From Candidatus Lindowbacteria bacterium RIFCSPLOWO2_12_FULL_62_27 (GTDB taxonomy: Bacteria > Lindowbacteria > 2-12-FULL-62-27), in contig MFPR01000028.1 of assembly GCA_001784175.1 (NCBI GenBank), positions 193,606 to 257,605 on the forward strand: DNA of 64,000 nt, in the 5' to 3' direction. Shown here one piece after another: positions 1 to 64,000 of the stretch. Below the pieces are notes generated by a model. That model had not been told where the DNA came from. It saw nothing but the letters and a program-made list of their open reading frames with translations, and did no database searches. The first letter of the stretch is position 1; each line of letters starts with the position of its first letter. The position numbers and the translations under genes are program-made.

Positions 1-1781
1 TGGCGCAGGTGTCCGCGCCCGAAGTCGTCCCGACGCCCAGCCAGGCCCGGGCGATCGGCGAGCTGGTCCCGGCCGTCCGGGACCAAACCGGAGAGTTTTT
101 CCTTCTGTATGGACCCACCGCTTCCGGTAAGACGCACGTGTATGAGGCGGCGGCCAAGGAGGCTCTGAGGCTGGGCCGGCAGGTGCTGCTCATGGTTCCG
201 GAAATCGCGCTGACGCGGCCCTTGATCGAGCGCATCCGCCGCACGATCCACGAACCGGTCGCGGTCGTTCACAGCCGCCAGACCCCGGCCGAACGCAGGG
301 ACGAATGGGAACGCTCGTCGACGGGCGAAGCGCGTCTGCTCGTCGGCCCGCGGTCGGCCGCGTTCGTGCCTTTGCCGGAGATCGGCCTTGCGATCATCGA
401 CGAATGCCACGACGCGGGATACAAGCAGTCCGAATCGCCCTATCTGGACGCGCGCCGCGTGGTGGAAGAAAAGTGCGCCATCACGCGGGCGCCGCTCATC
501 GTCGGATCCGCCACGCCCGCGGTCGAACAATGGCACGAGGCGGAGGCTGCGGGAGGGCCTCGGTACAGGCGGCTCGATCTCACCGAGTTTCCCACCCGCG
601 TCAGCCGACCCGTTGTTTCCATCGTCGATCTTGGAAAGTTGCCGGCATCGAAACCGCAGACCGACCTGGACCGCGTGTGCCGGCAGAGTTTCCTGTCTCC
701 GGTCCTCCAGGGCCTCATCGAAGAAACGCTGGCCCGGCGGCAAGCTTGCGTCCTCCTGATGAATCGCCGTGGATTTGCGCCGCAGATCCTATGCCCGGCC
801 TGTGGCCACACGGAAACATGCGGCGACTGCCTCATGGCCATGGTCTACCACGCCCAGGACCGCCAAATCTCTTGCCACGGCTGCGGCGCCCGCCGCAACC
901 CCCCGGCCGCCTGTCCGGCCTGCGCGTATGCCCCCCTGGGATATATGGGCGCCGGCACGGAGCGGATCGTGGAGGCGTGCCGGGCCAGGTTCCCGTCGGC
1001 GCGCGTCGCCCGGCTGGATCAGGATTCTTTTCGGAAAAACCGCCGGAGGGCCTTCGAAACCCTGGAGGACCTCAAAAATGGCCGGCTGGATATTTTAATC
1101 GGAACTCAGATGATCGCCAAAGGGTTGGATGTTGAGCACGTGTCCCTTTCCGCCGTGATTCTCGCCGATGTTGGCCTCAACATGCCCGATTACAGGGCGA
1201 GAGAGAAAACCTTTCAGCTTCTGGCGCAACTGATCGGCCGGTCCGGCCGGCACGGAATCCCGGGCCGCGCCGTGCTTCAGACGTTCCAACCGGCATCTCC
1301 CGCGATCGTACTCAGCGCACAGGAAGAGGCGCCGCGGTTCGTTGAGAGCGAGCTGGAATCGAGAAAAGCGGGCCACTGGCCGCCGTTTTTCCGGATCCTC
1401 CGGATCGTATCCCAAAGCTCAAACGCGCCTAGGGCACTGCAGGTCATCAGGAAGATATATGAGCATATGACAAGTATGGACTTCCTCTCCCCCCGGAGGG
1501 GGGAGAGGAATGAGGTGAGGGGGGTGGACGGTGACGACGAGAGTCTGCCACCCTCACCCCAACCCTCTCCCGCCGGAGGCGGGAGAGGGGAGGGCATGAT
1601 TGTATCCCCCCCCCTGCCTTGCGTTAGAGCGAAATGGAAGGGCGAATACCGGTTTCAGATCATCGCCCGCCTTCCCTGGCAGGCGCCCGTGCCGCATGGA
1701 CTGCTGGACGAGATCGTGAGCCGTTATCGCACGGCCGGCGTGAAAATCATGACGGAGCCGGATCCCGTTTCGCTCCTGTAG
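1..1781 (+). CDS. priA: Primosomal helicase PriA, 5' end outside the window
   Basis: Replication-restart helicase that reloads the replisome at stalled forks. The reading frame is open to the left edge, and a GTG at 9 is only an internal codon candidate. The N-terminal DNA-binding domain (roughly 150-200 residues in the family) is missing, so the gene begins upstream. Counting from 9: Walker A GPTASGKT at 35-42, motif II DECH (DEEH in E. coli PriA), then eight zinc-binding cysteines arranged as CPAC, CGDC, CHGC and CPAC. Further on are helicase motifs GTQMIAKG and GRSGR, and a C-terminal domain ending near WKGEYRFQII. About 40-50 residues between the motif VIRKIYEHM and that final block are encoded by a palindromic repeat (1482-1600) and have no counterpart in PriA. 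The insertion keeps the frame, so the protein is probably functional. Confidence 0.95.
   Translation, partial: AQVSAPEVVPTPSQARAIGELVPAVRDQTGEFFLLYGPTASGKTHVYEAAAKEALRLGRQVLLMVPEIALTRPLIERIRRTIHEPVAVVHSRQTPAERRDEWERSSTGEARLLVGPRSAAFVPLPEIGLAIIDECHDAGYKQSESPYLDARRVVEEKCAITRAPLIVGSATPAVEQWHEAEAAGGPRYRRLDLTEFPTRVSRPVVSIVDLGKLPASKPQTDLDRVCRQSFLSPVLQGLIEETLARRQACVLLMNRRGFAPQILCPACGHTETCGDCLMAMVYHAQDRQISCHGCGARRNPPAACPACAYAPLGYMGAGTERIVEACRARFPSARVARLDQDSFRKNRRRAFETLEDLKNGRLDILIGTQMIAKGLDVEHVSLSAVILADVGLNMPDYRAREKTFQLLAQLIGRSGRHGIPGRAVLQTFQPASPAIVLSAQEEAPRFVESELESRKAGHWPPFFRILRIVSQSSNAPRALQVIRKIYEHMTSMDFLSPRRGERNEVRGVDGDDESLPPSPQPSPAGGGRGEGMIVSPPLPCVRAKWKGEYRFQIIARLPWQAPVPHGLLDEIVSRYRTAGVKIMTEPDPVSLL
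1482..1600. repeat. Palindromic repeat insertion inside priA (two inverted copies)
   Basis: Two copies of a C/G-rich palindrome face each other. The first reads CTCTCCCCCCGGAGGGGGGA and continues GAGGAATGAGGTGAGG. The second reads CCCTCACCCCAACCCTCTCC, followed by a CGCC-GGAGGCG-GGAGAGGG arm. Related copies lie at 15362, 22141, 27720 and, more degenerate, at 29744 and 61038. Here the element is read in frame by priA. Confidence 0.8.
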
Positions 1782-2138
1782 AACCCTCTAAAGGCCTTTC
1801 TCACCTAAAACTGACCTAAAGGCGGCTCCCCGGATCGCCGAAAAAGACGGTAATGAAGTGGGTCATTTTATCATAGGATTTTTAGACTTGACCAATTTAT
1901 CAGGAACCATCGCCCCACGTGGGTCATTTTATCATAAGCTGATTACTTTTTGCCTGTTAAGTCAGGTTATCCACATGGTTTGAGAGTAGCGAGGCAAACG
2001 TAACAACCAGACTTTCAAGCTATAGAATTAAAGGGCTTGAGCGCTGACAGGCAAAGGCACAGATTTTGCTTGCTTTTCAGGTATCATAGCGATTTAACGA
2101 ACTAATTTTGTTGATATTACGTGATGCAGGGAGAGAGG
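1782..2138. other. Intergenic region after priA, no gene seen
   Basis: A 357-base AT-richer stretch between priA and a secreted-protein gene. I see no convincing reading frame. It contains two identical 18-base direct repeats (see 1858-1936). A strong ribosome binding sequence, GGGAGAGAGG, sits directly before the ATG at 2139. No confident promoter was found. Confidence 0.6.
1858..1936. repeat. Two 18-base direct repeats, IS21-end-like
   Basis: GTGGGTCATTTTATCATA occurs at 1858-1875 and again, without a mismatch, at 1919-1936. Tandem copies of a GTGGGTCA-T-rich motif resemble the multiple transposase-binding repeats at the ends of IS21-family elements. No istA or istB gene is in the window, so this would be a solo end or remnant. 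The assignment is inference from the motif alone. Confidence 0.4.
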
Positions 2139-3677
2139 ATGAATCTCAAAATTGCCGCTGGATTGATCGCTATAACTGCCATTGTGCTGACTGCCACCAT
2201 TGCAGGCGCGGAAGATCCTACGTTTATTGGGGCTTACGGAACGTTTTCCAACGCCAACCTTGCGATCGACGGGGACCCCGCCACATTCGCGGAAACCTCC
2301 AAAACCTACCGTAATGAGTATTTTCTGATCGTCCGATTCAACGCTCCTTCCGTCCTGCGTAACGTCAAGGTAAAGTTTGAAGGCAAGAAGCCCAAGGACT
2401 ACCTCGTCGAAATGAGCATGGACGCTGTGGCTTGGAGGTCTTACGAAATTGGCGAGAAGACGCTGTACATCCGGGTGAGAGTTCCCGGGGCCACGGACAA
2501 CGATGTTTACCGGATCGCCGAGATCGAGTCCAAGTCCGACGTCGCCGGCTTGGAGCCTTTCGAGATGGTGCGCATGAATATCACCAACGTCGAAACCACG
2601 ACGGCCACCTTGGAATTCACGTTCAATAAACCGGCCCGGCTGTCCATGTCATACGGGTTGGATGCCAATCCCAGTAATCACAAGAATTTCACGGAATACA
2701 CCTCGTACATGACGAACTACACGCTCCGCCAGACGGACCTGATTGAGGGCGCGGACTACTATTTCCGGATCAAGGCCATCACGGCCGAGGGCGAGGTTTT
2801 CGTGCCATCTGAAACTGAGGCCTTGCCGCACTTCCGAACCCTCGGGACACCTCCGCTTTCTTTGCTATCCGTGGGTGTCGGGTATGTCAGCCCCTTGTCG
2901 CTGTCGATCGTCGTTCGGACCAATATTCCCTCCAATTGCGTTTTCTATTTCGGCGAGCAGGTCTATTTCACCGACGTTCGGAGCAAACCCACGTTCGACA
3001 CCACGCACGTCTTTGAGTTCAAGGACCTGGTGCCGAATCATCTCTATTCTTATATGGCCTTCCTGACCGACTTCCGGGGTCTGAATGTGAACATCCAAAA
3101 GCGGTTCATCACGACAACCGCCGTGAACATCGCCAGGAACAAGCGCGTGATCGCCGGGACCTTCACACAGCAGCGCGAGTCCAATTTCCAGGGCGGCGGA
3201 CTCGTGAAGGGCGACACGACCATGCAGAAATTGACGGACGGCAAGAACGACTATTTTAACGGCATGGCGCATTCCGAAAACCTGATCAAGTACGACCAGT
3301 GGGCCGTCATCGATCTCGGCAAAGTCTATACTCTGGAAAGCCATGCGACCGTGTGGCGCACACTCGCGTATCCTTACACCTACCAGCTCCTCGCGTCCGA
3401 GGACAACAGAACATGGAAGCAGGTCTTCACCATGAATCCTCAGCGCATGGGCGCCGGCGAAAAAATCCGGTCCGGCGGTGGCGACCCGCTCCTTGTGGCG
3501 GGGGGACCCCTGGAGCAGGCGAAGGCCCGTTACGTCAAATTGTTCATTCCGAAGGGCACCGAATTCTTCAAGCGTCACAAGACTTGGTACAACGTGGACC
3601 TCGCGGAGATCATGATCTATCCGGGCGGAGACTACGCCGAAATCAAACGGATCGTCGAGGAGGAATGGCAGCCTTGA
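2139..3677 (+). CDS. Secreted discoidin/fibronectin-III domain protein
   Basis: A 512-residue exported protein. The start at ATG 2139 is chosen because GGGAGAGAGG lies just upstream; GTG 2121 would add six residues. A Sec signal peptide (hydrophobic stretch followed by ATIAGA) ends near residue 24. The N-terminal part resembles an F5/8 type C (discoidin) fold (NLAIDGDPATFAE). Two fibronectin-III-like modules follow at roughly 150-330, with the repeated pattern YYFRIKAITAEG and LYSYMAFLTD. The C-terminal 160 residues look like a second discoidin domain (KLTDGKNDYFNG, WAVIDLGKVYTLES, YVKLFIP). Such domains usually bind carbohydrate or surface ligands. No catalytic domain is visible. It stands at the start of the surface-protein region, but its own composition is less Asp-Thr-rich than the DUF11 proteins downstream. 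Confidence 0.8.
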   Translation: MNLKIAAGLIAITAIVLTATIAGAEDPTFIGAYGTFSNANLAIDGDPATFAETSKTYRNEYFLIVRFNAPSVLRNVKVKFEGKKPKDYLVEMSMDAVAWRSYEIGEKTLYIRVRVPGATDNDVYRIAEIESKSDVAGLEPFEMVRMNITNVETTTATLEFTFNKPARLSMSYGLDANPSNHKNFTEYTSYMTNYTLRQTDLIEGADYYFRIKAITAEGEVFVPSETEALPHFRTLGTPPLSLLSVGVGYVSPLSLSIVVRTNIPSNCVFYFGEQVYFTDVRSKPTFDTTHVFEFKDLVPNHLYSYMAFLTDFRGLNVNIQKRFITTTAVNIARNKRVIAGTFTQQRESNFQGGGLVKGDTTMQKLTDGKNDYFNGMAHSENLIKYDQWAVIDLGKVYTLESHATVWRTLAYPYTYQLLASEDNRTWKQVFTMNPQRMGAGEKIRSGGGDPLLVAGGPLEQAKARYVKLFIPKGTEFFKRHKTWYNVDLAEIMIYPGGDYAEIKRIVEEEWQP

Positions 3678-3834
3678 ATACATTATTCGGAAATATCCTG
3701 AACATGTTTCAGTTGTTTCAGTATCCACACCACACAATCGGCTCGCCTGACGGCAGCCTGCGCATAGATCAAGACTTGTCCGGGCGACTTTCGCACCGGA
3801 TGGGCGAAACTCTAATTTAGGAGGCCAAGAAGTT

Positions 3835-5481
3835 ATGAAATCTTTCGTCAAAGGATTAATGCTTGTGGCGATCATGGCGTGGGTGATGCTCGCGCTGTCG
3901 GATATGCCGGCCATGGCATGGTTTGACGCCGACACAGCATCGCGCGTTGACACCTCGTATGCCGCCACCGACATCGACACCATCATTCAAAGCGGTATCC
4001 CCGGTGACGGTCTGGAAGGCGCCGCCGATGAAACCAGTGCGGGACGTTTGTGGGTTACCTATGTCAAGACCAACGGACAGAAGACCAGCGCCCAGAAGAC
4101 GGGTACGCAGTACGACACGTATGTGTCCGACACGGTGCTGGGTGTGCCGACAGGCATGCTGAGCATTCAGTGGGCCTATGACAATGACAGCCGCCAGCGC
4201 CAGTTCGCCCCGCCATTGGAGGGCTTTACCGGATGGGTCGGCAACAACACGAAGATGGAGAAACTGCCGCGTGACACGCAGTGGGTGTTGCCGGAGAGCG
4301 GCGAAACCGTGCCGCTGGATGACCAACTCTGCTTTTTGGTCATTGAAACCGCCGACACCGGGTCGGTCAAGCTCAACATCGTCAACACCAGCAACTACGC
4401 CTGTTCGTTCGTCCTGCTGGTCAACTTCCCGGACACCGATTTCAACGTCGGCCAAGTCCCGCAGGGCGCGAAATGGCTCACGGAGGGATCGAGCCTTCGG
4501 GACCGCTTTATTGTCAGCGTCGGCCAGAATGCCGACTCCGGCAACGGTCTGGACGGCAACCGCCTGGACACCATCTCGGTGCAAGGCACCGTCGTGAAGA
4601 TTGACGCGCACATCAACAGCGTGCTCCTGGCGGAAGAAGCGGAGACACAACTCTGGTTGCGATTCGCCGCCGATACGAGCGCCGCGGCTCGAGACTCGAT
4701 GAGCGTCACCGTCCAGCTCATTGGTGACACGGAATACGGCGGCCTTCAGTGGGGCACGAGTCGCCACACCCGTATCTTTCACGACAGCGGGTACTACGGC
4801 GACAACGACACCCACTACGGCGAAGGCGGCTCCTCGGATTCGGTGTCGATCTTCGTGCTGGTGGCGACCGCGATCGTGCGGGTCAAGAAGACCGACTCGG
4901 TCTTCGCCCCCACCAGTTATGTCAACGTGACCGCAAGTAGAATTTTCGGAGACACGGCCCAGCGCGAGCGCGACACAGTGCCCGGCGCGACCATCATCTA
5001 CGAGATAACCTATGATAACGATGGAAACCGCCGAGCGGACACCGTCGACATCATAGACTTTTTGGACAGCAACGTCGACTTTGCGATCGACACGATCAAC
5101 TCCCGGTGGGATACGACGTATTTCAACACCGGCGTCGACACGCGTATGACGCATGCGCGGCCCGCCAACGCGGACACGTATGTCTACGTTGCGTTCAGTT
5201 TGCGCGGAACGCCGTCCGTGTTCGGCGAAACGCAGGTCAACTTTAACGCGATTGGCAACGGGAAATCCACCGTTGAGACGGTCGCAGCCGTTCGGATTCG
5301 CTGGAACCCAGCGACGAACAACGATGCGGCTCTCAGGCGCGACCAGATTGACGAGCCGGCGGGCAACTCGACCGCCACGTGGGATCCGCTCGACAGGGTG
5401 GAGAGCTGCACCATTTTGACCACCGCCAACAGCGACAGCGGCGACTGCGGCCGGATTCGCTACCACGTAGTGATCCGGTAA
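3835..5481 (+). CDS. Secreted Asp/Thr-rich DUF11-type surface protein, copy 1
   Basis: A 548-residue exported protein. ATG 3835 has an AGGAGG ribosome binding site nine bases upstream. The signal peptide ends near MPAMA-WFDADT. The body is rich in Asp-Thr and Asp-Ser pairs. Near residues 380-420 it carries the signature of the DUF11 conserved repeat domain (PF01345): DTVPGATIIYEITYDNDGN followed by a VDIIDFLDSNVDF-type strand. The protein ends in GRIRYHVVIR, a terminal motif shared with its paralogs. It is nearly identical over long blocks to the protein at 15482, and more distantly related to that at 13675. No catalytic motif is seen. A surface or extracellular-matrix role is inferred from export and domain type only. 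Confidence 0.85.
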   Translation: MKSFVKGLMLVAIMAWVMLALSDMPAMAWFDADTASRVDTSYAATDIDTIIQSGIPGDGLEGAADETSAGRLWVTYVKTNGQKTSAQKTGTQYDTYVSDTVLGVPTGMLSIQWAYDNDSRQRQFAPPLEGFTGWVGNNTKMEKLPRDTQWVLPESGETVPLDDQLCFLVIETADTGSVKLNIVNTSNYACSFVLLVNFPDTDFNVGQVPQGAKWLTEGSSLRDRFIVSVGQNADSGNGLDGNRLDTISVQGTVVKIDAHINSVLLAEEAETQLWLRFAADTSAAARDSMSVTVQLIGDTEYGGLQWGTSRHTRIFHDSGYYGDNDTHYGEGGSSDSVSIFVLVATAIVRVKKTDSVFAPTSYVNVTASRIFGDTAQRERDTVPGATIIYEITYDNDGNRRADTVDIIDFLDSNVDFAIDTINSRWDTTYFNTGVDTRMTHARPANADTYVYVAFSLRGTPSVFGETQVNFNAIGNGKSTVETVAAVRIRWNPATNNDAALRRDQIDEPAGNSTATWDPLDRVESCTILTTANSDSGDCGRIRYHVVIR

Positions 5482-5489
5482 TCCAGCAT

Positions 5490-6690
5490 GGAGGAGACGG
5501 TATCGACAGAGCGTAGAGCATAACCACACGCGTCGTTCGAAAGCGACAGGCCAATGCGCCCCAAAAGGGCCGGCCAGGCCTGTCACGCGGAGAATGGACG
5601 CAGAACGGAGCGGCAAAGATGGTTCCAGTTGGAGATCGATCACCCTCGGAAGGTGGTGATGGGCCGAAAGGCTGAAGGACAACCGAGGGCGTTGGTTGAA
5701 ACGCCGGGAGAGAGTGTCCAAGACGGGGATGTTCCAGGCCACGAGGTCGGTAAGCGCCTCGCATGCGCGTGGAGTGTCCACCCCGTGGGCTCTGTAGACC
5801 CGGCACAACGACGGAACCTGTTTTGTGTTGCTTCGATCTGCGCAAGCAGTACATTCTTCCACGCTGACAGGGCTGTGGACGGTGCTAGACCTAATTTAAC
5901 CGAGGGATCGGGGTCGGTGAGTACGATGGACCCGGTTTCCGGAGCGACGACGGACACGCGGAACATCCGTGTCCCAGCTTCCATTACCGCCGGCCAAGCC
6001 TCCGGCCGGGCGGTAGGGTATGAGTTTCGTTCCGAACGTCTTGATCAATGTGAGCGTTCAGCGATGGTCCAATCCCATCGATCCACGCTTCGAGATCGGG
6101 CGGCGCGGACATCCCGGAGGTATTTTCCCCGCCATCTGTTTTACCTTCGATACCGCCTCAGACAAGCCATGACTTTTGCTCATGGCATGGGTCTGGGATC
6201 TCGTCGTGGTTTGTCCCTGGGGGCAACGGGGGCGGAAACAGAGAGCGGCCTCATGGAGAGAGGTGATGTGAGACTGCGATAGAGGATGCCGGCCGGCGAG
6301 ATGCGGCCGAGAAAAACAAATACAGGTACGGCCTCCTAACTTGGATGTATCAAGGGTTCAAATCCCGAATACATGCCGTAGGGGAGAGGAACCTAGGGAA
6401 TATTGCTGGCCCTGCGACGCAGGTTGGAACGCGGGGAATATTCCCAACATATTGAGAGCGTAAAAGCTCTCAGCGAAGTCGGTGAGGTGAGGCTGCGCGT
6501 TCGGTAGGTCTGCGCAGCAGATACCAGGCCGCAGTCGATGTGGATAGTTTACACGCAAAGTCCTTCAAGACTTTGAGCGGAGAGAGTCTGTCCCCAACGG
6601 CTGACGAGACTTAGCAGGGTAAAGGTCTTGCCCCTGATGGCGGGCAAGGTGAGCGAAGCGATTGACCGCTTTGCATAGGAAAGGTGTTGC
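5490..6690. other. 1.2-kb non-coding region dense in perfect hairpins (candidate structured RNA)
   Basis: No plausible gene is present between 5481 and 6694. Many perfect stem-loops line up instead. Examples by position: 5545-5584, 5639-5660, 5688-5705, 5952-5974, 5986-6014, 6062-6080, 6159-6195, 6327-6380, 6454-6471, 6493-6517, 6556-6575 and 6627-6648. Some loops are GNRA-like. The 6327-6380 structure carries a tRNA T-arm-like GGGTTCAAATCCC but has no D or anticodon arm. It does not match rnpB, tmRNA, 6S or a group II intron domain V as far as I can judge by eye. Strand is undecided: part of it (5511-5584) is the reverse complement of an element in the leader at 13464. Confidence 0.5.
5511..5584 (-). 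repeat. Two-hairpin element, copy A (minus orientation)
   Basis: Read on the minus strand this is a long hairpin (GACAGGCC ... GGCCTGTC, 5584-5545), a 13-base spacer and a 21-base hairpin of form GCGTGTGGT-TAT-GCTCTACGC (5531-5511). The 21-base part matches the plus-strand copy at 13532-13552 at 20 of 21 positions. On the minus strand the substitution keeps G-T wobble pairs, whereas on the plus strand it gives A-C mismatches. This suggests, if RNA is made, that it is made from the minus strand. Confidence 0.55.
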
Positions 6691-6693
6691 CCA

Positions 6694-8151
6694 ATGAGAT
6701 TGACGAAGGCGAACGATAATAAGGAGGAATATAAGGGTTTGTTAAAGTTATTCCTACAGCGGAATAACTTCACGCCCCTCGTCTGCCTCCTCGCCTTCGG
6801 ACTTGTTTCGCTCTTCATCCTTCCGGCGAACGCCGTTTTCTTCAACTACAGCTCCGGCAGCACCGGCGCCTACAACACCGACTCCGGCACAGCCATTCGC
6901 AGCGAGGGCCAATCGAGCGCGATCACCCCGACGCCCGGATCGTTCGGCCTGACCTACTACCGCGCGAACGTCAAGGTTGCGGCCAACACCGACACGCGCT
7001 ACGGCGTCGTCGGGCCGGCGGATTCGAGCAGTCCGCGGGTCAAGGCGATCTACGGCGATACGCTGTCCGTCCTTTCCGGGCCTTCCACGCCGAACGACAC
7101 GGTCGTCATCGCCGGCACGTCCGACTTCGACACCGTTTACCTCACGGCCGACACCGCCGTTTCCGGCGATGTCCTGACTTACGTCCTCGCCGTCACCAAT
7201 TACGGCAACGCCGCCGATACCATCGGCCTCATCGTCGACAGCGCCTGGACCCGCGGCGCCGGCACCGATACGTCCACCGGCCGGTTCAGCTACCAGTTCT
7301 TCGACCGGACCGGCGCGGCTCTGACCGGGATCCTGACGCTGGCGCATCAGGACACGGCGAAGGTCGCGCTCAAGGCGGACACGGGCGTCGAGACCGCGAG
7401 CCTGAAGATTTACACCGCCGGCGCCTCCAACGCCGACACCGTCCGGATGTTCGTCCGGGCCTTCGCGAACAACGGCAGCGGCCGGGCCATGGCGACGAGC
7501 GGCGAGGTCGCGCCGTATGTGGGGTTGAACGGCGTCAAGTACGGCGGGAGCGGCAACGCCTCGACCTTCTTTGAGGTCACCGTCAGCGGGCCGCTGGTGC
7601 GGCTGGCCAAGTTCGACACGGTATTCGCGCCGGTGTCGCTGGGCGGCGCCACCGGCGCGGCCGTGGATGACACGCAGCACTACGTGCCCGGCGCGATGCT
7701 GGTCTATACGATCTGGTTCGACAACGACGGCAACGACACCGCCGACACGATCGTCATCGAGGACTGGATCGACACGCGGCACCTGCGGTTTGACAGCGCC
7801 GGCCTTTCGCAACTGCGCGGCGTCGCGCAGATCGCGGCCTCCGGCGCGCTTGCGGACTCATTCTACGGAAACATTTATGCCGACAGCAGGATGCCGAACA
7901 TCGGCGGGGCGGTCTTCAGCATATCGATCCAGTATTCCTCCGGCGGCGACTCCTTTGCCGGATTGACGGAGGCCACGCCGCTCGAGTCGGTCGGCCGCTT
8001 GCGGTGGACGATCGGCCGGGTCGGCACGCGGGGCGTGGTGGGCGCGAACAACGGCGACGATGTCGAGGCCGTCGACCTGCCGCCGGTTGCGGCGGGCGCG
8101 GCGTCCGACGTGGACATGGGCTACGTGCGCTTCGCGGTGGTGATCCGATGA
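6694..8151 (+). CDS. Secreted DUF11-type surface protein
   Basis: An exported protein of 485 residues from ATG 6694. A TTG at 6739, with AAGGAGG eleven bases upstream, would give a more conventional signal peptide (MLKLFLQRNNFTPLVCLLAF...PANA), so the start is uncertain. The mature part is Asp/Thr/Ala-rich. A DUF11 signature lies near residues 330-360 (DTQHYVPGAMLVYTIWFDND, then IEDWIDTRHLRF). The last residues are GYVRFAVVIR, the terminal motif of this family. Its stop overlaps the next gene start in ATGA (8148-8151), so the two are translationally coupled. Its domain region is clearly homologous to that of the downstream protein, indicating tandem duplication. Confidence 0.8.
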   Translation: MRLTKANDNKEEYKGLLKLFLQRNNFTPLVCLLAFGLVSLFILPANAVFFNYSSGSTGAYNTDSGTAIRSEGQSSAITPTPGSFGLTYYRANVKVAANTDTRYGVVGPADSSSPRVKAIYGDTLSVLSGPSTPNDTVVIAGTSDFDTVYLTADTAVSGDVLTYVLAVTNYGNAADTIGLIVDSAWTRGAGTDTSTGRFSYQFFDRTGAALTGILTLAHQDTAKVALKADTGVETASLKIYTAGASNADTVRMFVRAFANNGSGRAMATSGEVAPYVGLNGVKYGGSGNASTFFEVTVSGPLVRLAKFDTVFAPVSLGGATGAAVDDTQHYVPGAMLVYTIWFDNDGNDTADTIVIEDWIDTRHLRFDSAGLSQLRGVAQIAASGALADSFYGNIYADSRMPNIGGAVFSISIQYSSGGDSFAGLTEATPLESVGRLRWTIGRVGTRGVVGANNGDDVEAVDLPPVAAGAASDVDMGYVRFAVVIR

Positions 8152-11100
8152 TGGCCCTGCTGCGAGTCCTGATGGCGTCGATTGCGGTCGCGTTCGTGTT
8201 CATGACTGCGTTCGTCGGCGCGCCCGTTTGGGCGGATGACACGGCGAGCCTGTTCGGCCCGGTGCAGAAGACGACGCCGGGCGGGATGGGCCTGACGGCG
8301 ACGGTGGCCGACGGCGTCGCGGTCACGACGCCGACGCAGGCGGGCGCGTACTACTTCAAGATCAGCACAACGCTTGATTCGACCTACGCCCTGCGCACGG
8401 CGCTCAGTTCCTACGCCGCGCGCGTGGACACGATTCCGTACATCCGGCGGGTCGACACGATCTACAGCGACACGATCGGCCTCACGAGCGAGAACGTCGC
8501 GAGCGATCCGCTCAAGGACACGGGGCGGACCATCTTCAAGGGCGACACCGCGACCTACATCCTGGCGCTGACGAACCTCGGCAACTCGACCGATTCGATC
8601 GGCCTCGTGATCGACACCGCCACCGTCGACAGCTACGCCGGCGTGAACTTCGACACGATCCCGAACTGGTCCGCGCACTACTACGACTCGCGCGGCGTCC
8701 TCATCGGCAAGGCCTCCGGCCTGGACCGCGACACGGTCTTCATCCGCCTGTCGGCCGGCAAGTCGGAGACGGTCACGGTCAGGATCTACAGCGACTCGGC
8801 CGCCTGGGACACATCGTCCATTCAGCTTACGCTCGGGGCGTTTGCGGCGAACGGCAACCGGTACAAGTTCGCGGTTCGGGCCTACCGCGGATTCACGGGC
8901 GACACGTTCGGCGGGGATGGGCACGACTCGATCACGCTGTATGTGAAACTCAAGGCGACGACGGTCCTGCGCGTCGCCCGCGCCGACACGGCGCTGTCCG
9001 TGTCGCTCGGCAGTCACGCGTCGGACGCGAACATCACCGACACGCAGCATTTCGTGCCGGGCGCGATCGTGGTGCGGACGATCTGGTTTGACAACGACGA
9101 CAGCTCGCCGGTCGACACGCAGGTGGTGGTCGAAGACTGGATCGACACGCGGTTCCTGCAGTTCAGCAGCGCCGGCGCCGGGGCCTTGGGCGCGGGCCAG
9201 ACCGCCGCGTCGGGCGCGCTCGTCGCCGGCCAGTACGGAAACATCTTCGTCGACAGCGGCATGCCGAACAACATGACCGGCGCCACTCAGATCGACGTCC
9301 GCGTTGAATATCTAACCGGCGCCGGCTGGACGCAGCTTACGCAGGCGATTCCGGCGTCGAGCGTCGGGCGGCTGCGCTGGACGATCACGCGCGTCGCCGG
9401 GACGGGGGCGCTGGTCGGCGCGACGAACGGCGACGGCGCGCTGGCGATCGATGCGGCGCCGGCGGCCTTCGGCGCGGCCACCGATTCCGACATGGGGTAC
9501 GTCCGGTACTCGGTCGTGATCCGGAGCGACAGCAGCGCGGCGAAGGGTCCGGGGCGGCCGGAGTCGGGGGTTCTCGTCGGCATCAATCCGTCGGCCGCCG
9601 GGTTCGACTCGGCCTTCATCGAGCCTGACACGAAGGGTCTGAGCGCGCGGACAACCTTTGTGTCCGCACTGCTCGCCGAGTATCTGCCGAACGTCGACAT
9701 CGTGCCGGAGACGCTGTCGGCCCAGAAGATCCAGCAGACCGCCGGCGACACGTTCTACTTCCCGCACCGGATTGGCAGCCACGGCAACGCGCCCGACAGC
9801 TTCGCGGTGAGCGGCACGACCACGATCGACGCCATCGGCGGCCGGGTCACGTTCCTGCTTGACATCGGCAACGCCGGGTCGTTTGACGGATTCGAGCCGA
9901 AGCTCGATACCTTCACGCTCAACGGGTCGATGACCGACTCGAAGGACGTCCTGGTCGCCGTGTTTGTGCCCGCGGGATACTCCGGCCATGACACCGCCTA
10001 TCTGCGGGTGGCGTCGGTCCGGAACCGCGCGTTCTACGACACGGGCACGGACGTGTTCCGGGTGGTCGGCGCATCGCAGGTGGCGCCGGACACGGCCCAG
10101 CCGCAGACGGTGGGATCGGGCGATTCGGTCTCGTTCACGTTCTTCCTGAACGTTCCGCCGACGGAGGACACGATCATCCTCGTTCTGGATTCGCCGCCGC
10201 TTGGCGGCCCGGCAGCCGACTCGGTCGTCATCACGATTACCGAGTCCGGTACCGTGAAAGTGTCGGACAGTTCGGTCACGGTGACGCTCGATACGACCAC
10301 CGGCCAGCTCACGATCACGTTCACGGAAACGCCGCGGTCCGACACGTACGTGTGGCAGGTGACGGTCCAGGAGACGGACAGCGGCTCGATCAAGGTCACG
10401 TTCAGTGACAGCGGCCAGTTCATCATCGACACCGTGCCGCCGTTCGTCACGGACACGAACCCGGCCCGGCTGTTCATTGTGGACACCACGCTGGTGGGCG
10501 CCGAGACGACGATCAGCATCCGGATCATGGATACGGCCCTCGGCGACACGACGACCGGGATCGATTCGCTCGTCATCACGATCCTTGACACGGCCGGCAC
10601 GGTGGTCCGGGTCGACACGATCGACGCCTACACGCTGTATCAGTTCCCGTTCGACACGAGCGGCGCCTTTACCGTGCAGGTCGTCGCGATCGACAACGCC
10701 GGCAACACCGTGGCCCTGCCCGACTCGCTGCCGGTCGTGATCCCGGTCAAGCGCGTGATCGACCTCGTGGCCGCCGACAAGTTCAGCGCGGAGGAGAAGG
10801 ACGACGTGGCGAAGGGCCTGACGGCGCAGGGGATTGTGCGGGTGAAGGATCCGGGCGCGAACAAGGACGGGACGAGCTTCGACCGGATCGAAGTCACCAT
10901 CCTCTCGGACGCCGACCTCATCGGATTCACGCTGCAGCTCGACGAGACGTCGATCAACAGCGGGATGTTCCAGGGGACGCTTGGATTCACCAACGGCGTC
11001 ACCAACGCCAACGCGAAGAAGATCAAGGTCCGCGACGGCAGCGTCATCACCGCCAAGTATGACGCGGATGGCAGCGCCGGGCCGGTCGTGTTCATCGCGG

Positions 11101-11426
11101 ACCAGATCGCGTGGCAGGGCGAGGTCATCAAGGATCTGGACCGCGTGCGGACGTGGCCCAATCCGTACAACCAGTTGACCGATCCGTGCGCCTACTTCCA
11201 CAACCTCCCGTCGGATCCGCACATGACGATCGAGCTCTACAACCTGAACGGCGAGATCGTCATGACGCTGCGGGTCGGCCAGGAGATCACCCACTCGGCG
11301 AACCAGAACCTCGGATGCTGGGACGGTCGGAACAGCCGCGGCCAGATGGTGTCCAGCGGCACGTACATTTACCTCGTGCGGTCGAGCGCCGGCACGAAGG
11401 TCGGAAAGATGACGATAGTGCACTAA
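8148..11426 (+). CDS. Large secreted DUF11/Ig-like protein with FlgD-like C-terminal tail
   Basis: A 1092-residue exported protein. The ATG at 8148 overlaps the preceding stop; the signal peptide ends near GAPVWA-DDTAS. Residues up to about 460 parallel the upstream paralog, including DTQHFVPGAIVVRTIWFDND and an internal GYVRYSVVIR, where the paralog terminates. Beyond that come several Ig-like beta modules full of Asp-Thr pairs, for example PPFVTDTNPARLF. The final 90 residues form a FlgD-like/gliding-type tail: WPNPYNQL, IELYNLNGEIV, LGCWDGRNSRGQMVSSGTY and a closing GKMTIVH. Tails of this form are common on surface or secreted proteins of uncultured diderms and may anchor or sort them. No enzyme motif is visible. 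A start inside the previous gene is possible in frame but would lose the signal peptide. Confidence 0.85.
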   Translation: MMALLRVLMASIAVAFVFMTAFVGAPVWADDTASLFGPVQKTTPGGMGLTATVADGVAVTTPTQAGAYYFKISTTLDSTYALRTALSSYAARVDTIPYIRRVDTIYSDTIGLTSENVASDPLKDTGRTIFKGDTATYILALTNLGNSTDSIGLVIDTATVDSYAGVNFDTIPNWSAHYYDSRGVLIGKASGLDRDTVFIRLSAGKSETVTVRIYSDSAAWDTSSIQLTLGAFAANGNRYKFAVRAYRGFTGDTFGGDGHDSITLYVKLKATTVLRVARADTALSVSLGSHASDANITDTQHFVPGAIVVRTIWFDNDDSSPVDTQVVVEDWIDTRFLQFSSAGAGALGAGQTAASGALVAGQYGNIFVDSGMPNNMTGATQIDVRVEYLTGAGWTQLTQAIPASSVGRLRWTITRVAGTGALVGATNGDGALAIDAAPAAFGAATDSDMGYVRYSVVIRSDSSAAKGPGRPESGVLVGINPSAAGFDSAFIEPDTKGLSARTTFVSALLAEYLPNVDIVPETLSAQKIQQTAGDTFYFPHRIGSHGNAPDSFAVSGTTTIDAIGGRVTFLLDIGNAGSFDGFEPKLDTFTLNGSMTDSKDVLVAVFVPAGYSGHDTAYLRVASVRNRAFYDTGTDVFRVVGASQVAPDTAQPQTVGSGDSVSFTFFLNVPPTEDTIILVLDSPPLGGPAADSVVITITESGTVKVSDSSVTVTLDTTTGQLTITFTETPRSDTYVWQVTVQETDSGSIKVTFSDSGQFIIDTVPPFVTDTNPARLFIVDTTLVGAETTISIRIMDTALGDTTTGIDSLVITILDTAGTVVRVDTIDAYTLYQFPFDTSGAFTVQVVAIDNAGNTVALPDSLPVVIPVKRVIDLVAADKFSAEEKDDVAKGLTAQGIVRVKDPGANKDGTSFDRIEVTILSDADLIGFTLQLDETSINSGMFQGTLGFTNGVTNANAKKIKVRDGSVITAKYDADGSAGPVVFIADQIAWQGEVIKDLDRVRTWPNPYNQLTDPCAYFHNLPSDPHMTIELYNLNGEIVMTLRVGQEITHSANQNLGCWDGRNSRGQMVSSGTYIYLVRSSAGTKVGKMTIVH

Positions 11427-11479
11427 TGCCCGCTTGGAGCGGGATAGATCGGGCCAGGAAAACGAAAGAGGTGATGTGT

Positions 11480-12985
11480 ATGAACCAGGGGAAGAAGTTG
11501 AAAGGGGCACTGAGGGAGTACGGCCTGCTGTGGACGTACTATCTCCTTGTATTAACAGTGCTGATTGTCGCGTCGCGGCCGGCGATGGGGGCGTCGACCG
11601 GCACGACGGGCGCGCCGTTTCTGAAGATTTCGGTCGGGTCCCGGCCGGCGGCGATGGGGTCGGCCTACACGGCCGTGGCGGAGGAGCCGTATGCGCTCCA
11701 TTACAACCCCGCGTCGATCGGCCACATGGACCGGTGGGACCTGTCGGCCATGCACCAGGACCAGTTCGGCGAGGTGAGCTTCGACTATTTCGGGCTTGCC
11801 GCGCCCGCGATCAAGAACCGTTCCGGCTGGGGGATGTCGTTCGTCCGCATGGCGGTGGACGACTTCTCCCGGACGGAACTGGACGACGGCGTCAAGTTCA
11901 CGAACGCGGACATGGCGCTGACGGCGACGTATGCGCACCGGATCTTCAAGCCGCTCAGCTTGGGCGTGAGCGGCAAGCTGATCAAGCAGACGCTGGCGCA
12001 GTACACGGCGAACGGCTGGGCCGTGGATTTTGGAGCGCATCTCAAAGTGAACCCGCGCCTGTCCCTGGGCGCGTCCATTATGAATATCGGCCCCGACATC
12101 ACCTTCATCGCGATCGGCGATCCCCTGCCGACGACCCTCCGCGCGGGCGGCGCATTGAAGCTCCTGCCGCGGGGAAACCTCCTGGCCACGATGGATTACT
12201 GGATGCCGAAAGACGACGCGAAGGGATTCGGCATGGGCGTCGAGTATCGTCCGAGCCGGTTTCTGGCGTTTCGCGGCGGCTATCAACTTGGCACGTCGTT
12301 CCGCGGATTCAACGCGTCCTCTTTTGGATTGACCTTTGATTTTGACAATTTCGGAATCGAATACGCGTTTGTTCCGCGCGAGAAGCTGGGCGACGTGCAT
12401 CGCGCGGGTCTGAACGTTTCGTTTGGCGGGAAGAAGCCGGAAGTCATCGCGCAGCGGAAGCGGGATGTGCGCCGGAAGGAAACCGTGCGGCGCCCGCAGC
12501 GCGAGCCGGCCGTTCAGTCGGTGTCGGTGCGCGCGGAGAAAGCGCCGGCGCCGAGCGTGCCGGTGGCGGCGCCGGTGGCCGCGCCGGTTGAGCAAGAGGT
12601 ACCGGCGTGGAAGAGCGTGCTGGCGGAGAGCGGAGAAGGAACGTGGGCGGTGGCGGCGCAAGAGGAAAGATCGGCGAAGGAATCAGCGCCGGCAGAGGCG
12701 CCTGTCTCACCGGCGCCGGCGCAGGAGGAAAGGCCGGCATCGGCGTCCACGGAAGCGATCGTTCAGGAGAAACTCTCGATCGCATCAGGGCTGCTCCGGG
12801 ATCAGCGGTATGAAGAGGCGGTGGCGATCATTCGCAGCGGACTGAAGGAAGATCCTCGGAACGTCCCGCTCTGGTACCTGCTGTCGGAGAGTCTGTACAA
12901 AATCGGCGAGTATGACGAGGCGATGGAAGCGGTGAACAGGGCGCTGACCCTGATTCACAGCGGACGGGGTGGCATAGCTCCATAA
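11480..12985 (+). CDS. PorV/PorQ-like outer-membrane barrel protein with TPR tail
   Basis: A 501-residue protein. ATG 11480 follows AAAGAGGTG. The signal peptide ends around RPAMGA. Residues 30-330 show the PorV/PorQ hallmark: APFLKISVGSRPAAMGSAYT, ALHYNPASIG, then alternating strands such as GLTFDFDNFGIEYAFVP. A Pro/Ala/Glu-rich linker (about 340-425) joins a C-terminal TPR-like pair (LRDQRYEEAVAIIRSGLKED, KIGEYDEAMEAVNRAL). PorV proteins of type IX secretion systems shuttle substrates at the outer membrane. The rest of that system is not in the window, so only a barrel-scaffold role is inferred. It sits 53 bases after the FlgD-tailed protein gene, probably in one operon, which fits an export or anchoring partner. 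Confidence 0.8.
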   Translation: MNQGKKLKGALREYGLLWTYYLLVLTVLIVASRPAMGASTGTTGAPFLKISVGSRPAAMGSAYTAVAEEPYALHYNPASIGHMDRWDLSAMHQDQFGEVSFDYFGLAAPAIKNRSGWGMSFVRMAVDDFSRTELDDGVKFTNADMALTATYAHRIFKPLSLGVSGKLIKQTLAQYTANGWAVDFGAHLKVNPRLSLGASIMNIGPDITFIAIGDPLPTTLRAGGALKLLPRGNLLATMDYWMPKDDAKGFGMGVEYRPSRFLAFRGGYQLGTSFRGFNASSFGLTFDFDNFGIEYAFVPREKLGDVHRAGLNVSFGGKKPEVIAQRKRDVRRKETVRRPQREPAVQSVSVRAEKAPAPSVPVAAPVAAPVEQEVPAWKSVLAESGEGTWAVAAQEERSAKESAPAEAPVSPAPAQEERPASASTEAIVQEKLSIASGLLRDQRYEEAVAIIRSGLKEDPRNVPLWYLLSESLYKIGEYDEAMEAVNRALTLIHSGRGGIAP

Positions 12986-13263
12986 GCTCAAGAGTTCAGA
13001 ACTAAGTACTCGAAGCTTTCTTCGAAGAGAAGAAAGATCGCGGAAAAAAACGTTTTCGATGAGGTGGGTCATAAAGAAGCAGGGGTGGGTAAAAAAGATG
13101 AAGTGGGACCAGTAGAAAGTGGGAAATTCGTAAGGAGGTGGTGGATCAAGGGTAAGTGAGGTTCGGTAGAGTGGGTTCCAGAAAAAGGCGGTAAGCTGAT
13201 CTTCAGGAAAAAAGCAACTTCCTGAAGGCGTGGTAATTATATCCCATCTGTCAAAGATTTTCA
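12986..13263. other. Intergenic region, hairpins and G-rich direct motifs, no gene
   Basis: A perfect 8-bp hairpin with a five-base loop (CTTTCTTC-GAAGA-GAAGAAAG, 13016-13036) follows the PorV-like gene and could end its transcript, although no U-run follows. From 13060 to 13150 there are several GTGGGT-type motifs reminiscent of the repeats at 1858. A further hairpin (TTCAGGAA ... TTCCTGAA) lies near 13203-13227. I see no supported coding sequence. Confidence 0.5.
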
Positions 13264-13292
13264 TTGACAGAGGCTGTTTCCAACTGTATAAT
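13264..13292 (+). promoter_or_regulatory. Perfect sigma-70 consensus promoter
   Basis: TTGACA at 13264-13269 and TATAAT at 13287-13292 are separated by exactly 17 bases. Both hexamers match the consensus completely. Transcription would start near 13299, leaving a leader of about 375 bases before the GTG at 13675. The -35 box is also one arm of a small inverted repeat (CTGTCA ... TTGACAG). Confidence 0.75.
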
Positions 13293-13298
13293 TTGGGA

Positions 13299-13674
13299 AC
13301 GGGATACGATTATAGGCACATAAGGCTGAAAAGTGAATTTCAGCCCGAAAGTTAAAAAATTTTTTGGAGCGAAACGTCATGATCGAAATGAAAACAGAAG
13401 TCGAAAGTCAAACAGATACGAACGAGGTCGAAGCGGTTGTTCAGGATCGTCGCACCGTTTTGGCGCAGGCCATCGGGCGCACTACGGCCGGCCCGGCCTG
13501 CGATAAACCCGCAAGACCGAGTTCAACCACAGCGTGTGGCTATGCTCTACGCTCAAACACGCAGGGCGACCCTCCGATGGCCCGGAGCGAGATGGTTCCA
13601 ACCCATCCGGATTGCCTTATGAAGGGTAACTGAAGCAACGGCGGAAACGCCGAACAAAGAAGGAGGTCAACACG
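13299..13674 (+). promoter_or_regulatory. Long structured 5' leader with two-hairpin element copy B
   Basis: The predicted leader contains a perfect hairpin GGCTGAAA-AGTGAA-TTTCAGCC (about 13325-13346). The element shared with 5511-5584 follows, here in plus orientation: CGCAGGCC ... GGCCTGCG at 13464-13502, then GCGTGTGGC-TAT-GCTCTACGC at 13532-13552. Next is a GATGGTTCCAACCCATC-type hairpin (13591-13606). A GNRA hairpin CGGCG-GAAA-CGCCG lies just before the AAGGAGG ribosome binding site. A short frame from ATG 13379 to 13633 crosses these structures; it is not convincing as a protein. The arrangement suggests a cis-regulatory RNA, but no known riboswitch class was recognised. Confidence 0.5.
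13464..13552 (+). repeat. Two-hairpin element, copy B (plus orientation)
   Basis: A long hairpin (13464-13502) is followed by a 29-base spacer and a 21-base hairpin (13532-13552). The 21-base part and the arms of the first hairpin correspond to copy A at 5511-5584 read on the opposite strand. The order of the two hairpins is the same in both copies once oriented. Confidence 0.55.
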
Positions 13675-15297
13675 GTGGGGTGTTGGCGGAACAAGGTGGG
13701 GTTGAATTTCATAGTGGGGCTCGTTCTGGCCACGATGATCGTGTGCCCGGCCGAGGCCTATCCGCCGAACCAGACGGACACGTGGGCGGGCGCCACGAAC
13801 ATGGATTCGTCCATCATCAACGGCGTGCCCGCGGATCTGAACACATCGGCCGACAGTCTTCCCGGGCGATTGTTTGTGGGTTACACGAAAGGCAACGGCG
13901 TGCGGACGAGCGCCGCGCAGGCGGGAACGCAGAGCGACACGTATGTGTCCGACACGGTGCTGGGCGTTCCAACGGCCGAGCTGACGATCGAATGCATCTA
14001 CGACGTGGACAGCCGAAGCCGGCAGATCCTGCCGGGTCTGGAGGGATTTGGCGGGTTTTCCGGCGTATCGGGCGAAACGTACCCGCGGTGGCCGCTCCCG
14101 CTCGAAAGCGGGGACACCGTTCCCGTGGTGGACAGTCTCGCGATCGTGATGCTGGAGACCAACGACACTGCGGCCGTTCTCATCAACATATACAACACGA
14201 GCAACTATTCGTGTTCCTTCGTCATCCTCATTAATTTCCCCGACACGGATTTTCACGTTGGCCGGCCTCCGACCGGCGGGACCTACGACAGCGAGGAGGC
14301 GGTTTTGCTGGACAAGTTCATCGTGGGCTTGGGCGTGAATCCGGAGACGGGCGTGGGTCCCAACGGCCGGGTCGACAACATCACGACGGCGAGCAACGGC
14401 GGCTCGCCCGTCGTGGCGTATCCGCACGTGTTGAGCGTTCTGATCGCCGAGGAGGCCGAGACGTCCTTTTATCTGCGAATCGCCTCGGACACCAACGCCT
14501 TCGCGCGGGATTCGCTGTGCATCACGGTCTTGTGCATCGGCGACAGCGAGTACAACAGCGTGGCGTACGGCGGCCGGCGGCACACGCGGATCTGGGACGA
14601 CAGCGGGTACTTCGGCGACAACGACTCGCACTATGGCCGGGGCAGCTCGCAGGATTCGGTGTCGATCTGGGTCCTGGTGGCGACCGCGGTGGTGCGCGTG
14701 AAGAAGACCGACTCGATCTTCGCGCCCATCGGCTACCGGATGGCGGTGCAGGGCGGCGCGGGGACCGACACGAACGCGCGCGCGCGGGACACGGTGCCGG
14801 GCGCGACGATCGTGTACGAGATCACGTACGACAACGACGGCAACCGGCGCGCCGACAGCATCTTGATCATCGATTTTCTGGACAGCAACGTCGATTACAA
14901 CGTGGGCCCCTTCTACAACGCCAACGGCAGCGACTCGTTCTACTCGACGAACGGCGTCGACACCCGGATGACGCATGCGCGGTGGATGGCGGACAACGTC
15001 GACACGCAGGTGATCGTGGAGTTCAGCCGGCGGAACGCCATGGACGAGTTCATTCAGGAAACGACGATGCTGGTCCAGTCGACCGACTCGATCATGGACT
15101 CGGTGGCGGGCATCCGGATCCGGTGGTCCGTGGCGACGCTGAACGGATCGCTCAAGCGGGACCAGGCGGACGACGGCTCGTATTCGGGATCGGTCCTGGA
15201 CGATCTGACGACGGTGGACGGTTGTGCGATCACGACGGCGGCGTCGAGCGACAGCGGCGACTGCGGCCGGATCCGGTTTTCGGTGGTGATCCGGTAA
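13675..15297 (+). CDS. Secreted Asp/Thr-rich DUF11-type surface protein, divergent paralog
   Basis: A 540-residue exported protein starting at GTG 13675, eight bases after AGGAGG. The signal peptide ends near MIVCPAEA-YPPN. The order of conserved blocks is the same as in the 3835 and 15482 proteins: SDTYVSDTVLGVPTAEL, CSFVILINFPDTDFHVG, LLAEEAET-like LIAEEAET, HTRIWDDSGYFGDNDSHYG and VLVATAVVRVKKTDSIFAP. The DUF11 signature DTVPGATIVYEITYDNDGN lies near residue 375, and the C-terminus is GRIRFSVVIR. Sequence outside these blocks has diverged, so it is an older duplicate than the 3835/15482 pair. It is the gene served by the consensus promoter and long structured leader at 13264-13674. No enzymatic motif is visible. 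Confidence 0.85.
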   Translation: MGCWRNKVGLNFIVGLVLATMIVCPAEAYPPNQTDTWAGATNMDSSIINGVPADLNTSADSLPGRLFVGYTKGNGVRTSAAQAGTQSDTYVSDTVLGVPTAELTIECIYDVDSRSRQILPGLEGFGGFSGVSGETYPRWPLPLESGDTVPVVDSLAIVMLETNDTAAVLINIYNTSNYSCSFVILINFPDTDFHVGRPPTGGTYDSEEAVLLDKFIVGLGVNPETGVGPNGRVDNITTASNGGSPVVAYPHVLSVLIAEEAETSFYLRIASDTNAFARDSLCITVLCIGDSEYNSVAYGGRRHTRIWDDSGYFGDNDSHYGRGSSQDSVSIWVLVATAVVRVKKTDSIFAPIGYRMAVQGGAGTDTNARARDTVPGATIVYEITYDNDGNRRADSILIIDFLDSNVDYNVGPFYNANGSDSFYSTNGVDTRMTHARWMADNVDTQVIVEFSRRNAMDEFIQETTMLVQSTDSIMDSVAGIRIRWSVATLNGSLKRDQADDGSYSGSVLDDLTTVDGCAITTAASSDSGDCGRIRFSVVIR

Positions 15298-15361
15298 TGG
15301 CCTCATCTGAAACGGTGGAAGGAATTCTGAGCGGCACAGGAGTCACCGCAACAATGGGTCT

Positions 15362-15411
15362 CACACCCTCTCCCTCTCTGCGAATGAAGAGAGAGGTTGA
15401 GGGTGGAGGAC
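15362..15411. repeat. Degenerate palindromic repeat
   Basis: CACCCTCTCCCTCTCTGCG followed by AATGAAGAGAGAGGTTGAGG is a decayed copy of the palindrome seen in priA. It lies between two surface-protein genes. A separate perfect hairpin (TACGGCGA-TTT-TCGCCGTA, 15434-15452) follows it, upstream of the next gene. Confidence 0.6.
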
Positions 15412-15481
15412 TTTTCGATAGATCGAAATGGGTTACGGCGATTTTCGCCGTAGCAGAAGTCTGAATCAGGGGGTTAGAGGT

Positions 15482-17125
15482 ATGAAACCGATTGTAAAAG
15501 GGTTGATTTTGGCGGCGTTTCTTGCGGGGGTTTTGGCGGCGTTCATGGCCACACCGGCCATGGCATGGTATGACGCTGACACGGCATCCCGTGTGGACAC
15601 TTCGTATACCGCCACGGACATCGACACGAGCATTATCAACGGTATCCCCGGTGACGGTCTGGAAGGCACCGATGATACACAGGCCGGACGTTTGTGGGTT
15701 CGCTATGTCAAGACCAATGGGCAGTTGACCAGCGCCCAGAAGACGAGTACGCAGTATGACACGTACACGTCCGACACGGTGCTGGGCGTGCCGACGGGCA
15801 TGCTGAGCATTCTGTGGGCCTATGACAACGACAGCCGACAGCGACAGTTCGCTCCGCCTTTGGAGGGCTTTACCGGCTGGGTCGGCAACAACACGAAGAT
15901 GGAGAAACTGCCGCGTGACACGCAGTGGGGGCTGCCGGAGAGCGGCGAAACCGTGCCGTTGGATGACCAACTCTGCTTTTTGGTCATTGAAACCGCCGAC
16001 ACCGGGTCCGTCAAGCTCAACATTGTCAACACCAGCAACTACGCCTGTTCGTTCGTCCTGCTGGTCAACTTCCCGGACACCGATTTCAACGTAGGCCAGG
16101 TTCCGCAGGGCGCCACATGGGGCACAGAGGGATCGAGCCTTCGGGACCGGTTTCTCGTCAGCATCGGCGAGAGTGCCGACACCAGCTTGGGCCTGAACGG
16201 CGCTTCCCGGGACACCATCTCGACGGAAGGGACCGTCGTGCGGGTCCAGCCCCACATTCTCGGCGCGCTCCTGGCGGAAGAAGCGGAGACGCAACTCTGG
16301 TTGCGATTCGCCGCTGACACGACCGCCAGCGCCCGGGATTCGCTCAGCATCACCGTCCAGCTCATTGGTGACACGGAATATGGCGGCGTTCAGTGGGGCA
16401 CGCTTCGCCACACCCGGATCTGGCACGACAGCGGGTACTACGGCGACAACGACACCCACTACGGCGAGGGCGGTTCCTCGGACTCGGTGTCGGTTTTTGT
16501 GTTGGTGGCGACCGCGATCGTGCGTGTCAAGAAGACCGACACGGTCTTCGCCCCGACGAGTTACGTTCGTGCCACCGCGGCCGCAATCTTCGGAGACACG
16601 ACCTCGCGCGAGCACGACACCGTGCCGGGTGCGACGATCCTTTACGAGATCACCTATGACAACGATGGAAACCGCCGAGCGGACACCATCGACATCATAG
16701 ACTTTCTCGACAGTAACGTCGACTTCAAGATCGACACGTTCAACGACCGGTGGGATTCGTCGTATTTCAACACCGGCGTGGACACGCGTATGACGCATGC
16801 GCGGCCCCGCAACAAGGACACGCTTGTTTACGTTTCGTTCAGTTTGCGCGGCACGCCGTCTGTGTTCGGCGAAACGCAGGTCAACTTTAACGCGATTGGC
16901 AACGGGAAATCCACCGTTGAGACGATCGCGGCCGTTCGGATTCGATGGAGCCCATCGGCGAACAACGACGGGTCCCTCAGGCGCGACCAGGTTGACGAGC
17001 CGGGGGGCAACTCGGCCGCCACGTGGGATCCGCTCGACAGGGTGGAGAGCTGCACCATTTTGACCAGCGCCAACAGCGACAGCGGCGACTGCGGCCGGAT
17101 CCGGTTCGCGGTGGTGATTCGGTAA
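15482..17125 (+). CDS. Secreted Asp/Thr-rich DUF11-type surface protein, copy 2
   Basis: A 547-residue exported protein. ATG 15482 is preceded by a purine-rich GGGGGTTAGAGG. The signal peptide ends near MATPAMA-WYDADT. It is almost the same protein as that at 3835. Long blocks are identical, for instance from the motif NDSRQRQFAPPLEGFTGW to NVGQVPQG and through the DUF11 region (DTVPGATILYEITYDNDGN). Shorter windows differ, such as residues after GSSLRDRF and after NVDF. It ends in GRIRFAVVIR. The mosaic of identity and difference suggests recent duplication followed by gene conversion. It is inferred to be a surface-exposed structural protein; there are no catalytic residues to report. Confidence 0.85.
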   Translation: MKPIVKGLILAAFLAGVLAAFMATPAMAWYDADTASRVDTSYTATDIDTSIINGIPGDGLEGTDDTQAGRLWVRYVKTNGQLTSAQKTSTQYDTYTSDTVLGVPTGMLSILWAYDNDSRQRQFAPPLEGFTGWVGNNTKMEKLPRDTQWGLPESGETVPLDDQLCFLVIETADTGSVKLNIVNTSNYACSFVLLVNFPDTDFNVGQVPQGATWGTEGSSLRDRFLVSIGESADTSLGLNGASRDTISTEGTVVRVQPHILGALLAEEAETQLWLRFAADTTASARDSLSITVQLIGDTEYGGVQWGTLRHTRIWHDSGYYGDNDTHYGEGGSSDSVSVFVLVATAIVRVKKTDTVFAPTSYVRATAAAIFGDTTSREHDTVPGATILYEITYDNDGNRRADTIDIIDFLDSNVDFKIDTFNDRWDSSYFNTGVDTRMTHARPRNKDTLVYVSFSLRGTPSVFGETQVNFNAIGNGKSTVETIAAVRIRWSPSANNDGSLRRDQVDEPGGNSAATWDPLDRVESCTILTSANSDSGDCGRIRFAVVIR

Positions 17126-17165
17126 GAGGCAGCGTGAAGAAAGGGGTGGTGTGATCGGGATGCTT

Positions 17166-17246
17166 GGGATCTTACACTCATGCGTCACGTGATCCCATGC
17201 AGCGGGCTTTAACCCTCTGAGGCAGGCGGCGGTCCGACCCCGCCGC
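17166..17246. terminator. Hairpins between convergent genes
   Basis: Two stems lie between the convergent ends of the 15482 gene and pepA: GGGATC ... GATCCC (17166-17196) and GCGGCGG-TCCGACC-CCGCCGC (17226-17246). The second is strong enough to stop transcription in both directions, but no U-run follows, so a terminator role is tentative. Confidence 0.4.
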
Positions 17247-17318
17247 GCAACACGCCGCCGAGGCCGCGGGTTTGATCCCCGCCGTCAAACGGACAGAGGG
17301 AGGCTCATGCCCGTCCGA

Positions 17319-18782
17319 CTACATCTTGGGGAGATCGCCTCTGGCTCGGAGGAATTCGTAGAAGAGCCGGACGCCGATGCCCGTGGCGCCGGGGGGCCGG
17401 CCATCGCGGCCCCGGGTGTCCCATGCTGTGGCGGCGATATCGAGGTGGGCCCATGGGACGTGTTCGTCGGCCAGGAATTTTTTGAGAAACATTCCGCCGA
17501 TGATGGTCCCGGCCAGCCGTCCCTCGGGGATGTTCTGGACATCGGCCACGGAGCTTTTGATGAGCCGGTCGTATCCGTCGTGGAGGGGCAGTCTCCAGAG
17601 TCGTTCGCCGCAGGTTTCGCCGGCCTCCTGGAGGGACTGCGCGAGCGCGTCATTGTTGGAGAGGATGGCGGCGTAGACATCCCCGAGCGCGATGGAACAC
17701 GCGCCCGTGAGGGTGGCCATGTCGATGACGGCTTCGGGCCGGAAGCGGCCGGCGTAGAAAAGCGCGTCGGCGAGGATGAGGCGGCCCTCGGCGTCGGTGT
17801 TTTTGACCTCGATGGTCTTGCCGGAGAGGCTTCGGACGACGTCTCCCGGCCGGGTGGCGGCGCCTCCGGGCAGATTTTCCGTGAGGGGCGCAAGGCCCAC
17901 GAGCGGGACGCGCGGTTGGAGCGTGCGTGCGGCGGAAAAGATTCCGATGACCGCCGCCGCTCCGGACTTGTCGTGTTTCATCTCCTCCATCTTGTCGGAG
18001 GGCTTGATGGAGATGCCGCCGGAATCGAAGGTGACGCCTTTGCCGACGAGGACGATCGGACGGCCCGCGGTCGGAGATTTTGGATTTTGGGTTTTGGATT
18101 TTGGATTGTATTGAAAAACCAGAAAGGCCGGGGGCTCGTGGCTGCCGCGGGCGACGGCCAGGAAGGCGCCCATGCCGAGCCGTTCGCAGGCGCGGCGGTC
18201 GAGGACTTGGACGCGGACGGCGCCGCCGGAAAGTTTGCGGGCGCGCCGGGCGAGTTCGGCCGGGGAACCCATGTTGCCCGGGAGATTGGAAAGGTCGCGC
18301 GCGAGATCGACGCCGTCGGCGACGGCTTCGATGTAATGGAGGAGGGACCCGATCCGTCCGCGTTCGGCGGCGGACCGGCACACGATGGCAAGGGATTCCA
18401 GTGGTTTGTCTTTGGGCGCTTCGGAACGAAGAGAAAACCGGTATTGCGACAATCGGACGCTTTCGGCGAAGATTCCCGCGGCTTCTTCCGCATCCGGCAG
18501 GGGCCATGCGTCCGTTTCAAAGGTCACGTGCCGGACGCCGCGGCCGGCGAGTTCCTGCGCGGCTTCCGCAGAGGCTTTTCTCAGGCCATCGCGCTCGAAT
18601 TTGTCTTTCGGGCCAAGTCCGACCGCGAGCCGGTGCGCGTCATCGCCGGGCAGGAAGAGCCGCTCGCCGGATTTTCCGTGAAAATCGGCGGCCGGCGTCG
18701 GTTTCTGACCTTCAAAGAAAAATCGGATGCTGCATCCTTTGCGAGGCGGCCTTCGCCCGCCAACTTCCGCGAACAATCTCAC
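17319..18782 (-). CDS. pepA: Leucyl aminopeptidase (M17, PepA family)
   Basis: A two-metal cytosolic exopeptidase of 487 residues (E. coli PepA has 503). The M17 catalytic half is intact: VGKGVTFDSGG, KPSDKMEEMKHDKSGAAAV and the signature NTDAEGRL. The start is GTG 18782, which overlaps the stop of the upstream gene in GTGA (18782-18779). Translation is therefore likely coupled to that secreted DUF11 protein, an unexpected partner. Between the N-terminal and catalytic domains a short low-complexity insert (NPKSKTQNPKSP) is encoded by a TTTTGGATTTTGG-type simple repeat (about 18080-18112). It lies in the interdomain linker, so activity is probably unaffected. Confidence 0.9.
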   Translation of the reverse strand: MRLFAEVGGRRPPRKGCSIRFFFEGQKPTPAADFHGKSGERLFLPGDDAHRLAVGLGPKDKFERDGLRKASAEAAQELAGRGVRHVTFETDAWPLPDAEEAAGIFAESVRLSQYRFSLRSEAPKDKPLESLAIVCRSAAERGRIGSLLHYIEAVADGVDLARDLSNLPGNMGSPAELARRARKLSGGAVRVQVLDRRACERLGMGAFLAVARGSHEPPAFLVFQYNPKSKTQNPKSPTAGRPIVLVGKGVTFDSGGISIKPSDKMEEMKHDKSGAAAVIGIFSAARTLQPRVPLVGLAPLTENLPGGAATRPGDVVRSLSGKTIEVKNTDAEGRLILADALFYAGRFRPEAVIDMATLTGACSIALGDVYAAILSNNDALAQSLQEAGETCGERLWRLPLHDGYDRLIKSSVADVQNIPEGRLAGTIIGGMFLKKFLADEHVPWAHLDIAATAWDTRGRDGRPPGATGIGVRLFYEFLRARGDLPKM

Positions 18783-19984
18783 TTGATGACGACTCTGAAC
18801 CGGATCCGCATGGTGTCGCCCGGGAGGAAGGGCTGGATGGGGGTATCGATCTGGACAAACAGCGAATCGCTCGTGGCGGTGGCCATGACGAATTTGACGT
18901 GATCGCCGTCGTTGGTGTCGGTCTGGGTAATGAACCTGTGCCGTGTGTCGATGTCGATGTTCGAGACCACTTTGGTTCCCTTGTACTCCGTGTTGGTGGG
19001 CACAAAGTCCACGATGCGGACATTGTGGGCCGGGGTGTAGCCTTCCGTGTTGGAGACGGTGATGGTGTAGACGAGGGTCGCGCCCGGAATGGTTTCGCCG
19101 GGGCGTTCGCCCTTGGTGGAGACGCTGTCGGCGAGTTTTCGGACAAAGAGGAATTCGGCGCCGATGGAGTCGCCGTAGCCGGTCAGAAGTTCCTGCTGGT
19201 TGTCCCAAGTGTCGATGGCCGTGATGTACCAGACCCAGTAGGTGTCGATCCGGGGAGACCGTTCGCCGGGCCCTTTGCCGACGTGGGTGTCGATGAAGCG
19301 GAACTGTCCGAGTCCTGCGTTGTAGTAGTAGTTGTCCGGTTTTGAATCATCCCCTGTGACGGCCCTGGTGACATTAATGAAGAGCTCGGTGTCGTTGGGC
19401 GGATATCCGGAATCGCGCCAGACGACGTAGTATTTGGCGTAGGTGTCCTGGTACCAGGTGAATCGCACCGTGTCGGTCTGGTCGGCCTGCGCGGCGATTG
19501 TTTCCGGCGGTTCGGCGAGGACCGTGCGAATGCCCATGGGCGTGACGATGGTTTCGCCGAGGGTGGCGCCGGTATCGGCGCTGAAGACGCGGATGCGGAG
19601 GCGCGTATTAGGGATGAGGGTGTCGGGCACGTCGGCCCGGACGTTCCAGCGGGCGCTGTAGGTGGACCCGGGCGTGAGGCAGGTGTAGCGGGGCGTGGAG
19701 TCGCCGTTTCCATCGAGCGGCCCGCGGTTTTGCGCGCCGCCCTCGTTGGTGTAGAAGGTCATTGAGTCGTAGGTGTCGTCGACATAGGTATCGTATTCGA
19801 AAATCACCGTGCAGGAGTTGACGCCCACGTAGGACAGTTTGAACCTGTAGGCGGCGCGCCGCCCGCCGACGGTGTCGTTGGTGACGAAGTCGAAGAGTTC
19901 GACCGTATCGTCCGCGCGCGCGCAAGCGGGAACCAAGAGCATCCCGATCCCAAACAAAATTCCGAACCAGCGAAAATTTGCCAT
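18779..19984 (-). CDS. Secreted DUF11-type protein with FnIII-like module
   Basis: A 401-residue exported protein starting at ATG 19984, with a signal peptide ending near VPACARA-DDTVE. A FnIII-like segment occupies about residues 150-260 (VRFTWYQDTYAKYYVVWRDS, WVWYITAIDTWDNQQ). The DUF11 domain is at the C-terminus (IPGATLVYTITVSNTEGY, then VRIVDFVPTNTEY) and closes with MRIRFRVVIK. It is a paralog of the C-terminal half of the gene at 20028, 43 bases upstream on the same strand. Its stop overlaps the pepA start. Asp-Thr pairs are abundant as in the plus-strand family. Function unknown; surface location inferred. Confidence 0.8.
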   Translation of the reverse strand: MANFRWFGILFGIGMLLVPACARADDTVELFDFVTNDTVGGRRAAYRFKLSYVGVNSCTVIFEYDTYVDDTYDSMTFYTNEGGAQNRGPLDGNGDSTPRYTCLTPGSTYSARWNVRADVPDTLIPNTRLRIRVFSADTGATLGETIVTPMGIRTVLAEPPETIAAQADQTDTVRFTWYQDTYAKYYVVWRDSGYPPNDTELFINVTRAVTGDDSKPDNYYYNAGLGQFRFIDTHVGKGPGERSPRIDTYWVWYITAIDTWDNQQELLTGYGDSIGAEFLFVRKLADSVSTKGERPGETIPGATLVYTITVSNTEGYTPAHNVRIVDFVPTNTEYKGTKVVSNIDIDTRHRFITQTDTNDGDHVKFVMATATSDSLFVQIDTPIQPFLPGDTMRIRFRVVIK

Positions 19985-20027
19985 CCGGTGCTATTCTATC
20001 CTGAATCTTTTGCGCGTCAAAGTTTTT

Positions 20028-22151
20028 TTATCGCACGACGACCCGGAAGCGGATCCGGGCCGTATCGCCCGCATTGAAGGGCTGGAGGGGCGTGTCGATC
20101 TGGAGGATGAACGAATCCTGGTCCATCTTGTACGTCACATGATCGCCGTCGGCCGTGTCGGTCTGGGTGATGTAACCGTGGCGTGTGTCGAGGTCGGTGT
20201 TGGTCGTGACCTTGGTCCCGCGGTAATCGGCCAAGGCGGGGATGAAATCGATGACGCTGACGTTATACGCCGGCGAATATCCTTCGGTGTTGGAGAGATC
20301 GATCCGGTAGATGATGGTGGCGCCGGGGATGGTCTCGCCCGGAAACGCTCCGCGCGTGGAGATGCTGTCGGTGAATTTTCGCGCATACAAATACTCGGCG
20401 GAAAGGGAATCGGTGAATTCCGTCAGGAATTCCTGCTGGTTGTCATAGGTGTCGACGGCCGTAATGTACCAGACGAAGTAGCTGTCGAACCTCGGCGACC
20501 GTTCGCCCGGGGGCTGGCCGACGGCGGTATCGATCAGGCGAAAGCGGCCGAGGGATGCGTTGTAGTAGAAATTGTCCGGCCGGGAGTCCAGTCCTGTCAG
20601 GGCGAGGGTCACGTTGACAAACCGTTCGGTGTCGTTGGGCGGATATCCGGTATCGCGCCAGACGGTGTAATATTTGGCGTCGGTGTCGTGATACCAGGAG
20701 ATCATGACGGTGTCGGTCGGATCGGTTTTGGCGTCCGGCGTGTCCGGCCGGTTGGCGAAGATGGTCTGGATGCCGACGGAGTCGAGGGTGGTGTCGCTCA
20801 GAAACTCTCCGGTGGCGGCGTTGAAACACCGGATACGTATCTGCGTCCGCGGGATGCGGGTATCCGGCATATCGAAGCGGACGTTCCAGCGGATCCGGTG
20901 AAGTTCGCCGAAGGTATCGGACGCGAGCAGGGGCGTGGAGTCGCCGCCGGCGTCGAGGCCCGGCCCGCGCGCCTGCGCGCCGCCGGAGTCGGTAAAGAAC
21001 GTCATCGAATCGAACGGCGGGTCGCTGCCGACCGTCGTATCGTACTCGATGATCGCCGTACAGATCGTGGCGCCGGGATAATTGAGGCGGACATCGAAAA
21101 CAGCGCGCCGGCCGCCGACGGTGTCGTTGCTGTTCGGCGAGACAATCATGAGGCGCGTGTCTTTGTAGAGGAAGATGCTGGCGTATCCGGTGCAATAGGC
21201 GTCGGCCACCGTGAGGGTGATCGTGTCGAAGGCGTCGACGATGCTGATGATGTAGTTGTTGAGGACGCCGTTGGTGAAGGTGCTGTCCCCGCCGAGGCCG
21301 ATGAGTGTGCCGGTGGAGGAGGTGATATCGGCCCATGCCTTGCTGCCCGTATAGTGCGGAACGATCGAGTCGTAAAAAGGCGTGCCTTCCCAATTGTTCA
21401 GTCCATTCAATTTCCCGAATTTGATGTGCGCGGTGCAGGACATGGAGAACCGCGTGCCCACGTTGATGAGCGGGGTCGCCGTGCACTGAAACGCCATGCG
21501 GTCGGTGAAGCCCCGCTTGCGGTTCAGGAAGCTCTGCGGGTCGGTGGTGCGCGTGTCGTGATAGAGGTCGGAGTCGCCGAGCCGGTTGATCATGCCGCCG
21601 CCGCCGAACACGGGGCTGTCGGACGCACCCGCTTGGCGATAGTTCAGGAGGACGACGGGCCGGCGGAAGATGAAGACGGCGCCGCCGCCCCACGCGAGCG
21701 GCGACGTCTCTTTTTTGTCGCCGTGATAATTGGTGGCATCCGAGAGCGCCCACCAGTCGAGGATGGGTCCGCCGGACCAATAGAGGGAGACCGAATCGAT
21801 GGTATTGGCGATGGCGTCCGTTGCGGCCATATCGAGCAATTCGTTCTCGGCGGTGCTGCCGTCGCCGACGAACAGGAATCCAAAAGGGCTGATGGTGTCG
21901 TTTCCGGCGAACGTGATGATGTTTCCTTCAGCACCGCCTTCGAGAATCAGATTATTGAGTGTGATCGAGTCGGGCGTGGGATTGTAGAGGATGAAGGCGT
22001 CGTCATTGGCGGTGCCGTTGACGCCGTTGATGGCGGCGAAGATGACGATCGAGTCGGCGATCATTTTGGCGTCGGCGGCCGGCGCAAGCGCGGTCAGGAG
22101 CAGGACGAGCGAAAGGGCGCGGGTCGCGCACCTCAACGCTGGCCCCCTCAC
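20028..22151 (-). CDS. Secreted lamin-tail-like/DUF11 protein
   Basis: A 707-residue exported protein when started at GTG 22151, which has a GGGGAGAGG ribosome binding sequence supplied by an overlapping palindromic repeat. An in-frame ATG at 22220 lacks one, and would read the repeat as protein ahead of the signal peptide. The signal peptide ends near LAPAADA-K. The N-terminal region resembles a lamin-tail domain (IADSIVIFAAINGVNGTAND, DAFILYNPTPDSITLNNLIL). The C-terminal half is homologous to the whole of the 18779 protein: an FnIII-like module, then DUF11 (IPGATIIYRIDLSNTEGY) and the terminal RIRFRVVVR. It heads a three-gene minus-strand operon, 43 bases before the next gene. No catalytic motif is visible. 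Confidence 0.75.
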   Translation of the reverse strand: MRGPALRCATRALSLVLLLTALAPAADAKMIADSIVIFAAINGVNGTANDDAFILYNPTPDSITLNNLILEGGAEGNIITFAGNDTISPFGFLFVGDGSTAENELLDMAATDAIANTIDSVSLYWSGGPILDWWALSDATNYHGDKKETSPLAWGGGAVFIFRRPVVLLNYRQAGASDSPVFGGGGMINRLGDSDLYHDTRTTDPQSFLNRKRGFTDRMAFQCTATPLINVGTRFSMSCTAHIKFGKLNGLNNWEGTPFYDSIVPHYTGSKAWADITSSTGTLIGLGGDSTFTNGVLNNYIISIVDAFDTITLTVADAYCTGYASIFLYKDTRLMIVSPNSNDTVGGRRAVFDVRLNYPGATICTAIIEYDTTVGSDPPFDSMTFFTDSGGAQARGPGLDAGGDSTPLLASDTFGELHRIRWNVRFDMPDTRIPRTQIRIRCFNAATGEFLSDTTLDSVGIQTIFANRPDTPDAKTDPTDTVMISWYHDTDAKYYTVWRDTGYPPNDTERFVNVTLALTGLDSRPDNFYYNASLGRFRLIDTAVGQPPGERSPRFDSYFVWYITAVDTYDNQQEFLTEFTDSLSAEYLYARKFTDSISTRGAFPGETIPGATIIYRIDLSNTEGYSPAYNVSVIDFIPALADYRGTKVTTNTDLDTRHGYITQTDTADGDHVTYKMDQDSFILQIDTPLQPFNAGDTARIRFRVVVR

Positions 22152-22187
22152 CCCAGCCCTCTCCCCCTGCGGGGGAGAGGGGGCTGA
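22141..22187. repeat. Palindromic repeat overlapping a gene start
   Basis: CCCCCTCACCCCAGCCCTCT then CCCCCTGCGGGGGAGAGGGG is a well-preserved copy of the dispersed palindrome. Read on the minus strand it provides the purine-rich ribosome binding site and the GTG for the 20028-22151 gene. Confidence 0.8.
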
Positions 22188-22264
22188 ATAGTTACAAGCC
22201 AGCCTGAAGAGGCCGATCATTGTCTATAGTGTACCAAAAGGCCCGCGGCTCCTCAATGGCGTAT

Positions 22265-22293
22265 TTGCAACCGGTGCGAAAAGCATATATATA
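22265..22293 (+). promoter_or_regulatory. Candidate promoter of the his genes
   Basis: TTGCAA (22265-22270) and TATATA (22288-22293) are 17 bases apart, four of six matches each. They are followed at once by a GGAGAGGAGGGGGG ribosome binding region before hisA. The alternating TA tract makes the -10 register uncertain. Confidence 0.35.
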
Positions 22294-22315
22294 TATGGAG
22301 AGGAGGGGGGCGCTC

Positions 22316-23044
22316 ATGGACGTCATACCAGCCATAGATTTGTCGGAAGGCGCTGTGGTGAGGCTGCTTCGGGGGGAGTTTGGAAAAAAGACCGTGTATT
22401 CGGACGATCCTGTGGGGACGGCGCGGAAATTTGTCGCGGCCGGGGCCAAACGTCTGCACGTTGTGGACTTGGACGGGGCGAAATCGGGGGCGCCCGTGCA
22501 TTATGACCTGATCCGGCGGATTGCCGAGTCGGCCGGGGTTCCGGTTCAGGTGGGCGGAGGGATGCGGACGGCGCAGACGGCAAAAAGAATGGCGGACATT
22601 TCGAATGTCGAGCGGATCATTCTTGGAACCGCCGCGGTTGAGAAGCCGAGGGTCCTGAAACAGATTCTGGGGGTATTGGGAGATCAGCGCGTGGTGTTGT
22701 CGGTGGACGTGAAGGGCGGTGTCGTTGCAACGCGGGGATGGCTGGCGGAGACGGAGGGGGATCCGATCGCGTTTGGGCGGAGCGCGTACGAAGCGGGATT
22801 GCGGATCGCGATCTATACGGACGTGAAGCAGGACGGGACATTGCGGGGTCCGAATTTGGAGGCCACGACCCGATTTGCGCGGGAGACGGGCCTCAAGGTG
22901 ATCGTGGCGGGCGGAGTCTCAAGTTTGGCAGACATCGAGATGATCAAGGGAGAGTGTGATGCAGGTCTCATCGGCATCATCGTCGGCCGGGCGATCTATG
23001 AGGGTGCGCTGGATCTGGCGGAAGCCGTGCGCGCGGTTGCCTGA
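22316..23044 (+). CDS. hisA: HisA, phosphoribosylformimino-AICAR-P isomerase
   Basis: Catalyses the Amadori rearrangement of ProFAR to PRFAR, the fourth step of histidine synthesis, in the cytosol. The 242 residues form a TIM barrel of normal length. Asp8 (IPAIDLSEG) and the second catalytic Asp in LSVDVKGG near residue 130 are present, as are the phosphate-binding VQVGGGMR and [11 protein letters not shown] motifs. ATG 22316 follows a strong GGAGAGGAGG. The stop is one base before hisF. The order hisA-hisF-hisIE is the usual late his segment; other his genes are outside the window. Confidence 0.96.
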
Positions 23045-23045
23045 G

Positions 23046-23804
23046 ATGCTGGCCAAGCGTGTGATTCCGTGTCTGGATGTGGATGGCGGGCGCGTGGTGA
23101 AAGGCGTGCGGTTCGTGAACATCCGCGACGCCGGCGATGTTGCGGACTGTGCGGCGGCCTATGACGCGGCCGGCGCGGACGAGGTCGTATTTCTGGACAT
23201 CACCGCGTCTGCGCATGCGCGGGCGATCCGGAAGGACTGGGTGGGCCGGGCCGCGGAGTCGTTGTCGGTGCCGTTTACGGTGGGCGGAGGACTGCGAAGT
23301 CTGGAGGAGATGCGGGAGGTTCTGGGCGTGGGCGCGGACAAGATCTCGATCAACACGGCGGCGGTGGAGAACCCCGCGCTGATCCGCGCGGCGGCGGAGG
23401 CGTTTGGATCGCAGTGTGTGGTGGTGGCGATCGATGCGAAAAGGGCTTCAAAGCGGTGTGAGGTTTATGTCCATGGAGGGCGGACAGCGACGGGGCGGGA
23501 TGCGGTGGAATGGGCGGCGGAGGTGGCGGCGCTGGGGGCGGGGGAAATACTTTTGACGAGCATGGACCGGGACGGCACCAAAGAGGGATACGATCTGGAG
23601 CTTTTGCGGGCGGTGGTTGCGCGCGTGACGATTCCGGTGATCGCGTCCGGCGGGGTGGGGACGCTGGCGCATTTGAAGGACGGGTTGGAGGCCGGCGCAT
23701 CCGCGGTTTTGGCGGCGTCGATTTTTCATTACGGGGAGCACACGATCCCGGAGGCGAAGGCGTATTTGAAAAAATGCGGGATTCATGTGAGGATCACGCA
23801 ATGA
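23046..23804 (+). CDS. hisF: HisF, imidazole glycerol phosphate synthase cyclase subunit
   Basis: With HisH this makes imidazole glycerol phosphate and AICAR from PRFAR and ammonia. The 252-residue TIM barrel has Asp11 ([14 protein letters not shown]) and the second catalytic Asp in VVAIDAKR near residue 130. Phosphate-binding GGGLRS and ASGGVGTL motifs are present. The start is ATG 23046; the end overlaps hisIE by ATGA (23801-23804). HisH, its required glutaminase partner, is not in the window. Confidence 0.96.
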
Positions 23805-24457
23805 AAACTTTAGATTTTAGGAAAGGCGGGGGGCTGATTCCGGCGATCGCGCAGGATGCGCGTACCGGCGATGTGCTCATGCTGGCCTACATGAACCGGG
23901 AGAGCCTGAAACGGACGCTGGCGACGGGTTACGCTCACTATTATTCGCGGTCGCGTCAGGAGCAGTGGAAAAAAGGTGAAACCTCCGGGCACGTGCAGCG
24001 CGTGAGGGAAATCCGGGTGGACTGCGACCGGGACACCCTATTGCTCAAAGTCGATCAGACCGGGCCGGCCTGTCACACCGGCCGCGCGAATTGTTTTTTC
24101 CGGCCTGTGGGAAAAACAAGAGCGGGTCAGGATCGGGGAGGATCGAACGGGCTGGGCGTGATCCTCAACCGATTATTTTTGACCATCGACGACCGTCTCC
24201 GCCGGCGGCCGCGCGGATCCTACACGGTGAAGCTGACGAGGCCGAACCGGAAGAAGAACAAGACCGGCCTGGACAAGGTCCTCGAGAAAATCGGCGAAGA
24301 GGCGACGGAAGTGATTCTGGCGGCGGTCCGCAAGCCCAAATCGTATGTCGTGTCCGAAGTTTCCGATCTCATGTTCCACCTCATGGTGATGCTCAGGTTA
24401 AGAGGCTTGACGCCCGATGAGATAGCGAGGGAGCTGGAACGCCGGGAACGCGAATAA
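23801..24457 (+). CDS. hisI: HisIE, bifunctional PRA-CH / PRA-PH
   Basis: Performs steps two and three of histidine synthesis: hydrolysis of phosphoribosyl-ATP and ring opening of phosphoribosyl-AMP. The 218 residues are a fusion. HisI is N-terminal ([48 protein letters not shown] with the metal-binding Cys/His). HisE is C-terminal ([33 protein letters not shown]). The start codon overlaps the hisF stop, so expression is coupled. The linker ([12 protein letters not shown]) is short and basic. Confidence 0.95.
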
Positions 24458-24481
24458 CATCAAAAAGACGGAGGAGGATAT

Positions 24482-25066
24482 ATGGAAACTGAAATTCAAC
24501 TGATTGTCCGGTGGATTCACGTGATTGCGGGAGTGGCGTGGATCGGCCATCTGTATTTTTTCAATTTTGTGAATGTCCCGCTGCAGGGCGCGCTGGACGA
24601 CGCGGGCAAGAAGGCGGTGAACCCGCAGCTCATGCCGCGGGCGCTGTGGTGGTTTCGGTGGGGCGCAATGATCACGTTTCTGGCCGGATTGGCGCTCTTT
24701 TATCTCATGTACATGCAGGGCGGCCTGATGCGGGAGGCCGACGGCGCGCTGTCGCTTCGCGCGAAGTGGATCATGGGCGGGATGGCGCTGGGGATTATCA
24801 TGTGGTTCAACGTGTGGTTCATCATCTGGCCGGCCCAGAAGAAGCTCCTGGGCGGCACGGCCGGAGAGGCCGCGCCGGCGTTGCGCAAGCGGGCGATGCT
24901 GGCGTCGCGGACCAACACGTATCTGTCCGCGCCGATGCTGGTGGGGATGGTGGCGGGATCGCATGTGCCGACGAACTCGGCGGTGATGTGCGGCGTTGCG
25001 GCGGTGAGTCTCCTCGTCGTCTGGCTATGCATCAAGGCGTCGTATGGGGTGGGGAAGACGGTTTAG
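24482..25066 (+). CDS. PuuD/urate-oxidase-N-like integral membrane protein
   Basis: A 194-residue membrane protein with about five hydrophobic segments. ATG 24482 follows GGAGGAGG. The N-terminal pattern WIHVIAGVAWIGHLYFFNFVN and the later MWFNVWFIIWPAQKK are characteristic of the urate-oxidase-N (PuuD) membrane domain. That family includes the membrane part of urate hydroxylases, but the cytochrome-c domain found in full PuuD is absent here. A role in urate oxidation is therefore not supported, and 'membrane protein of the PuuD domain family' is as far as the sequence goes. It lies 24 bases after hisIE and before leuS, with no metabolic link evident. Confidence 0.7.
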   Translation: METEIQLIVRWIHVIAGVAWIGHLYFFNFVNVPLQGALDDAGKKAVNPQLMPRALWWFRWGAMITFLAGLALFYLMYMQGGLMREADGALSLRAKWIMGGMALGIIMWFNVWFIIWPAQKKLLGGTAGEAAPALRKRAMLASRTNTYLSAPMLVGMVAGSHVPTNSAVMCGVAAVSLLVVWLCIKASYGVGKTV

Positions 25067-25129
25067 TCTGGGAGAAGACAGAACACAGAATACAGAATAC
25101 AGAAGAAACAGAAGAAGGCGGGATCGGGG

Positions 25130-27685
25130 ATGAGTGAGTACGATCCGCAGAGGATTGAGACCGAATGGCAGGAGGCGTGGCGCCGGCGGGGGTTCTGGCC
25201 GGCGCCGGCGCGTCCGGCGCCGGCGAGGAAATACTATTGCCTGGTGATGTATCCGTATCCCTCGGGGCGGATTCACATGGGGCACGTGCGCAACTACGCG
25301 ATCGGCGACGCGCTGGCCCGGTACCGCCGGCAGGAAGGCTGTGAGGTGCTGCATCCGATCGGATGGGACGCGTTCGGACTTCCCGCCGAGAACGCGGCGA
25401 TCGATCGCGGGATTCATCCGGCGAAATGGACCTACGACAACATCGCGCACATGAAGCGGCAACTTCAGCGTCTGGGGATCTCCTACGATTGGAGCCGCGA
25501 GGTGACCTGCTGCGCGCCCGACTATTACCGGTGGGGCCAGTGGTTTTTCCTGAAACTTTATGAGAACGCGCGGGCCCTGGCCTACCGCAGCGAGGGTTTG
25601 GTGAATTTCTGTCCGAGCTGCGAGACGATTCTTGCAAACGAGCAGGTGGAGGAGGGCCGGTGCTGGCGGTGCGAGAGCGTGATAGAGCTTCGGCGGCAGA
25701 ACGAGTGGAAACTCCGGATCACCGCCTACGCGGAGGAGTTGTTGGGGGGGCTGGACGATTTGAAAAAGGGCTGGCCGTCCCAGGTGCTCGAAATGCAGCG
25801 GAACTGGATCGGCCGGTCGACCGGCGCGCATATTGTGTTTCCGGTTGTGGGGGAGGAAGCCGCCGCGTTGACCGTGTTCACGACGCGCGTGGACACGCTG
25901 TTTGGCTGCACGTACATGGTGCTGGCGCCGGAGCATCCGCTGACCGGCAAGCTCTGCGATCTGGGACGATGTTCGGCGTCGGGGCGGCGCGAGATCGACG
26001 AGATGATGCGGACGTCGAAGGCGCGGCGGACGGATGAGTCGGCCGAGAAGGTGGGGGTCGACACGGGCGCGCGCTGCGTGAATCCGGCGACGGGGGATCA
26101 GATTCCGATTTATGTGGCGAACTACGTGGTGATGGACTACGGCACGGGCGCCGTGATGTGCGTGCCGACGCACGACCAGCGGGATTTTGAATTTGCGAAG
26201 AAGTACGGGCTGCCGCTCAGGGTGGTGATTGAGCCGCCGGGCGTAACGTTAAAGGAGAGCGAGATGCGCGCCGCCTATGAGGGAGACGGTGTCCTTGCCC
26301 GATCGGGTCCCTTTGACGGCCTGTCCAACCGCGAGGCGATGGAGAAAATGGCCGGGTGGCTGAAAGACCGCGGGCAGGGCGGCCCGACGGTGACGTACCG
26401 GCTGAGGGACTGGGGCATTTCGCGGCAGCGGTACTGGGGCAATCCCATTCCGATCGTGTATTGTGACGGGTGCGGGATTGTTCCAGTTCCGTATCCGGAT
26501 TTGCCGGTGCGATTGCCGGAGCAAGCCGTTTTTTCAGCGCACGGCGGCAACCCGCTGAACAAGGCGGCGGATTTTGTGAATACGGCCTGCCCGTCGTGCG
26601 GCAAGCCGGCGCGCCGGGAGACGGACACGATGGACACGTTCGTGGACTCGTCGTGGTATTTCGCGCGCTACACGGACCCGACCAACGCCGAGTCTCCTGT
26701 CGACCGGGACAAGGCCGACGCGTGGCTTCCGGTCGACCAGTACATCGGCGGTATTGAACACGCGTGCATGCATCTTTTGTACGCGAGGTTTTTCCACAAA
26801 GTGATGCGCGATCTCGGCCTCGTTTCGAGCGACGAGCCGTTCGCGCGGCTTCTCACGCAGGGCATGGTGCGGAAGGAGACGCATGCGTGCGCGCAGCACG
26901 GGTATTTGTATCCGGAGGAGGTGACCGCCGCACGCGCCTGCGGGAAGTGCGGCGCGGAGGTGTCCATCGGGCGTGTGGAGAAGATGAGCAAGTCGAAGAA
27001 GAACGTGGTGGATCCGGACGAGATGGTGAAAAAATACGGGATCGACACGATCCGCCTCTTCATCCTTTTTGCGGCCCCGCCGGAAGGGGACCTGGACTGG
27101 AGCGAGTCCGGGGTGCAGGGGTGTTACCGCTTTTTGAAGCGGGTCTGGCGGCAGATCGATCAGGCCGGCGAGCCGGGGGATGCCTCCGGAGAAGATGCGC
27201 CCGCCGATCGGGTCGTTTATGTGAAGCTGCAGCAGACGATCGCGAAATTTCGTTCGGACATTTCCGGCCGGTTTCAATTCAACACCGCGATCGCCGCGTG
27301 CATGGAGCTTCTGAACGTTCTCGAATCAAGCGATGTCCGGCCCGCGATGCGTCGCTCCGCGATGAAGGCGATGCTCGCCCTGCTGTCGTCCCTCGTCCCG
27401 CATATTGCGGCGGAGGGCTGGCGCCGTCTCGGATTTCCGGGCGAAGCCGAAGCCGCGCCGCTGCCGGAACCGGACAGGTCCGCGCTGGTTGCGGAGCGGG
27501 TAACGATCGGGGTGCAGGTGAACGGCAAGATCCGCGACCGGATCGAGGTGGCCGCGGATGCGGACGAGTCGACGGTGGCGCGCGCCGTGCTGGCGCTGCC
27601 GAAGGTGGCGGAGATGATCAACGGGAAGCGGATCGAGAAGCAGATCTACGTGCCCAAACGACTCTTTTCGGTGGTTGTGAGCTGA
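25130..27685 (+). CDS. leuS: Leucyl-tRNA synthetase
   Basis: Charges tRNA-Leu in the cytosol. Length 851 residues, normal for the family. The HIGH motif appears as HMGH at 49-52 and KMSKS at 618-622. Between them lie a zinc-type CPSC...CWRC pair, the CP1 editing domain (TVFTTRVDTLFGCTYM), and a second CDGC/CPSC pair. The C-terminal domain ends with the typical GVQVNGKIRDRIEV. The ATG at 25130 is preceded by GGGATCGGGG. The 60 bases upstream contain direct repeats of ACAGAATACAGA, a low-complexity tract common in such genomes. Confidence 0.97.
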   Translation: MSEYDPQRIETEWQEAWRRRGFWPAPARPAPARKYYCLVMYPYPSGRIHMGHVRNYAIGDALARYRRQEGCEVLHPIGWDAFGLPAENAAIDRGIHPAKWTYDNIAHMKRQLQRLGISYDWSREVTCCAPDYYRWGQWFFLKLYENARALAYRSEGLVNFCPSCETILANEQVEEGRCWRCESVIELRRQNEWKLRITAYAEELLGGLDDLKKGWPSQVLEMQRNWIGRSTGAHIVFPVVGEEAAALTVFTTRVDTLFGCTYMVLAPEHPLTGKLCDLGRCSASGRREIDEMMRTSKARRTDESAEKVGVDTGARCVNPATGDQIPIYVANYVVMDYGTGAVMCVPTHDQRDFEFAKKYGLPLRVVIEPPGVTLKESEMRAAYEGDGVLARSGPFDGLSNREAMEKMAGWLKDRGQGGPTVTYRLRDWGISRQRYWGNPIPIVYCDGCGIVPVPYPDLPVRLPEQAVFSAHGGNPLNKAADFVNTACPSCGKPARRETDTMDTFVDSSWYFARYTDPTNAESPVDRDKADAWLPVDQYIGGIEHACMHLLYARFFHKVMRDLGLVSSDEPFARLLTQGMVRKETHACAQHGYLYPEEVTAARACGKCGAEVSIGRVEKMSKSKKNVVDPDEMVKKYGIDTIRLFILFAAPPEGDLDWSESGVQGCYRFLKRVWRQIDQAGEPGDASGEDAPADRVVYVKLQQTIAKFRSDISGRFQFNTAIAACMELLNVLESSDVRPAMRRSAMKAMLALLSSLVPHIAAEGWRRLGFPGEAEAAPLPEPDRSALVAERVTIGVQVNGKIRDRIEVAADADESTVARAVLALPKVAEMINGKRIEKQIYVPKRLFSVVVS

Positions 27686-27719
27686 TTCGATCTTCGTTTA
27701 TGTCGCGCCATCGTTCACG

Positions 27720-27766
27720 GCCCCCCTCACCTCAATCCTCTCCCCCCTGCGGGGGGAGAGGAGGTG
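27720..27766. repeat. Palindromic repeat before a small membrane protein gene
   Basis: CCCCCCTCACCTCAATCCTC followed by TCCCCCCTGCGGGGGGAGAG and GAGGTGAG is another intact copy of the dispersed palindrome. Its right arm ends in GGAGGTGAG, which serves as the ribosome binding site of the gene at 27776. Confidence 0.8.
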
Positions 27767-27775
27767 AGTAGACAC

Positions 27776-28204
27776 ATGGCGTCCCTTTTCACGGTGACGG
27801 CCGTGATCCATTTTCTGGCGTTCAGCCTTTTCTTCGGCGCGTTTCTTTTGCGACTGGCCGCGGTCAAATTCCGCCAGCCACTCGGTGAGCCGCGCGCGGA
27901 GTGGGTCCGGAAGGTGGATACCGTTTATTTCAACATCGGCGGGATCAGCATCATTGCGTTGTTCGGCAGCGGGATGATGAACGTTTTTTCGAACATATTC
28001 ATGGGGATGCCGGTGGACCGGGGATACCTCGTGACGCTGGGCTGGAAGCTGGGCGTGGCGCTTCTGGTCATTTTATTTTTCATCGGCGATCTCATGATGT
28101 GCCGCCGGGAGAAGCATTCGCTTCCGATGCAACTGACGCAGGCCCTCCTGTTTTTAGCGACGGGGATTCTCGGATTTTTTCTGATCGAATGGCGGGCGAG
28201 CTGA
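27776..28204 (+). CDS. Small four-helix membrane protein (CopD/DUF4149-like)
   Basis: A 142-residue protein with four hydrophobic segments, starting at ATG 27776 nine bases after GGAGGTGAG from the adjoining repeat. Segments are visible at about 4-26, 52-75, 85-106 and 118-137. The topology and motifs such as HFLAFSLFFGAFLL and YLVTLGWKLGVAL resemble small CopD/DUF4149-type membrane proteins. It also loosely resembles the PuuD-like protein at 24482. No metal-binding cluster is evident. The 3' end overlaps murJ by 16 bases, implying co-translation. Function unknown. Confidence 0.7.
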   Translation: MASLFTVTAVIHFLAFSLFFGAFLLRLAAVKFRQPLGEPRAEWVRKVDTVYFNIGGISIIALFGSGMMNVFSNIFMGMPVDRGYLVTLGWKLGVALLVILFFIGDLMMCRREKHSLPMQLTQALLFLATGILGFFLIEWRAS

Positions 28205-29742
28205 AGGACCCCGAGGGCCGGGCGCACCGCCTGGCGGTATCCGCCGTCTCGGGCGGCATTCTGGTATCGCGGGTGCTGGGATACGTGCGGGATGTCGTAA
28301 TCACGGCGGTGTTTGGCGTCGGCGGTGTGACCGACGCGTATCTGGTGGCGTTTCTCATTCCGAATTTTTTCCGTCGTCTGGCCGGCGAAGGGGCGCTGGG
28401 GGCGAGTTTCATTCCGATCTTCGCCGAGAAGGACAAGACGAACCGTGATGACGCGGAGCGGTTTGCGAGCCGCGCCATCAGTTACGTGTGTGTTGTTCTG
28501 ACGATCGTGTGCGTTTTCGCCGCGGTCGGTTCATCCGTCCTGGTTTCGGTGTTTGCGCCGGGTCTTCGTCAGACTCCCGCCGTCTTCGACCTGGCCAGCC
28601 GGCTCCTCGCCGTGCTGTTTCCCTACCTGCTGTTGATGAGCCTCTACGCCGTGATCAGCGGGATGCTGAACAGCCGCGGCCATTTTGGAATCCCGGCCGT
28701 CGCGTCCGCGCTGGAGAACATCTCGGTCATCACCGCCGCCCTGGTTCTGGCGCCGCGGATCGAGGGCGGCCCGGAGGCGCGGATCTGGGGCCTGGCCGCC
28801 GGCGTGCTGGTGGGAGGCGTTTTGCAGGTGGGCCTTGTGTGGTGGACGCTGAGCCGTACTGGGTTCAGGTTTCGGCCATCCCTTCGGCGCAGCCCGGAGC
28901 TGGTCGAGATGTTGCTTCTCATGGTCCCGGCCGCCGCGACGCTTGTGGTGTATCAGCTCAACAACATCATCAGCCAGGGAATTGCCTCGTTTCTTCCGCG
29001 CGGCACGATCACCGTTTTGTATCTCGCCTACCGCGTCATCGAATTTCCCTCCGCGCTCTTCGGCACCGCCGTCGGCACCGTGACGCTGCCGAAAGCGGCG
29101 CAGGCCGGCAACGCGGAGGAGTTCCGCGCGATCCTGGACCGGTCGGTCCGGCTGTGCCTTCTGTGGATGGTCCCGTCGATGACGGCCTTCATATTTTTCT
29201 CCGAGCCGCTGATCCGTCTCATGTTCGAATACGGCAAGTTCACCGCGGACAGCGTGTCGGGCGTGTCGGCCGCGCTTCGCGCATACGCCCTGGCTCTTCC
29301 GTTCATCGGGTTGTCGAGGATCCTGAGTTCCGCCTGTTACGCGGTCAAGTCACCCGGCGTGCCGATGCGCGCCGGCGCGCAGGCGGTGGCGGCGAACGTG
29401 ATCCTGTCGATTCTGTTTGTCTGGGCGTTTCCGTCTCCGTACAAAGCCTGCGGGATCGCGCTTGGCATGAGCCTCGCGAGCATGGTGAATCTTGCGCTTC
29501 TGATCCGGCAGACTGCGCGGTCCGGGATACTGCGGGGATTCCAGTTGAATGCGTTCCCGACGCCGGGCGTGCTTTTTCTCGCGTGTTCGCTGGTCTTTGC
29601 GATCCCGCTGTATTTTCTGACGCCGCACGTTCTGCGGCTGGCGCCCGGCGCGCTGAAACTTTCGACGGCCGTGCTCGTGTTCGTGTCGATCGGGGTTTAC
29701 TTCTTGTGTGTGAGGCGGCTTGGGGCAGGTCAAAAAAAGTAA
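28189..29742 (+). CDS. murJ: Lipid II flippase MurJ
   Basis: Moves lipid-linked peptidoglycan precursor across the inner membrane. The 517 residues carry about 14 hydrophobic segments typical of the MVF/MATE-like family. N-terminal RVLGYVRDVVITAVFG and DAYLVAFLIPNFFRRLAGEGALGASFIPIF (split across positions 25-70) are diagnostic. NNIISQGIASFLPRGTITVL and PKAAQAG further on are also typical. The ATG at 28189 overlaps the preceding gene by 16 bases. It is followed directly by a palindromic repeat and then the sdh promoter. Confidence 0.93.
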   Translation: MAGELKDPEGRAHRLAVSAVSGGILVSRVLGYVRDVVITAVFGVGGVTDAYLVAFLIPNFFRRLAGEGALGASFIPIFAEKDKTNRDDAERFASRAISYVCVVLTIVCVFAAVGSSVLVSVFAPGLRQTPAVFDLASRLLAVLFPYLLLMSLYAVISGMLNSRGHFGIPAVASALENISVITAALVLAPRIEGGPEARIWGLAAGVLVGGVLQVGLVWWTLSRTGFRFRPSLRRSPELVEMLLLMVPAAATLVVYQLNNIISQGIASFLPRGTITVLYLAYRVIEFPSALFGTAVGTVTLPKAAQAGNAEEFRAILDRSVRLCLLWMVPSMTAFIFFSEPLIRLMFEYGKFTADSVSGVSAALRAYALALPFIGLSRILSSACYAVKSPGVPMRAGAQAVAANVILSILFVWAFPSPYKACGIALGMSLASMVNLALLIRQTARSGILRGFQLNAFPTPGVLFLACSLVFAIPLYFLTPHVLRLAPGALKLSTAVLVFVSIGVYFLCVRRLGAGQKK

Positions 29743-29743
29743 C

Positions 29744-29780
29744 CCCCCACCCAACCTCCCCCACAAGGGGGGAGGGGGTG
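29744..29780. repeat. Short C/G palindrome after murJ
   Basis: CCCCACCCAACCTCCCCCAC followed by AAGGGGGGAGGGGGTG is a shortened relative of the dispersed palindrome. Located right after murJ and before the sdh promoter, it may also act as a transcription stop. Confidence 0.6.
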
Positions 29781-29802
29781 AAAACAGAGCAATTCAAAAA
29801 CA

Positions 29803-29830
29803 TTGACACCCCACCGTGTTTTGTTACAGT
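29803..29830 (+). promoter_or_regulatory. Promoter of the succinate dehydrogenase operon
   Basis: TTGACA (29803-29808) and TACAGT (29825-29830) are 16 bases apart. Transcription would start within a few bases of the ATG at 29840. No ribosome binding site precedes that ATG, so a leaderless or near-leaderless mRNA is predicted. Confidence 0.55.
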
Positions 29831-29839
29831 GCGCGTTGT

Positions 29840-30640
29840 ATGAGTGATCCATCGGGCGCACAAGCGCGGAATCCGCTCTACCGGGCCGGGTTTGCCGTGA
29901 CGGAACGCAGGGACTTGTGGTGGATGGAGCCCCTGCTGACGGTTCTGGGTCTTGGGGTCGGGTTTGGGTATCTGACGTGGGCTGCCTTCCTGGGGAACCC
30001 CGAACATGGGCATTACGGGCCGTATCTTTCCCCTGTCTACTCGCCGCCGGTGTACGAGTGGTTTCCGTCGATCATGACGTATCTGCCGGCGTTCGTGTCG
30101 CCGGCGCTGCTGATCCTGTGGGCGCCGGGCGGATTTCGCGCGACGTGTTATTACTACCGCAAGGCGTATTACCGGTCTTTTTTTCTGAACCCCGCGTCAT
30201 GCGCTGTCGGCAAGCCGTGGGAGAAGTACTGTGGCGAGACAGAATTTCCGCTGGTCGTGCAGAACATTCACCGGTATTTCATGTATCTGGCCGTCGTGAT
30301 TCTGGCCTTTCTCTGGTACGACGCGTTGAAGGCTTTTACGCGCGATGGCCCCAAGGACTATGTGGCGGGCGCAGGCAGCGTTGTTTTGCTTCTGAATGCG
30401 GTGTTCCTGTCGCTGTACACACTGGGCTGTCATTCCCTGCGTCATTTGATCGGCGGCTATCTCGACTGTTTTTCCACCTGCCCGACCTCGAAACTCCGGC
30501 ACACGGCCTGGGGCGGCGTGACGTGTCTGAACGAGCGGCACATGCTGTGGGCGTGGGTGAGTCTGGGGTGGGTCGGATTCACGGACCTTTACATTCGTCT
30601 GGTGTCGTCCGGCCGGCTGGCCGATCCGGTGTTGTTTTAA
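29840..30640 (+). CDS. sdhC: Succinate dehydrogenase/fumarate reductase membrane anchor
   Basis: A 266-residue integral membrane protein with five or six hydrophobic segments, immediately before the flavoprotein and iron-sulfur subunits (3 bases to sdhA). It is of the single large anchor type found with actinobacterial Sdh1-like complexes (CYYYRKAYYRSFFLNPASC, HRYFMYLAVVILAFLWYD, YTLGCHSLRHLIGG), not the paired SdhC/SdhD type. Conserved histidines in HRYF and CHSLRH are candidate haem ligands. It would anchor the enzyme to the inner membrane and pass electrons to quinone. The start is ATG 29840; no ribosome binding site is seen (see the promoter at 29803). Confidence 0.85.
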   Translation: MSDPSGAQARNPLYRAGFAVTERRDLWWMEPLLTVLGLGVGFGYLTWAAFLGNPEHGHYGPYLSPVYSPPVYEWFPSIMTYLPAFVSPALLILWAPGGFRATCYYYRKAYYRSFFLNPASCAVGKPWEKYCGETEFPLVVQNIHRYFMYLAVVILAFLWYDALKAFTRDGPKDYVAGAGSVVLLLNAVFLSLYTLGCHSLRHLIGGYLDCFSTCPTSKLRHTAWGGVTCLNERHMLWAWVSLGWVGFTDLYIRLVSSGRLADPVLF

Positions 30641-30643
30641 GCC

Positions 30644-32476
30644 ATGGACAAATACGAAACGCACGAAAGCGACGTGCTGGTGATCGGCGCGGGCGGTGCG
30701 GGATTGCGCGCGGCCATCGAGTCGTCGGCGCAGGGCGCCCGGACGGCGCTCGTGTGCAAATCGCTTCTGGGGAAGGCGCACACCGTGATGGCGGAGGGCG
30801 GCATTGCGGCGGCGCTGGCGAACGTGGACGCGGAGGACGACTGGCGGGTGCATTTTCACGACACGATGGCCGGCGGCAAGATGCTCAACAACTGGCGGAT
30901 GGCGGAGCTTCACGCGAAGGAGGCGCCGGATCGTGTGTACGAGCTTGAGCGCTGGGGCGCGGTGTTTGACCGGACCGGCGACGGCAAGATTCTCCAGAGG
31001 GCCTTCGGGGGCCACCGGTACAAGCGGCTGTCGCACGTCGGAGACCGCACAGGCCTCGAGATGATCCGGACGCTTCAGGACAAAGGCGTTCATCAGGGGA
31101 TAGACATCTATATGGAATGCACGATCACGCGCCTGTTGAAGGACGGTGACCGGATTACCGGGGCGTTCGGATACTGGCGGGAGAGCGGCCGGTATGTCGT
31201 CTTCAAGTCAAAGGCCGTGGTTCTCGCGACCGGCGGGATCGGCAAGTCCTACAAGATCACGTCGAATTCCTGGGAATACACCGGCGACGGCCACGCGATG
31301 GCGTACGAGGCGGGCGCGGAACTGATCGACATGGAATTTGTGCAGTTTCATCCGACGGGCATGGTGTGGCCGCCGGGCGTGCGGGGCCTTCTGGTGACGG
31401 AGGCCGTCCGGGGCGAGGGCGGGATATTGCGGAACTCCAAGGGCGAGCGGTTCATGTTCAAATACCTTCCGGAAGCGAACAAGAAGGATTTTGCGGAATC
31501 GGACGAGGAAGCGCGCCGGTGGGTGGACGAGGTGCTTGCGGGAAAGAAACCGACCGTGCGCCGTCCGCCGGAGCTGTCGACGCGCGACAACGTGGCGCGG
31601 TCGATCTACACGGAGGTAAAGGAGGGCCGGGGATCTCCGCATGGCGGCGTGTTTCTGGACATCAGCTACCAGCCGGCGGAGCGCGTGAAGAAAAAACTGC
31701 CGAGCATGTATCACCAGTTTCTGGAGCTTGCGGACGTGGACATCACGAAGGAGCCGATGGAGGTGGGCCCGACGTGTCATTACAGCATGGGCGGAGTTCG
31801 AGTGGACGCGGACAGCGGAGCGTCTACCGTTCCGGGCCTGTTTGCGTGCGGGGAGGTGTCGGGCGGAATGCACGGCGGGAACCGGCTGGGCGGAAATTCG
31901 CTGTCGGACCTCGTGGTGTTCGGCCGGCGGGCCGGGCTTGGCGCGGCGGACTATGCGAAGTCTGCCCCGTCGCCCCGCCCGGACGGCCGCGAGATCGAGG
32001 AGGCCGCGTCCATCGTATCGGCGCCGTTTGACCGGCCGGATGGCGAGAGCCCGTACGACATTCAGCGCGATCTGCAGACGGCGATGAGCGAGTTTGTCGG
32101 AATTTTCCGCACGGAGGCGGACTTGGAGGAGGGGCTGCGCCGGATCGAGACCCTGAAGGCGCGCGCGAAGACCGTCGGTGTCGCCGAGGGAACGCGCCTG
32201 TACAATCCGGGCTGGCACCTGGCGCTGGATTTAAAAAATCTTCTGATTGTGAGCGAGGCCATCGCGCGCGCCGCGCTCCTGCGCAAAGAGAGCCGGGGCG
32301 CGCACAGCCGGCTGGACCATCCCAAAACGGACTCTCATTTCGGAAAAGTGAACCTTGCCGTCCGGAATGTGGGCGAGCGGATGGAAGTCCGGGAGACACC
32401 GCTCTTGGAGATGCCGGCCGAATTGAAGAAGGTCTACGACGAAGTCGAGACCCCAAAAGCGGTCAAGGTTCCGTAG
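30644..32476 (+). CDS. sdhA: Succinate dehydrogenase/fumarate reductase flavoprotein subunit
   Basis: Oxidises succinate or reduces fumarate at a covalent FAD. 610 residues. The FAD-binding motif VIGAGGAGLRAA starts near 13, and His46 in KAHTVMAEGG is the covalent FAD site. Substrate and catalytic motifs include QFHPTGM, GEGGILRN, STRDNVARSI with the catalytic Arg, and HYSMGG. GNRLGGNSLSDLVVFG completes the FAD domain. The C-terminal helical domain is present. Direction (succinate oxidation or fumarate reduction) cannot be told from sequence; fumC at 61147 offers a TCA context. Confidence 0.96.
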   Translation: MDKYETHESDVLVIGAGGAGLRAAIESSAQGARTALVCKSLLGKAHTVMAEGGIAAALANVDAEDDWRVHFHDTMAGGKMLNNWRMAELHAKEAPDRVYELERWGAVFDRTGDGKILQRAFGGHRYKRLSHVGDRTGLEMIRTLQDKGVHQGIDIYMECTITRLLKDGDRITGAFGYWRESGRYVVFKSKAVVLATGGIGKSYKITSNSWEYTGDGHAMAYEAGAELIDMEFVQFHPTGMVWPPGVRGLLVTEAVRGEGGILRNSKGERFMFKYLPEANKKDFAESDEEARRWVDEVLAGKKPTVRRPPELSTRDNVARSIYTEVKEGRGSPHGGVFLDISYQPAERVKKKLPSMYHQFLELADVDITKEPMEVGPTCHYSMGGVRVDADSGASTVPGLFACGEVSGGMHGGNRLGGNSLSDLVVFGRRAGLGAADYAKSAPSPRPDGREIEEAASIVSAPFDRPDGESPYDIQRDLQTAMSEFVGIFRTEADLEEGLRRIETLKARAKTVGVAEGTRLYNPGWHLALDLKNLLIVSEAIARAALLRKESRGAHSRLDHPKTDSHFGKVNLAVRNVGERMEVRETPLLEMPAELKKVYDEVETPKAVKVP

Positions 32477-32481
32477 CCTCG

Positions 32482-33216
32482 ATGCCGGAACAACGATCCT
32501 TTCGAGTTTTCCGCGGGGACGCGGGTGGCGGCCAGATGAAGGAATACACGGTGGAAACAGGCCCGGGCATGGTCGTGCTGGACGCCGTCCATCAAATCCA
32601 GGCCACGCAGGCGCCGGACCTGGCCGTGCGGTGGAACTGCAAGGCCGCGAAGTGCGGATCGTGCAGTGCGGAAGTGAACGGCAAGCCGAAACTGATGTGC
32701 AAGACGCGCCTGGACGATCTGCCGGCGGACCGACCGGTGGAGGTGCGGCCGATGCGGACGTTTCCGTTGATCAAGGATCTGGTGACCGACGTTTCCTGGA
32801 ATTATGAAGTGAACAAGAAGATCCCGCCGTTCACGCCGAAGCCGAACGGCGAGTGGCGATGGATGCAGGAGGACGTGGACCGCGTGCAGGAGTTCCGGAA
32901 ATGCATTGAGTGTTTCCTGTGCCAGAACGTCTGCCACGTGTTGCGGGAGCATCAGAAGCAGCCCGAGTTTTTCGGCCCCCGTTTTTTTGTGCGCCTTGCC
33001 GCGCTGGAGATGCACCCGATGGACGCCGCGGACCGGCTGGACCTGACCCATCGGCAATCGGGGGTCGGGTACTGCAACATCACCAAGTGCTGTACGGAGG
33101 TCTGCCCGGAGGACATCCACATTACGGACAACGCGATCATCCCGCTGAAGGAGCGCGTGGTGGACCGCTTTTACGATCCGGTCCGGCGACTCCTGCGGAA
33201 ATTATTTCGGCGCTAA
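32482..33216 (+). CDS. sdhB: Succinate dehydrogenase/fumarate reductase iron-sulfur subunit
   Basis: Carries electrons from FAD to the membrane anchor. 244 residues. A 2Fe-2S site is formed by CKAAKCGSC and a later Cys in KLMCKTR. The C-terminal ferredoxin part has CIECFLCQNVCHV and CNITKCCTEVCPEDI for the other two clusters. ATG 32482 is five bases after the sdhA stop. The sequence upstream of the first cysteines lacks a strong ribosome binding motif, so coupling with sdhA is likely. Confidence 0.95.
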   Translation: MPEQRSFRVFRGDAGGGQMKEYTVETGPGMVVLDAVHQIQATQAPDLAVRWNCKAAKCGSCSAEVNGKPKLMCKTRLDDLPADRPVEVRPMRTFPLIKDLVTDVSWNYEVNKKIPPFTPKPNGEWRWMQEDVDRVQEFRKCIECFLCQNVCHVLREHQKQPEFFGPRFFVRLAALEMHPMDAADRLDLTHRQSGVGYCNITKCCTEVCPEDIHITDNAIIPLKERVVDRFYDPVRRLLRKLFRR

Positions 33217-33219
33217 GGA

Positions 33220-33249
33220 TTGACAATCATTCCTCAGGTTTTATAGGAT
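33220..33249 (+). promoter_or_regulatory. Candidate promoter for the response-regulator operon
   Basis: TTGACA at 33220-33225 is followed by TATAGG at 33242-33247 (16-base spacer) or TAGGAT at 33244-33249 (18-base spacer). It lies just after the sdhB stop and about 160 bases before the next gene. No other feature is seen in 33250-33411. Confidence 0.4.
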
Positions 33250-33411
33250 ACGTGGTATTGGAAGGGCGTTCTATTCAAATTAGCTAAAAGTTCATAGCGA
33301 CCACAACTTGGGAAGACATGGATCGAGCATCGGCGCGCCGCGCCGGATGCCAACGGAATCGATCATCCGACTGATCGAGCAGGGGAGATTTCTACACGGG
33401 AGGCGGGTTTC

Positions 33412-33882
33412 TTGGGCGGAAACAGCATTTTTGTCGTAGATGACGAACCGGACGTGCTTGAACTGGTCAAGGACCTGTTGACCATCAACCGGTACCGTGT
33501 GTGGACGTTCACGAGCGCCAAGGACATGATCGCGGGCCTGCGGGAGATCCGTCCGGACCTGATCGTACTGGACATCATGATGCCCGAGATGAACGGATAC
33601 GAGCTGTGCAAGTTCATCAAAGGAAACGACAAGCTCAAAGGGATCAAAATTTGTTTTCTTTCCGCCAAATCCGCGCCCGAAGACATTCAGAAGGGCAAGG
33701 AGATGGGCGCGGACGAATACATGACGAAACCTTTCGAAAACCGGAACATGCTTGCGAAGATCAAGGCCCTCATCGGTTCGGCTTGGGAAGAGGCGGCCCC
33801 CAAACCCCGGGATGCAAAGCCGACCGCGTCGGTGATGACGACGAGCACGTTGAAGAAGCATAACGGCAACGGCATGATGTGA
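33412..33882 (+). CDS. Response regulator receiver-domain protein
   Basis: A 156-residue stand-alone CheY-like protein. TTG 33412 is used, with GGGAGG upstream. The acidic pair lies in FVVDDEPDVLEL, the phospho-acceptor Asp in LIVLDIMMPEMNGYE (near residue 55), Ser/Thr in CFLSAKSAP and the Lys in YMTKPFEN. After the receiver domain comes a 30-residue Ala/Pro/Thr/Lys-rich tail with no DNA-binding domain. No histidine kinase is nearby. The stop overlaps the lolC start (GTGA, 33879-33882), an unusual pairing. Confidence 0.85.
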   Translation: MGGNSIFVVDDEPDVLELVKDLLTINRYRVWTFTSAKDMIAGLREIRPDLIVLDIMMPEMNGYELCKFIKGNDKLKGIKICFLSAKSAPEDIQKGKEMGADEYMTKPFENRNMLAKIKALIGSAWEEAAPKPRDAKPTASVMTTSTLKKHNGNGMM

Positions 33883-35114
33883 CGTTTTTCCTCGCGCGCC
33901 GCTTCTTGTTTTCGCGCCACCGAAGCGGTTTCGTCCGGCTTCTGACCTATCTCTCCATCGGCAGCGTCGGGCTGACGCTGGGCGCCTTCGTCATCGTGAT
34001 GGCCGTGATGAACGGCTTTGACCGGGACCTTCAGGCGCGGATCATCTCGGGGACCGGCGCCGTGCGCGGGTTTCCACTGTCCGGATGGTTGAATTACACG
34101 GAAGACATTCAGCGCGCGGTTCTGGAGACGCCGGGCGTGACGAGCGCGTCGGCCGAGCTGCAGGTTTCCGGCCTGATGCGTCCGATTCCCGGCCGGCCCG
34201 GTCTTTCGGGACTGAGCGAAGCGGCCGTCACGGGGGTGGATGTATCGCAAAAGGCGCTCACCGGAACGCTTCGCCGTCAGTTGCAGGCGCAGTCTGTTTT
34301 TCCCGCCGACGAAGAAATCCTGCTGGGGTCCGCGCTGGCCGACAAGCTGGGCGTTGATCGTGGAGACAGTGTCGAGGCGATCCTGGCCATCCCGGCGTTG
34401 ACGTCGAGCGCCCACGGTGGACCCGGTCCCATCGTCACCACGTGGCGTGTGAGCGGAACGTACCGGACCGGCTATTACGAATTTGACGCGAGCGGCGCGA
34501 TCGTTCCGATCGGAACGCTGCGCCGGCATCTTGGGTTGTCCGATGATCTTGTTCACTCCGTAGAAATAGGCGTATCCGATCCCGGCGCCGCCGATGCCGT
34601 GAGCGCGAGACTGCAGGCGCGCCTGGGCGCGGAGGGCCTGTATTTTCGAAGCTGGCGCGAGATGCGGGAGCCTCTGTTTCGCGCGGTGCGGCTGGAAAAG
34701 CGTGTGATGGCCATCATTCTATTTCTGTTTGGTCTCGTATCGGTCTTCAGTGTCCTGTCGGCGTTGACCGCGACGGCGGTGGAAAAGCGCCGAGAGCTGG
34801 CCGCGCTGCGCGCGATGGGCCTTCCGCGGCGGCGCGTCGCCGGGCTGTTTCTGACGGCTGGCGGCATCTGCGGCGGCTTGGGCCTGCTGTTGGGCAGCGC
34901 CGTTGCGGCCGGCGGGCATCTGTTGATCACGAAGAGCGATCTCTTTCGGCTTCCCTCGGAGGTTTACGATCTCGACCGCCTGCCGTCGGAATGGTCGACC
35001 CCGCTGTACGTCTGTTCCGCGGCCATCTTGTTTGTTCTTTCGCTGGCGGCCGCAACCTTTCCCGCCCATGTGCAGTCCCGCAAGCCGCCCTCGGAGGCGC
35101 TGCGGGAAGAGTAG
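33879..35114 (+). CDS. lolC: LolC/LolE-type lipoprotein-releasing ABC permease
   Basis: Inner-membrane component that extracts lipoproteins for transfer to LolA. 411 residues: an N-terminal segment (FLSRHRSGF-like FLFSRHRSGFVRLLTYLSIG) with TM1, a periplasmic domain of about 220 residues, then the FtsX domain with three TM helices (VMAIILFLFGLVSVFSVLSA, ELAALRAMGLPRRRV, LSLAAATFPAHVQSRKPPSEAL). The start is GTG overlapping the preceding stop. The LolD ATPase is not adjacent, and the family name rests on fold and motifs; a related MacB-like role is possible. Confidence 0.85.
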   Translation: MTFFLARRFLFSRHRSGFVRLLTYLSIGSVGLTLGAFVIVMAVMNGFDRDLQARIISGTGAVRGFPLSGWLNYTEDIQRAVLETPGVTSASAELQVSGLMRPIPGRPGLSGLSEAAVTGVDVSQKALTGTLRRQLQAQSVFPADEEILLGSALADKLGVDRGDSVEAILAIPALTSSAHGGPGPIVTTWRVSGTYRTGYYEFDASGAIVPIGTLRRHLGLSDDLVHSVEIGVSDPGAADAVSARLQARLGAEGLYFRSWREMREPLFRAVRLEKRVMAIILFLFGLVSVFSVLSALTATAVEKRRELAALRAMGLPRRRVAGLFLTAGGICGGLGLLLGSAVAAGGHLLITKSDLFRLPSEVYDLDRLPSEWSTPLYVCSAAILFVLSLAAATFPAHVQSRKPPSEALREE

Positions 35115-35153
35115 GCCTCTTTCAAAACCGCCGGAGAGAAGATAAAAGGAATC

Positions 35154-35975
35154 ATGATGTCCGATTCGAGCAAGATCGAGGATGTTCAGGGCCAGGCAGA
35201 CCAGCGAGGCGTGATGATCGAGCAAGTCGGCATTTCGGAGGTCAAACTGCCGATGGTGGTTCAGGACCGGGAGCGCGGCCGGCAGCAGGTGACGGCGACG
35301 ATCCGGATTTCCGCGTCACTGTCGCCGGCCGAGCGCGGCACGCACATGAGCCGTTTTGTGGAGCTGCTGGACCGCTTCAAGAGCCGGCCGCTCAACCCGG
35401 AGATTCTGGAGGTGCTTCTGGAATCGGTGGTGGACCGCCTGGGCGCCGAGCGGTCGTATCTGGATGTTTCCTTTTTGTATTTTCGCACCAAGCGTTCGCC
35501 GCTGACCGCCGAGCCCGCGCTGATGGGTTACGCGTGCCGGCTGGGCGGCGACTGCGAGAAGAACGGGGAGAAGAAGTTCCGGAAGATCGTGGAGGCCGAC
35601 GTGCCGATCCTCACGTTGTGTCCCTGTTCCAAGGCGATCTCGGAATTCGGCGCGCACAACCAGCGGACGCAGGTGAAGGCCGCCGTCGAGATGGCCGAGA
35701 CCATCTGGATCGAGGAGCTCATTGACCTCGTCGAATCGGAGGGCAGTTCCGAAGTGTATCCGCTGCTGAAACGCCCGGACGAAAAATTCGTAACGGAAGC
35801 GTCCTACCGCAATCCCAAATTCGTCGAGGACGTGGTCCGGGACATCGCGCTGAAATTCGACGCCGATCCCCGCGTGGCCTCCTACAGGATCGAATGCGAG
35901 AGCCTCGAGTCGATCCACTCGCACAACGCCTACGCGATCATCTCCTCGGGCCCATTTCCGTGCTACTGGCGATAG
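35154..35975 (+). CDS. folE2: GTP cyclohydrolase FolE2 (type IB)
   Basis: Converts GTP to dihydroneopterin triphosphate, the first step toward folate and queuosine. 273 residues, typical of the zinc-flexible IB family, unrelated in sequence to FolE. Diagnostic segments: GTHMSRF, the catalytic Cys in TLCPCSKAISEFGAHNQR, and SLESIHSHNAYA near the C-terminus. The start is ATG 35154 (a second ATG follows at 35157) with AAAAGGAATC upstream. nadC follows almost without a gap. Confidence 0.94.
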   Translation: MMSDSSKIEDVQGQADQRGVMIEQVGISEVKLPMVVQDRERGRQQVTATIRISASLSPAERGTHMSRFVELLDRFKSRPLNPEILEVLLESVVDRLGAERSYLDVSFLYFRTKRSPLTAEPALMGYACRLGGDCEKNGEKKFRKIVEADVPILTLCPCSKAISEFGAHNQRTQVKAAVEMAETIWIEELIDLVESEGSSEVYPLLKRPDEKFVTEASYRNPKFVEDVVRDIALKFDADPRVASYRIECESLESIHSHNAYAIISSGPFPCYWR

Positions 35976-35979
35976 CGTC

Positions 35980-36843
35980 CTGACCGTACCGATCGACCCC
36001 CGCCTGAGGCGCCTCGTACAGGAGGCGCTCCGGGAGGACGGTGCGCGCCAGGACATCACGTCCCGCGCGATTCCGTGGTCGATGCGGGCCGTCGCCGAAA
36101 TCGTCGCCGAGCAGGACATGATCGTGAGCGGGACGGCGCCTGCCCTTATGGCGTTTCGACTCTGCGATCCGCGGGTTCGCGTGTTGAAGTCCGTCCGTGA
36201 CGGGCGTCGCGTCGGTCCGGGCCGGCCGATCCTTCGGGTGAAGGGCCGTGCGCGGTCGCTGCTGTCGGCGGAGCGAACCGCGCTGAATTTTCTCAGTCGA
36301 CTCTGCGGCGTCGCGACGCTGACCCGGCGGTTTGTCGATGCGGTTCCGGCGGGCGCGCGCGCCCGCGCCCGCGCCCGCGCGCGGATTCTGGACACGCGCA
36401 AGACCACGCCGCTTCTCAGACATCTTGAAAAATCCGCCGTCGCGCATGGCGGCGGAAAGAACCATCGAATGACGCTGTCCGAGGCGGTCCTTCTGAAAGA
36501 CAACCACGTTCTCCTTCTGGGCGGCGTTCTTCCGGCGATCCGGGCGGTCCGGCGCCGGCTTGGGAAGTCCGTCGAGATCGAAGTCGAAGTCAAATCTTTC
36601 GCCGAACTCCGGGAAGCGCTGTCCGAAGGCGCGGGCCGCGTTCTCCTGGACAACATGACGGACCGTCAGGTCCGCCGCGCGATGCGGATGGTCGGAGGCC
36701 GCGCGAAGGTCGAGGTTTCCGGCGGCGTGGGTCTGGACCGAATTTCGAGGCTTGCGCGCCTGGGCGTCGATTACATTTCGGTGGGCGCACTCACGCACTC
36801 GGCGTTGGCCGCGAAGATATCGATGGACGTGCGGCGGGCGTAG
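35980..36843 (+). CDS. nadC: Nicotinate-nucleotide pyrophosphorylase NadC (non-canonical start)
   Basis: Makes nicotinate mononucleotide from quinolinate and PRPP in NAD synthesis. The conserved N-terminus (IDPRLRRLVQEALREDG, then ARQDITSRAIP) is encoded from about 35990, but no ATG, GTG or TTG exists in this frame before ATG 36082, which would remove it. CTG 35980, four bases after folE2, is the best start and gives 287 residues, normal for NadC. Motifs SAERTALNFLSRLCGVAT, LDTRKTTP, HRMTLSEAVLLKDNH, EVEV and LDNM are intact. An Ala-Arg tract (ARARARARA) from a (GCCCGC)n-like repeat at 36352-36385 lengthens the loop before LDTRKTTP. Confidence 0.85.
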   Translation: MTVPIDPRLRRLVQEALREDGARQDITSRAIPWSMRAVAEIVAEQDMIVSGTAPALMAFRLCDPRVRVLKSVRDGRRVGPGRPILRVKGRARSLLSAERTALNFLSRLCGVATLTRRFVDAVPAGARARARARARILDTRKTTPLLRHLEKSAVAHGGGKNHRMTLSEAVLLKDNHVLLLGGVLPAIRAVRRRLGKSVEIEVEVKSFAELREALSEGAGRVLLDNMTDRQVRRAMRMVGGRAKVEVSGGVGLDRISRLARLGVDYISVGALTHSALAAKISMDVRRA

Positions 36844-36846
36844 ACC

Positions 36847-38364
36847 GTGTCGGTTTTCCGCGTGGACTCGGCGATTCTGACGGGCCTGGAGGTTCAGAGG
36901 ATCGGCGTCGAGGTGGATGTCCGGCGGGGCCTGCCGAACTTCACGGTGGTCGGCCTGGCCAAGGACGCGGTACGTGAAAGCCGTGACCGCGTGATTGCCG
37001 CGATCAAGAACGCGGGGTATGAAATGCCGACGATGAAAGTCACCGTCAATCTGACGCCCGTCACCATGAAAAAGGCGTCGTCGCATCTCGATCTGCCGAT
37101 CGCCGCCGGCATCCTGATCGCCAGCCGGCAGATCCCGCCGCCTCCGGCCGGCGCGGTTTTTTTGGGCGAGTTGTCCCTCGACGGAACGCTGCGTCCCGCC
37201 GCCGGCGTCCTCGCGCTCCTCGACGGCCTGCGGGACGCCTCGGCGGTGGTCGTTCCGGAGGGAAATCTGGAGGAGGGCCGGTTGTTGAAGGAAACCGCGC
37301 GCCGCGTTCCGCCCATTCGGGGGCTTGCGCATCTGTCCGGTCTGGTGTATCCGATCGAAAAACTGAAATCGGCGTCCGGCCGCCGTCGCCGGACACCGGA
37401 ACCGCGGGACCGGCACGAAACAGATTTTTCCGAAATTCGCGGTCAGCATCTCGCGCGCCGAGCCGCCGAGATTTCCGCCGCCGGCGGCCATCATCTGCTT
37501 CTCGTCGGCCCGCCGGGCACCGGCAAGTCGATGCTGGCGCAGCGTCTGCCGACGATTTTGCCGCCGCTGTCGACGCAGGAATCGCTCGAAGTCACGAAAA
37601 TTTACAGCGTGGCCGGACTTCTGGACGAAACCCGCCGCCTCACCGTCCGGCCCTTCCGCGCGCCGCATCACACGCTGTCGGCCGTGGCGCTGATCGGCGG
37701 CGGCCCGACGAGTCTACCGGGGGAGATATCGCTGGCGCATGGCGGCGTGCTTTTTTTGGACGAATTCCCGGAGTTCCCCCGGTCGTGTCTCGAATCGTTG
37801 CGCCAGCCGCTCGAGGACCGGCGCGTGCAGATCAGCCGCGCCGCGGCCAAGGTGAGCTACCCGGCCGATTTCGTTCTGATCTGCGCCATGAATCCGTGCC
37901 CGTGCGGCTATCTGAACCATCCGACGCGCGCGTGCCGGTGCAGCGCGATGGACATTCGGAAGTACCTGAACCGGGTGTCGGGCCCAATTCTCAACCGGAT
38001 TGATCTGCATGTGGAACTTGCAGCGGAAAGCCCCGCCGTGATTCTTTCCGGCGCATCCGGCGAATCCAGCGACGGGATCCTCAAGCGCGTTCGGGCGGCG
38101 CGGGATCGCGCGGTGGCGCGAAACGGCGGGGAGGATCGCGTGAACGCGCGGCTGAGGCCGTCGGAGGTCCGCGCTCTGTGCCCGCTTTCGGACGAATGCC
38201 TCGCGATTCTTCAGGCCGCCCTTCGGAAGATGAATCTGTCTCCCCGTTCACTGGAAAAAGTGATCAAGGTCTCGCGAACGATTTCGGATCTCGCGGGCGC
38301 CGCGGACATCCAGCCCGAGCACATTCTGGAAGCAGTACGGTATCGGGCCATGGACCAGGCATAA
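36847..38364 (+). CDS. comM: ComM/YifB-family AAA+ magnesium-chelatase-like ATPase
   Basis: A hexameric helicase-like ATPase of the ComM family, which in naturally competent bacteria promotes branch migration during integration of foreign DNA. 505 residues, GTG start three bases after nadC. The N-terminal Lon-protease-like fold (GLPNFTVVGLAKDAVRESRDRV, MKVTVNLTP) is followed by Walker A GPPGTGKSM near 220, LFLDEFPEF as Walker B, then CNPCPCGY-like MNPCPCGYLNHP zinc-like loop and C-terminal SLEKVIKVSRTISDLAG. No other competence genes lie nearby. Confidence 0.92.
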   Translation: MSVFRVDSAILTGLEVQRIGVEVDVRRGLPNFTVVGLAKDAVRESRDRVIAAIKNAGYEMPTMKVTVNLTPVTMKKASSHLDLPIAAGILIASRQIPPPPAGAVFLGELSLDGTLRPAAGVLALLDGLRDASAVVVPEGNLEEGRLLKETARRVPPIRGLAHLSGLVYPIEKLKSASGRRRRTPEPRDRHETDFSEIRGQHLARRAAEISAAGGHHLLLVGPPGTGKSMLAQRLPTILPPLSTQESLEVTKIYSVAGLLDETRRLTVRPFRAPHHTLSAVALIGGGPTSLPGEISLAHGGVLFLDEFPEFPRSCLESLRQPLEDRRVQISRAAAKVSYPADFVLICAMNPCPCGYLNHPTRACRCSAMDIRKYLNRVSGPILNRIDLHVELAAESPAVILSGASGESSDGILKRVRAARDRAVARNGGEDRVNARLRPSEVRALCPLSDECLAILQAALRKMNLSPRSLEKVIKVSRTISDLAGAADIQPEHILEAVRYRAMDQA

Positions 38365-38367
38365 GAA

Positions 38368-41300
38368 TTGATCCGGCTGCATGTGCCGTCCACTGTGGCG
38401 CCGGCGGTGCTTTTCTGGGTGACGATGACCATGGGAAACGCATGGGCGTATCCGGGACCCTATCCGGGTTCGCGGATCCTGGGTGGCGGGGGAGTCTGCG
38501 CGGTTTTCTCCGAATGTCCGGAACGGGTTACCGAGGATTTCGGGATCACCCATTACTACGTGGACGATTACACAAACGACTATGTGCGGGCGGCCTACCT
38601 GAAATTTCGTGTCGGCGCCGAGTGGGAGCACGCCCTCGGAACGACGATGAGGAAGCGGCTGCGGAAGGATCTCATGTTGTCGGCCGGACCTTATTATACG
38701 ACCACGGAGTTCCAATCGTTGAGCGACCCTGAGGTGCGCGTTACCTACCGCGTTTTTTCAACGCCGTCCGGGACCGTCGTTTTCGACGCGTCGGTTTTGA
38801 ATCAGGGAACGAAGGCGAAGGAGGTGCGGATTCAGTCGGTGGTCAAATTCCGGATGCCGGCCGAGTTTGTTCATGCGACTCCGCCGGATTCTCCGGGGAT
38901 GGCGGTGGCGGCGTTTAAAGCGACCCGCCTCGGCATCGCCTTTGTCGGAGGCCCCGCGACGATCGCGGCGCCGGCGACGCCGGATGCGTTTCCCGAGTTG
39001 TGCCGGGACCTCGAGATCCCGCCAGGTCAATCGCGGAATGTCCGGTTTGCGGTTATTCCACGGGTGCAGGAAGGCGGGGTGGCTCCGTCTTTCGGTGAGC
39101 TGACATGGGATGCCTGCCGGGATGCGTGGGACCGGTGGCTGTCATCCGGCGCCCGGTTGGTGGCGGCCGATTCGGCGCTTGGGTCGGCCTATGAAGCGGC
39201 CCTGATCGCGCTGGCGGCGACATCGCTGAACGGCGCCGTGCCCGCGGACATGACAGGCCAGTTCCTGACCGAAGGCCGTCCACAGCTCTATCCGCGGGAC
39301 GCCCTCATGACGGCGCGGGCGCTCGCCGAAACCGGGCACTCGGATCTTGCGGCGCGGATTCTGGAATTTTGGAACGCGAAAATTCCGCAGAAATCGCGAG
39401 GCGAGTGGTACGCGCGGTATGACGCGTTCGCGCGGGCGACGCCCGGCGGCAGCGGCGCGGCCTTTGATGTGCCGGAGTGGGATTCGAACGGCTACTACGC
39501 GTCGCTCATGCTCCTGTTGTTCCAAAAAACGGGCCGATGGTTCGGTGATTTCGAACTCATGAAGCAGCTTTTGGATTTTGTCGTTTCCAAACAGGGTCCC
39601 GACGGGCTCGTAAGAGAGGGCGGCATTGTCGAATGGGAAGGGTACCTCCCGGCGACGAACATGAACGTGGCGGCGGGTCTGCGGCACGGCGCGCTGATTT
39701 GCGAGATGCGCGGCGATGCGCGGCCGGCCGTGCGGTATCGTCGGGCGGCCGAGGCGATCGAACGCGGGCTCGATCGCATGTTCTCGCGGTCGCGCGGCTC
39801 CTACATGGACCTTCGGGATGATCGCGAGCAGTTCAACACCTCCGCCAATTTTGGGTACGTGTGGGGCTATCCCGACCATCTGGAACTCGCCGCGACCAAC
39901 GCCTGGTATGGGCGGCACACCGTTCAGCTCGGCGGGGGCGTGCAGTATTTCGAAGCCGAGGGTTACGGCACAGATATGTTTGGTTTCACCACGGCGGCCG
40001 CCGCCCAGTATCATTTTCTGGCGGGCGAACCGGACTTTGGCCGTCGGGCGGTCCGCTGGATGATGGAACATTCGAACGTTTACGGCATGATGCCCGAGCG
40101 GATTTTTTTCCCGGACGGCAAAGACGTGAGCCCCGCGTCTCCGCTGTCCTGGTGCAACGCGGAATTTGCAGTGGCGGCGATCACGGCGGCGCGGGTGGCG
40201 GACCCGTTGACCGGCGGTGACACGGATTACGCTCTCGGCCATCTGGCTGTGAGTTTGAAGGAGTTTCATCGAATTCTGGCTGCGATACCGCCGCGCGGTT
40301 CCACGTTTCGTGATCTTTTGGAGGCGGCAGAGGCCGGCACGTCGGCGATTGGGGCGGCGGGCTCTGTGGAGACGCGTCTGCGGGAGTTTCGCGCCGCGCT
40401 GGATCGAATGGCGGCTCTGATGGAGCGCGGAAAGCGGAAAGAACCCTGCTTGGCGGATCTTGCGTTGTTGGCCGCGCGATTGAATGACATTTGCAACAGG
40501 GTCGTCGCCAATCTTTCGAGAGCGGAGCTGCTCGTCCTCGTTCCCGATCCCGTCGCGCCGCTGGGGCGGCCGGTTGAAATGTCCGTGGATTTGAGCGCGC
40601 GCGAGCATCTCGTCTGGACCCGGCTGGTGATTGAAGGAAAAGACGGCAACGTCAAGCCGTTCCGGCAGGAGATGGGAGGAGAGGAAGGGCGCTCCGCGAA
40701 AGCTCTCCTGCGCGTTTCGTATGACGAAGGGAAGCCGCCGTACGAGACAAGCCTGCGGGTGTCCGCCGACGCGAACTGGATGGGAATTCCCTTCCGAATG
40801 GCGCGGACCGCCCTGATCCGGATCATCGACCGCTTCGACATCAAGACGACCGAATCGGCCGGTGGCGTGCGATGGTCGGTTCAATCCAATCTCAAGACGC
40901 CCGGGCTGCATCTTGCGGTCGGCGCGCCGAAAGGGTGGAAGGCCAACCCCGTTACGCGCGCGGTGGGCGCCAAAGAGCAGTGGGAGTTCGACCTCGTTCC
41001 TTCAGCGGCGGTCCAGCCAGGATTCCATACGTTCCGTCTGACGGTTTCGGGGCCGATGAAGGAAAGCCGTACCGTGCGCGTGCCGTATCAAATGACGGTT
41101 GATTTACGCGGTTCGTGGGAATTCCGAACGGGAGACGATTCCAGTTGGGCTGACCCGGCCGTGGCGCCGGGAGGCTGGAAACCGATCGATGTGCCAAAGA
41201 CGTGGGAGGACGGCGGATTCGCCGGATACGACGGCTTTGCGTGGTACCGGAAGGAGGTGGATATCCCGGCCGCTTGGCAGGGTCGGGAATTGGAGTTGGT

Positions 41301-41508
41301 TCTCGGCGCCGTGGACGATCAGGACTGGACGTTCTGGAACGGGCAACTGATCGGACATTCAACCGTCTGGAACGCCGAGCGGAGATACCGAATCCCGCGC
41401 GGCGCGGTGCGGGCCGGCCGACCCAATCTGATTGCCATCCGTGTTCTGGACTTGGTGTTCGGCGGCGGCGTGTGGAAACCGCCGGTGAGAATCGAGATGC
41501 TGCCGTGA
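38368..41508 (+). CDS. Large secreted glycoside-hydrolase-like protein with GH2-type jelly-roll
   Basis: 1046 residues with a signal peptide ending near MGNAWA-YPGPYPG, so exported. The start is TTG 38368; no strong ribosome binding site is seen. Residues about 30-260 form a beta-sandwich like the N-terminal domain of GH15/GH65-type enzymes. Residues 270-640 resemble an (alpha/alpha)6 barrel (LYPRDALMTARALAETGHSD, VPEWDSNGYYASLMLLLFQK, GLVREGGIVEWEGYLP). Residues 910-1046 match the sugar-binding jelly-roll of GH2 enzymes (WKPIDVPKTWEDGGF, WYRKEVDIPAAWQGRELELV). Acidic residues such as those in RDALM and VEWEGY are catalytic candidates, but the family and substrate cannot be fixed by eye. It is convergent with the radical SAM gene, with a 3-base gap. 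Confidence 0.7.
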   Translation: MIRLHVPSTVAPAVLFWVTMTMGNAWAYPGPYPGSRILGGGGVCAVFSECPERVTEDFGITHYYVDDYTNDYVRAAYLKFRVGAEWEHALGTTMRKRLRKDLMLSAGPYYTTTEFQSLSDPEVRVTYRVFSTPSGTVVFDASVLNQGTKAKEVRIQSVVKFRMPAEFVHATPPDSPGMAVAAFKATRLGIAFVGGPATIAAPATPDAFPELCRDLEIPPGQSRNVRFAVIPRVQEGGVAPSFGELTWDACRDAWDRWLSSGARLVAADSALGSAYEAALIALAATSLNGAVPADMTGQFLTEGRPQLYPRDALMTARALAETGHSDLAARILEFWNAKIPQKSRGEWYARYDAFARATPGGSGAAFDVPEWDSNGYYASLMLLLFQKTGRWFGDFELMKQLLDFVVSKQGPDGLVREGGIVEWEGYLPATNMNVAAGLRHGALICEMRGDARPAVRYRRAAEAIERGLDRMFSRSRGSYMDLRDDREQFNTSANFGYVWGYPDHLELAATNAWYGRHTVQLGGGVQYFEAEGYGTDMFGFTTAAAAQYHFLAGEPDFGRRAVRWMMEHSNVYGMMPERIFFPDGKDVSPASPLSWCNAEFAVAAITAARVADPLTGGDTDYALGHLAVSLKEFHRILAAIPPRGSTFRDLLEAAEAGTSAIGAAGSVETRLREFRAALDRMAALMERGKRKEPCLADLALLAARLNDICNRVVANLSRAELLVLVPDPVAPLGRPVEMSVDLSAREHLVWTRLVIEGKDGNVKPFRQEMGGEEGRSAKALLRVSYDEGKPPYETSLRVSADANWMGIPFRMARTALIRIIDRFDIKTTESAGGVRWSVQSNLKTPGLHLAVGAPKGWKANPVTRAVGAKEQWEFDLVPSAAVQPGFHTFRLTVSGPMKESRTVRVPYQMTVDLRGSWEFRTGDDSSWADPAVAPGGWKPIDVPKTWEDGGFAGYDGFAWYRKEVDIPAAWQGRELELVLGAVDDQDWTFWNGQLIGHSTVWNAERRYRIPRGAVRAGRPNLIAIRVLDLVFGGGVWKPPVRIEMLP

Positions 41509-41511
41509 ACC

Positions 41512-42639
41512 TTAAGCGGCGGTGGCGGGGCTGGACGTCAGGAGGCGCCGCCAGTTGGAAGGATGGAACGCGATGCTGGACCCGATGGCGCATTCGAACG
41601 TACAGGCGCATCCCTTGTTCTGGATGAATTTCCGGATGGCCAGCGCCTTCGGGCTGCTCAGCGCCTTGGGAACGTCGTAGTCAAACGCTCGGACGTCGCC
41701 CAGCCACATGTCGTCGAAATCCTTGGGCCGCGCCTTGCCATCTTTGATCAGGGTCTCGAGTATTTCGCAGGGAAAGAGATTCCCGTATTCGTTCAACTCG
41801 ATGAAACTTTCGCCGGCCTGGCAGGGGAACGGCATGACCTCCTTTTTTTGCACATCCAAAATCACGGCCTCCACCGCCTCGCGGAGCCGCACGAACACGC
41901 GCGAGATGAGCGGAAACCGGTACCGTTTTTCCTTCCGGCCAAACACATTCTGAATCAGTGTCTTGTATTTTTGCTTCTTCGGAACGATTTTTTCCGGTTC
42001 GCGGATGGCGCCGCGTGCGTAGAGAATGGTGTGGTTTTCGATTTCCATCCGGCTTTTTACGAAATCGACCAGCCCGGGAACATGATCTTCGTTGAGTTTT
42101 GACAGAACCGAGGTCGCGTCGATGCGCAGATTGTCGACGCGGCGCGCGAGCGAATCGAGGAGCCGGTAGGTCTCCATCACCTTGTCGAACGTCCCCTCCT
42201 TACCGCGGACCAGGTCGTGAATTTCGCCGATGCCGTCGAGGGACAGCGGCACGCGGATGACGGCGTAGGGACACTCGCGGCATATCCGCTCCACTTTTTC
42301 AGCGATTCTCTCCGGGAACGTGCCGTTGGTCGTGAACGTGAAAAACCGGGTGTTGGAATTGCGGTAGAAGAGGATCGCGATATCGTCGATGTCCTGCCGC
42401 ACAAAGGTCTCGCCGCCGGTGCAGGTCAGTTGAAGGAGCCGTGGCAGGCCCTTGGAAATCTTGTCATATTCCCAGAGCTTGAGTTCCCTGTCCTTGGCGG
42501 CGCTCTCGATCTCCTCCAGATAAAAACAGTGCGGGCACCGCAGGTTGCACCGGGCCGTCACGAAGAGAATCATATAGTGCGGGTCGCCGTTCAGCAGGCA
42601 CCGCAGATAATGATACGCGCGATTGACGTTCTTCAGCAT
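41512..42639 (-). CDS. Radical SAM protein with SPASM-like C-terminus
   Basis: 375 residues. Cys31, Cys35 and Cys38 (CNLRCPHC) bind the 4Fe-4S cluster that cleaves SAM. GGETFVR and IRVPLSLDGIGEIHD are the following barrel motifs. Further cysteines near the C-terminus (MPFPCQAG, NLFPCEI and CACTFEC) suggest an auxiliary cluster as in SPASM-domain proteins that modify peptides or act in cofactor and envelope pathways. The start is ATG 42639. No precursor peptide is recognisable nearby, and the gene stands alone, divergent from the tRNA genes. The substrate is unknown. Confidence 0.85.
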   Translation of the reverse strand: MLKNVNRAYHYLRCLLNGDPHYMILFVTARCNLRCPHCFYLEEIESAAKDRELKLWEYDKISKGLPRLLQLTCTGGETFVRQDIDDIAILFYRNSNTRFFTFTTNGTFPERIAEKVERICRECPYAVIRVPLSLDGIGEIHDLVRGKEGTFDKVMETYRLLDSLARRVDNLRIDATSVLSKLNEDHVPGLVDFVKSRMEIENHTILYARGAIREPEKIVPKKQKYKTLIQNVFGRKEKRYRFPLISRVFVRLREAVEAVILDVQKKEVMPFPCQAGESFIELNEYGNLFPCEILETLIKDGKARPKDFDDMWLGDVRAFDYDVPKALSSPKALAIRKFIQNKGCACTFECAIGSSIAFHPSNWRRLLTSSPATAA

Positions 42640-42766
42640 AGCCGGATTATATCAATCCGATGGGGTCAAAACAAGAAATCAGATTCCCAGGCGGGCGGTT
42701 TGGAGACGCTTGCGAAATGCGCGGTTTCGTAATATCTTTTCGGCGGTTCGGCGGTTGTGTTTGCGC

Positions 42767-42820
42767 CCTTGATTTCGGCGCTTTCGCCCTCGTGTCTCCG
42801 GCGAAATCCCGAAATCAAGG
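42767..42820. repeat. 12-bp perfect inverted repeat upstream of tRNA-Gly
   Basis: CCTTGATTTCGG (42767-42778) pairs with CCGAAATCAAGG (42809-42820). A smaller hairpin GGCG-CTTT-CGCC sits inside the loop. A third palindrome, GTACAT-CC-ATGTAC (42825-42838), touches the 5' end of the tRNA. It may be a regulatory or processing structure, or a relic; nothing coding is seen in 42640-42838. Confidence 0.6.
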
Positions 42821-42838
42821 ACGTGTACATCCATGTAC

Positions 42839-42910
42839 GCGGGTGTAGCTCAGTGGTAGAGCATTTCCTTGCCAAGGAAAGGGTCGTGGGTTCGAATCCC
42901 ATCACCCGCT
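42839..42910 (+). tRNA. tRNA-Gly (GCC)
   Basis: A full cloverleaf: acceptor stem GCGGGTG/CACCCGC, D-arm GCTC...GAGC, anticodon stem-loop TTTCC-TTGCCAA-GGAAA giving anticodon GCC, and T-arm GTGGG-TTCGAAT-CCCAT. The discriminator is T and CCA is not encoded; a run of T residues follows. Confidence 0.95.
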
Positions 42911-42928
42911 TTTTTTTTTGAATCCAGC

Positions 42929-43001
42929 GGGGCTGTAGCTCAGTTGGGAGAGCACTTGCATGGCATGCAAGGGGTCAGGGGTTCGAATCCCCTCAGCTCC
43001 A
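42929..43001 (+). tRNA. tRNA-Ala (GGC)
   Basis: Acceptor GGGGCTG/CAGCTCC with discriminator A, anticodon arm CTTGC-ATGGCAT-GCAAG giving anticodon GGC, and T-arm CAGGGG-TTCGAAT-CCCCT. CCA is not encoded. It is 18 bases after tRNA-Gly and 25 bases before lpoB, so it may be co-transcribed with both. Confidence 0.95.
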
Positions 43002-43026
43002 TTTTTAAAACAGGAGGTCCGGTGAG

Positions 43027-43629
43027 ATGGGCATGCTGCGATATGCGATGATTTTCATTTTCGCCGTTACCGTGGGCTGTTCGGCCCGGGTGATCGCCAA
43101 AAATCCGGATCAGCCCGTCCATTATGATCAGGATTACGATTACACCGACCTCCACGAATTCACCCGCAAGCTCGTTCAGTCGATGCTTTCGAAGAAACCG
43201 ATATCCGAGACCGCCGACGCGCCCATTGTCGCGATCTACGGCCTCACCAACCGCACCGACGAGCACATCGATCTCAAATCGGTCTCCGACGCCCTTCGCG
43301 CCAAGCTTCACGATTCCGGCAAAGTCCGCTTCGTCGCGAAGGACCAGCGGGAGATGATCGACAAGGAGGTCGAGTACATGATGAACAGCGGGAAGGTCGA
43401 TCCCGCCACGCACATCAAGCTGGCCAAACAGGCCGGCGCCCGATACATGCTCACCGGCACCCTCTACTCGCTCGCCAAGGAACAGATCCCGCAGGTACGG
43501 TTCAAGAAGCGCGAACTCAAATGGTACAAGCTCACGCTTGAACTCACCGATGTCGAAACGGCGCTGATCGCTTGGACCGACGAAGCGGAAATCGCCCGCG
43601 AGGTCAGAAAACCGTTCATCGGGTGGTAA
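43027..43629 (+). CDS. lpoB: LpoB-family penicillin-binding-protein activator lipoprotein
   Basis: An outer-membrane lipoprotein that in E. coli reaches through the peptidoglycan to activate PBP1B. 200 residues. ATG 43027 has AGGAGG nine bases upstream. A short signal peptide ends at Cys18 (TVGC). The LpoB/CsgG-like domain follows: IVAIYGLTNRTDEHIDLKSV, VRFVAKDQREM, LAKQAGARYMLTGTL and LTDVETALIAWTDE. Its end overlaps the next lipoprotein gene by seven bases. No PBP1-type synthase gene is in the window. Confidence 0.9.
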   Translation: MGMLRYAMIFIFAVTVGCSARVIAKNPDQPVHYDQDYDYTDLHEFTRKLVQSMLSKKPISETADAPIVAIYGLTNRTDEHIDLKSVSDALRAKLHDSGKVRFVAKDQREMIDKEVEYMMNSGKVDPATHIKLAKQAGARYMLTGTLYSLAKEQIPQVRFKKRELKWYKLTLELTDVETALIAWTDEAEIAREVRKPFIGW

Positions 43630-44834
43630 GTTCAAGGCCGGCCCTCGGATTTGGACTCCTGCTGGCGTGCGCCGGATGTTTTCCGGCCGCGCAGGTTCAT
43701 ACCGCACAATACAATTATTATCAGCGGCGGTTTGAGGATGCGGTCCGGCATCTCGACGATCCGGCCATCCCTCGGCGGGACCAGCTTTTGGCGCTCCTCG
43801 AAAAGGGAATGGCCCTGCAGGCCGCCGGGCAGTACGCGGAGAGCGCGGAGGCCTGGCGCGCGGCGGAGCCGCTGATGGAGCGGCAGGACATTTTTCATCT
43901 GGGCGAGGCTGCCCTGAGCATGGTCTTCGACCAGAATGTGCTCGCGTACCAGCCGGCGCCGTATGAGAAACCGTTTCTGCACGCTCTCCTTTGCCTGGAC
44001 TATCAACAGATCGGCGATTGGCAGGCCGCGCGGGTCGAGGCGTTGAAATCCCTGAAGGGACTGGATCGCCACGAGTCGGTGGTCGGCCCGATCTGGTTCG
44101 TGCGGTACGTGGCGGCGCTGGCGTTCGAGGCGGCCGGCGACTTGAACGACGCCTACATCGAATACAAAAAAATTTACGGGGCCGGGCACACGGATTTACT
44201 ACCGGTGCTCATCCGCATGGCCGACGCGCTGGGATTTCACGACGAGAGCGTGTGGTATCGTTCGGAATGGCCCGATACGGGTATGCCGGAGAGTAAGGTA
44301 GGCCGGGAAGTCGTGATGTTTGTGTTTCTTGGAAAATCTCCGCGCAAGGTGACGTCGGAGGTGGTCCTGGAGGACGGCTACCGGATGGTCCTGCCCGTGT
44401 ATCAGACGCAGGCGAGCGCCTTTATTGGCGCGACGTTTTTTTCCAAGTCGGGTCTCCGCCGTCCGGGCGCGACACTGACCTCGGTCGAATCGCTGGCCGC
44501 CACCTACTCGGGAAAACTTTTCGCGCGGGAGCTGCTGAAGGAGATCGTCCGTCGAAAGGTCAAGAAGAATCTGGTTCAGAAGGCCGGAAAGAAAATGGGT
44601 GACAGCGCCGAGCAGCTCCTGAAGACCGTTCTGTTTTTCGCGCCCGAACCCGACCTCCGCACCTGGGGGAGTCTGCCCTCGGAGGTCAAGGTCGCGCGGC
44701 TGCCGTTGGGCGACGCCGAGGTAGGGGTCGAGTACACGCCTGCCGCCGGCGACGCCGCCCGGTTCATCTCGCCCGACACGTCCTACGATCTGTCCTCGCG
44801 GCCCCGGCCGATCGTGATGCTGCGTGCGTGGTGA
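43623..44834 (+). CDS. TPR-containing lipoprotein accompanying LpoB (COG3014-like)
   Basis: 403 residues from GTG 43623. A hydrophobic segment followed by LLACAGC gives a likely lipid-attached cysteine near residue 16-19. The first 230 residues are helical repeats of TPR type (YYQRRFEDAVRHLDDP, EKGMALQAAGQYAESAEAW, LLCLDYQQIGDWQAARVEA). The second part is a beta-rich/alpha domain with EVVMFVFLGKSPRKVTSEVV and a long basic helix (KEIVRRKVKKNLVQKAGKKM). This layout matches the uncharacterised COG3014-type lipoprotein often encoded beside LpoB in other diderms, so it probably works with it in cell-wall synthesis control. The exact role is unknown. Confidence 0.7.
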   Translation: MVSSRPALGFGLLLACAGCFPAAQVHTAQYNYYQRRFEDAVRHLDDPAIPRRDQLLALLEKGMALQAAGQYAESAEAWRAAEPLMERQDIFHLGEAALSMVFDQNVLAYQPAPYEKPFLHALLCLDYQQIGDWQAARVEALKSLKGLDRHESVVGPIWFVRYVAALAFEAAGDLNDAYIEYKKIYGAGHTDLLPVLIRMADALGFHDESVWYRSEWPDTGMPESKVGREVVMFVFLGKSPRKVTSEVVLEDGYRMVLPVYQTQASAFIGATFFSKSGLRRPGATLTSVESLAATYSGKLFARELLKEIVRRKVKKNLVQKAGKKMGDSAEQLLKTVLFFAPEPDLRTWGSLPSEVKVARLPLGDAEVGVEYTPAAGDAARFISPDTSYDLSSRPRPIVMLRAW

Positions 44835-44847
44835 GATGTTGATGAGG

Positions 44848-45099
44848 CTAGAGGCTGCCGCTGCCTGATTTCCTTCGAAACCACTTCCTGACGAATTCCT
44901 TCGAGTACCGGATCCCTTCCGCGCCGCTGAGGAGCCCGCCGAGTCCGAACGGGATCCAGCTTGCCGCGTATATCCACGCGCCGATCTCGGCCGCGCGCCG
45001 GCCGTAGGGGATGGCGAGTGCTCCGCCCACGAACAGCGCGCCCCACCCGATCACCGAGGATGCGACCAGAAGCCCGACTCCCCACCAAAACCGGTTCAT
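44848..45099 (-). CDS. Small two-helix membrane protein
   Basis: 83 residues with two hydrophobic segments (about 5-30 and 38-58) and a strongly basic C-terminus (EFVRKWFRRKSG). It runs opposite to its neighbours and ends 14 bases from the end of the preceding gene. The ATG at 45099 has no good ribosome binding site. Function unknown; it may not be expressed. The 120 bases beyond it to the aminotransferase gene show no further gene. Confidence 0.45.
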   Translation of the reverse strand: MNRFWWGVGLLVASSVIGWGALFVGGALAIPYGRRAAEIGAWIYAASWIPFGLGGLLSGAEGIRYSKEFVRKWFRRKSGSGSL

Positions 45100-45220
45100 G
45101 ATACATGTCTATACCATGTTGAAGCTCAAGACGGCCACGTCTCCCGAATGGGTCCGGGCGGTCCCTCCGGGCCTGAAAATATGAGTTGCACTTTTGCCCG
45201 CGAGAAGCAAAACTAGCCGG

Positions 45221-46102
45221 ATGGCTGGAAAAATCTTTCTGAACGGCAAGTGGGTAGACCACGATCAGGCGGTGGTGTCGGTTTTCGACCACGGTCTTTT
45301 GTACGGCGACGGCGTCTTCGAGGGCATCCGGTCCTACGGCGGCAAGATTTTTCGTCTGACCGAGCACGTCGAGCGTCTGTACGATTCGGCCAAGGCCATT
45401 CGTCTGACGATCCCGTACGATCCGCGCCAGATGTCCGACCACATCAAGTCCTCGGTGCGCACGAACGGCCTGAAGGACGGCTACATCCGCGCGGTGGTGA
45501 CGCGCGGCGCCGGCGATCTGGGTCTCGACCCGGACAAATGCCAGACCCCGACCGTCTTCATCATCGCCGACTCGATCACGCTGTACCCCAAACAATTCTA
45601 CGACGAGGGCCTCTCGATCGTGACCGTCCCCACGCGCCGCAACGTCCCGGAGGCGCTGAACCCCCGGATCAAGAGCCTGAACTATCTGAACAACATACTC
45701 GCCAAGATCGAGGGGAAGCTGTCGGGCTGCGTGGAGGCGCTGATGTTGACAGACTCGGGATTCGTATGCGAATGTACGGGCGACAACATTTTTTGTCTCC
45801 GCCAAAATGTTCTTCTCACGCCGCCGGTGTATCTCGGGGCGCTCAAAGGAATCACGCGGGGCGTGGTGATGGATCTTGCGGCGGCGCGCGGGCTCACCGT
45901 TCAGGAAACGCCTTTTACGCGTCATGAGCTTTTTACGGCCGACGAGGTTTTTCTGACCGGCACGGCGGCGGAGATTGTTCCTGTGACGCGGCTGGACGGC
46001 CGCGTGATCGGTTCGGGCCGGCCGGGTCCGCAGACACGCGCGCTGACGGCGGCCTTTCGGGATCTGGTCGCGCAGGAGGGAGAGGACGCGTATGCTGTGT
46101 AA
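45221..46102 (+). CDS. ilvE: Branched-chain amino acid aminotransferase (class IV)
   Basis: A PLP enzyme of fold-type IV interconverting branched-chain keto acids and amino acids. 293 residues from ATG 45221. Motifs: VSVFDHGLLYGDGVFEGIRSY, the PLP-lysine region ALNPRIKSLNYLNNILAKIEG, CECTGDNIFCLR and EVFLTGTAAEIVPVTRLDGR. D-amino-acid transaminase and aminodeoxychorismate lyase share this fold; the EGIR and TGTAAEI motifs favour IlvE. Its 3' end overlaps mcsA by 11 bases, tying it to the stress operon. Confidence 0.9.
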   Translation: MAGKIFLNGKWVDHDQAVVSVFDHGLLYGDGVFEGIRSYGGKIFRLTEHVERLYDSAKAIRLTIPYDPRQMSDHIKSSVRTNGLKDGYIRAVVTRGAGDLGLDPDKCQTPTVFIIADSITLYPKQFYDEGLSIVTVPTRRNVPEALNPRIKSLNYLNNILAKIEGKLSGCVEALMLTDSGFVCECTGDNIFCLRQNVLLTPPVYLGALKGITRGVVMDLAAARGLTVQETPFTRHELFTADEVFLTGTAAEIVPVTRLDGRVIGSGRPGPQTRALTAAFRDLVAQEGEDAYAV

Positions 46103-46610
46103 GCGATGCAACAAGAACGAGGCGAAGATACATTTCGCCAAGATCATCAACAACCAGACCACGGAGTTTCATCTCTGTGAGCCGTGCGCCAAGCAGATGA
46201 ACATCATGAGCGCGAACCACGAGTTCAACCTCGAAAACCTCATCGCCGGCCTGGCGCCCGAGCCCGAAATGCCTGCCGCCGAGGAGTCGAAGCTCGCCTG
46301 TTCCTCCTGCGGCCTCACCGCCGGCCAGTTCAAGCGTTCCGGCCGGCTGGGCTGCCCGCGTTGCTATGAAACCTTCCATGACGAACTCATCCCGCTTCTC
46401 CGCAAAATCCACGGCAGCGCGCACCACACCGGCAAGATCCCCGTCCGGCAGGGGGAAGGCTCGACCCAGATGCGGGTGCGGGACATCAAGAAACTCCGCC
46501 GGGAGCTTCGCGACGCCATCTCCCGCGAGGAATACGAGCGCGCGGCCCGGATCCGGGACGAGATCAAAACGGTGGAGGCCGAGATGAAGGTACGCGGAGG
46601 GGAGGCGTAG
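46092..46610 (+). CDS. mcsA: McsA, activator of the protein arginine kinase
   Basis: 172 residues with two pairs of CxxC motifs at the N-terminus (LCKRCNKNE, LCEPCAKQM) and further ones (CSSCGL, GCPRCY) for zinc. A C-terminal UVR segment follows (LRRELRDAISREEYERAARI). In Bacillus McsA binds and stimulates McsB and modulates ClpC. The order mcsA-mcsB-clpC is conserved here, but the repressor CtsR that usually precedes them is replaced by an aminotransferase gene. Confidence 0.92.
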   Translation: MLCKRCNKNEAKIHFAKIINNQTTEFHLCEPCAKQMNIMSANHEFNLENLIAGLAPEPEMPAAEESKLACSSCGLTAGQFKRSGRLGCPRCYETFHDELIPLLRKIHGSAHHTGKIPVRQGEGSTQMRVRDIKKLRRELRDAISREEYERAARIRDEIKTVEAEMKVRGGEA

Positions 46611-46612
46611 CC

Positions 46613-47677
46613 ATGGCGCTTCCGATGAACCTCGAAAACACCGGCCGGTGGATGCGCCAGGAAGGCTCGCCGGACGGCGACGTGGTCGTCTCCAGCCGCG
46701 TCCGGCTCGCGCGCAACATCAGCGGGATCGCGTTCCCGCACGTCGCCAACGAAATCGGCCTGAAATCGGTGCGGCAGCAGGTGACGGCCGCGACGGCCCA
46801 CTGCGATCTGTTGAAGGGCGCGAACGTCATCCATCTGGAGACGCTGACCGACACCGAAAAGCAGGTGCTGGTCGAGCGCCATCTCATCAACCAGCGGCTG
46901 CTCGAATCGAAGGTCGCCTCCGTCATCGTCGAAAAGGATGAGGTCCTGTCGATCATGGTCAACGAGGAGGACCATCTGCGGATCCAGGCCCTCGAGCCCG
47001 GCCTCGCCATGGTCGACACGTGGCGTGTCGTCGACACCCTCGACAACGACCTCGAAAGCCACATCGACTACGCCTTCCGCCCGGACGTCGGCTTTTGCAC
47101 GGCCTGCCCGACCAACGTCGGCACCGGCATGCGCGCCAGCGTCCTCGTCCATCTGCCGGGCCTGGTCGAGACCAAGCAGATTGACAAGGTCCTGAAGGCC
47201 GTGTCGCATCTCGGTCTTGCGGTCCGCGGCTTTTACGGCGAGGGCACGGAGCCGATGTCGAACTTTTTCCAGATCTCCAACCAGATCACCCTGTCCCGCG
47301 CCGAGGAGGAGATCGTCGACAACATCGAAAAAATCACGAGGCAGATCGCGTCGAAGGAGCGCGAGGCCCGCAAGTGGCTCTATTCCGAAAACCATCTGCA
47401 TGTCGAGGACTCCATTTTCCGCGCCTGGGGCATTCTGCGGCACGCGCGGCTGCTTTCGTCCAAGGAGTCGATGAGCCATCTCTCGATGCTCCGCCTCGGC
47501 GTCTACTACAAACTCATCCCCGACATCACGACCCAGATGCTCAACGAACTCTTCGTCCTCGTCCAGCCCGCGCACCTCTGCGTGTCGGCCGGCAAGGACC
47601 TGCAGGCCGAGGAGCGGGACGTGGCGCGCGCCGAGCTGATCCGAACCCGGCTGCGCCTCAAACCCGCCGGCCCATGA
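46613..47677 (+). CDS. mcsB: McsB, protein arginine kinase
   Basis: Phosphorylates arginine residues on substrate proteins, marking them for ClpC-ClpP. 354 residues, normal length, phosphagen-kinase fold. Phosphagen motifs: [15 protein letters not shown] near 25, HLINQRLLE, and the catalytic [19 protein letters not shown] near 165. The C-terminal phospho-arginine-binding region follows. It starts two bases after mcsA and overlaps clpC by ATGA. Confidence 0.95.
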
Positions 47678-50157
47678 GCTACAAATTCACCGCGCGGGTC
47701 CAGAAGCTCCTGTTTCTGGCGCAGCAGGAGGCCGAGCGCCACAAGCACAACCTGATCGGCACCGAGCATCTGCTCTTCGGCCTGATCAAGCTGGGTTCGG
47801 GCGTGGCGCTCGAGATCCTCAAGGACCTCGGCATCGACCTTCAGGACCTCGAGAACGAAATCCAGAACGTGATGAAAAATCAAAAGCGCATCTCCGAGGC
47901 CTCGGGGCTGGACTACTCGCCCAACGCAAAGAAAGTCCTCGAGATTTCCTCGGACGTCGCCAAGAGCCTCAAGAATGATTTCGTCGGCACCGAGCACCTG
48001 CTGATCGCGATTCTGGAGGAAGGCGAAGGCACGGGCGCGCAGATTCTGAAAAAATATCACATCGACGTCGACGACGTCCGGCTCGCCCTCTACGACCTTT
48101 ACGGCCTGGGCACCGACGAGATGCCGGAGGGCGCCGGCGCGGGCGGCGAGGCTCAGCCCGTCGCGGCCCAGCAAAAGGGCGCGCAGCAGCAGCGGAAGGG
48201 CGTTTCAAAAACCCCGCTGCTTGACGAATTCGCCCGCGACCTCACCAAGCTTGCGCGGGACAACGAGCTGGACCCGGTCATCGGCCGTGAGAAGGAGATC
48301 GAGCGCGTGATCCAGATTCTCTCGCGCCGCACCAAGAACAATCCCGTGCTGATCGGCGAACCCGGCGTCGGCAAGACCGCGATCGTAGAGGGTCTGGCGC
48401 ACAAGATCGTCGGCGGCGACGTGCCGGAGCTGCTTCTCAACCGCCGCGTCCTCGCGCTGGATCTGCCCAGCATTGTGGCCGGGACCAAGTACCGTGGGGA
48501 ATTCGAGCAGCGGTTGAAGAAGATTCTCGACGAGATCAAGACCAGCAAGAACTGCGTCCTCTTCATCGACGAGCTCCACACCCTCGTCGGCGCCGGCGGG
48601 GCCGAAGGCGCCATTGACGCGGCCAACATCCTGAAGCCCCCTCTGGCCCGCGGGATTCTCCAGTGTGTCGGCGCGACGACGATGGACGAGTACCGCAAAT
48701 ACATCGAGAAGGACGCGGCCCTGGAGCGGCGGTTTCAGCCGATCATGGTCAACGAGCCGAACGTGGACGACGCGATTTTGATTTTGCGCGGCCTGCGCGA
48801 CCGCTACGAGGCGCACCACCGGGTCAAGATCACCGATGGCGCGATTGACGCCGCCGCCCGGCTCAGCCACCGCTACGTGTCCGGCCGGTTCCTTCCCGAC
48901 AAGGCGATTGATCTCATCGACGAGGCCGGCTCCCGCGCCCGCCTCAAGACCACGCTCCTTCCGCCTGAACTGCGCTCGCACGAGCAGGAGCTGGAAAAAT
49001 TGCTGATCGAGAAAAAGGAGGCGGTCGTTTCGCAGGAATACGAAAAGGCCGCCAAGATCCGCGACGGCGAGAAAAAGCTGCGCGACCAGATCGAAAAAAT
49101 CCGCAAGGACTGGAACAAGACCCGCGGCCAGTCCGAGTCGGTCGTCGACGTCGAGGACATCGCCGCCCTCATCTCCGACTGGACCGGCGTCCCCCTCACG
49201 CGCCTGACCGAGGCCGAATCCGCGCGGCTGCTCAGGATGGAGGAGGAAGTCACCAAAAAGATCGTCGGCCAGAACGAGGCCATCGCGATGATCGCCAAGG
49301 CCGTCCGGCGTGCCCGCACGGGCATGAAGGACCCGCGGCGTCCCACCGGGTCCTTTCTGTTCCTGGGTCCGACCGGCGTCGGCAAGACGGCGCTGGCGAA
49401 ATCGCTGGCCGGATTCCTGTTCGGCGACGAGACCAACCTCGTGCGGATCGACATGAGTGAATACATGGAGAAATTCAACGTCTCGCGCCTGATCGGCTCC
49501 CCGCCCGGCTACGTCGGCTACGAGGAGGGCGGCCAGCTCACGGAGCACATCCGGCGCAAGCCCTATTCGGTCGTGCTCTTCGACGAAATCGAAAAGGCGC
49601 ATCCCGACGTTTTCAACATTCTCCTCCAGGTGCTCGAGGAGGGCCAGTTGTCGGACAATCTCGGCCACAACGTCGACTTCAAAAACACCGTCGTCATCAT
49701 GACCTCCAACCTCGGCGCCCGCGACATCGCCATGGGCAAGCGGCTGGGCTTTACCGGCGACGGCAAGACCGAGCTGTCGTACGAGCAGATGAAGGACCGG
49801 GTGATGGACGAGGTGAAGCGCAAGTTCAACCCGGAATTTCTGAACCGGATCGACGAGGTGGTTGTGTTCAAGACCCTGGACCATGACGCGCTCCTCAAGA
49901 TCATCGACATCATGATCGAGGATGTCGTCAAGCGGCTCAAGGAGAACAAGGTCGAACTCACCGTGACCCCCGCCGCCCGCGAGTTCATGGTCGACAAGGG
50001 TACCGACACCAACTACGGCGCCCGCCCGCTCCGCCGCACCCTCCAGCGGTTCATCGAGGACCCGCTGTCGGAAAAACTCCTGATGTCGGAAAACAAGGAC
50101 CGCGCCAAGGTCGCTGTCGACTGCGCCGACAACGAACTCAAATTCAGTTTCGAGTAG
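47674..50157 (+). CDS. clpC: ClpC-type AAA+ unfoldase
   Basis: Unfolds marked proteins and feeds ClpP. 827 residues. Double Clp-N repeats at 1-140 ([19 protein letters not shown] and [20 protein letters not shown]). First ATPase Walker A GEPGVGKT at 228-235. A middle domain with a UVR-like coil ([19 protein letters not shown]) separates ClpC from ClpB. Second Walker A GPTGVGKT at 565-572, and C-terminal [20 protein letters not shown]. The ATG at 47674 overlaps the mcsB stop. ClpP is not in the window. Confidence 0.96.
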
Positions 50158-50165
50158 GCGCACCC

Positions 50166-53100
50166 GTGAAGCGGTTGGCGCTGCTGGTCTGCCTGGCGGC
50201 GGTCTGTTGGCTGTGGCCTGTGGCCGGGTGGGGCGCGGACATCGCCCGGGATTTCAATACCGGCGTGTATCTCTACAAGCAGGGCGATTACGAGCTTGCG
50301 TCCAAGACCTTTGAGCTGATCCTCACCAAATTCCCCGGCGACCCGCGCACCGACGAGGTGATGTACTGGTACGGAGAGTCGAAGTACCATCTGGGCAAGT
50401 ACGCGGACGCGCTGGGCATCTACAAGAAACTCGCCGCCGAGTATCCGCAGTCCAAATTCGTGAGCAAGGCCGTCTTTTCCGCCGGCTACGCGGCGATGAA
50501 GCTCGGCCTCTACAGGGACGCCGCCGCGTTTTTCCAGAACGTCGCCGCCGATCCGGCCGCGGACAAGGACATCGTGGTGGAGAGCCGGATCGTGATTTCC
50601 GAATGCTATCTGAAAATGGGCGACGACCAGCAGGCCGAGAAGGCGCTCCGGGAGCTTCTCGCCATCCCCAAACTCCCCGCCGACCGCCGGCAGGAAGCCG
50701 AGTTCGAACTCGGAAAACTTCTGATCCGGCTGGGCCGGACGGCCGAGGGCCGCGCCACGTTTGCCCGCGTCGCCGAAAAACCCGGGCCACACCAGGCCGA
50801 GGCTCTCATGGCCCTGGGCGACGCCTCCTACAATGAGCGCAAGTATCGTGAGAGCCTCGGGTGGTACGAAAAGATTTTCCGGAAGGTCCGCGGCGTTTCG
50901 GCGGAATTCCGGTCGCGGGCCATCTACAACGGCGCGTGGTCGTATCTCGCGCTGGGCGAATTCGACAAGGCCCGGGCGCTGTTCACGGAGGTGATGGAGG
51001 ACAAGTCCGCGATGCCGGCGGTCCGGGGCGACGCGGCGCTGCGGCTGGCGCAACTCTACCGCGAAAAAAACAATTATACCGCCGCGGACGAGATGGCGGT
51101 CGCCGCGGAAAAAATCGCCGACGAGCACAACCAGCCGCGCCTCAAGGACGATGTGCTGATCTTCCGCGCGGAAACGGCGTACTTTCTGAAAAAATTCGAC
51201 CAGGCCCTCGCTTTTCTCGCGCGCACGGCCGACAAGGGCTTCCGGGTCCAGCGGCTGATGGGCCAGATCTTTTTCGAAACCGGCCGGCCGGCCGACGCGG
51301 TGCTCTATTTCGAGCGCGCGGCCCTCCTGGCGGAAAACCGCGACGCGCTCAACCTGTGCCTGTTCGACGTCGGGCAGAGTTATTTCGCCGCCGGCAATTT
51401 CGATTCCTCCGTCACCACGCTGGGCCGGATCAAGGACGCGAACGCCGAACTTTCGTGGCGGCTCAGGCCCTTCCTGGCCGACGCGTACCAGCAGGCGGGG
51501 CGCTACAAGGAGGCGGCGCGGCAATACGAGCGTCTGGCGGCCGACTTCTCGGACGACACGCCGGCGGCCCAACGCTACCGGTACTTCGGCGCCCTGTCGT
51601 CCTTTCAGGCCAAACTGTACACGCAGTCGTCGCGGCTCCTCGAATCATTTCTCTCCGCCCTCCCGACGTGGGCGCGGGCCGGCGACGTGGCCGGCGATTC
51701 GGTGGCCGCCGCCGCGTTGATTCTCGACGGCGACATCAAAACCGCGCGCGGCGACGCCGAAGACGCGCACGCCGCGTACCTGCGCGCGATCCAGGCCGCG
51801 CGGACCGTCGCCCCGGACAACGTCTTTCTCGCCTACTCGCATCTGATCGATTTCGCCCTGAAATATGCCGAGGACCGGCTCGTCGAACATGCGGACGCCT
51901 TCGTCGAGTCTCTCGGCGACACGCGGACCTACGCCTTCGTCATCGACCGGCTCTATGATGCGGGCCAATACAAGAACCTCTTGAAATACACGGAGGAAAT
52001 CATCCGGAAATTTCCGACCTCCGCCCAGGTGTACGGCAAGGCCGCCTATTACCAGATGATGGCGCACTACAAGCGCGGCGAGCTGGCCGCATCGGAAACG
52101 ACGCACGATGCGCTCGTGAAATGGGTGGCCGCCAACCCGAACACCGAGATCGCCGAAGAGGCGCATTTCTGGAAGGCGCGCTTCGCCCAGGCGCGGGCCG
52201 GCCGCGCGGAGGCCAAGAAGGCGTATCTCGCCTACATCGATTTTTTTCCGACCGGAAAATATGTGAGCGAGGCCCATTTCAACATCGCGCTCATGGCCCT
52301 CGAAGACAACTACGCGGCCGAGGCCGAGGCGGAAATCATGCGGCTTCTGGCCGGTAAATCCCAGGAGGACATTCTCGCCTCCCCGCTCCTCGCCAACGCG
52401 CAGTACAACCTCGCGTCGGTCCGGATCCTTCAGGGCCGGTATCCGGACGCCGCGCAGATCCTCGAGCCGCTGGCGGCGCACAAATCGTTCAAGTCCGATC
52501 CGGCCTATCTCTACAAGCTCGGCTACGTCAAAGTATCTCTGGGCCAGTTGCCGGAGGCCGAGGCGCTGTTCCGGGATGTCCTGTCCAAGCCGAAGGTTCA
52601 GGCCTCGACGCTCGACAACACGATCTACGCGCTCTTCAATCTCCTCTACCGCGCCGAGCGGTACGAGCAGCTCGAGTCGGATTTCAAGCGCTACGCGGAC
52701 CGGATCCGGGACCGGGTGATCCAGGCGAGGGCCCGATTTCTGATGGGCATGACCCTCTTCGACGCCGAGCGATTCAACGAGGCCATCCCGTATTTCCGGT
52801 CCGTCAAGCCCCCGGCCGACACCGAAATGGTGATCGAAGCCACCATGCGGCTCGCCGACTGCGACTACAATCTCAGGCGCTACAAACCCGCGCTCGACCG
52901 GTACGCCAAAATCTCCGACGACTATCCGGCCACGCGGTGGGGCCGCGAGGCGCTCTACGCCTCGGGTCTCTGCAAGATCAAGCTGGGGTTTCCGGAGGGC
53001 GCGCTGTCCGGCTTTGAGCGGTTCCTTCAGCAGAATCCCGACGAGCCGCTGGCGCGGGACGTCGCGATGGAGGCGGCCCGGCTGTATCTGTCGCGCGGCG

Positions 53101-54935
53101 ACATCGACGCGGCGGAGCAGAAGATCGATTTTCTGGAGAAGCGGAACGTCGAAGGCCCTTTTGTAGAGGAGTCGATGCGGATGCGGATCAAGATATGGCA
53201 GCGCCGCGGAGACGCCGACAAGGTCCTGACGCTCGCCAAGTCTCACCGCGGCGCGTACGGCGCGAACCCCGACATCGCCATCGCCGCCGCCGAAGCCGCC
53301 ATCAAGCTCGGCCGGCCGCAGGAGGCCATCGGCGTGCTGGAAGGATTCGACAGCACGAAGGTCGACACCGGCGCGCTCGCCTTCATGGACTTTTATCGCG
53401 CCGAGGCGCTTCAGAAACTCGGACAGACCGGCGCCACCGAACTCTATCGCCGGCTCGCCGAGTTCCCCGACACCGAAATCCGCATCTCGTCGCGGTTCCG
53501 ATACGGGCAGCAGCTTCTGGACGGCAAGGAATACGGCCAGGCCCGGGAGATGTTCGCGTCGATCCTGGCCAGCCCCTCCGCGCGGACCTTTCCGTTTCAT
53601 CAGGAGGCGGTCCTCAACGCCTTTACCGCCGCCAAGCTCGGCGGGTCGCCGGCCGAGGTCACGAGCCTGTACGAGAAATACCGGGGGCAGATCGTGGAGG
53701 AAAAGGACAAGATCACGGCCGCCGAACTCAACCTCTGGGCGCGGCTTGCACTCAAGGACCCTGAAAAAATCCAGAATGCGATCGACGACCTCCTCGCGCT
53801 CAGCCTCGAATCACGACGCCGCACCGAAGTGCGGCTCGTCTCCGCGCAATTCCACGAAACGACGAAGAATTTTTCGCAGGCCGACGCCATCTACACCGGC
53901 ATCCTGAACAATCCGGAGGCCGACGCCGATCTCAAGCAGGTCGCGGAGTCGCGCAAAGTTCAGCTTGCCATCTCGCGCGGGCCGGGCGGCGCGCCCATTC
54001 TGGAGGAGTATCTCGCGAAGGGCGCGCAGGGCGAGTGGGCCCAGCGCGCGGCCGAGGCGCTCCTGGCGTCGGCCGTCCAGGAAAAGCGGTCTGCCGACAT
54101 CATCCGGCTGGTCGATCACATGCACACCAAACTCGCCGCCACGCCCGCCGCGCGGTACGCGGCCGCCCTCGCGCGGCTGGCGCTGTCGGACACGATCGGC
54201 GCGATGGCCGAATTTCGCCGCGTGGCCGATCTGCCCTCGCCCGACACGTTTTACATCGCGTGGTCGGCCTACCGCATCGCCGTGGACGAGCTGGCGCTCC
54301 GGCGGATCGCGGAGTCGAAACCCTATCTGCGGCTGGCATGGATCAACCGCGCCAATCTCGATTCCGCCGCCGCCCTCAACACCTATCAGCAACTTGCCGA
54401 AATACTTTTTGAAAGCTCCGATTTCGAAGGCATGCAGGCGCTGGCTTCCGATCCGCCGCCCGCCGGGATGCCCTCCGAACCGCATCTTCTCAAGGGTTTG
54501 GGGGCGTGGTGGGTCAAGGACTACGCGACCGCGAGCCGGCACTTGAAGGAGGTTGCGAACCCGTCCGAGCAGATCCGCATGATCTATGCGCAGTCCCTCG
54601 CCCTCGCGGGAGACACCCCGTCGGCCATCGCGGTCTACGAGCGGCTCGGCGAAGGTCACGGCGATGTCCCGGGCCGGGCGCTTCTGTCGGTCGCGGGCCT
54701 CCTTGACGCGATGGGCAAAACAGAGGAAGGTTTGATTCAATGCTACAAGGTCCTTGCGGTCTACGAATCGGACACCCAGCTTGAGCTGGCCGCCGACGCG
54801 CTCCTGCAGATCGCGAGGCTTTACGCGAAGACCGGAAATCTGGAAAAATCACAGGGCACGGCCAAGGACCTGATCAACAAATATCCCAACAGCCGCGCCG
54901 CGCGGGAAGCGCCCGCGCTGGCCAGCGGCCAATAA
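50166..54935 (+). CDS. Giant exported TPR-repeat protein
   Basis: 1589 residues from GTG 50166, eight bases after clpC. The signal peptide ends near PVAGWGA-DIARD, so it is exported, probably periplasmic. Nearly the whole mature protein is tetratricopeptide repeats: for example YLYKQGDYELASKTFELIL, EAEALFRDVLSKPKVQ, LGFPEGALSGFERFLQQNPD and AKTGNLEKSQGTAKDLINKY. No enzyme, porin or peptidoglycan-binding domain is seen. It heads a gene run with ExbB, ExbD, TonB-like and BamA-like proteins, which suggests a periplasmic scaffold bridging inner and outer membrane, analogous to YbgF/CpoB in Tol systems but about six times longer. This role is inference. Confidence 0.85.
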   Translation: MKRLALLVCLAAVCWLWPVAGWGADIARDFNTGVYLYKQGDYELASKTFELILTKFPGDPRTDEVMYWYGESKYHLGKYADALGIYKKLAAEYPQSKFVSKAVFSAGYAAMKLGLYRDAAAFFQNVAADPAADKDIVVESRIVISECYLKMGDDQQAEKALRELLAIPKLPADRRQEAEFELGKLLIRLGRTAEGRATFARVAEKPGPHQAEALMALGDASYNERKYRESLGWYEKIFRKVRGVSAEFRSRAIYNGAWSYLALGEFDKARALFTEVMEDKSAMPAVRGDAALRLAQLYREKNNYTAADEMAVAAEKIADEHNQPRLKDDVLIFRAETAYFLKKFDQALAFLARTADKGFRVQRLMGQIFFETGRPADAVLYFERAALLAENRDALNLCLFDVGQSYFAAGNFDSSVTTLGRIKDANAELSWRLRPFLADAYQQAGRYKEAARQYERLAADFSDDTPAAQRYRYFGALSSFQAKLYTQSSRLLESFLSALPTWARAGDVAGDSVAAAALILDGDIKTARGDAEDAHAAYLRAIQAARTVAPDNVFLAYSHLIDFALKYAEDRLVEHADAFVESLGDTRTYAFVIDRLYDAGQYKNLLKYTEEIIRKFPTSAQVYGKAAYYQMMAHYKRGELAASETTHDALVKWVAANPNTEIAEEAHFWKARFAQARAGRAEAKKAYLAYIDFFPTGKYVSEAHFNIALMALEDNYAAEAEAEIMRLLAGKSQEDILASPLLANAQYNLASVRILQGRYPDAAQILEPLAAHKSFKSDPAYLYKLGYVKVSLGQLPEAEALFRDVLSKPKVQASTLDNTIYALFNLLYRAERYEQLESDFKRYADRIRDRVIQARARFLMGMTLFDAERFNEAIPYFRSVKPPADTEMVIEATMRLADCDYNLRRYKPALDRYAKISDDYPATRWGREALYASGLCKIKLGFPEGALSGFERFLQQNPDEPLARDVAMEAARLYLSRGDIDAAEQKIDFLEKRNVEGPFVEESMRMRIKIWQRRGDADKVLTLAKSHRGAYGANPDIAIAAAEAAIKLGRPQEAIGVLEGFDSTKVDTGALAFMDFYRAEALQKLGQTGATELYRRLAEFPDTEIRISSRFRYGQQLLDGKEYGQAREMFASILASPSARTFPFHQEAVLNAFTAAKLGGSPAEVTSLYEKYRGQIVEEKDKITAAELNLWARLALKDPEKIQNAIDDLLALSLESRRRTEVRLVSAQFHETTKNFSQADAIYTGILNNPEADADLKQVAESRKVQLAISRGPGGAPILEEYLAKGAQGEWAQRAAEALLASAVQEKRSADIIRLVDHMHTKLAATPAARYAAALARLALSDTIGAMAEFRRVADLPSPDTFYIAWSAYRIAVDELALRRIAESKPYLRLAWINRANLDSAAALNTYQQLAEILFESSDFEGMQALASDPPPAGMPSEPHLLKGLGAWWVKDYATASRHLKEVANPSEQIRMIYAQSLALAGDTPSAIAVYERLGEGHGDVPGRALLSVAGLLDAMGKTEEGLIQCYKVLAVYESDTQLELAADALLQIARLYAKTGNLEKSQGTAKDLINKYPNSRAAREAPALASGQ

Positions 54936-54952
54936 TACGTGAGGTGGACGAC

Positions 54953-55324
54953 ATGAAGAAACTTATGACAGTGTTTGCGGCGGCGCTCGGCGTTCTGGCG
55001 CTTGTGAATGTGTGCCTGGCCTTGCCGGCCGGCGCGGCCGAGCGCAAGGAGGAGGCGACCGTGGTCGGCAAGGACCGCTCGGCCCAGGCCGGCGAGGTGC
55101 CGTCCGACACGCGCGCCGTGGCGACGGAGTCGAAAATGAAGAAGGAGGAGGCGCCGGCCGGACTCAAAACCGACGCGCCCGGCGTTCGCACCGCCGAGAA
55201 GATGGAAAAACCGAAATTGCCGGAGCCGGACCGCAAGAAACCGGAGCACCGGCGGGGATTCGGCGACACGCCGATCTGGATATGGATCCTGGTTGCGGGG
55301 ATCCTGGTGGCGGTGGCCGGATAA
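54953..55324 (+). CDS. Small secreted or bitopic membrane protein
   Basis: 123 residues from ATG 54953 with GTGAGGTGG upstream. An N-terminal signal-like hydrophobic stretch ends near LPAGAAE. A charged Lys/Glu/Pro-rich middle follows, and a C-terminal transmembrane segment IWIWILVAGILVAVAG ends two residues from the stop. A protein with a signal sequence and a tail anchor between the TPR and exbB genes could be a small subunit of the same machine. No family recognised. Confidence 0.65.
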   Translation: MKKLMTVFAAALGVLALVNVCLALPAGAAERKEEATVVGKDRSAQAGEVPSDTRAVATESKMKKEEAPAGLKTDAPGVRTAEKMEKPKLPEPDRKKPEHRRGFGDTPIWIWILVAGILVAVAG

Positions 55325-55364
55325 GGACGATTGACCCTATCTTTGAACAAAGGAGCCTGACGAT

Positions 55365-55934
55365 ATGACCGCGATTGCGGAATTGACGGAAAAAGGCGGG
55401 TTCATGATGTGGCCGTTGTATGCGACCGCCATCGCCTGCCTGTTTTTCATGTTCGAGCGCGTCCAGGCGCTCTGGAAGTTTCGAAAACGCGAGATCGCGT
55501 TTTTGCAGGACGTCGACGCCGAAGGCCTGAGGGTGGCGGCGGGCCGCGCCGACCAGTTCGGTCCCGCGCGCGTGATCGCGGCCGGCCGCGGGGTCGACGC
55601 GACGCTGGCGCAGTTGACCGAGGTTCTGGAACGTGACCTCGGCCGGTTTTTGCACGCCTTTGCGGCCATTTACAAGGGCGCTCCGCTCATGGGACTTCTT
55701 GGCGCGACCCTCGGGATCATCAAGGTATTCCGGAAACTGTCAGTGCAGGGACTGGAGCAGATGGAGTATTTCGCCGGCGGCATCTCGGAGGTTCTCGTGG
55801 CCACCGCCACCGGCCTGGCCATCGCCATCCCCGCGCTCTTTTTCGCCTTCTACCTCAACGGCCACCTCGCGCGAAAAATCAGCCAGTACGAAACGCTCTA
55901 CCTCGGCGAATTGGAAAAGGAGCGGACTCGCTGA
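55365..55934 (+). CDS. exbB: MotA/TolQ/ExbB proton-channel family protein
   Basis: Inner-membrane channel subunit that couples proton flow to envelope work. 189 residues with three TM helices: MMWPLYATAIACLFFMFERV near 15-35, a second at KGAPLMGLLGATLGIIKVF (about 106-125), and a third in VATATGLAIAIPALFFAFYL (about 145-165). The conserved GLLGATLGI and EVLVATATGLAIAIPA motifs identify the family. TolQ and ExbB cannot be separated by eye. ExbD/TolR follows with a one-base TGATG overlap. Confidence 0.9.
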   Translation: MTAIAELTEKGGFMMWPLYATAIACLFFMFERVQALWKFRKREIAFLQDVDAEGLRVAAGRADQFGPARVIAAGRGVDATLAQLTEVLERDLGRFLHAFAAIYKGAPLMGLLGATLGIIKVFRKLSVQGLEQMEYFAGGISEVLVATATGLAIAIPALFFAFYLNGHLARKISQYETLYLGELEKERTR

Positions 55935-56404
55935 TGGTCCTGCCATCGCGCGCGCCCGGCCGCCGGGAGGGGGAAGCGGAGGAGGGGAGGCTGCGCCGTC
56001 GGAAGAGCCGGATGTTTCAGACCGATCTCGACTTTGAGATCGTCCCCTTCATCGACACCATCATTCTCCTCCTCATGTTCGTCGTCGTCACCACCTCCTT
56101 CCGCGGGCAGCCCGGCATCAAGGTCGACCTGCCCGCTTCGGCCGCCACCCCGGCCGAAATCCCCAAATTCACGGAGGTCGCCATCACACAGGAGGGGAAG
56201 CTATATATCGGAAAGCAGGAGATTCCCACCCTCGCCGAGATCGGCCCCGCCCTTCAGGCCCAGGCCGCCGCGTCGCCCTCCAAAATCCTGCTCGTGCGGG
56301 CCGACCGCAACACCCGGCACGGGCTGGTGGTCGCCGTCATCGACGCCGCCAAACGCGCGGGCTTCATCGAAGCGACCATCGCCACCATCAGCGCGCAGGA
56401 ATAA
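55934..56404 (+). CDS. exbD: ExbD/TolR-family protein
   Basis: 156 residues. A charged cytoplasmic N-terminus precedes the single TM helix, whose conserved Asp lies in DFEIVPFIDTIILLLMFVVV (near residue 40), the proton-relay residue. The periplasmic domain shows KVDLPASAA and EVAITQEGKLYIGKQEI. The ATG at 55934 overlaps the exbB stop. The first 30 residues are unusually Arg/Glu-rich (RAPGRREGEAEEGRLRRRK), so a later start closer to MFQTDLDFEIV is possible. Confidence 0.9.
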   Translation: MVLPSRAPGRREGEAEEGRLRRRKSRMFQTDLDFEIVPFIDTIILLLMFVVVTTSFRGQPGIKVDLPASAATPAEIPKFTEVAITQEGKLYIGKQEIPTLAEIGPALQAQAAASPSKILLVRADRNTRHGLVVAVIDAAKRAGFIEATIATISAQE

Positions 56405-56407
56405 CCC

Positions 56408-57325
56408 GTGCCCAGCGCCGTCTGGACCGACCTCTGGCAGCGGATCGTCGAGCGCGCGCGGCTGTATCTGTCGGTGGAGCAAAACCGCCGGGACGCCCAG
56501 AGCATGGCGGCGTCCCTCGTTTCGTTTTTCATTTTCCTCTGGATTGCCGCCGGCGGCTTCATGCCGTCCTATCTGTTCATCGACCGGCCCGGCCGCGCCA
56601 TCACAGTGAAGTTCGAGGCGGCGCGGGAAACGGCCTTCGCGGAGATCGCCCAGACGCGGCTCCAGACGGCGGCAGGCCGGCCGCGGCCAAGCACGGTTCA
56701 GCCGCCCAAGTCCAATCGGCCTTTCCCGTCAACGCTTAGGTCGATGGCCGCCGGCCGGCCGGATTATTTCGGCCGGCTGCCGCTCCAGCCGCCTTCCGAC
56801 AAGAACCGGCCGGTCATGCCGGACGCGCCGGTCCAGTGGCAGGAGCATCGCACGACCTCCGAGCCGGCCACGAACCGGCCGGTGTACGGATCCGGGCCTG
56901 TCGATTTGCCGTCTCCCAGGATCGGCACGCCGACCGGCCAGGGTCCGCCGACCTCCGAAGTGACGTTTGATGTCCCCGTGTCCGGCGGCGCCAAAGGCGG
57001 CGCCGATTTCATCTCGCTCTCCGGTTCCTCCCGCCCGTCGTCCATCGGGCAGCCCGGCGGCAAGGAACTGTCGACCCGCCGGCCGATCAAGCACAAGCCG
57101 CTGCCGACCATCCCGGAATGGTTTGAGCGCAAGGGCTTGGATAGCATCGTGACGTTCCGCGTGGTGGTCGCGGCGTCGGGCCGGGTCGAATCAGCCGATG
57201 TGGAGCAGACGAGCGGGTTCAAGGACATTGACGCGGAGGCCCGGGCGCACGTCCTGCAATGGGTCTTCGAGCCCACCGGATTCCGCGAAACGATCATCGT
57301 TAAACTCAATTACAGGCTCCGATAA
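56408..57325 (+). CDS. tonB: TonB-like energy transducer
   Basis: 305 residues from GTG 56408, three bases after exbD. The cytoplasmic start carries a TM helix near 40-60 (SLVSFFIFLWIAAGGFMPSY). A long Pro/Arg/Gly-rich periplasmic stretch follows, then the C-terminal TonB fold (IVTFRVVVAASGRVESADVE, LQWVFEPTGFRETIIVKLNY). The TM segment lies further from the N-terminus than in E. coli TonB. A TolA-like role is possible given the neighbours. No TonB-dependent receptor gene is in the window. Confidence 0.85.
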   Translation: MPSAVWTDLWQRIVERARLYLSVEQNRRDAQSMAASLVSFFIFLWIAAGGFMPSYLFIDRPGRAITVKFEAARETAFAEIAQTRLQTAAGRPRPSTVQPPKSNRPFPSTLRSMAAGRPDYFGRLPLQPPSDKNRPVMPDAPVQWQEHRTTSEPATNRPVYGSGPVDLPSPRIGTPTGQGPPTSEVTFDVPVSGGAKGGADFISLSGSSRPSSIGQPGGKELSTRRPIKHKPLPTIPEWFERKGLDSIVTFRVVVAASGRVESADVEQTSGFKDIDAEARAHVLQWVFEPTGFRETIIVKLNYRLR

Positions 57326-57342
57326 TCGCGAGGCAATCCGCA

Positions 57343-59712
57343 ATGAAACTCCTCCCCTTGGGTGGGGGACGAGCGTTGCTCGGATGCGTTTTGTCCATTC
57401 TGACCTTCCTGTCACCCGCCGCCGCCGTCGAAGTGTACCGCGTCGACGTGATCGATTTTCAGGGCAACCGCGTGCACACCGCCAATGAGCTTCGCCTGTC
57501 GGTCCAGCTCTCCGAGGGCGTCACGCTCTCGAAGGAAACGCTGAAGACCGCGGCCGGCGACGACGTCCACCGGCTCTACGCCACCGGATTCTTCTCCGAC
57601 ATCCGCGCCGACATCCAGTTCCGCGAGGACCGCACGGCCTTCGTGACCTTCCTCGTGGTCGAACAGCCCCAGATATCCGACGTCGTCTTCTCGGGACTCA
57701 AAAAACTGGATGAAAAATCCCTCCGCGACGTCCTCCCGACCAGTTTTTCAGCCGGAAATTTTCTGAACGAGTATCTGCTCAAGCGCGCCGAAAGCGCGAT
57801 CCTGAACCGCTACTACGAGGACGGCTACTATTTCGCCAAAGTCACGGTCGTGAAGGAGCCCGTGGAGGCCGACCGCGTGCGCGTGCGGTTTGATGTGGAG
57901 GAGGGCGACAAGCTCAAGGTCGGCCGGTTCGAGGTCGAGTTCGACCGCCGGATGCCGCCGTTTGAGGGGTGGCGGCGAAAGATGCAGATCAAGTGGCATT
58001 TCTCGACCGGCAAGGGTGCGATATACTCCAGGGAACTCCTGAACAACGACGTGAAACGCTTTGTCGACGTCCTCAAGGAAAAGGGGTACCTCCTGGCCGC
58101 GATCGAACCCCGGACGGAAATCGACTCCAAGCGGCGCCGCATGAACGTGCGGCTCATCGTCCATGTCGGCCCCCGCATGCGCGTCGGGCACATCTCGTTC
58201 GAAGGCAACAAGGTCCTGCCCGAATCGGACCTGCGGCCGAAACTGGCGTTCGCCTCCGGCGAGTTTTTCACCCTCAAGAAATTCTCGCAGTCGATGGAGA
58301 GCATCCGCAAAGCCTACGAGAAAATCGGATATCTCGAAGCCGAGGTCCTCAACCGGCCCACCATCCTCGAGGAGGCAGGGCGCGTCGATTTCACCATCGA
58401 CATCCGCGAGGGCCAGCTCATCTATGTCGAGCAGATCCTCGTGGAGGGCCTGACAAAAACCCGGTCCAAAATCGCACGGCGGGAAATCGTGCAGAAAGAA
58501 GGCGAACGGTACGACGGCGAGCTGGTGGACCTGTCCAAGCGAAACCTGAACAACACGGGATATTTTGAAAACGTCATCGTGTTGACGGAAAAAGGATCCA
58601 AGCCCAACGCCCGCGTCCTCATCTTCCGGCTCGCCGAGGGACGCACCGGCACGCTGCAGATCGGCATGGGATTTTCGTCCCTCAGCGGGTTTGTCGGATT
58701 TTCCTCCATCTCCAAACGCAATTTCGACCTGTTCGACCATCCGTTCAAGAAGGACAACAAGAGCCCCTATTTCACCGGCGCCGGCCAGAACATCTCCACG
58801 TCGGTCGAGGTCGGCAGCAAGCGCACGAATTTCGACGTCTCATGGACCAACCCGTGGATCAACGACCGCTTGAAATCCGAACGGCCCAGCCCCCGCTTCC
58901 CGACTTCCCTCACCACGCGTGTCTTTCGGTCGGGACAGGATTACGACCAGTACCACGAAAACCGAAACGGCGTGAACTTCCAGCTCGGCCGGCGATTCGG
59001 CAATTTCCTCTCGGGCTTCATGGGCTACCGCTGGGAGGGCGTGCGGCTTTCGGACATTCAAACCGGCGCGCCCGCGTCGATCCTCCTCCTCGGCAACCGG
59101 GACGATGCGGTCTCGGCCTTTTCCTTCGGCAGCACCTACGACCACACCGACAATGTCTTTTGGCCGACGCGGGGCGTGCGGATCGCGTTCGAAGACGAAA
59201 TTGCCGGCATCGGCGGGAACGTCGAGTTCAACCGCCCCTCCCTGGACCTGCGCGCGTTCCGGTCGGGCGGCTGGAAAAACGTGGTCGCCTTCCGGATGAA
59301 TTTCGTCACCGTCTCCAATCCATTCAGCAGCGACGTCCCGCCCGACTATGAGCAATTCTATCTCGGCGGGCCCAACAGCGTCCGGGGATACGACGACCGC
59401 GAGATCAACGTCCGCAGCGTCGCCGGCCAGAAGGAGGGCGGCCGCACCGCCACCTACTACAACCTCGAGTACCGCATCCCCGTCCTCGAAAATACCTTCA
59501 GCATCCTCCTCTTCCACGACGCCGGCATGGTCAGCGAAAGCCCCTACGCGCTGAACGGCGACGTCAAAACGAGCGCCGGCCTGGGCCTCCGCGTCCAGAG
59601 CCCCATGGGACCCATCCGCCTCGATTTCGGCTACCGCTTCAGCGACACGTACCGGGGCGCCAACGACAAGGGCCAGTTCGAACCGCACTTCTCGTTCGGA
59701 CAGCAGTTTTGA
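57343..59712 (+). CDS. bamA: BamA/Omp85-family outer-membrane assembly protein
   Basis: 789 residues with a signal peptide ending near LSPAAA. About five POTRA domains occupy 25-430 (VDVIDFQGNRVHTANELR, ISDVVFSGLKKLDEKSL, RVGHISFEGNKVLPESDL, IYVEQILVEGLTKTRSKIAR). The 16-stranded barrel follows, with the family motif near NSVRGYDDREINVRS and a terminal aromatic strand FEPHFSFGQQF. It could be BamA itself or a specialised paralog; the latter is conceivable because it closes the TPR-ExbBD-TonB gene run. The usual neighbours skp and lpxD are not present. Confidence 0.9.
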   Translation: MKLLPLGGGRALLGCVLSILTFLSPAAAVEVYRVDVIDFQGNRVHTANELRLSVQLSEGVTLSKETLKTAAGDDVHRLYATGFFSDIRADIQFREDRTAFVTFLVVEQPQISDVVFSGLKKLDEKSLRDVLPTSFSAGNFLNEYLLKRAESAILNRYYEDGYYFAKVTVVKEPVEADRVRVRFDVEEGDKLKVGRFEVEFDRRMPPFEGWRRKMQIKWHFSTGKGAIYSRELLNNDVKRFVDVLKEKGYLLAAIEPRTEIDSKRRRMNVRLIVHVGPRMRVGHISFEGNKVLPESDLRPKLAFASGEFFTLKKFSQSMESIRKAYEKIGYLEAEVLNRPTILEEAGRVDFTIDIREGQLIYVEQILVEGLTKTRSKIARREIVQKEGERYDGELVDLSKRNLNNTGYFENVIVLTEKGSKPNARVLIFRLAEGRTGTLQIGMGFSSLSGFVGFSSISKRNFDLFDHPFKKDNKSPYFTGAGQNISTSVEVGSKRTNFDVSWTNPWINDRLKSERPSPRFPTSLTTRVFRSGQDYDQYHENRNGVNFQLGRRFGNFLSGFMGYRWEGVRLSDIQTGAPASILLLGNRDDAVSAFSFGSTYDHTDNVFWPTRGVRIAFEDEIAGIGGNVEFNRPSLDLRAFRSGGWKNVVAFRMNFVTVSNPFSSDVPPDYEQFYLGGPNSVRGYDDREINVRSVAGQKEGGRTATYYNLEYRIPVLENTFSILLFHDAGMVSESPYALNGDVKTSAGLGLRVQSPMGPIRLDFGYRFSDTYRGANDKGQFEPHFSFGQQF

Positions 59713-59731
59713 AGAAGAGAATATGAGAAGG

Positions 59732-60338
59732 GTTCGAGGGTTCGAGGGTAAAATCGGCGTGACAGTTCAAGTAACCCTTTCCTCTCGCGAAGGCGCAAAG
59801 GTCGCGAAGAATGGATGAGAACGAGATAGGGAGAATAGTCGTAGATGCGGCCATCTGCGTCCATCGTGAACTGGGCCCGGGTCTTCTTGAAACCGTGTAT
59901 GAGGTTGTATTGGGAAGAGAACTCGAAGATCGCGGGTTGAAAGTCGAGAGACAAGTTGCTGTTACCATTGAGTGCCGAGGAATCCGGTTTGACGAGGGAT
60001 TCCGAGCCGACATCATCGTTCAGCGCAAAGTCATCTTGGAGCTGAAGTCAGTGGTTAAGGTGACAGATGTTCACAAGAAACAACTGTTGACGTACCTGAA
60101 ATTGTCCGGGCTACGCCTCGGATTTCTTCTCAACTTCGGTGAGGCTTTGATGAAAGACGGTATCACCCGTACCGTGAATAGACTGCCGGAAGGCTGATGA
60201 TCCGCTTGGCGTGCTTTGCGTCTTGGCGAGAGAATAGGCTGAATAGTTAGTGCGCCGTGAGAATGTTGAAGGAGTTGATTCGCTCTCTTGAAGCTTGACA
60301 GGTTTTACCCTCGAACCCTTGAACCCTCGAACCCTCCT
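59732..60338. mobile_element. Nested inverted-repeat element carrying a GxxExxY gene
   Basis: Two nested inverted pairs flank the gene at 59811. The inner pair is CTCTCGCGAAGGCGCAAAGG...(59782-59809) against its imperfect complement ending CTTGGCGAGAG (60205-60232), 28 bases each. The outer pair is GGGTTCGAGGGTTCGAGGGT at 59735 and its complement ACCCTCGAACCCTTGAACCC followed by TCGAACCC (about 60308-60335), with the adjacent GACAG-TTCAAG and CTTGAA-type sequences also mirrored. No transposase is present. A mobile or mobilised cassette is inferred. Confidence 0.5.
59811..60197 (+). CDS. GxxExxY protein (PD-(D/E)XK-like)
   Basis: 128 residues. It carries the family signature GPGLLETVYE that names these proteins, and a nuclease-like core: FRADIIVQRKVILELKSV supplies an acidic pair and a Lys typical of the PD-(D/E)XK fold. 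LLTYLKLSGLRLGFLLNFG is conserved near the end. Members are scattered erratically among genomes, often inside rRNA intervening sequences, and their function is unknown. Here it lies in the nested inverted-repeat cassette at 59732-60338. The ATG lacks a clear ribosome binding site and follows the inner repeat directly. Confidence 0.88.
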   Translation: MDENEIGRIVVDAAICVHRELGPGLLETVYEVVLGRELEDRGLKVERQVAVTIECRGIRFDEGFRADIIVQRKVILELKSVVKVTDVHKKQLLTYLKLSGLRLGFLLNFGEALMKDGITRTVNRLPEG

Positions 60339-61046
60339 AAACTCGCCTATGTGTTGTGCGCCGGGATCGGCAAGCGGCTCCGGCCGCTGACGATCCGGTA
60401 TCCCAAGGCGCTCCTGCCGGTGGGGGGGCGGCCGATGGTGTTTCACGTGCTGGACGCGCTCTGTGCGGTGGGCGTCCGGCGGTTTCTGGTCAACCTCCAT
60501 GCGCATCCGGCCGTCCTGCGGAGGGAACTTCGGGCGTACGGCCGCAGGCACAGGGTCCGGTTCATGTTTCTATATGAAAAGAAACTTCTGGACACGGGTG
60601 GGGCGCTCCGAAACGCGGCCGAACACCTGATCGAGCCGTTCTGGCTCGTCAACTGCGATTTTTTTCCGGCCGGATTCTCGTTCGCGGCGATGGCGCGGGC
60701 GCATGCCGCAAAGAAGGCGATCGTTACGCTGGCCATCCGGCCCATGTCCCGGGGCGAGCCTTTCACTCCGGTCGGCCTCGACCGGCGCGGCCGGATCATC
60801 CGGGTGTCGGGCGTCTTCGGCGCCGGCGGAAGGGACCACGTTTTCCTGGGCGTCCACCGGATCGACCCGGCGGCGCTCGCGCATCTGTCCTTCAAGAAGA
60901 TTTTCCCGATTTTCAGCGGTCTCTACCGAAATCTTTTCCAAACCGGTCGCTCCATCCACGCCTTCGTCTGCCGTCCGGCGTTTACATTCGATCTGGGAAC
61001 GCTCGAAGGCTATTACTCGGCGAATTTCGAATTCATCCCCCCTTGA
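60288..61046 (+). CDS. Sugar-phosphate nucleotidyltransferase
   Basis: Forms an NDP-sugar from NTP and a sugar 1-phosphate, for cell-surface glycan or cofactor synthesis. The fold signature is LCAGIGKRLRPLTIRYPKAL, then LLPVGGRP, LDTGGALRNA and the metal-site LVNCDFF. GlmU-type or mannose-1-phosphate guanylyltransferase relatives are closest in style; no left-handed helix domain follows. The frame runs back through the outer inverted repeat to TTG 60288, so the first 20 residues (KLDRFYPRTLEPSNPP) come from repeat DNA. GTG 60351 would give a start within the first strand. The true start is uncertain. Confidence 0.8.
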   Translation: MKLDRFYPRTLEPSNPPKLAYVLCAGIGKRLRPLTIRYPKALLPVGGRPMVFHVLDALCAVGVRRFLVNLHAHPAVLRRELRAYGRRHRVRFMFLYEKKLLDTGGALRNAAEHLIEPFWLVNCDFFPAGFSFAAMARAHAAKKAIVTLAIRPMSRGEPFTPVGLDRRGRIIRVSGVFGAGGRDHVFLGVHRIDPAALAHLSFKKIFPIFSGLYRNLFQTGRSIHAFVCRPAFTFDLGTLEGYYSANFEFIPP

Positions 61047-61072
61047 AAAGGGGGGAACGAGGGGGGTTTCCG
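61038..61072. repeat. Short C/G palindrome after the nucleotidyltransferase
   Basis: CCCCCCTTGAAAAGGGGGG followed by AACGAGGGGGG overlaps the last codons of the nucleotidyltransferase gene and may act as its terminator. It is a reduced member of the dispersed repeat group. Confidence 0.5.
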
Positions 61073-61146
61073 TCTTTCACCGATCTCTGACCGAATTTCA
61101 TTCAGCCGTCTTGAACCCTCGCGCGTGCTGTGGCACGCTCGCGGCC

Positions 61147-62544
61147 ATGAAATTCCGCGTTGAAACGGATTCGCTCGGCGAGGTCCGCGTGCCCGCCGAC
61201 GTGCTCTGGGGCGCGCAGACCCAGCGCGCGGTTGAGAATTTCCCGATCAGCGGCCTTCGGATCCCGCGCCGGATGATCCGGGCGCTGGGGCTTTTGAAAA
61301 AGGCCGCGGCCGTTGTCAACCGCGCCTCCGGCCGGCTGGACGCACGGCGCGCCCGGGCGATCGTGCGGGCGGCGGAGGAAGTGGCGGCGGGCCGGTGGGA
61401 CGCTCAGTTTCCCGTCGACATTTTCCAGACCGGGTCCGGCACGTCGTCCAACATGAACGCCAACGAGGTCATCTCCAACCGCGCGATCCAGATTCTCAGG
61501 GGGAAAGTCGGTTCGAAACGCCCCGTGCATCCCAACGATCACGTCAACATGGGCCAGTCCTCCAACGACATCATCCCGACCGCCATCCACATCGCCGCCG
61601 CCGAGTCCATCCAGGGCGATCTCATTCCCGCGCTCGAGCGGCTCCATCAGGCGCTGGCCGCCAAGTCCCGCGAATTTGATTCTGTCGTCAAAATCGGCCG
61701 GACCCATTTGCAGGACGCCGTGCCGGTCCGGCTCGGGCAGGAATTTTCCGGATACGCCGCGCAGGTCAAACAGGGTCTGCGCCGTGTCCGGACCGCCCAA
61801 ATGGCGCTCCGCGAGCTTGCGCTGGGCGGAACCGCCGTCGGAACCGGTCTGAACGCGCGTCCGGATTTCGCGCCTGCGGTGATCCGGCGGATTTCAAAGG
61901 AGACCGGCATCGCCTTTCGCCAGGCGGAGAATCTCTTTGAAGCGCTGGCGTCGAAGGATGCCGTGGTCGAGGCCAGCGGCGCCGTCCGGACGGTGGCCGC
62001 GAGCCTGACCAAAATCGCCAACGACATCCGCTGGCTGGGCTCGGGCCCGCGCTGCGGCATCGGCGAGCTGATCTTGCAGGACCTCCAGCCCGGCTCTTCG
62101 ATCATGCCCGGCAAGGTCAACCCCGTGATGCCCGAGATGATGCTCATGGTCTGCGCGCACGTCATCGGAAACGACGCAGCCGTCACGGTCGGCGGCCTGT
62201 CCGGAAATTTCGAGCTGAACGTCATGAAACCCGTCATGGCCTATAATCTTCTCCAGTCAATCGAAATCCTCGCGCACGCCTCGGACGCGTTCACCACACG
62301 CTGCGTCCGCACCCTCCGCGCCAACAAGGAGCGCTGCGCGGAGCTGATCGAAAAGAGCCTGGCGATGTGCACCGCGCTCGCGCCCAAAATCGGATACGAC
62401 GCGGCGGCCGCGATCGCCAAGGAATCCTACAAGACCGGCAAGACCGTCCGCGAAATCGCGCGGGAAAAACGGCTGATGTCCGACAGGGAATTGGACAGGA
62501 TCCTCGACGCGAGGCGCATGACCCACCCGGGCATTCCGGGCTGA
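61147..62544 (+). CDS. fumC: Class II fumarate hydratase
   Basis: Interconverts fumarate and malate in the TCA cycle, iron-independent. 465 residues, normal length. Motifs: DIFQTGSGTSSNMNANEVI, NDHVNMGQSSND, GRTHLQDAVPVRLGQEF and the superfamily signature GSSIMPGKVNP at 316-326. LTGLSG-type contexts distinguishing aspartase are absent, and the sequence reads as FumC, although aspartase shares much of it. ATG 61147 has no clear ribosome binding site. It may work with the sdh operon at 29840. Confidence 0.93.
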   Translation: MKFRVETDSLGEVRVPADVLWGAQTQRAVENFPISGLRIPRRMIRALGLLKKAAAVVNRASGRLDARRARAIVRAAEEVAAGRWDAQFPVDIFQTGSGTSSNMNANEVISNRAIQILRGKVGSKRPVHPNDHVNMGQSSNDIIPTAIHIAAAESIQGDLIPALERLHQALAAKSREFDSVVKIGRTHLQDAVPVRLGQEFSGYAAQVKQGLRRVRTAQMALRELALGGTAVGTGLNARPDFAPAVIRRISKETGIAFRQAENLFEALASKDAVVEASGAVRTVAASLTKIANDIRWLGSGPRCGIGELILQDLQPGSSIMPGKVNPVMPEMMLMVCAHVIGNDAAVTVGGLSGNFELNVMKPVMAYNLLQSIEILAHASDAFTTRCVRTLRANKERCAELIEKSLAMCTALAPKIGYDAAAAIAKESYKTGKTVREIAREKRLMSDRELDRILDARRMTHPGIPG

Positions 62545-62599
62545 GCATTCGTCGGTCCCCCTCTACCGACCGCTTTCTCGCTCCTTTGTGATTACATCA

Positions 62600-62629
62600 A
62601 TTGACAAGTCAATACAAATACAGTTAAAT
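62600..62629 (+). promoter_or_regulatory. Promoter and palindromic operator of a toxin-antitoxin operon
   Basis: TTGACA (62601-62606) and TTAAAT (62624-62629) are 17 bases apart. The -35 box lies inside the perfect palindrome ATTGAC-AA-GTCAAT (62600-62613), a likely operator for the ribbon-helix-helix antitoxin encoded just downstream. The predicted start point almost touches the ribosome binding site. Confidence 0.65.
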
Positions 62630-62649
62630 ACATACAGGAGGTGATCCAG

Positions 62650-62874
62650 ATGAAGGCGACGACGATGACGTTGAAGCTGGATCGGAAACAGATGACGGAA
62701 CTCGAACGGGTGTCGGAGGCGACTCGCATTTCCAAGTCCGAGCTGGTGCGGCAGGGCATCGAGATGGCGGTGAGGAAATACACGGATGGATCCATTACCC
62801 GGGAATTCCGGCGGCAGGTGGACCAGAATTTGCGCGCGGACAGGAAACTTCTCGGTCGGCTGAAGGACGCTTGA
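62650..62874 (+). CDS. Ribbon-helix-helix antitoxin
   Basis: 74 residues. ATG 62650 is chosen because the sequence before it, AGGAGGTGATCC (62636-62647), is a full complement of the 16S rRNA tail; the GTG at 62641 lies inside that site. The N-terminal MTLKLDRKQMTELERVSEAT is a short strand plus helix, and SKSELVRQGIEMAV is the second helix of an RHH/CopG-type DNA-binding fold. The C-terminal tail would cover the toxin. It overlaps the doc start by four bases and is expected to repress its own promoter. Confidence 0.85.
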   Translation: MKATTMTLKLDRKQMTELERVSEATRISKSELVRQGIEMAVRKYTDGSITREFRRQVDQNLRADRKLLGRLKDA

Positions 62875-63257
62875 ACTATCTCTATCCGGACCAGGTCCTC
62901 TACATTCACGACCAGGTTGTGGCGGTCAGCGGCGGATCGCTTGGACTGCGGGACCGGTCCATCCTCGAGTCGGCCGTTTTTCGGCCGCAGTCCAGTTTCG
63001 GCGGCCTGGACCTCTATCCCGATCTCTTCACGAAGGCCGCGGTCCTGTGCCATTCGCTCATCCTCAATCATCCTTTCGTCGATGCGAACAAACGCGCGGC
63101 TTACGAAACCCTTCGGGTGTTCCTCCAGATCAATGGCAGAGATATATCGGCCAAAGACGGCGACAAATTCGACATGCTCTTGGCCGTCTCGGAAAAGAAA
63201 ATGACGGTCGATCAGATCGCTGCCTGGCTGGAGGCTCATACCAAGCCGTTGAGATAA
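62871..63257 (+). CDS. doc: Doc/Fic-family toxin
   Basis: 128 residues from TTG 62871, overlapping the antitoxin stop (TTGA), with GAAGGA upstream. The Fic-type active site HPFVDANKR near residue 67 has the catalytic His and the NKR anion-binding end; the spacing and D/A substitutions match Doc, which phosphorylates EF-Tu, and not AMPylating Fic proteins. N-terminal DQVLYIHDQVVAVSGGSLG and LRDRSILESAVFRPQ are typical Doc sequence. It is paired with an RHH antitoxin, not the Phd type of phage P1. Confidence 0.9.
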   Translation: MNYLYPDQVLYIHDQVVAVSGGSLGLRDRSILESAVFRPQSSFGGLDLYPDLFTKAAVLCHSLILNHPFVDANKRAAYETLRVFLQINGRDISAKDGDKFDMLLAVSEKKMTVDQIAAWLEAHTKPLR

Positions 63258-63284
63258 AATAACCTATTTCTTTCCTCAGGCCGT

Positions 63285-63313
63285 TTGTCCGTGTGAACGA
63301 AATGTGTTAAAAT
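63285..63313 (+). promoter_or_regulatory. Candidate promoter of the small protein/nucleotidyltransferase pair
   Basis: TTGTCC (63285-63290) and TAAAAT (63308-63313) are 17 bases apart. Transcription would start at or next to the ATG at 63319, giving a leaderless message; no ribosome binding site precedes that ATG. Confidence 0.4.
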
Positions 63314-63318
63314 ACGGC

Positions 63319-63516
63319 ATGCAGAGAGTCACGGAGTTCAAAACGGGTTCATTCGCGGATGCCCGGTCGTTTGACGCCAGGTTCTGGCGGCAAACAGGTT
63401 CCAGCAAACGCTTTGCGGCCGTCTGGCAAATGGTCCGTGAATACCTGAAACTAAAGGGTAAGAATGGAAATCAGCTCCGATTACGAAGATCTGTTCAAAA
63501 TATTAAATCGTTTTAA
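63319..63516 (+). CDS. Small protein preceding an MNT-type nucleotidyltransferase
   Basis: 65 residues, basic and aromatic: FDARFWRQTGSSKRFAAVWQMV then REYLKLKGKNGNQLRLRRSV. Small proteins with an FW-x-Q/R-x-G ... AAW-x-MV ... LRL-x-R pattern are commonly encoded just before DUF6036/MNT-like nucleotidyltransferases, and I recognise this layout here. It overlaps the next gene by 53 bases in another frame. A GTG at 63304 would add five residues. It is probably a partner or antitoxin-like protein; the function is unproven. Confidence 0.6.
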   Translation: MQRVTEFKTGSFADARSFDARFWRQTGSSKRFAAVWQMVREYLKLKGKNGNQLRLRRSVQNIKSF

Positions 63517-64000
63517 GATCAAGTACCTGGTGGTCGGGGCTTACGCCGTGTCCTACTATGCCGCCCCGCGATTCACCAAGGACCTGGACATCTGGATCAT
63601 TCCGGACATGAACGAGGCCGGCCGCATTTACCGCGCGCTCAAAACATTCGGGGCGCCGTTGCGGGAAATCTGTCCGGACGATTTTTTGGACAAAAACATG
63701 ATCTACCAGATCGGCGTTGCGCCGGTGCGCATCGATATTCTTACCCATCTGCCCGGCGTGCCGTTTAAACAGGCGTGGAAAAACCGAAAGCGCTGCCGGT
63801 TCGGCGGGACCCCCATTCAGATCGTCGGCATTCGCGAATTGATTCGGGCCAAGAAAATCGCCGGCCGGCCTCAAGATCTGCTTGACCTCGCCAATCTCAA
63901 CATCTCGCCCGTCCGGAAAAAGCGGCATCAAAAAGATTTTCAGGCCGCGCTCGATAAGGCCAATCGCCTGCACGGCGGAACACTCCGCAAACTTGCGAAA
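63464..64000 (+). CDS. MNT-type nucleotidyltransferase (AbiEii/DUF6036-like), 3' end at window edge
   Basis: 179 codons are visible from ATG 63464 with no stop before the edge. The fold is a minimal nucleotidyltransferase: LVVGAYAVSYYAAPRFTKDL is the GG/GS-like nucleotide-binding start, DLDIWI the metal-binding Asp pair, and RIDILTHLPG the third acidic site. IRELIRAKKIAGRPQDLLDL is the typical helix of AbiEii/DUF6036 relatives, many of which are toxins that modify tRNA or proteins. It is coupled to the small protein at 63319 and lies next to the RHH-Doc pair, so the window edge looks like a defence or toxin cluster. Confidence 0.8.
   Translation, partial: MEISSDYEDLFKILNRFKIKYLVVGAYAVSYYAAPRFTKDLDIWIIPDMNEAGRIYRALKTFGAPLREICPDDFLDKNMIYQIGVAPVRIDILTHLPGVPFKQAWKNRKRCRFGGTPIQIVGIRELIRAKKIAGRPQDLLDLANLNISPVRKKRHQKDFQAALDKANRLHGGTLRKLAK

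Follow-up and report, generated by a model that had tools for sequence, protein, structure and literature searches.

Few large structured RNAs have been described in bacteria, and most are without an understood function. For comparison, we drew facts about such families from PMC12286853, PMC9723947 and PMC8637638, and facts about leader motifs from PMC11109978. GOLLD is encoded by phages or prophages, often near tRNA islands. ROOL appears in passages of PMC12286853 as a large, elaborate RNA with a linker that is not conserved between homologs. OLE is large and highly structured, measures about 600 nt and has an unresolved function (PMC9723947). Group II introns are large structured RNAs as well; one domain of the canonical introns contains an ORF. 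Their circularly permuted (CP) counterparts are reported without one (PMC8637638). Finally, there are leader RNAs and riboswitch candidates whose conserved structure encloses or pairs with the SD sequence and start of the next gene (PMC11109978).

The element described here lies in a chromosomal operon of surface-protein genes in a groundwater bacterium of the candidate phylum Lindowbacteria, within a window of 64,000 nucleotides (the whole stretch of DNA that was analysed). Like ROOL as portrayed in those passages, it is large and elaborate, with a part that is not conserved between homologs; ROOL, however, is phage-associated and no open frame is reported for it there. The Lindowbacteria element has no match in Rfam. 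It also differs from GOLLD in its chromosomal operon setting, from OLE in being twice as long and outside the Gram-positive extremophiles in which OLE is mainly found, and from group II introns in having no Rfam intron match, no reverse transcriptase match and no second genome copy. As in leader RNAs, the structure encloses or pairs the SD-like sequence and the beginning of the following gene, but the element is about ten times longer and contains a long stop-free frame.

The initial annotation had pointed to GOLLD, ROOL and OLE and proposed a search of Rfam. That search detected no family at the gathering threshold over the window, nor, at E values up to 5, over 5400-6900, so that none of these three RNAs is recognised by its model, and contacts with the next gene point to a role in cis. 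Its location, too, is unlike that of GOLLD and ROOL: phage records and plasmids gave no match, the surface operon is conserved in three genera, and the two tRNA genes of the window are 36 kb away. No catalytic core of a group I or II intron was recognised by the models, and the single genome copy gives no sign of recurrence or mobility. By these tests, the element belongs neither to GOLLD, ROOL or OLE nor to the group II introns. There is good support for a large folded RNA outside the known classes.

A hairpin-rich element between two surface-protein genes

The region 5490-6690 had been singled out for its hairpins and its position between two surface-protein genes, and both observations hold. 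It is flanked by + strand surface genes at 3835-5481 and 6694-8151, with DUF11-type repeats that are clear in the latter and weak in the former. Counting perfect Watson-Crick stems of at least 6 bp with loops of 3-10, we found 10 in this region; 151 other 1.2-kb windows from the 64 kb had 3.4 on average and never more than 8. Dinucleotide shuffles of the stretch gave a mean of 1.9 such stems (maximum 6). Compared with shuffles, the fold z of the whole element was -5.2 on the + strand and -3.0 on the - strand; its two homologs reached -6.9 and -11.4 on the + strand and were weaker on the other. Given these counts, the fold z and the lack of an Rfam match, the unusual hairpin density is real. 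Other details needed revision. Among the GNRA-like loops noted earlier, one is a plain GNRA hairpin (GCC-GAAA-GGC, 5663-5672), but the other notable loops are T-loop-like (6062-6080, 6345-6374). The element is also longer than the hairpin-rich stretch: it spans ~5486-6771 on the + strand, ~1.29 kb, and runs into the next gene. Its homologs measure 1.36 and 1.63 kb.

Several neighbouring features were recorded. The genes 3835-5481, 13675-15297 and 15482-17125 are three related surface genes with near-identical ends (...VVIR-stop). The C-terminus of a large protein encoded at 8148-12985 weakly matches FlgD/CHU_C (type IX sorting), and a PorV-like gene comes next, which suggests a type IX-like secretion context. 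The intergenic region after the last surface gene (17127-17330) contains the T-loop-like hairpins GCGGCGG-TCCGACC-CCGCCGC and GCGGG-TTTGATC-CCCGC.

Conservation in three genera of Lindowbacteria

When 98 genomes were searched at the DNA level, collinear pieces appeared in G001 and G002, both from the same family. A search of the phylum covered three genomes, representing three genera; each carries the element, and always at the same site, flanked by the same pair of DUF11-type surface genes. Using gene names assigned by resemblance, the order common to all three is priA-like helicase, F5/8-type C/fn3 protein, surface gene, RNA, surface gene. Most of the sequence has diverged, while a 5' block (5510-5584) and a 3' region (~6325-6696) are strongly conserved.

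Covariance models of the 5' domain (R1) and the 3' domain (R2) were searched against 290 genomes and found only the three Lindowbacteria; they did not detect the element in the other 287, and the remaining matches were weak. Those of R2 outside the phylum stayed below 17 bits and were taken as chance. Phage records and plasmid collections gave no match to the element, and viral contigs contained no 3' motif and one bare 19-nt match to the 5' motif. A pattern scan of contigs recovered the two known relatives and a Terriglobus match, which was rejected as it spans no more than 19 positions of the model and resembles coding DNA. No other copy or repeat of the element was found in the same genome, and literature searches did not turn up an RNA of this kind from Lindowbacteria. 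We consider both the existence and the conservation of the RNA very likely. In our reading, it is inherited vertically inside the surface-protein operon.

Domains and helices

The conserved 5' domain (5510-5584, + strand) has a mean column identity of 91% in alignment A1. It starts with the near-invariant motif AGCGTAGAGCATAACCACACGCG (5510-5532) and continues into hairpin P3 (5545-5584) with an inner P4 (5558-5570). Within the variable middle, a core CTGTGGACGG (5873-5882) is identical in the three genomes. A T-loop-like hairpin, GATGG-TCCNATC-CCATC (6062-6080), is present in all three homologs, and only its middle loop base varies.

The 3' part consists of a series of + strand helices. Hairpin A (6345-6374) is T-arm-like, with the T-loop TTCAAAT (TTCGATT and TCCCATA in the homologs); its stem ATGTAT/ATACAT is swapped for GATCAC/GTGATC, and for a third stem in G002 (segment z -1.9, -3.3 and -3.3). 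Helix B (6396-6445) exists in three versions, GGGAATATT/AATATTCCC, TTGGAAACGC/GCGTTTCCAA and CGTCCGTCAG/CTGACGGGCG. Hairpin C (6453-6472) is formed by TGAGAGC/GCTCTCA, replaced by AGCGTCC/GGACGCT in G002. An invariant helix, GC.AAGTC/GACTT.GC, closes the next domain (6474-6615), which holds region E and hairpin D (6493-6517), paired in all three genomes despite changes. According to the models and alignments, the last domain (6617-6692) is closed by GGGTAA/TTGCCC and contains hairpins F1 (6627-6648) and F2 (6653-6674). Helices that still pair although their sequence was replaced include A, B, C, D, F1 and F2.

In the automatic alignment of the 3' region, 86% of the cells were paired, compared to 37-47% when partners were slid, but with three sequences the count of double changes alone did not exceed that of shuffles. 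Covariation is limited since there are only three homologs, and pair counting on this alignment understates it, as hairpins that differ in length are not aligned correctly. We therefore also compared the helices by hand and folded the segments between conserved anchors without alignment; the segment folds are free of the selection bias that comes with picking helices by hand. The fold z of the segment with B and C was -5.7, -6.2 and -5.9 in the three genomes and that of the middle segment -4.4, -4.0 and -5.1, with weaker values for the remaining segments. The listed helices contain G-U pairs and almost no A-C pairs on the + strand, which favours this strand, though the helices were picked on it. 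With same-site homologs in three genera, preserved helices, the + strand signal and no Rfam match, the earlier proposal of one large structured RNA is well supported.

Contacts with the next gene

The SD-like sequence AGGAAAGGTG (6677-6686) preceding gene 6694 lies inside the last domain, and the helix GGGTAA/TTGCCC closes 1 nt before the AUG at 6694, or directly before it in G001. A conserved structure thus encloses or adjoins the SD-like sequence and the start in all homologs. Conservation runs on into the coding region: AAGGAGGAATATAA and a hairpin preserved in the three genomes (6745-6770) occupy 6718-6770, inside codons 9-26. There, nucleotide identity is 90% versus 53% in codons 27-100, and where the amino acid is identical, the codon is shared in 89% of cases versus 56%. 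TTA and CTA, each of which makes up 0.9% of the leucine codons here, are kept in place in all three genomes. This suggests an RNA-level constraint on codons 9-26 that would tie the element to the gene, though the encoded residues are likewise conserved. Neither a sigma-70 promoter nor a terminator was found on the + strand inside the element. The last domain also contains a short in-frame ORF (6637-6678; MAGKVSEAIDRFA, then TAG) with AAAGGTC upstream, and the pattern AAAGGTSTTGCCC...ATG occurs twice, at this ORF and before the AUG at 6694.

Since the contacts involve the SD-like sequence, the AUG and early codons, we favour action in cis over a free-standing ornate RNA. Our candidate reading, to which we assign a probability of about 50%, is one very large + strand intercistronic RNA that acts in cis on the DUF11-type surface gene 6694. 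The site shared by the three Lindowbacteria genomes, the fold z, the compensatory helices, the open frame and the lack of an internal promoter or terminator argue for it. Against it stand the limited covariation among only three homologs, the size, as 1.3 kb is unusually large for a cis element, the imperfect SD-like sequence, the lack of a clear SD at ATG 5554 and the conserved amino acids in codons 9-26.

The main rival is a large ornate RNA of the GOLLD, ROOL or OLE kind, processed from the operon transcript and acting in trans as free RNA or RNP. Size, elaborate structure and a variable middle between conserved ends would fit such an RNA, and its 5' motif may pair with a companion RNA near 13.3-13.6 kb, which has the complement of this motif in two genomes. 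We nevertheless consider it unlikely: it lacks a dedicated promoter on the + strand, and conservation does not stop at the end of the intergenic region but continues through the SD-like sequence, the AUG and codons 9-26 of gene 6694.

A smaller related element

The companion (13264-13660, provisionally assigned to the + strand) was recognised by the second R1 match in the genome, a syntenic copy in G002 and a promoter scan. Read in operon direction, it starts in the window with a perfect sigma-70 promoter (13264-13292), contains a P3/P4-like structure (13467-13504), the complement of the 5' motif at 22 of 23 positions (13532-13554) and a T-loop-like hairpin resembling that of the large RNA (13591-13607), and leads into surface gene 13675. 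It holds a small ORF (~13384-13633) that is open in the phase of the shared blocks. Strong local inverted repeats surround the promoter (13201-13350; fold z -5.6 and -5.0 on the two strands).

In G002, the companion is found on the opposite strand ~500 nt beyond the PorV-like gene, at a 141-nt overlap of two contigs (C109:1-365 and C19:1-170). Read in operon direction, it carries the motif complement as two blocks, of ~10 and ~11, and terminates with a T run; next comes an aminopeptidase-like gene, encoded on the other strand. This gene follows the companion directly, and the place of 13675-15297 and 15482-17125 is empty in G002. In G001, where the contig stops short of this place, none was found.

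Whole-length duplex energies between the large RNA and the companion say little about pairing, as other windows of this GC-rich sequence reach lower values. It is quite conceivable, and we hold this tentatively, that the companion is a - strand paralog of the 5' domain that does not pair with the large RNA at all. R1 prefers the - strand (13486-13553, E 0.0076; 30.5 versus 21.3 bits), and four features of the G002 companion are collinear with the 5' domain in this orientation, but the perfect promoter and the T-loop-like hairpin are both on the + strand.

A stop-free frame through the middle

The stretch had been described as gene-free and devoid of codon structure. The former is not quite accurate and the latter holds only in part: codon-usage periodicity is nearly absent, but the frame of ATG 5554 (5554-6282, + strand) had been overlooked. 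Counted from TAA 5521 in the 5' motif, its open length is 252 codons here and 354 and 289 codons at the corresponding site of the homologs. It contains no in-frame stop, versus 5.7, 8 and 6 expected, while the two other frames have 7-14 stops each. Under a first-order Markov model, the chance of such a frame is at most 2e-4 for each of the sequences, which are not independent. Its phase is kept across indels in all alignable blocks, including the core CTGTGGACGG, save two weak short matches; conserved blocks downstream lose phase. No clear SD precedes ATG 5554. The preceding surface gene runs in this frame too, two stops upstream, in each of the three genomes. A frameshift signal, TTAAAG after AAGGAGG, was dropped because the heptamer is not conserved.

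Could the middle be a real, fast-evolving protein gene inside an intron-like or mobile-element RNA? The frame is open and its phase conserved in three genomes, as expected of a gene, but substitutions show no third-position bias (30/26/27 at codon positions 1/2/3), codon usage is unlike that of genes of these genomes and the codon score is negative. The product matched no Pfam family, only weakly one of NCBIfam, and no reverse transcriptase, and its structure model is unfolded (mean pLDDT 35, from a shallow alignment). A weak PHROG match of unknown function (E 0.0007) was not confirmed by tblastn against phages. With a single genome copy and no Rfam intron match in addition, a protein gene is improbable. 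The frame seems to be kept open while the peptide is not conserved; only the openness seems to be under selection, judging from these comparisons. That the locus is functionless hairpin-rich intergenic DNA or decayed palindromic repeats, as its GC-rich, palindromic sequence and mostly unconserved middle might suggest, is contradicted by near-invariant blocks across genera, replaced helices that still pair, the lack of repeats elsewhere in the genome and same-site conservation in three genera, and can hardly be true.

Proposed mechanism and implications

If the large RNA acts in cis, opening or refolding of its 3' domain would set the translation of gene 6694, since the SD-like sequence sits within this domain and the closing helix lies next to the AUG. 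The long transcript would be protected from Rho by ribosomes moving along the amino-acid-neutral frame, and/or their passage would time the folding of the 3' domain. Upstream translation would thereby be tied to the expression of gene 6694. More speculatively, this could be a candidate for a new kind of element: a giant translated RNA in which the peptide sequence is irrelevant and ribosome passage is the function, coupling the surface genes of the operon.

The element is longer than most large structured bacterial RNAs, and it has a fixed place in an operon and a clear candidate target. It thus raises two testable questions: can very large RNAs act in cis on translation, and can ribosome passage, rather than the peptide, be what selection keeps?
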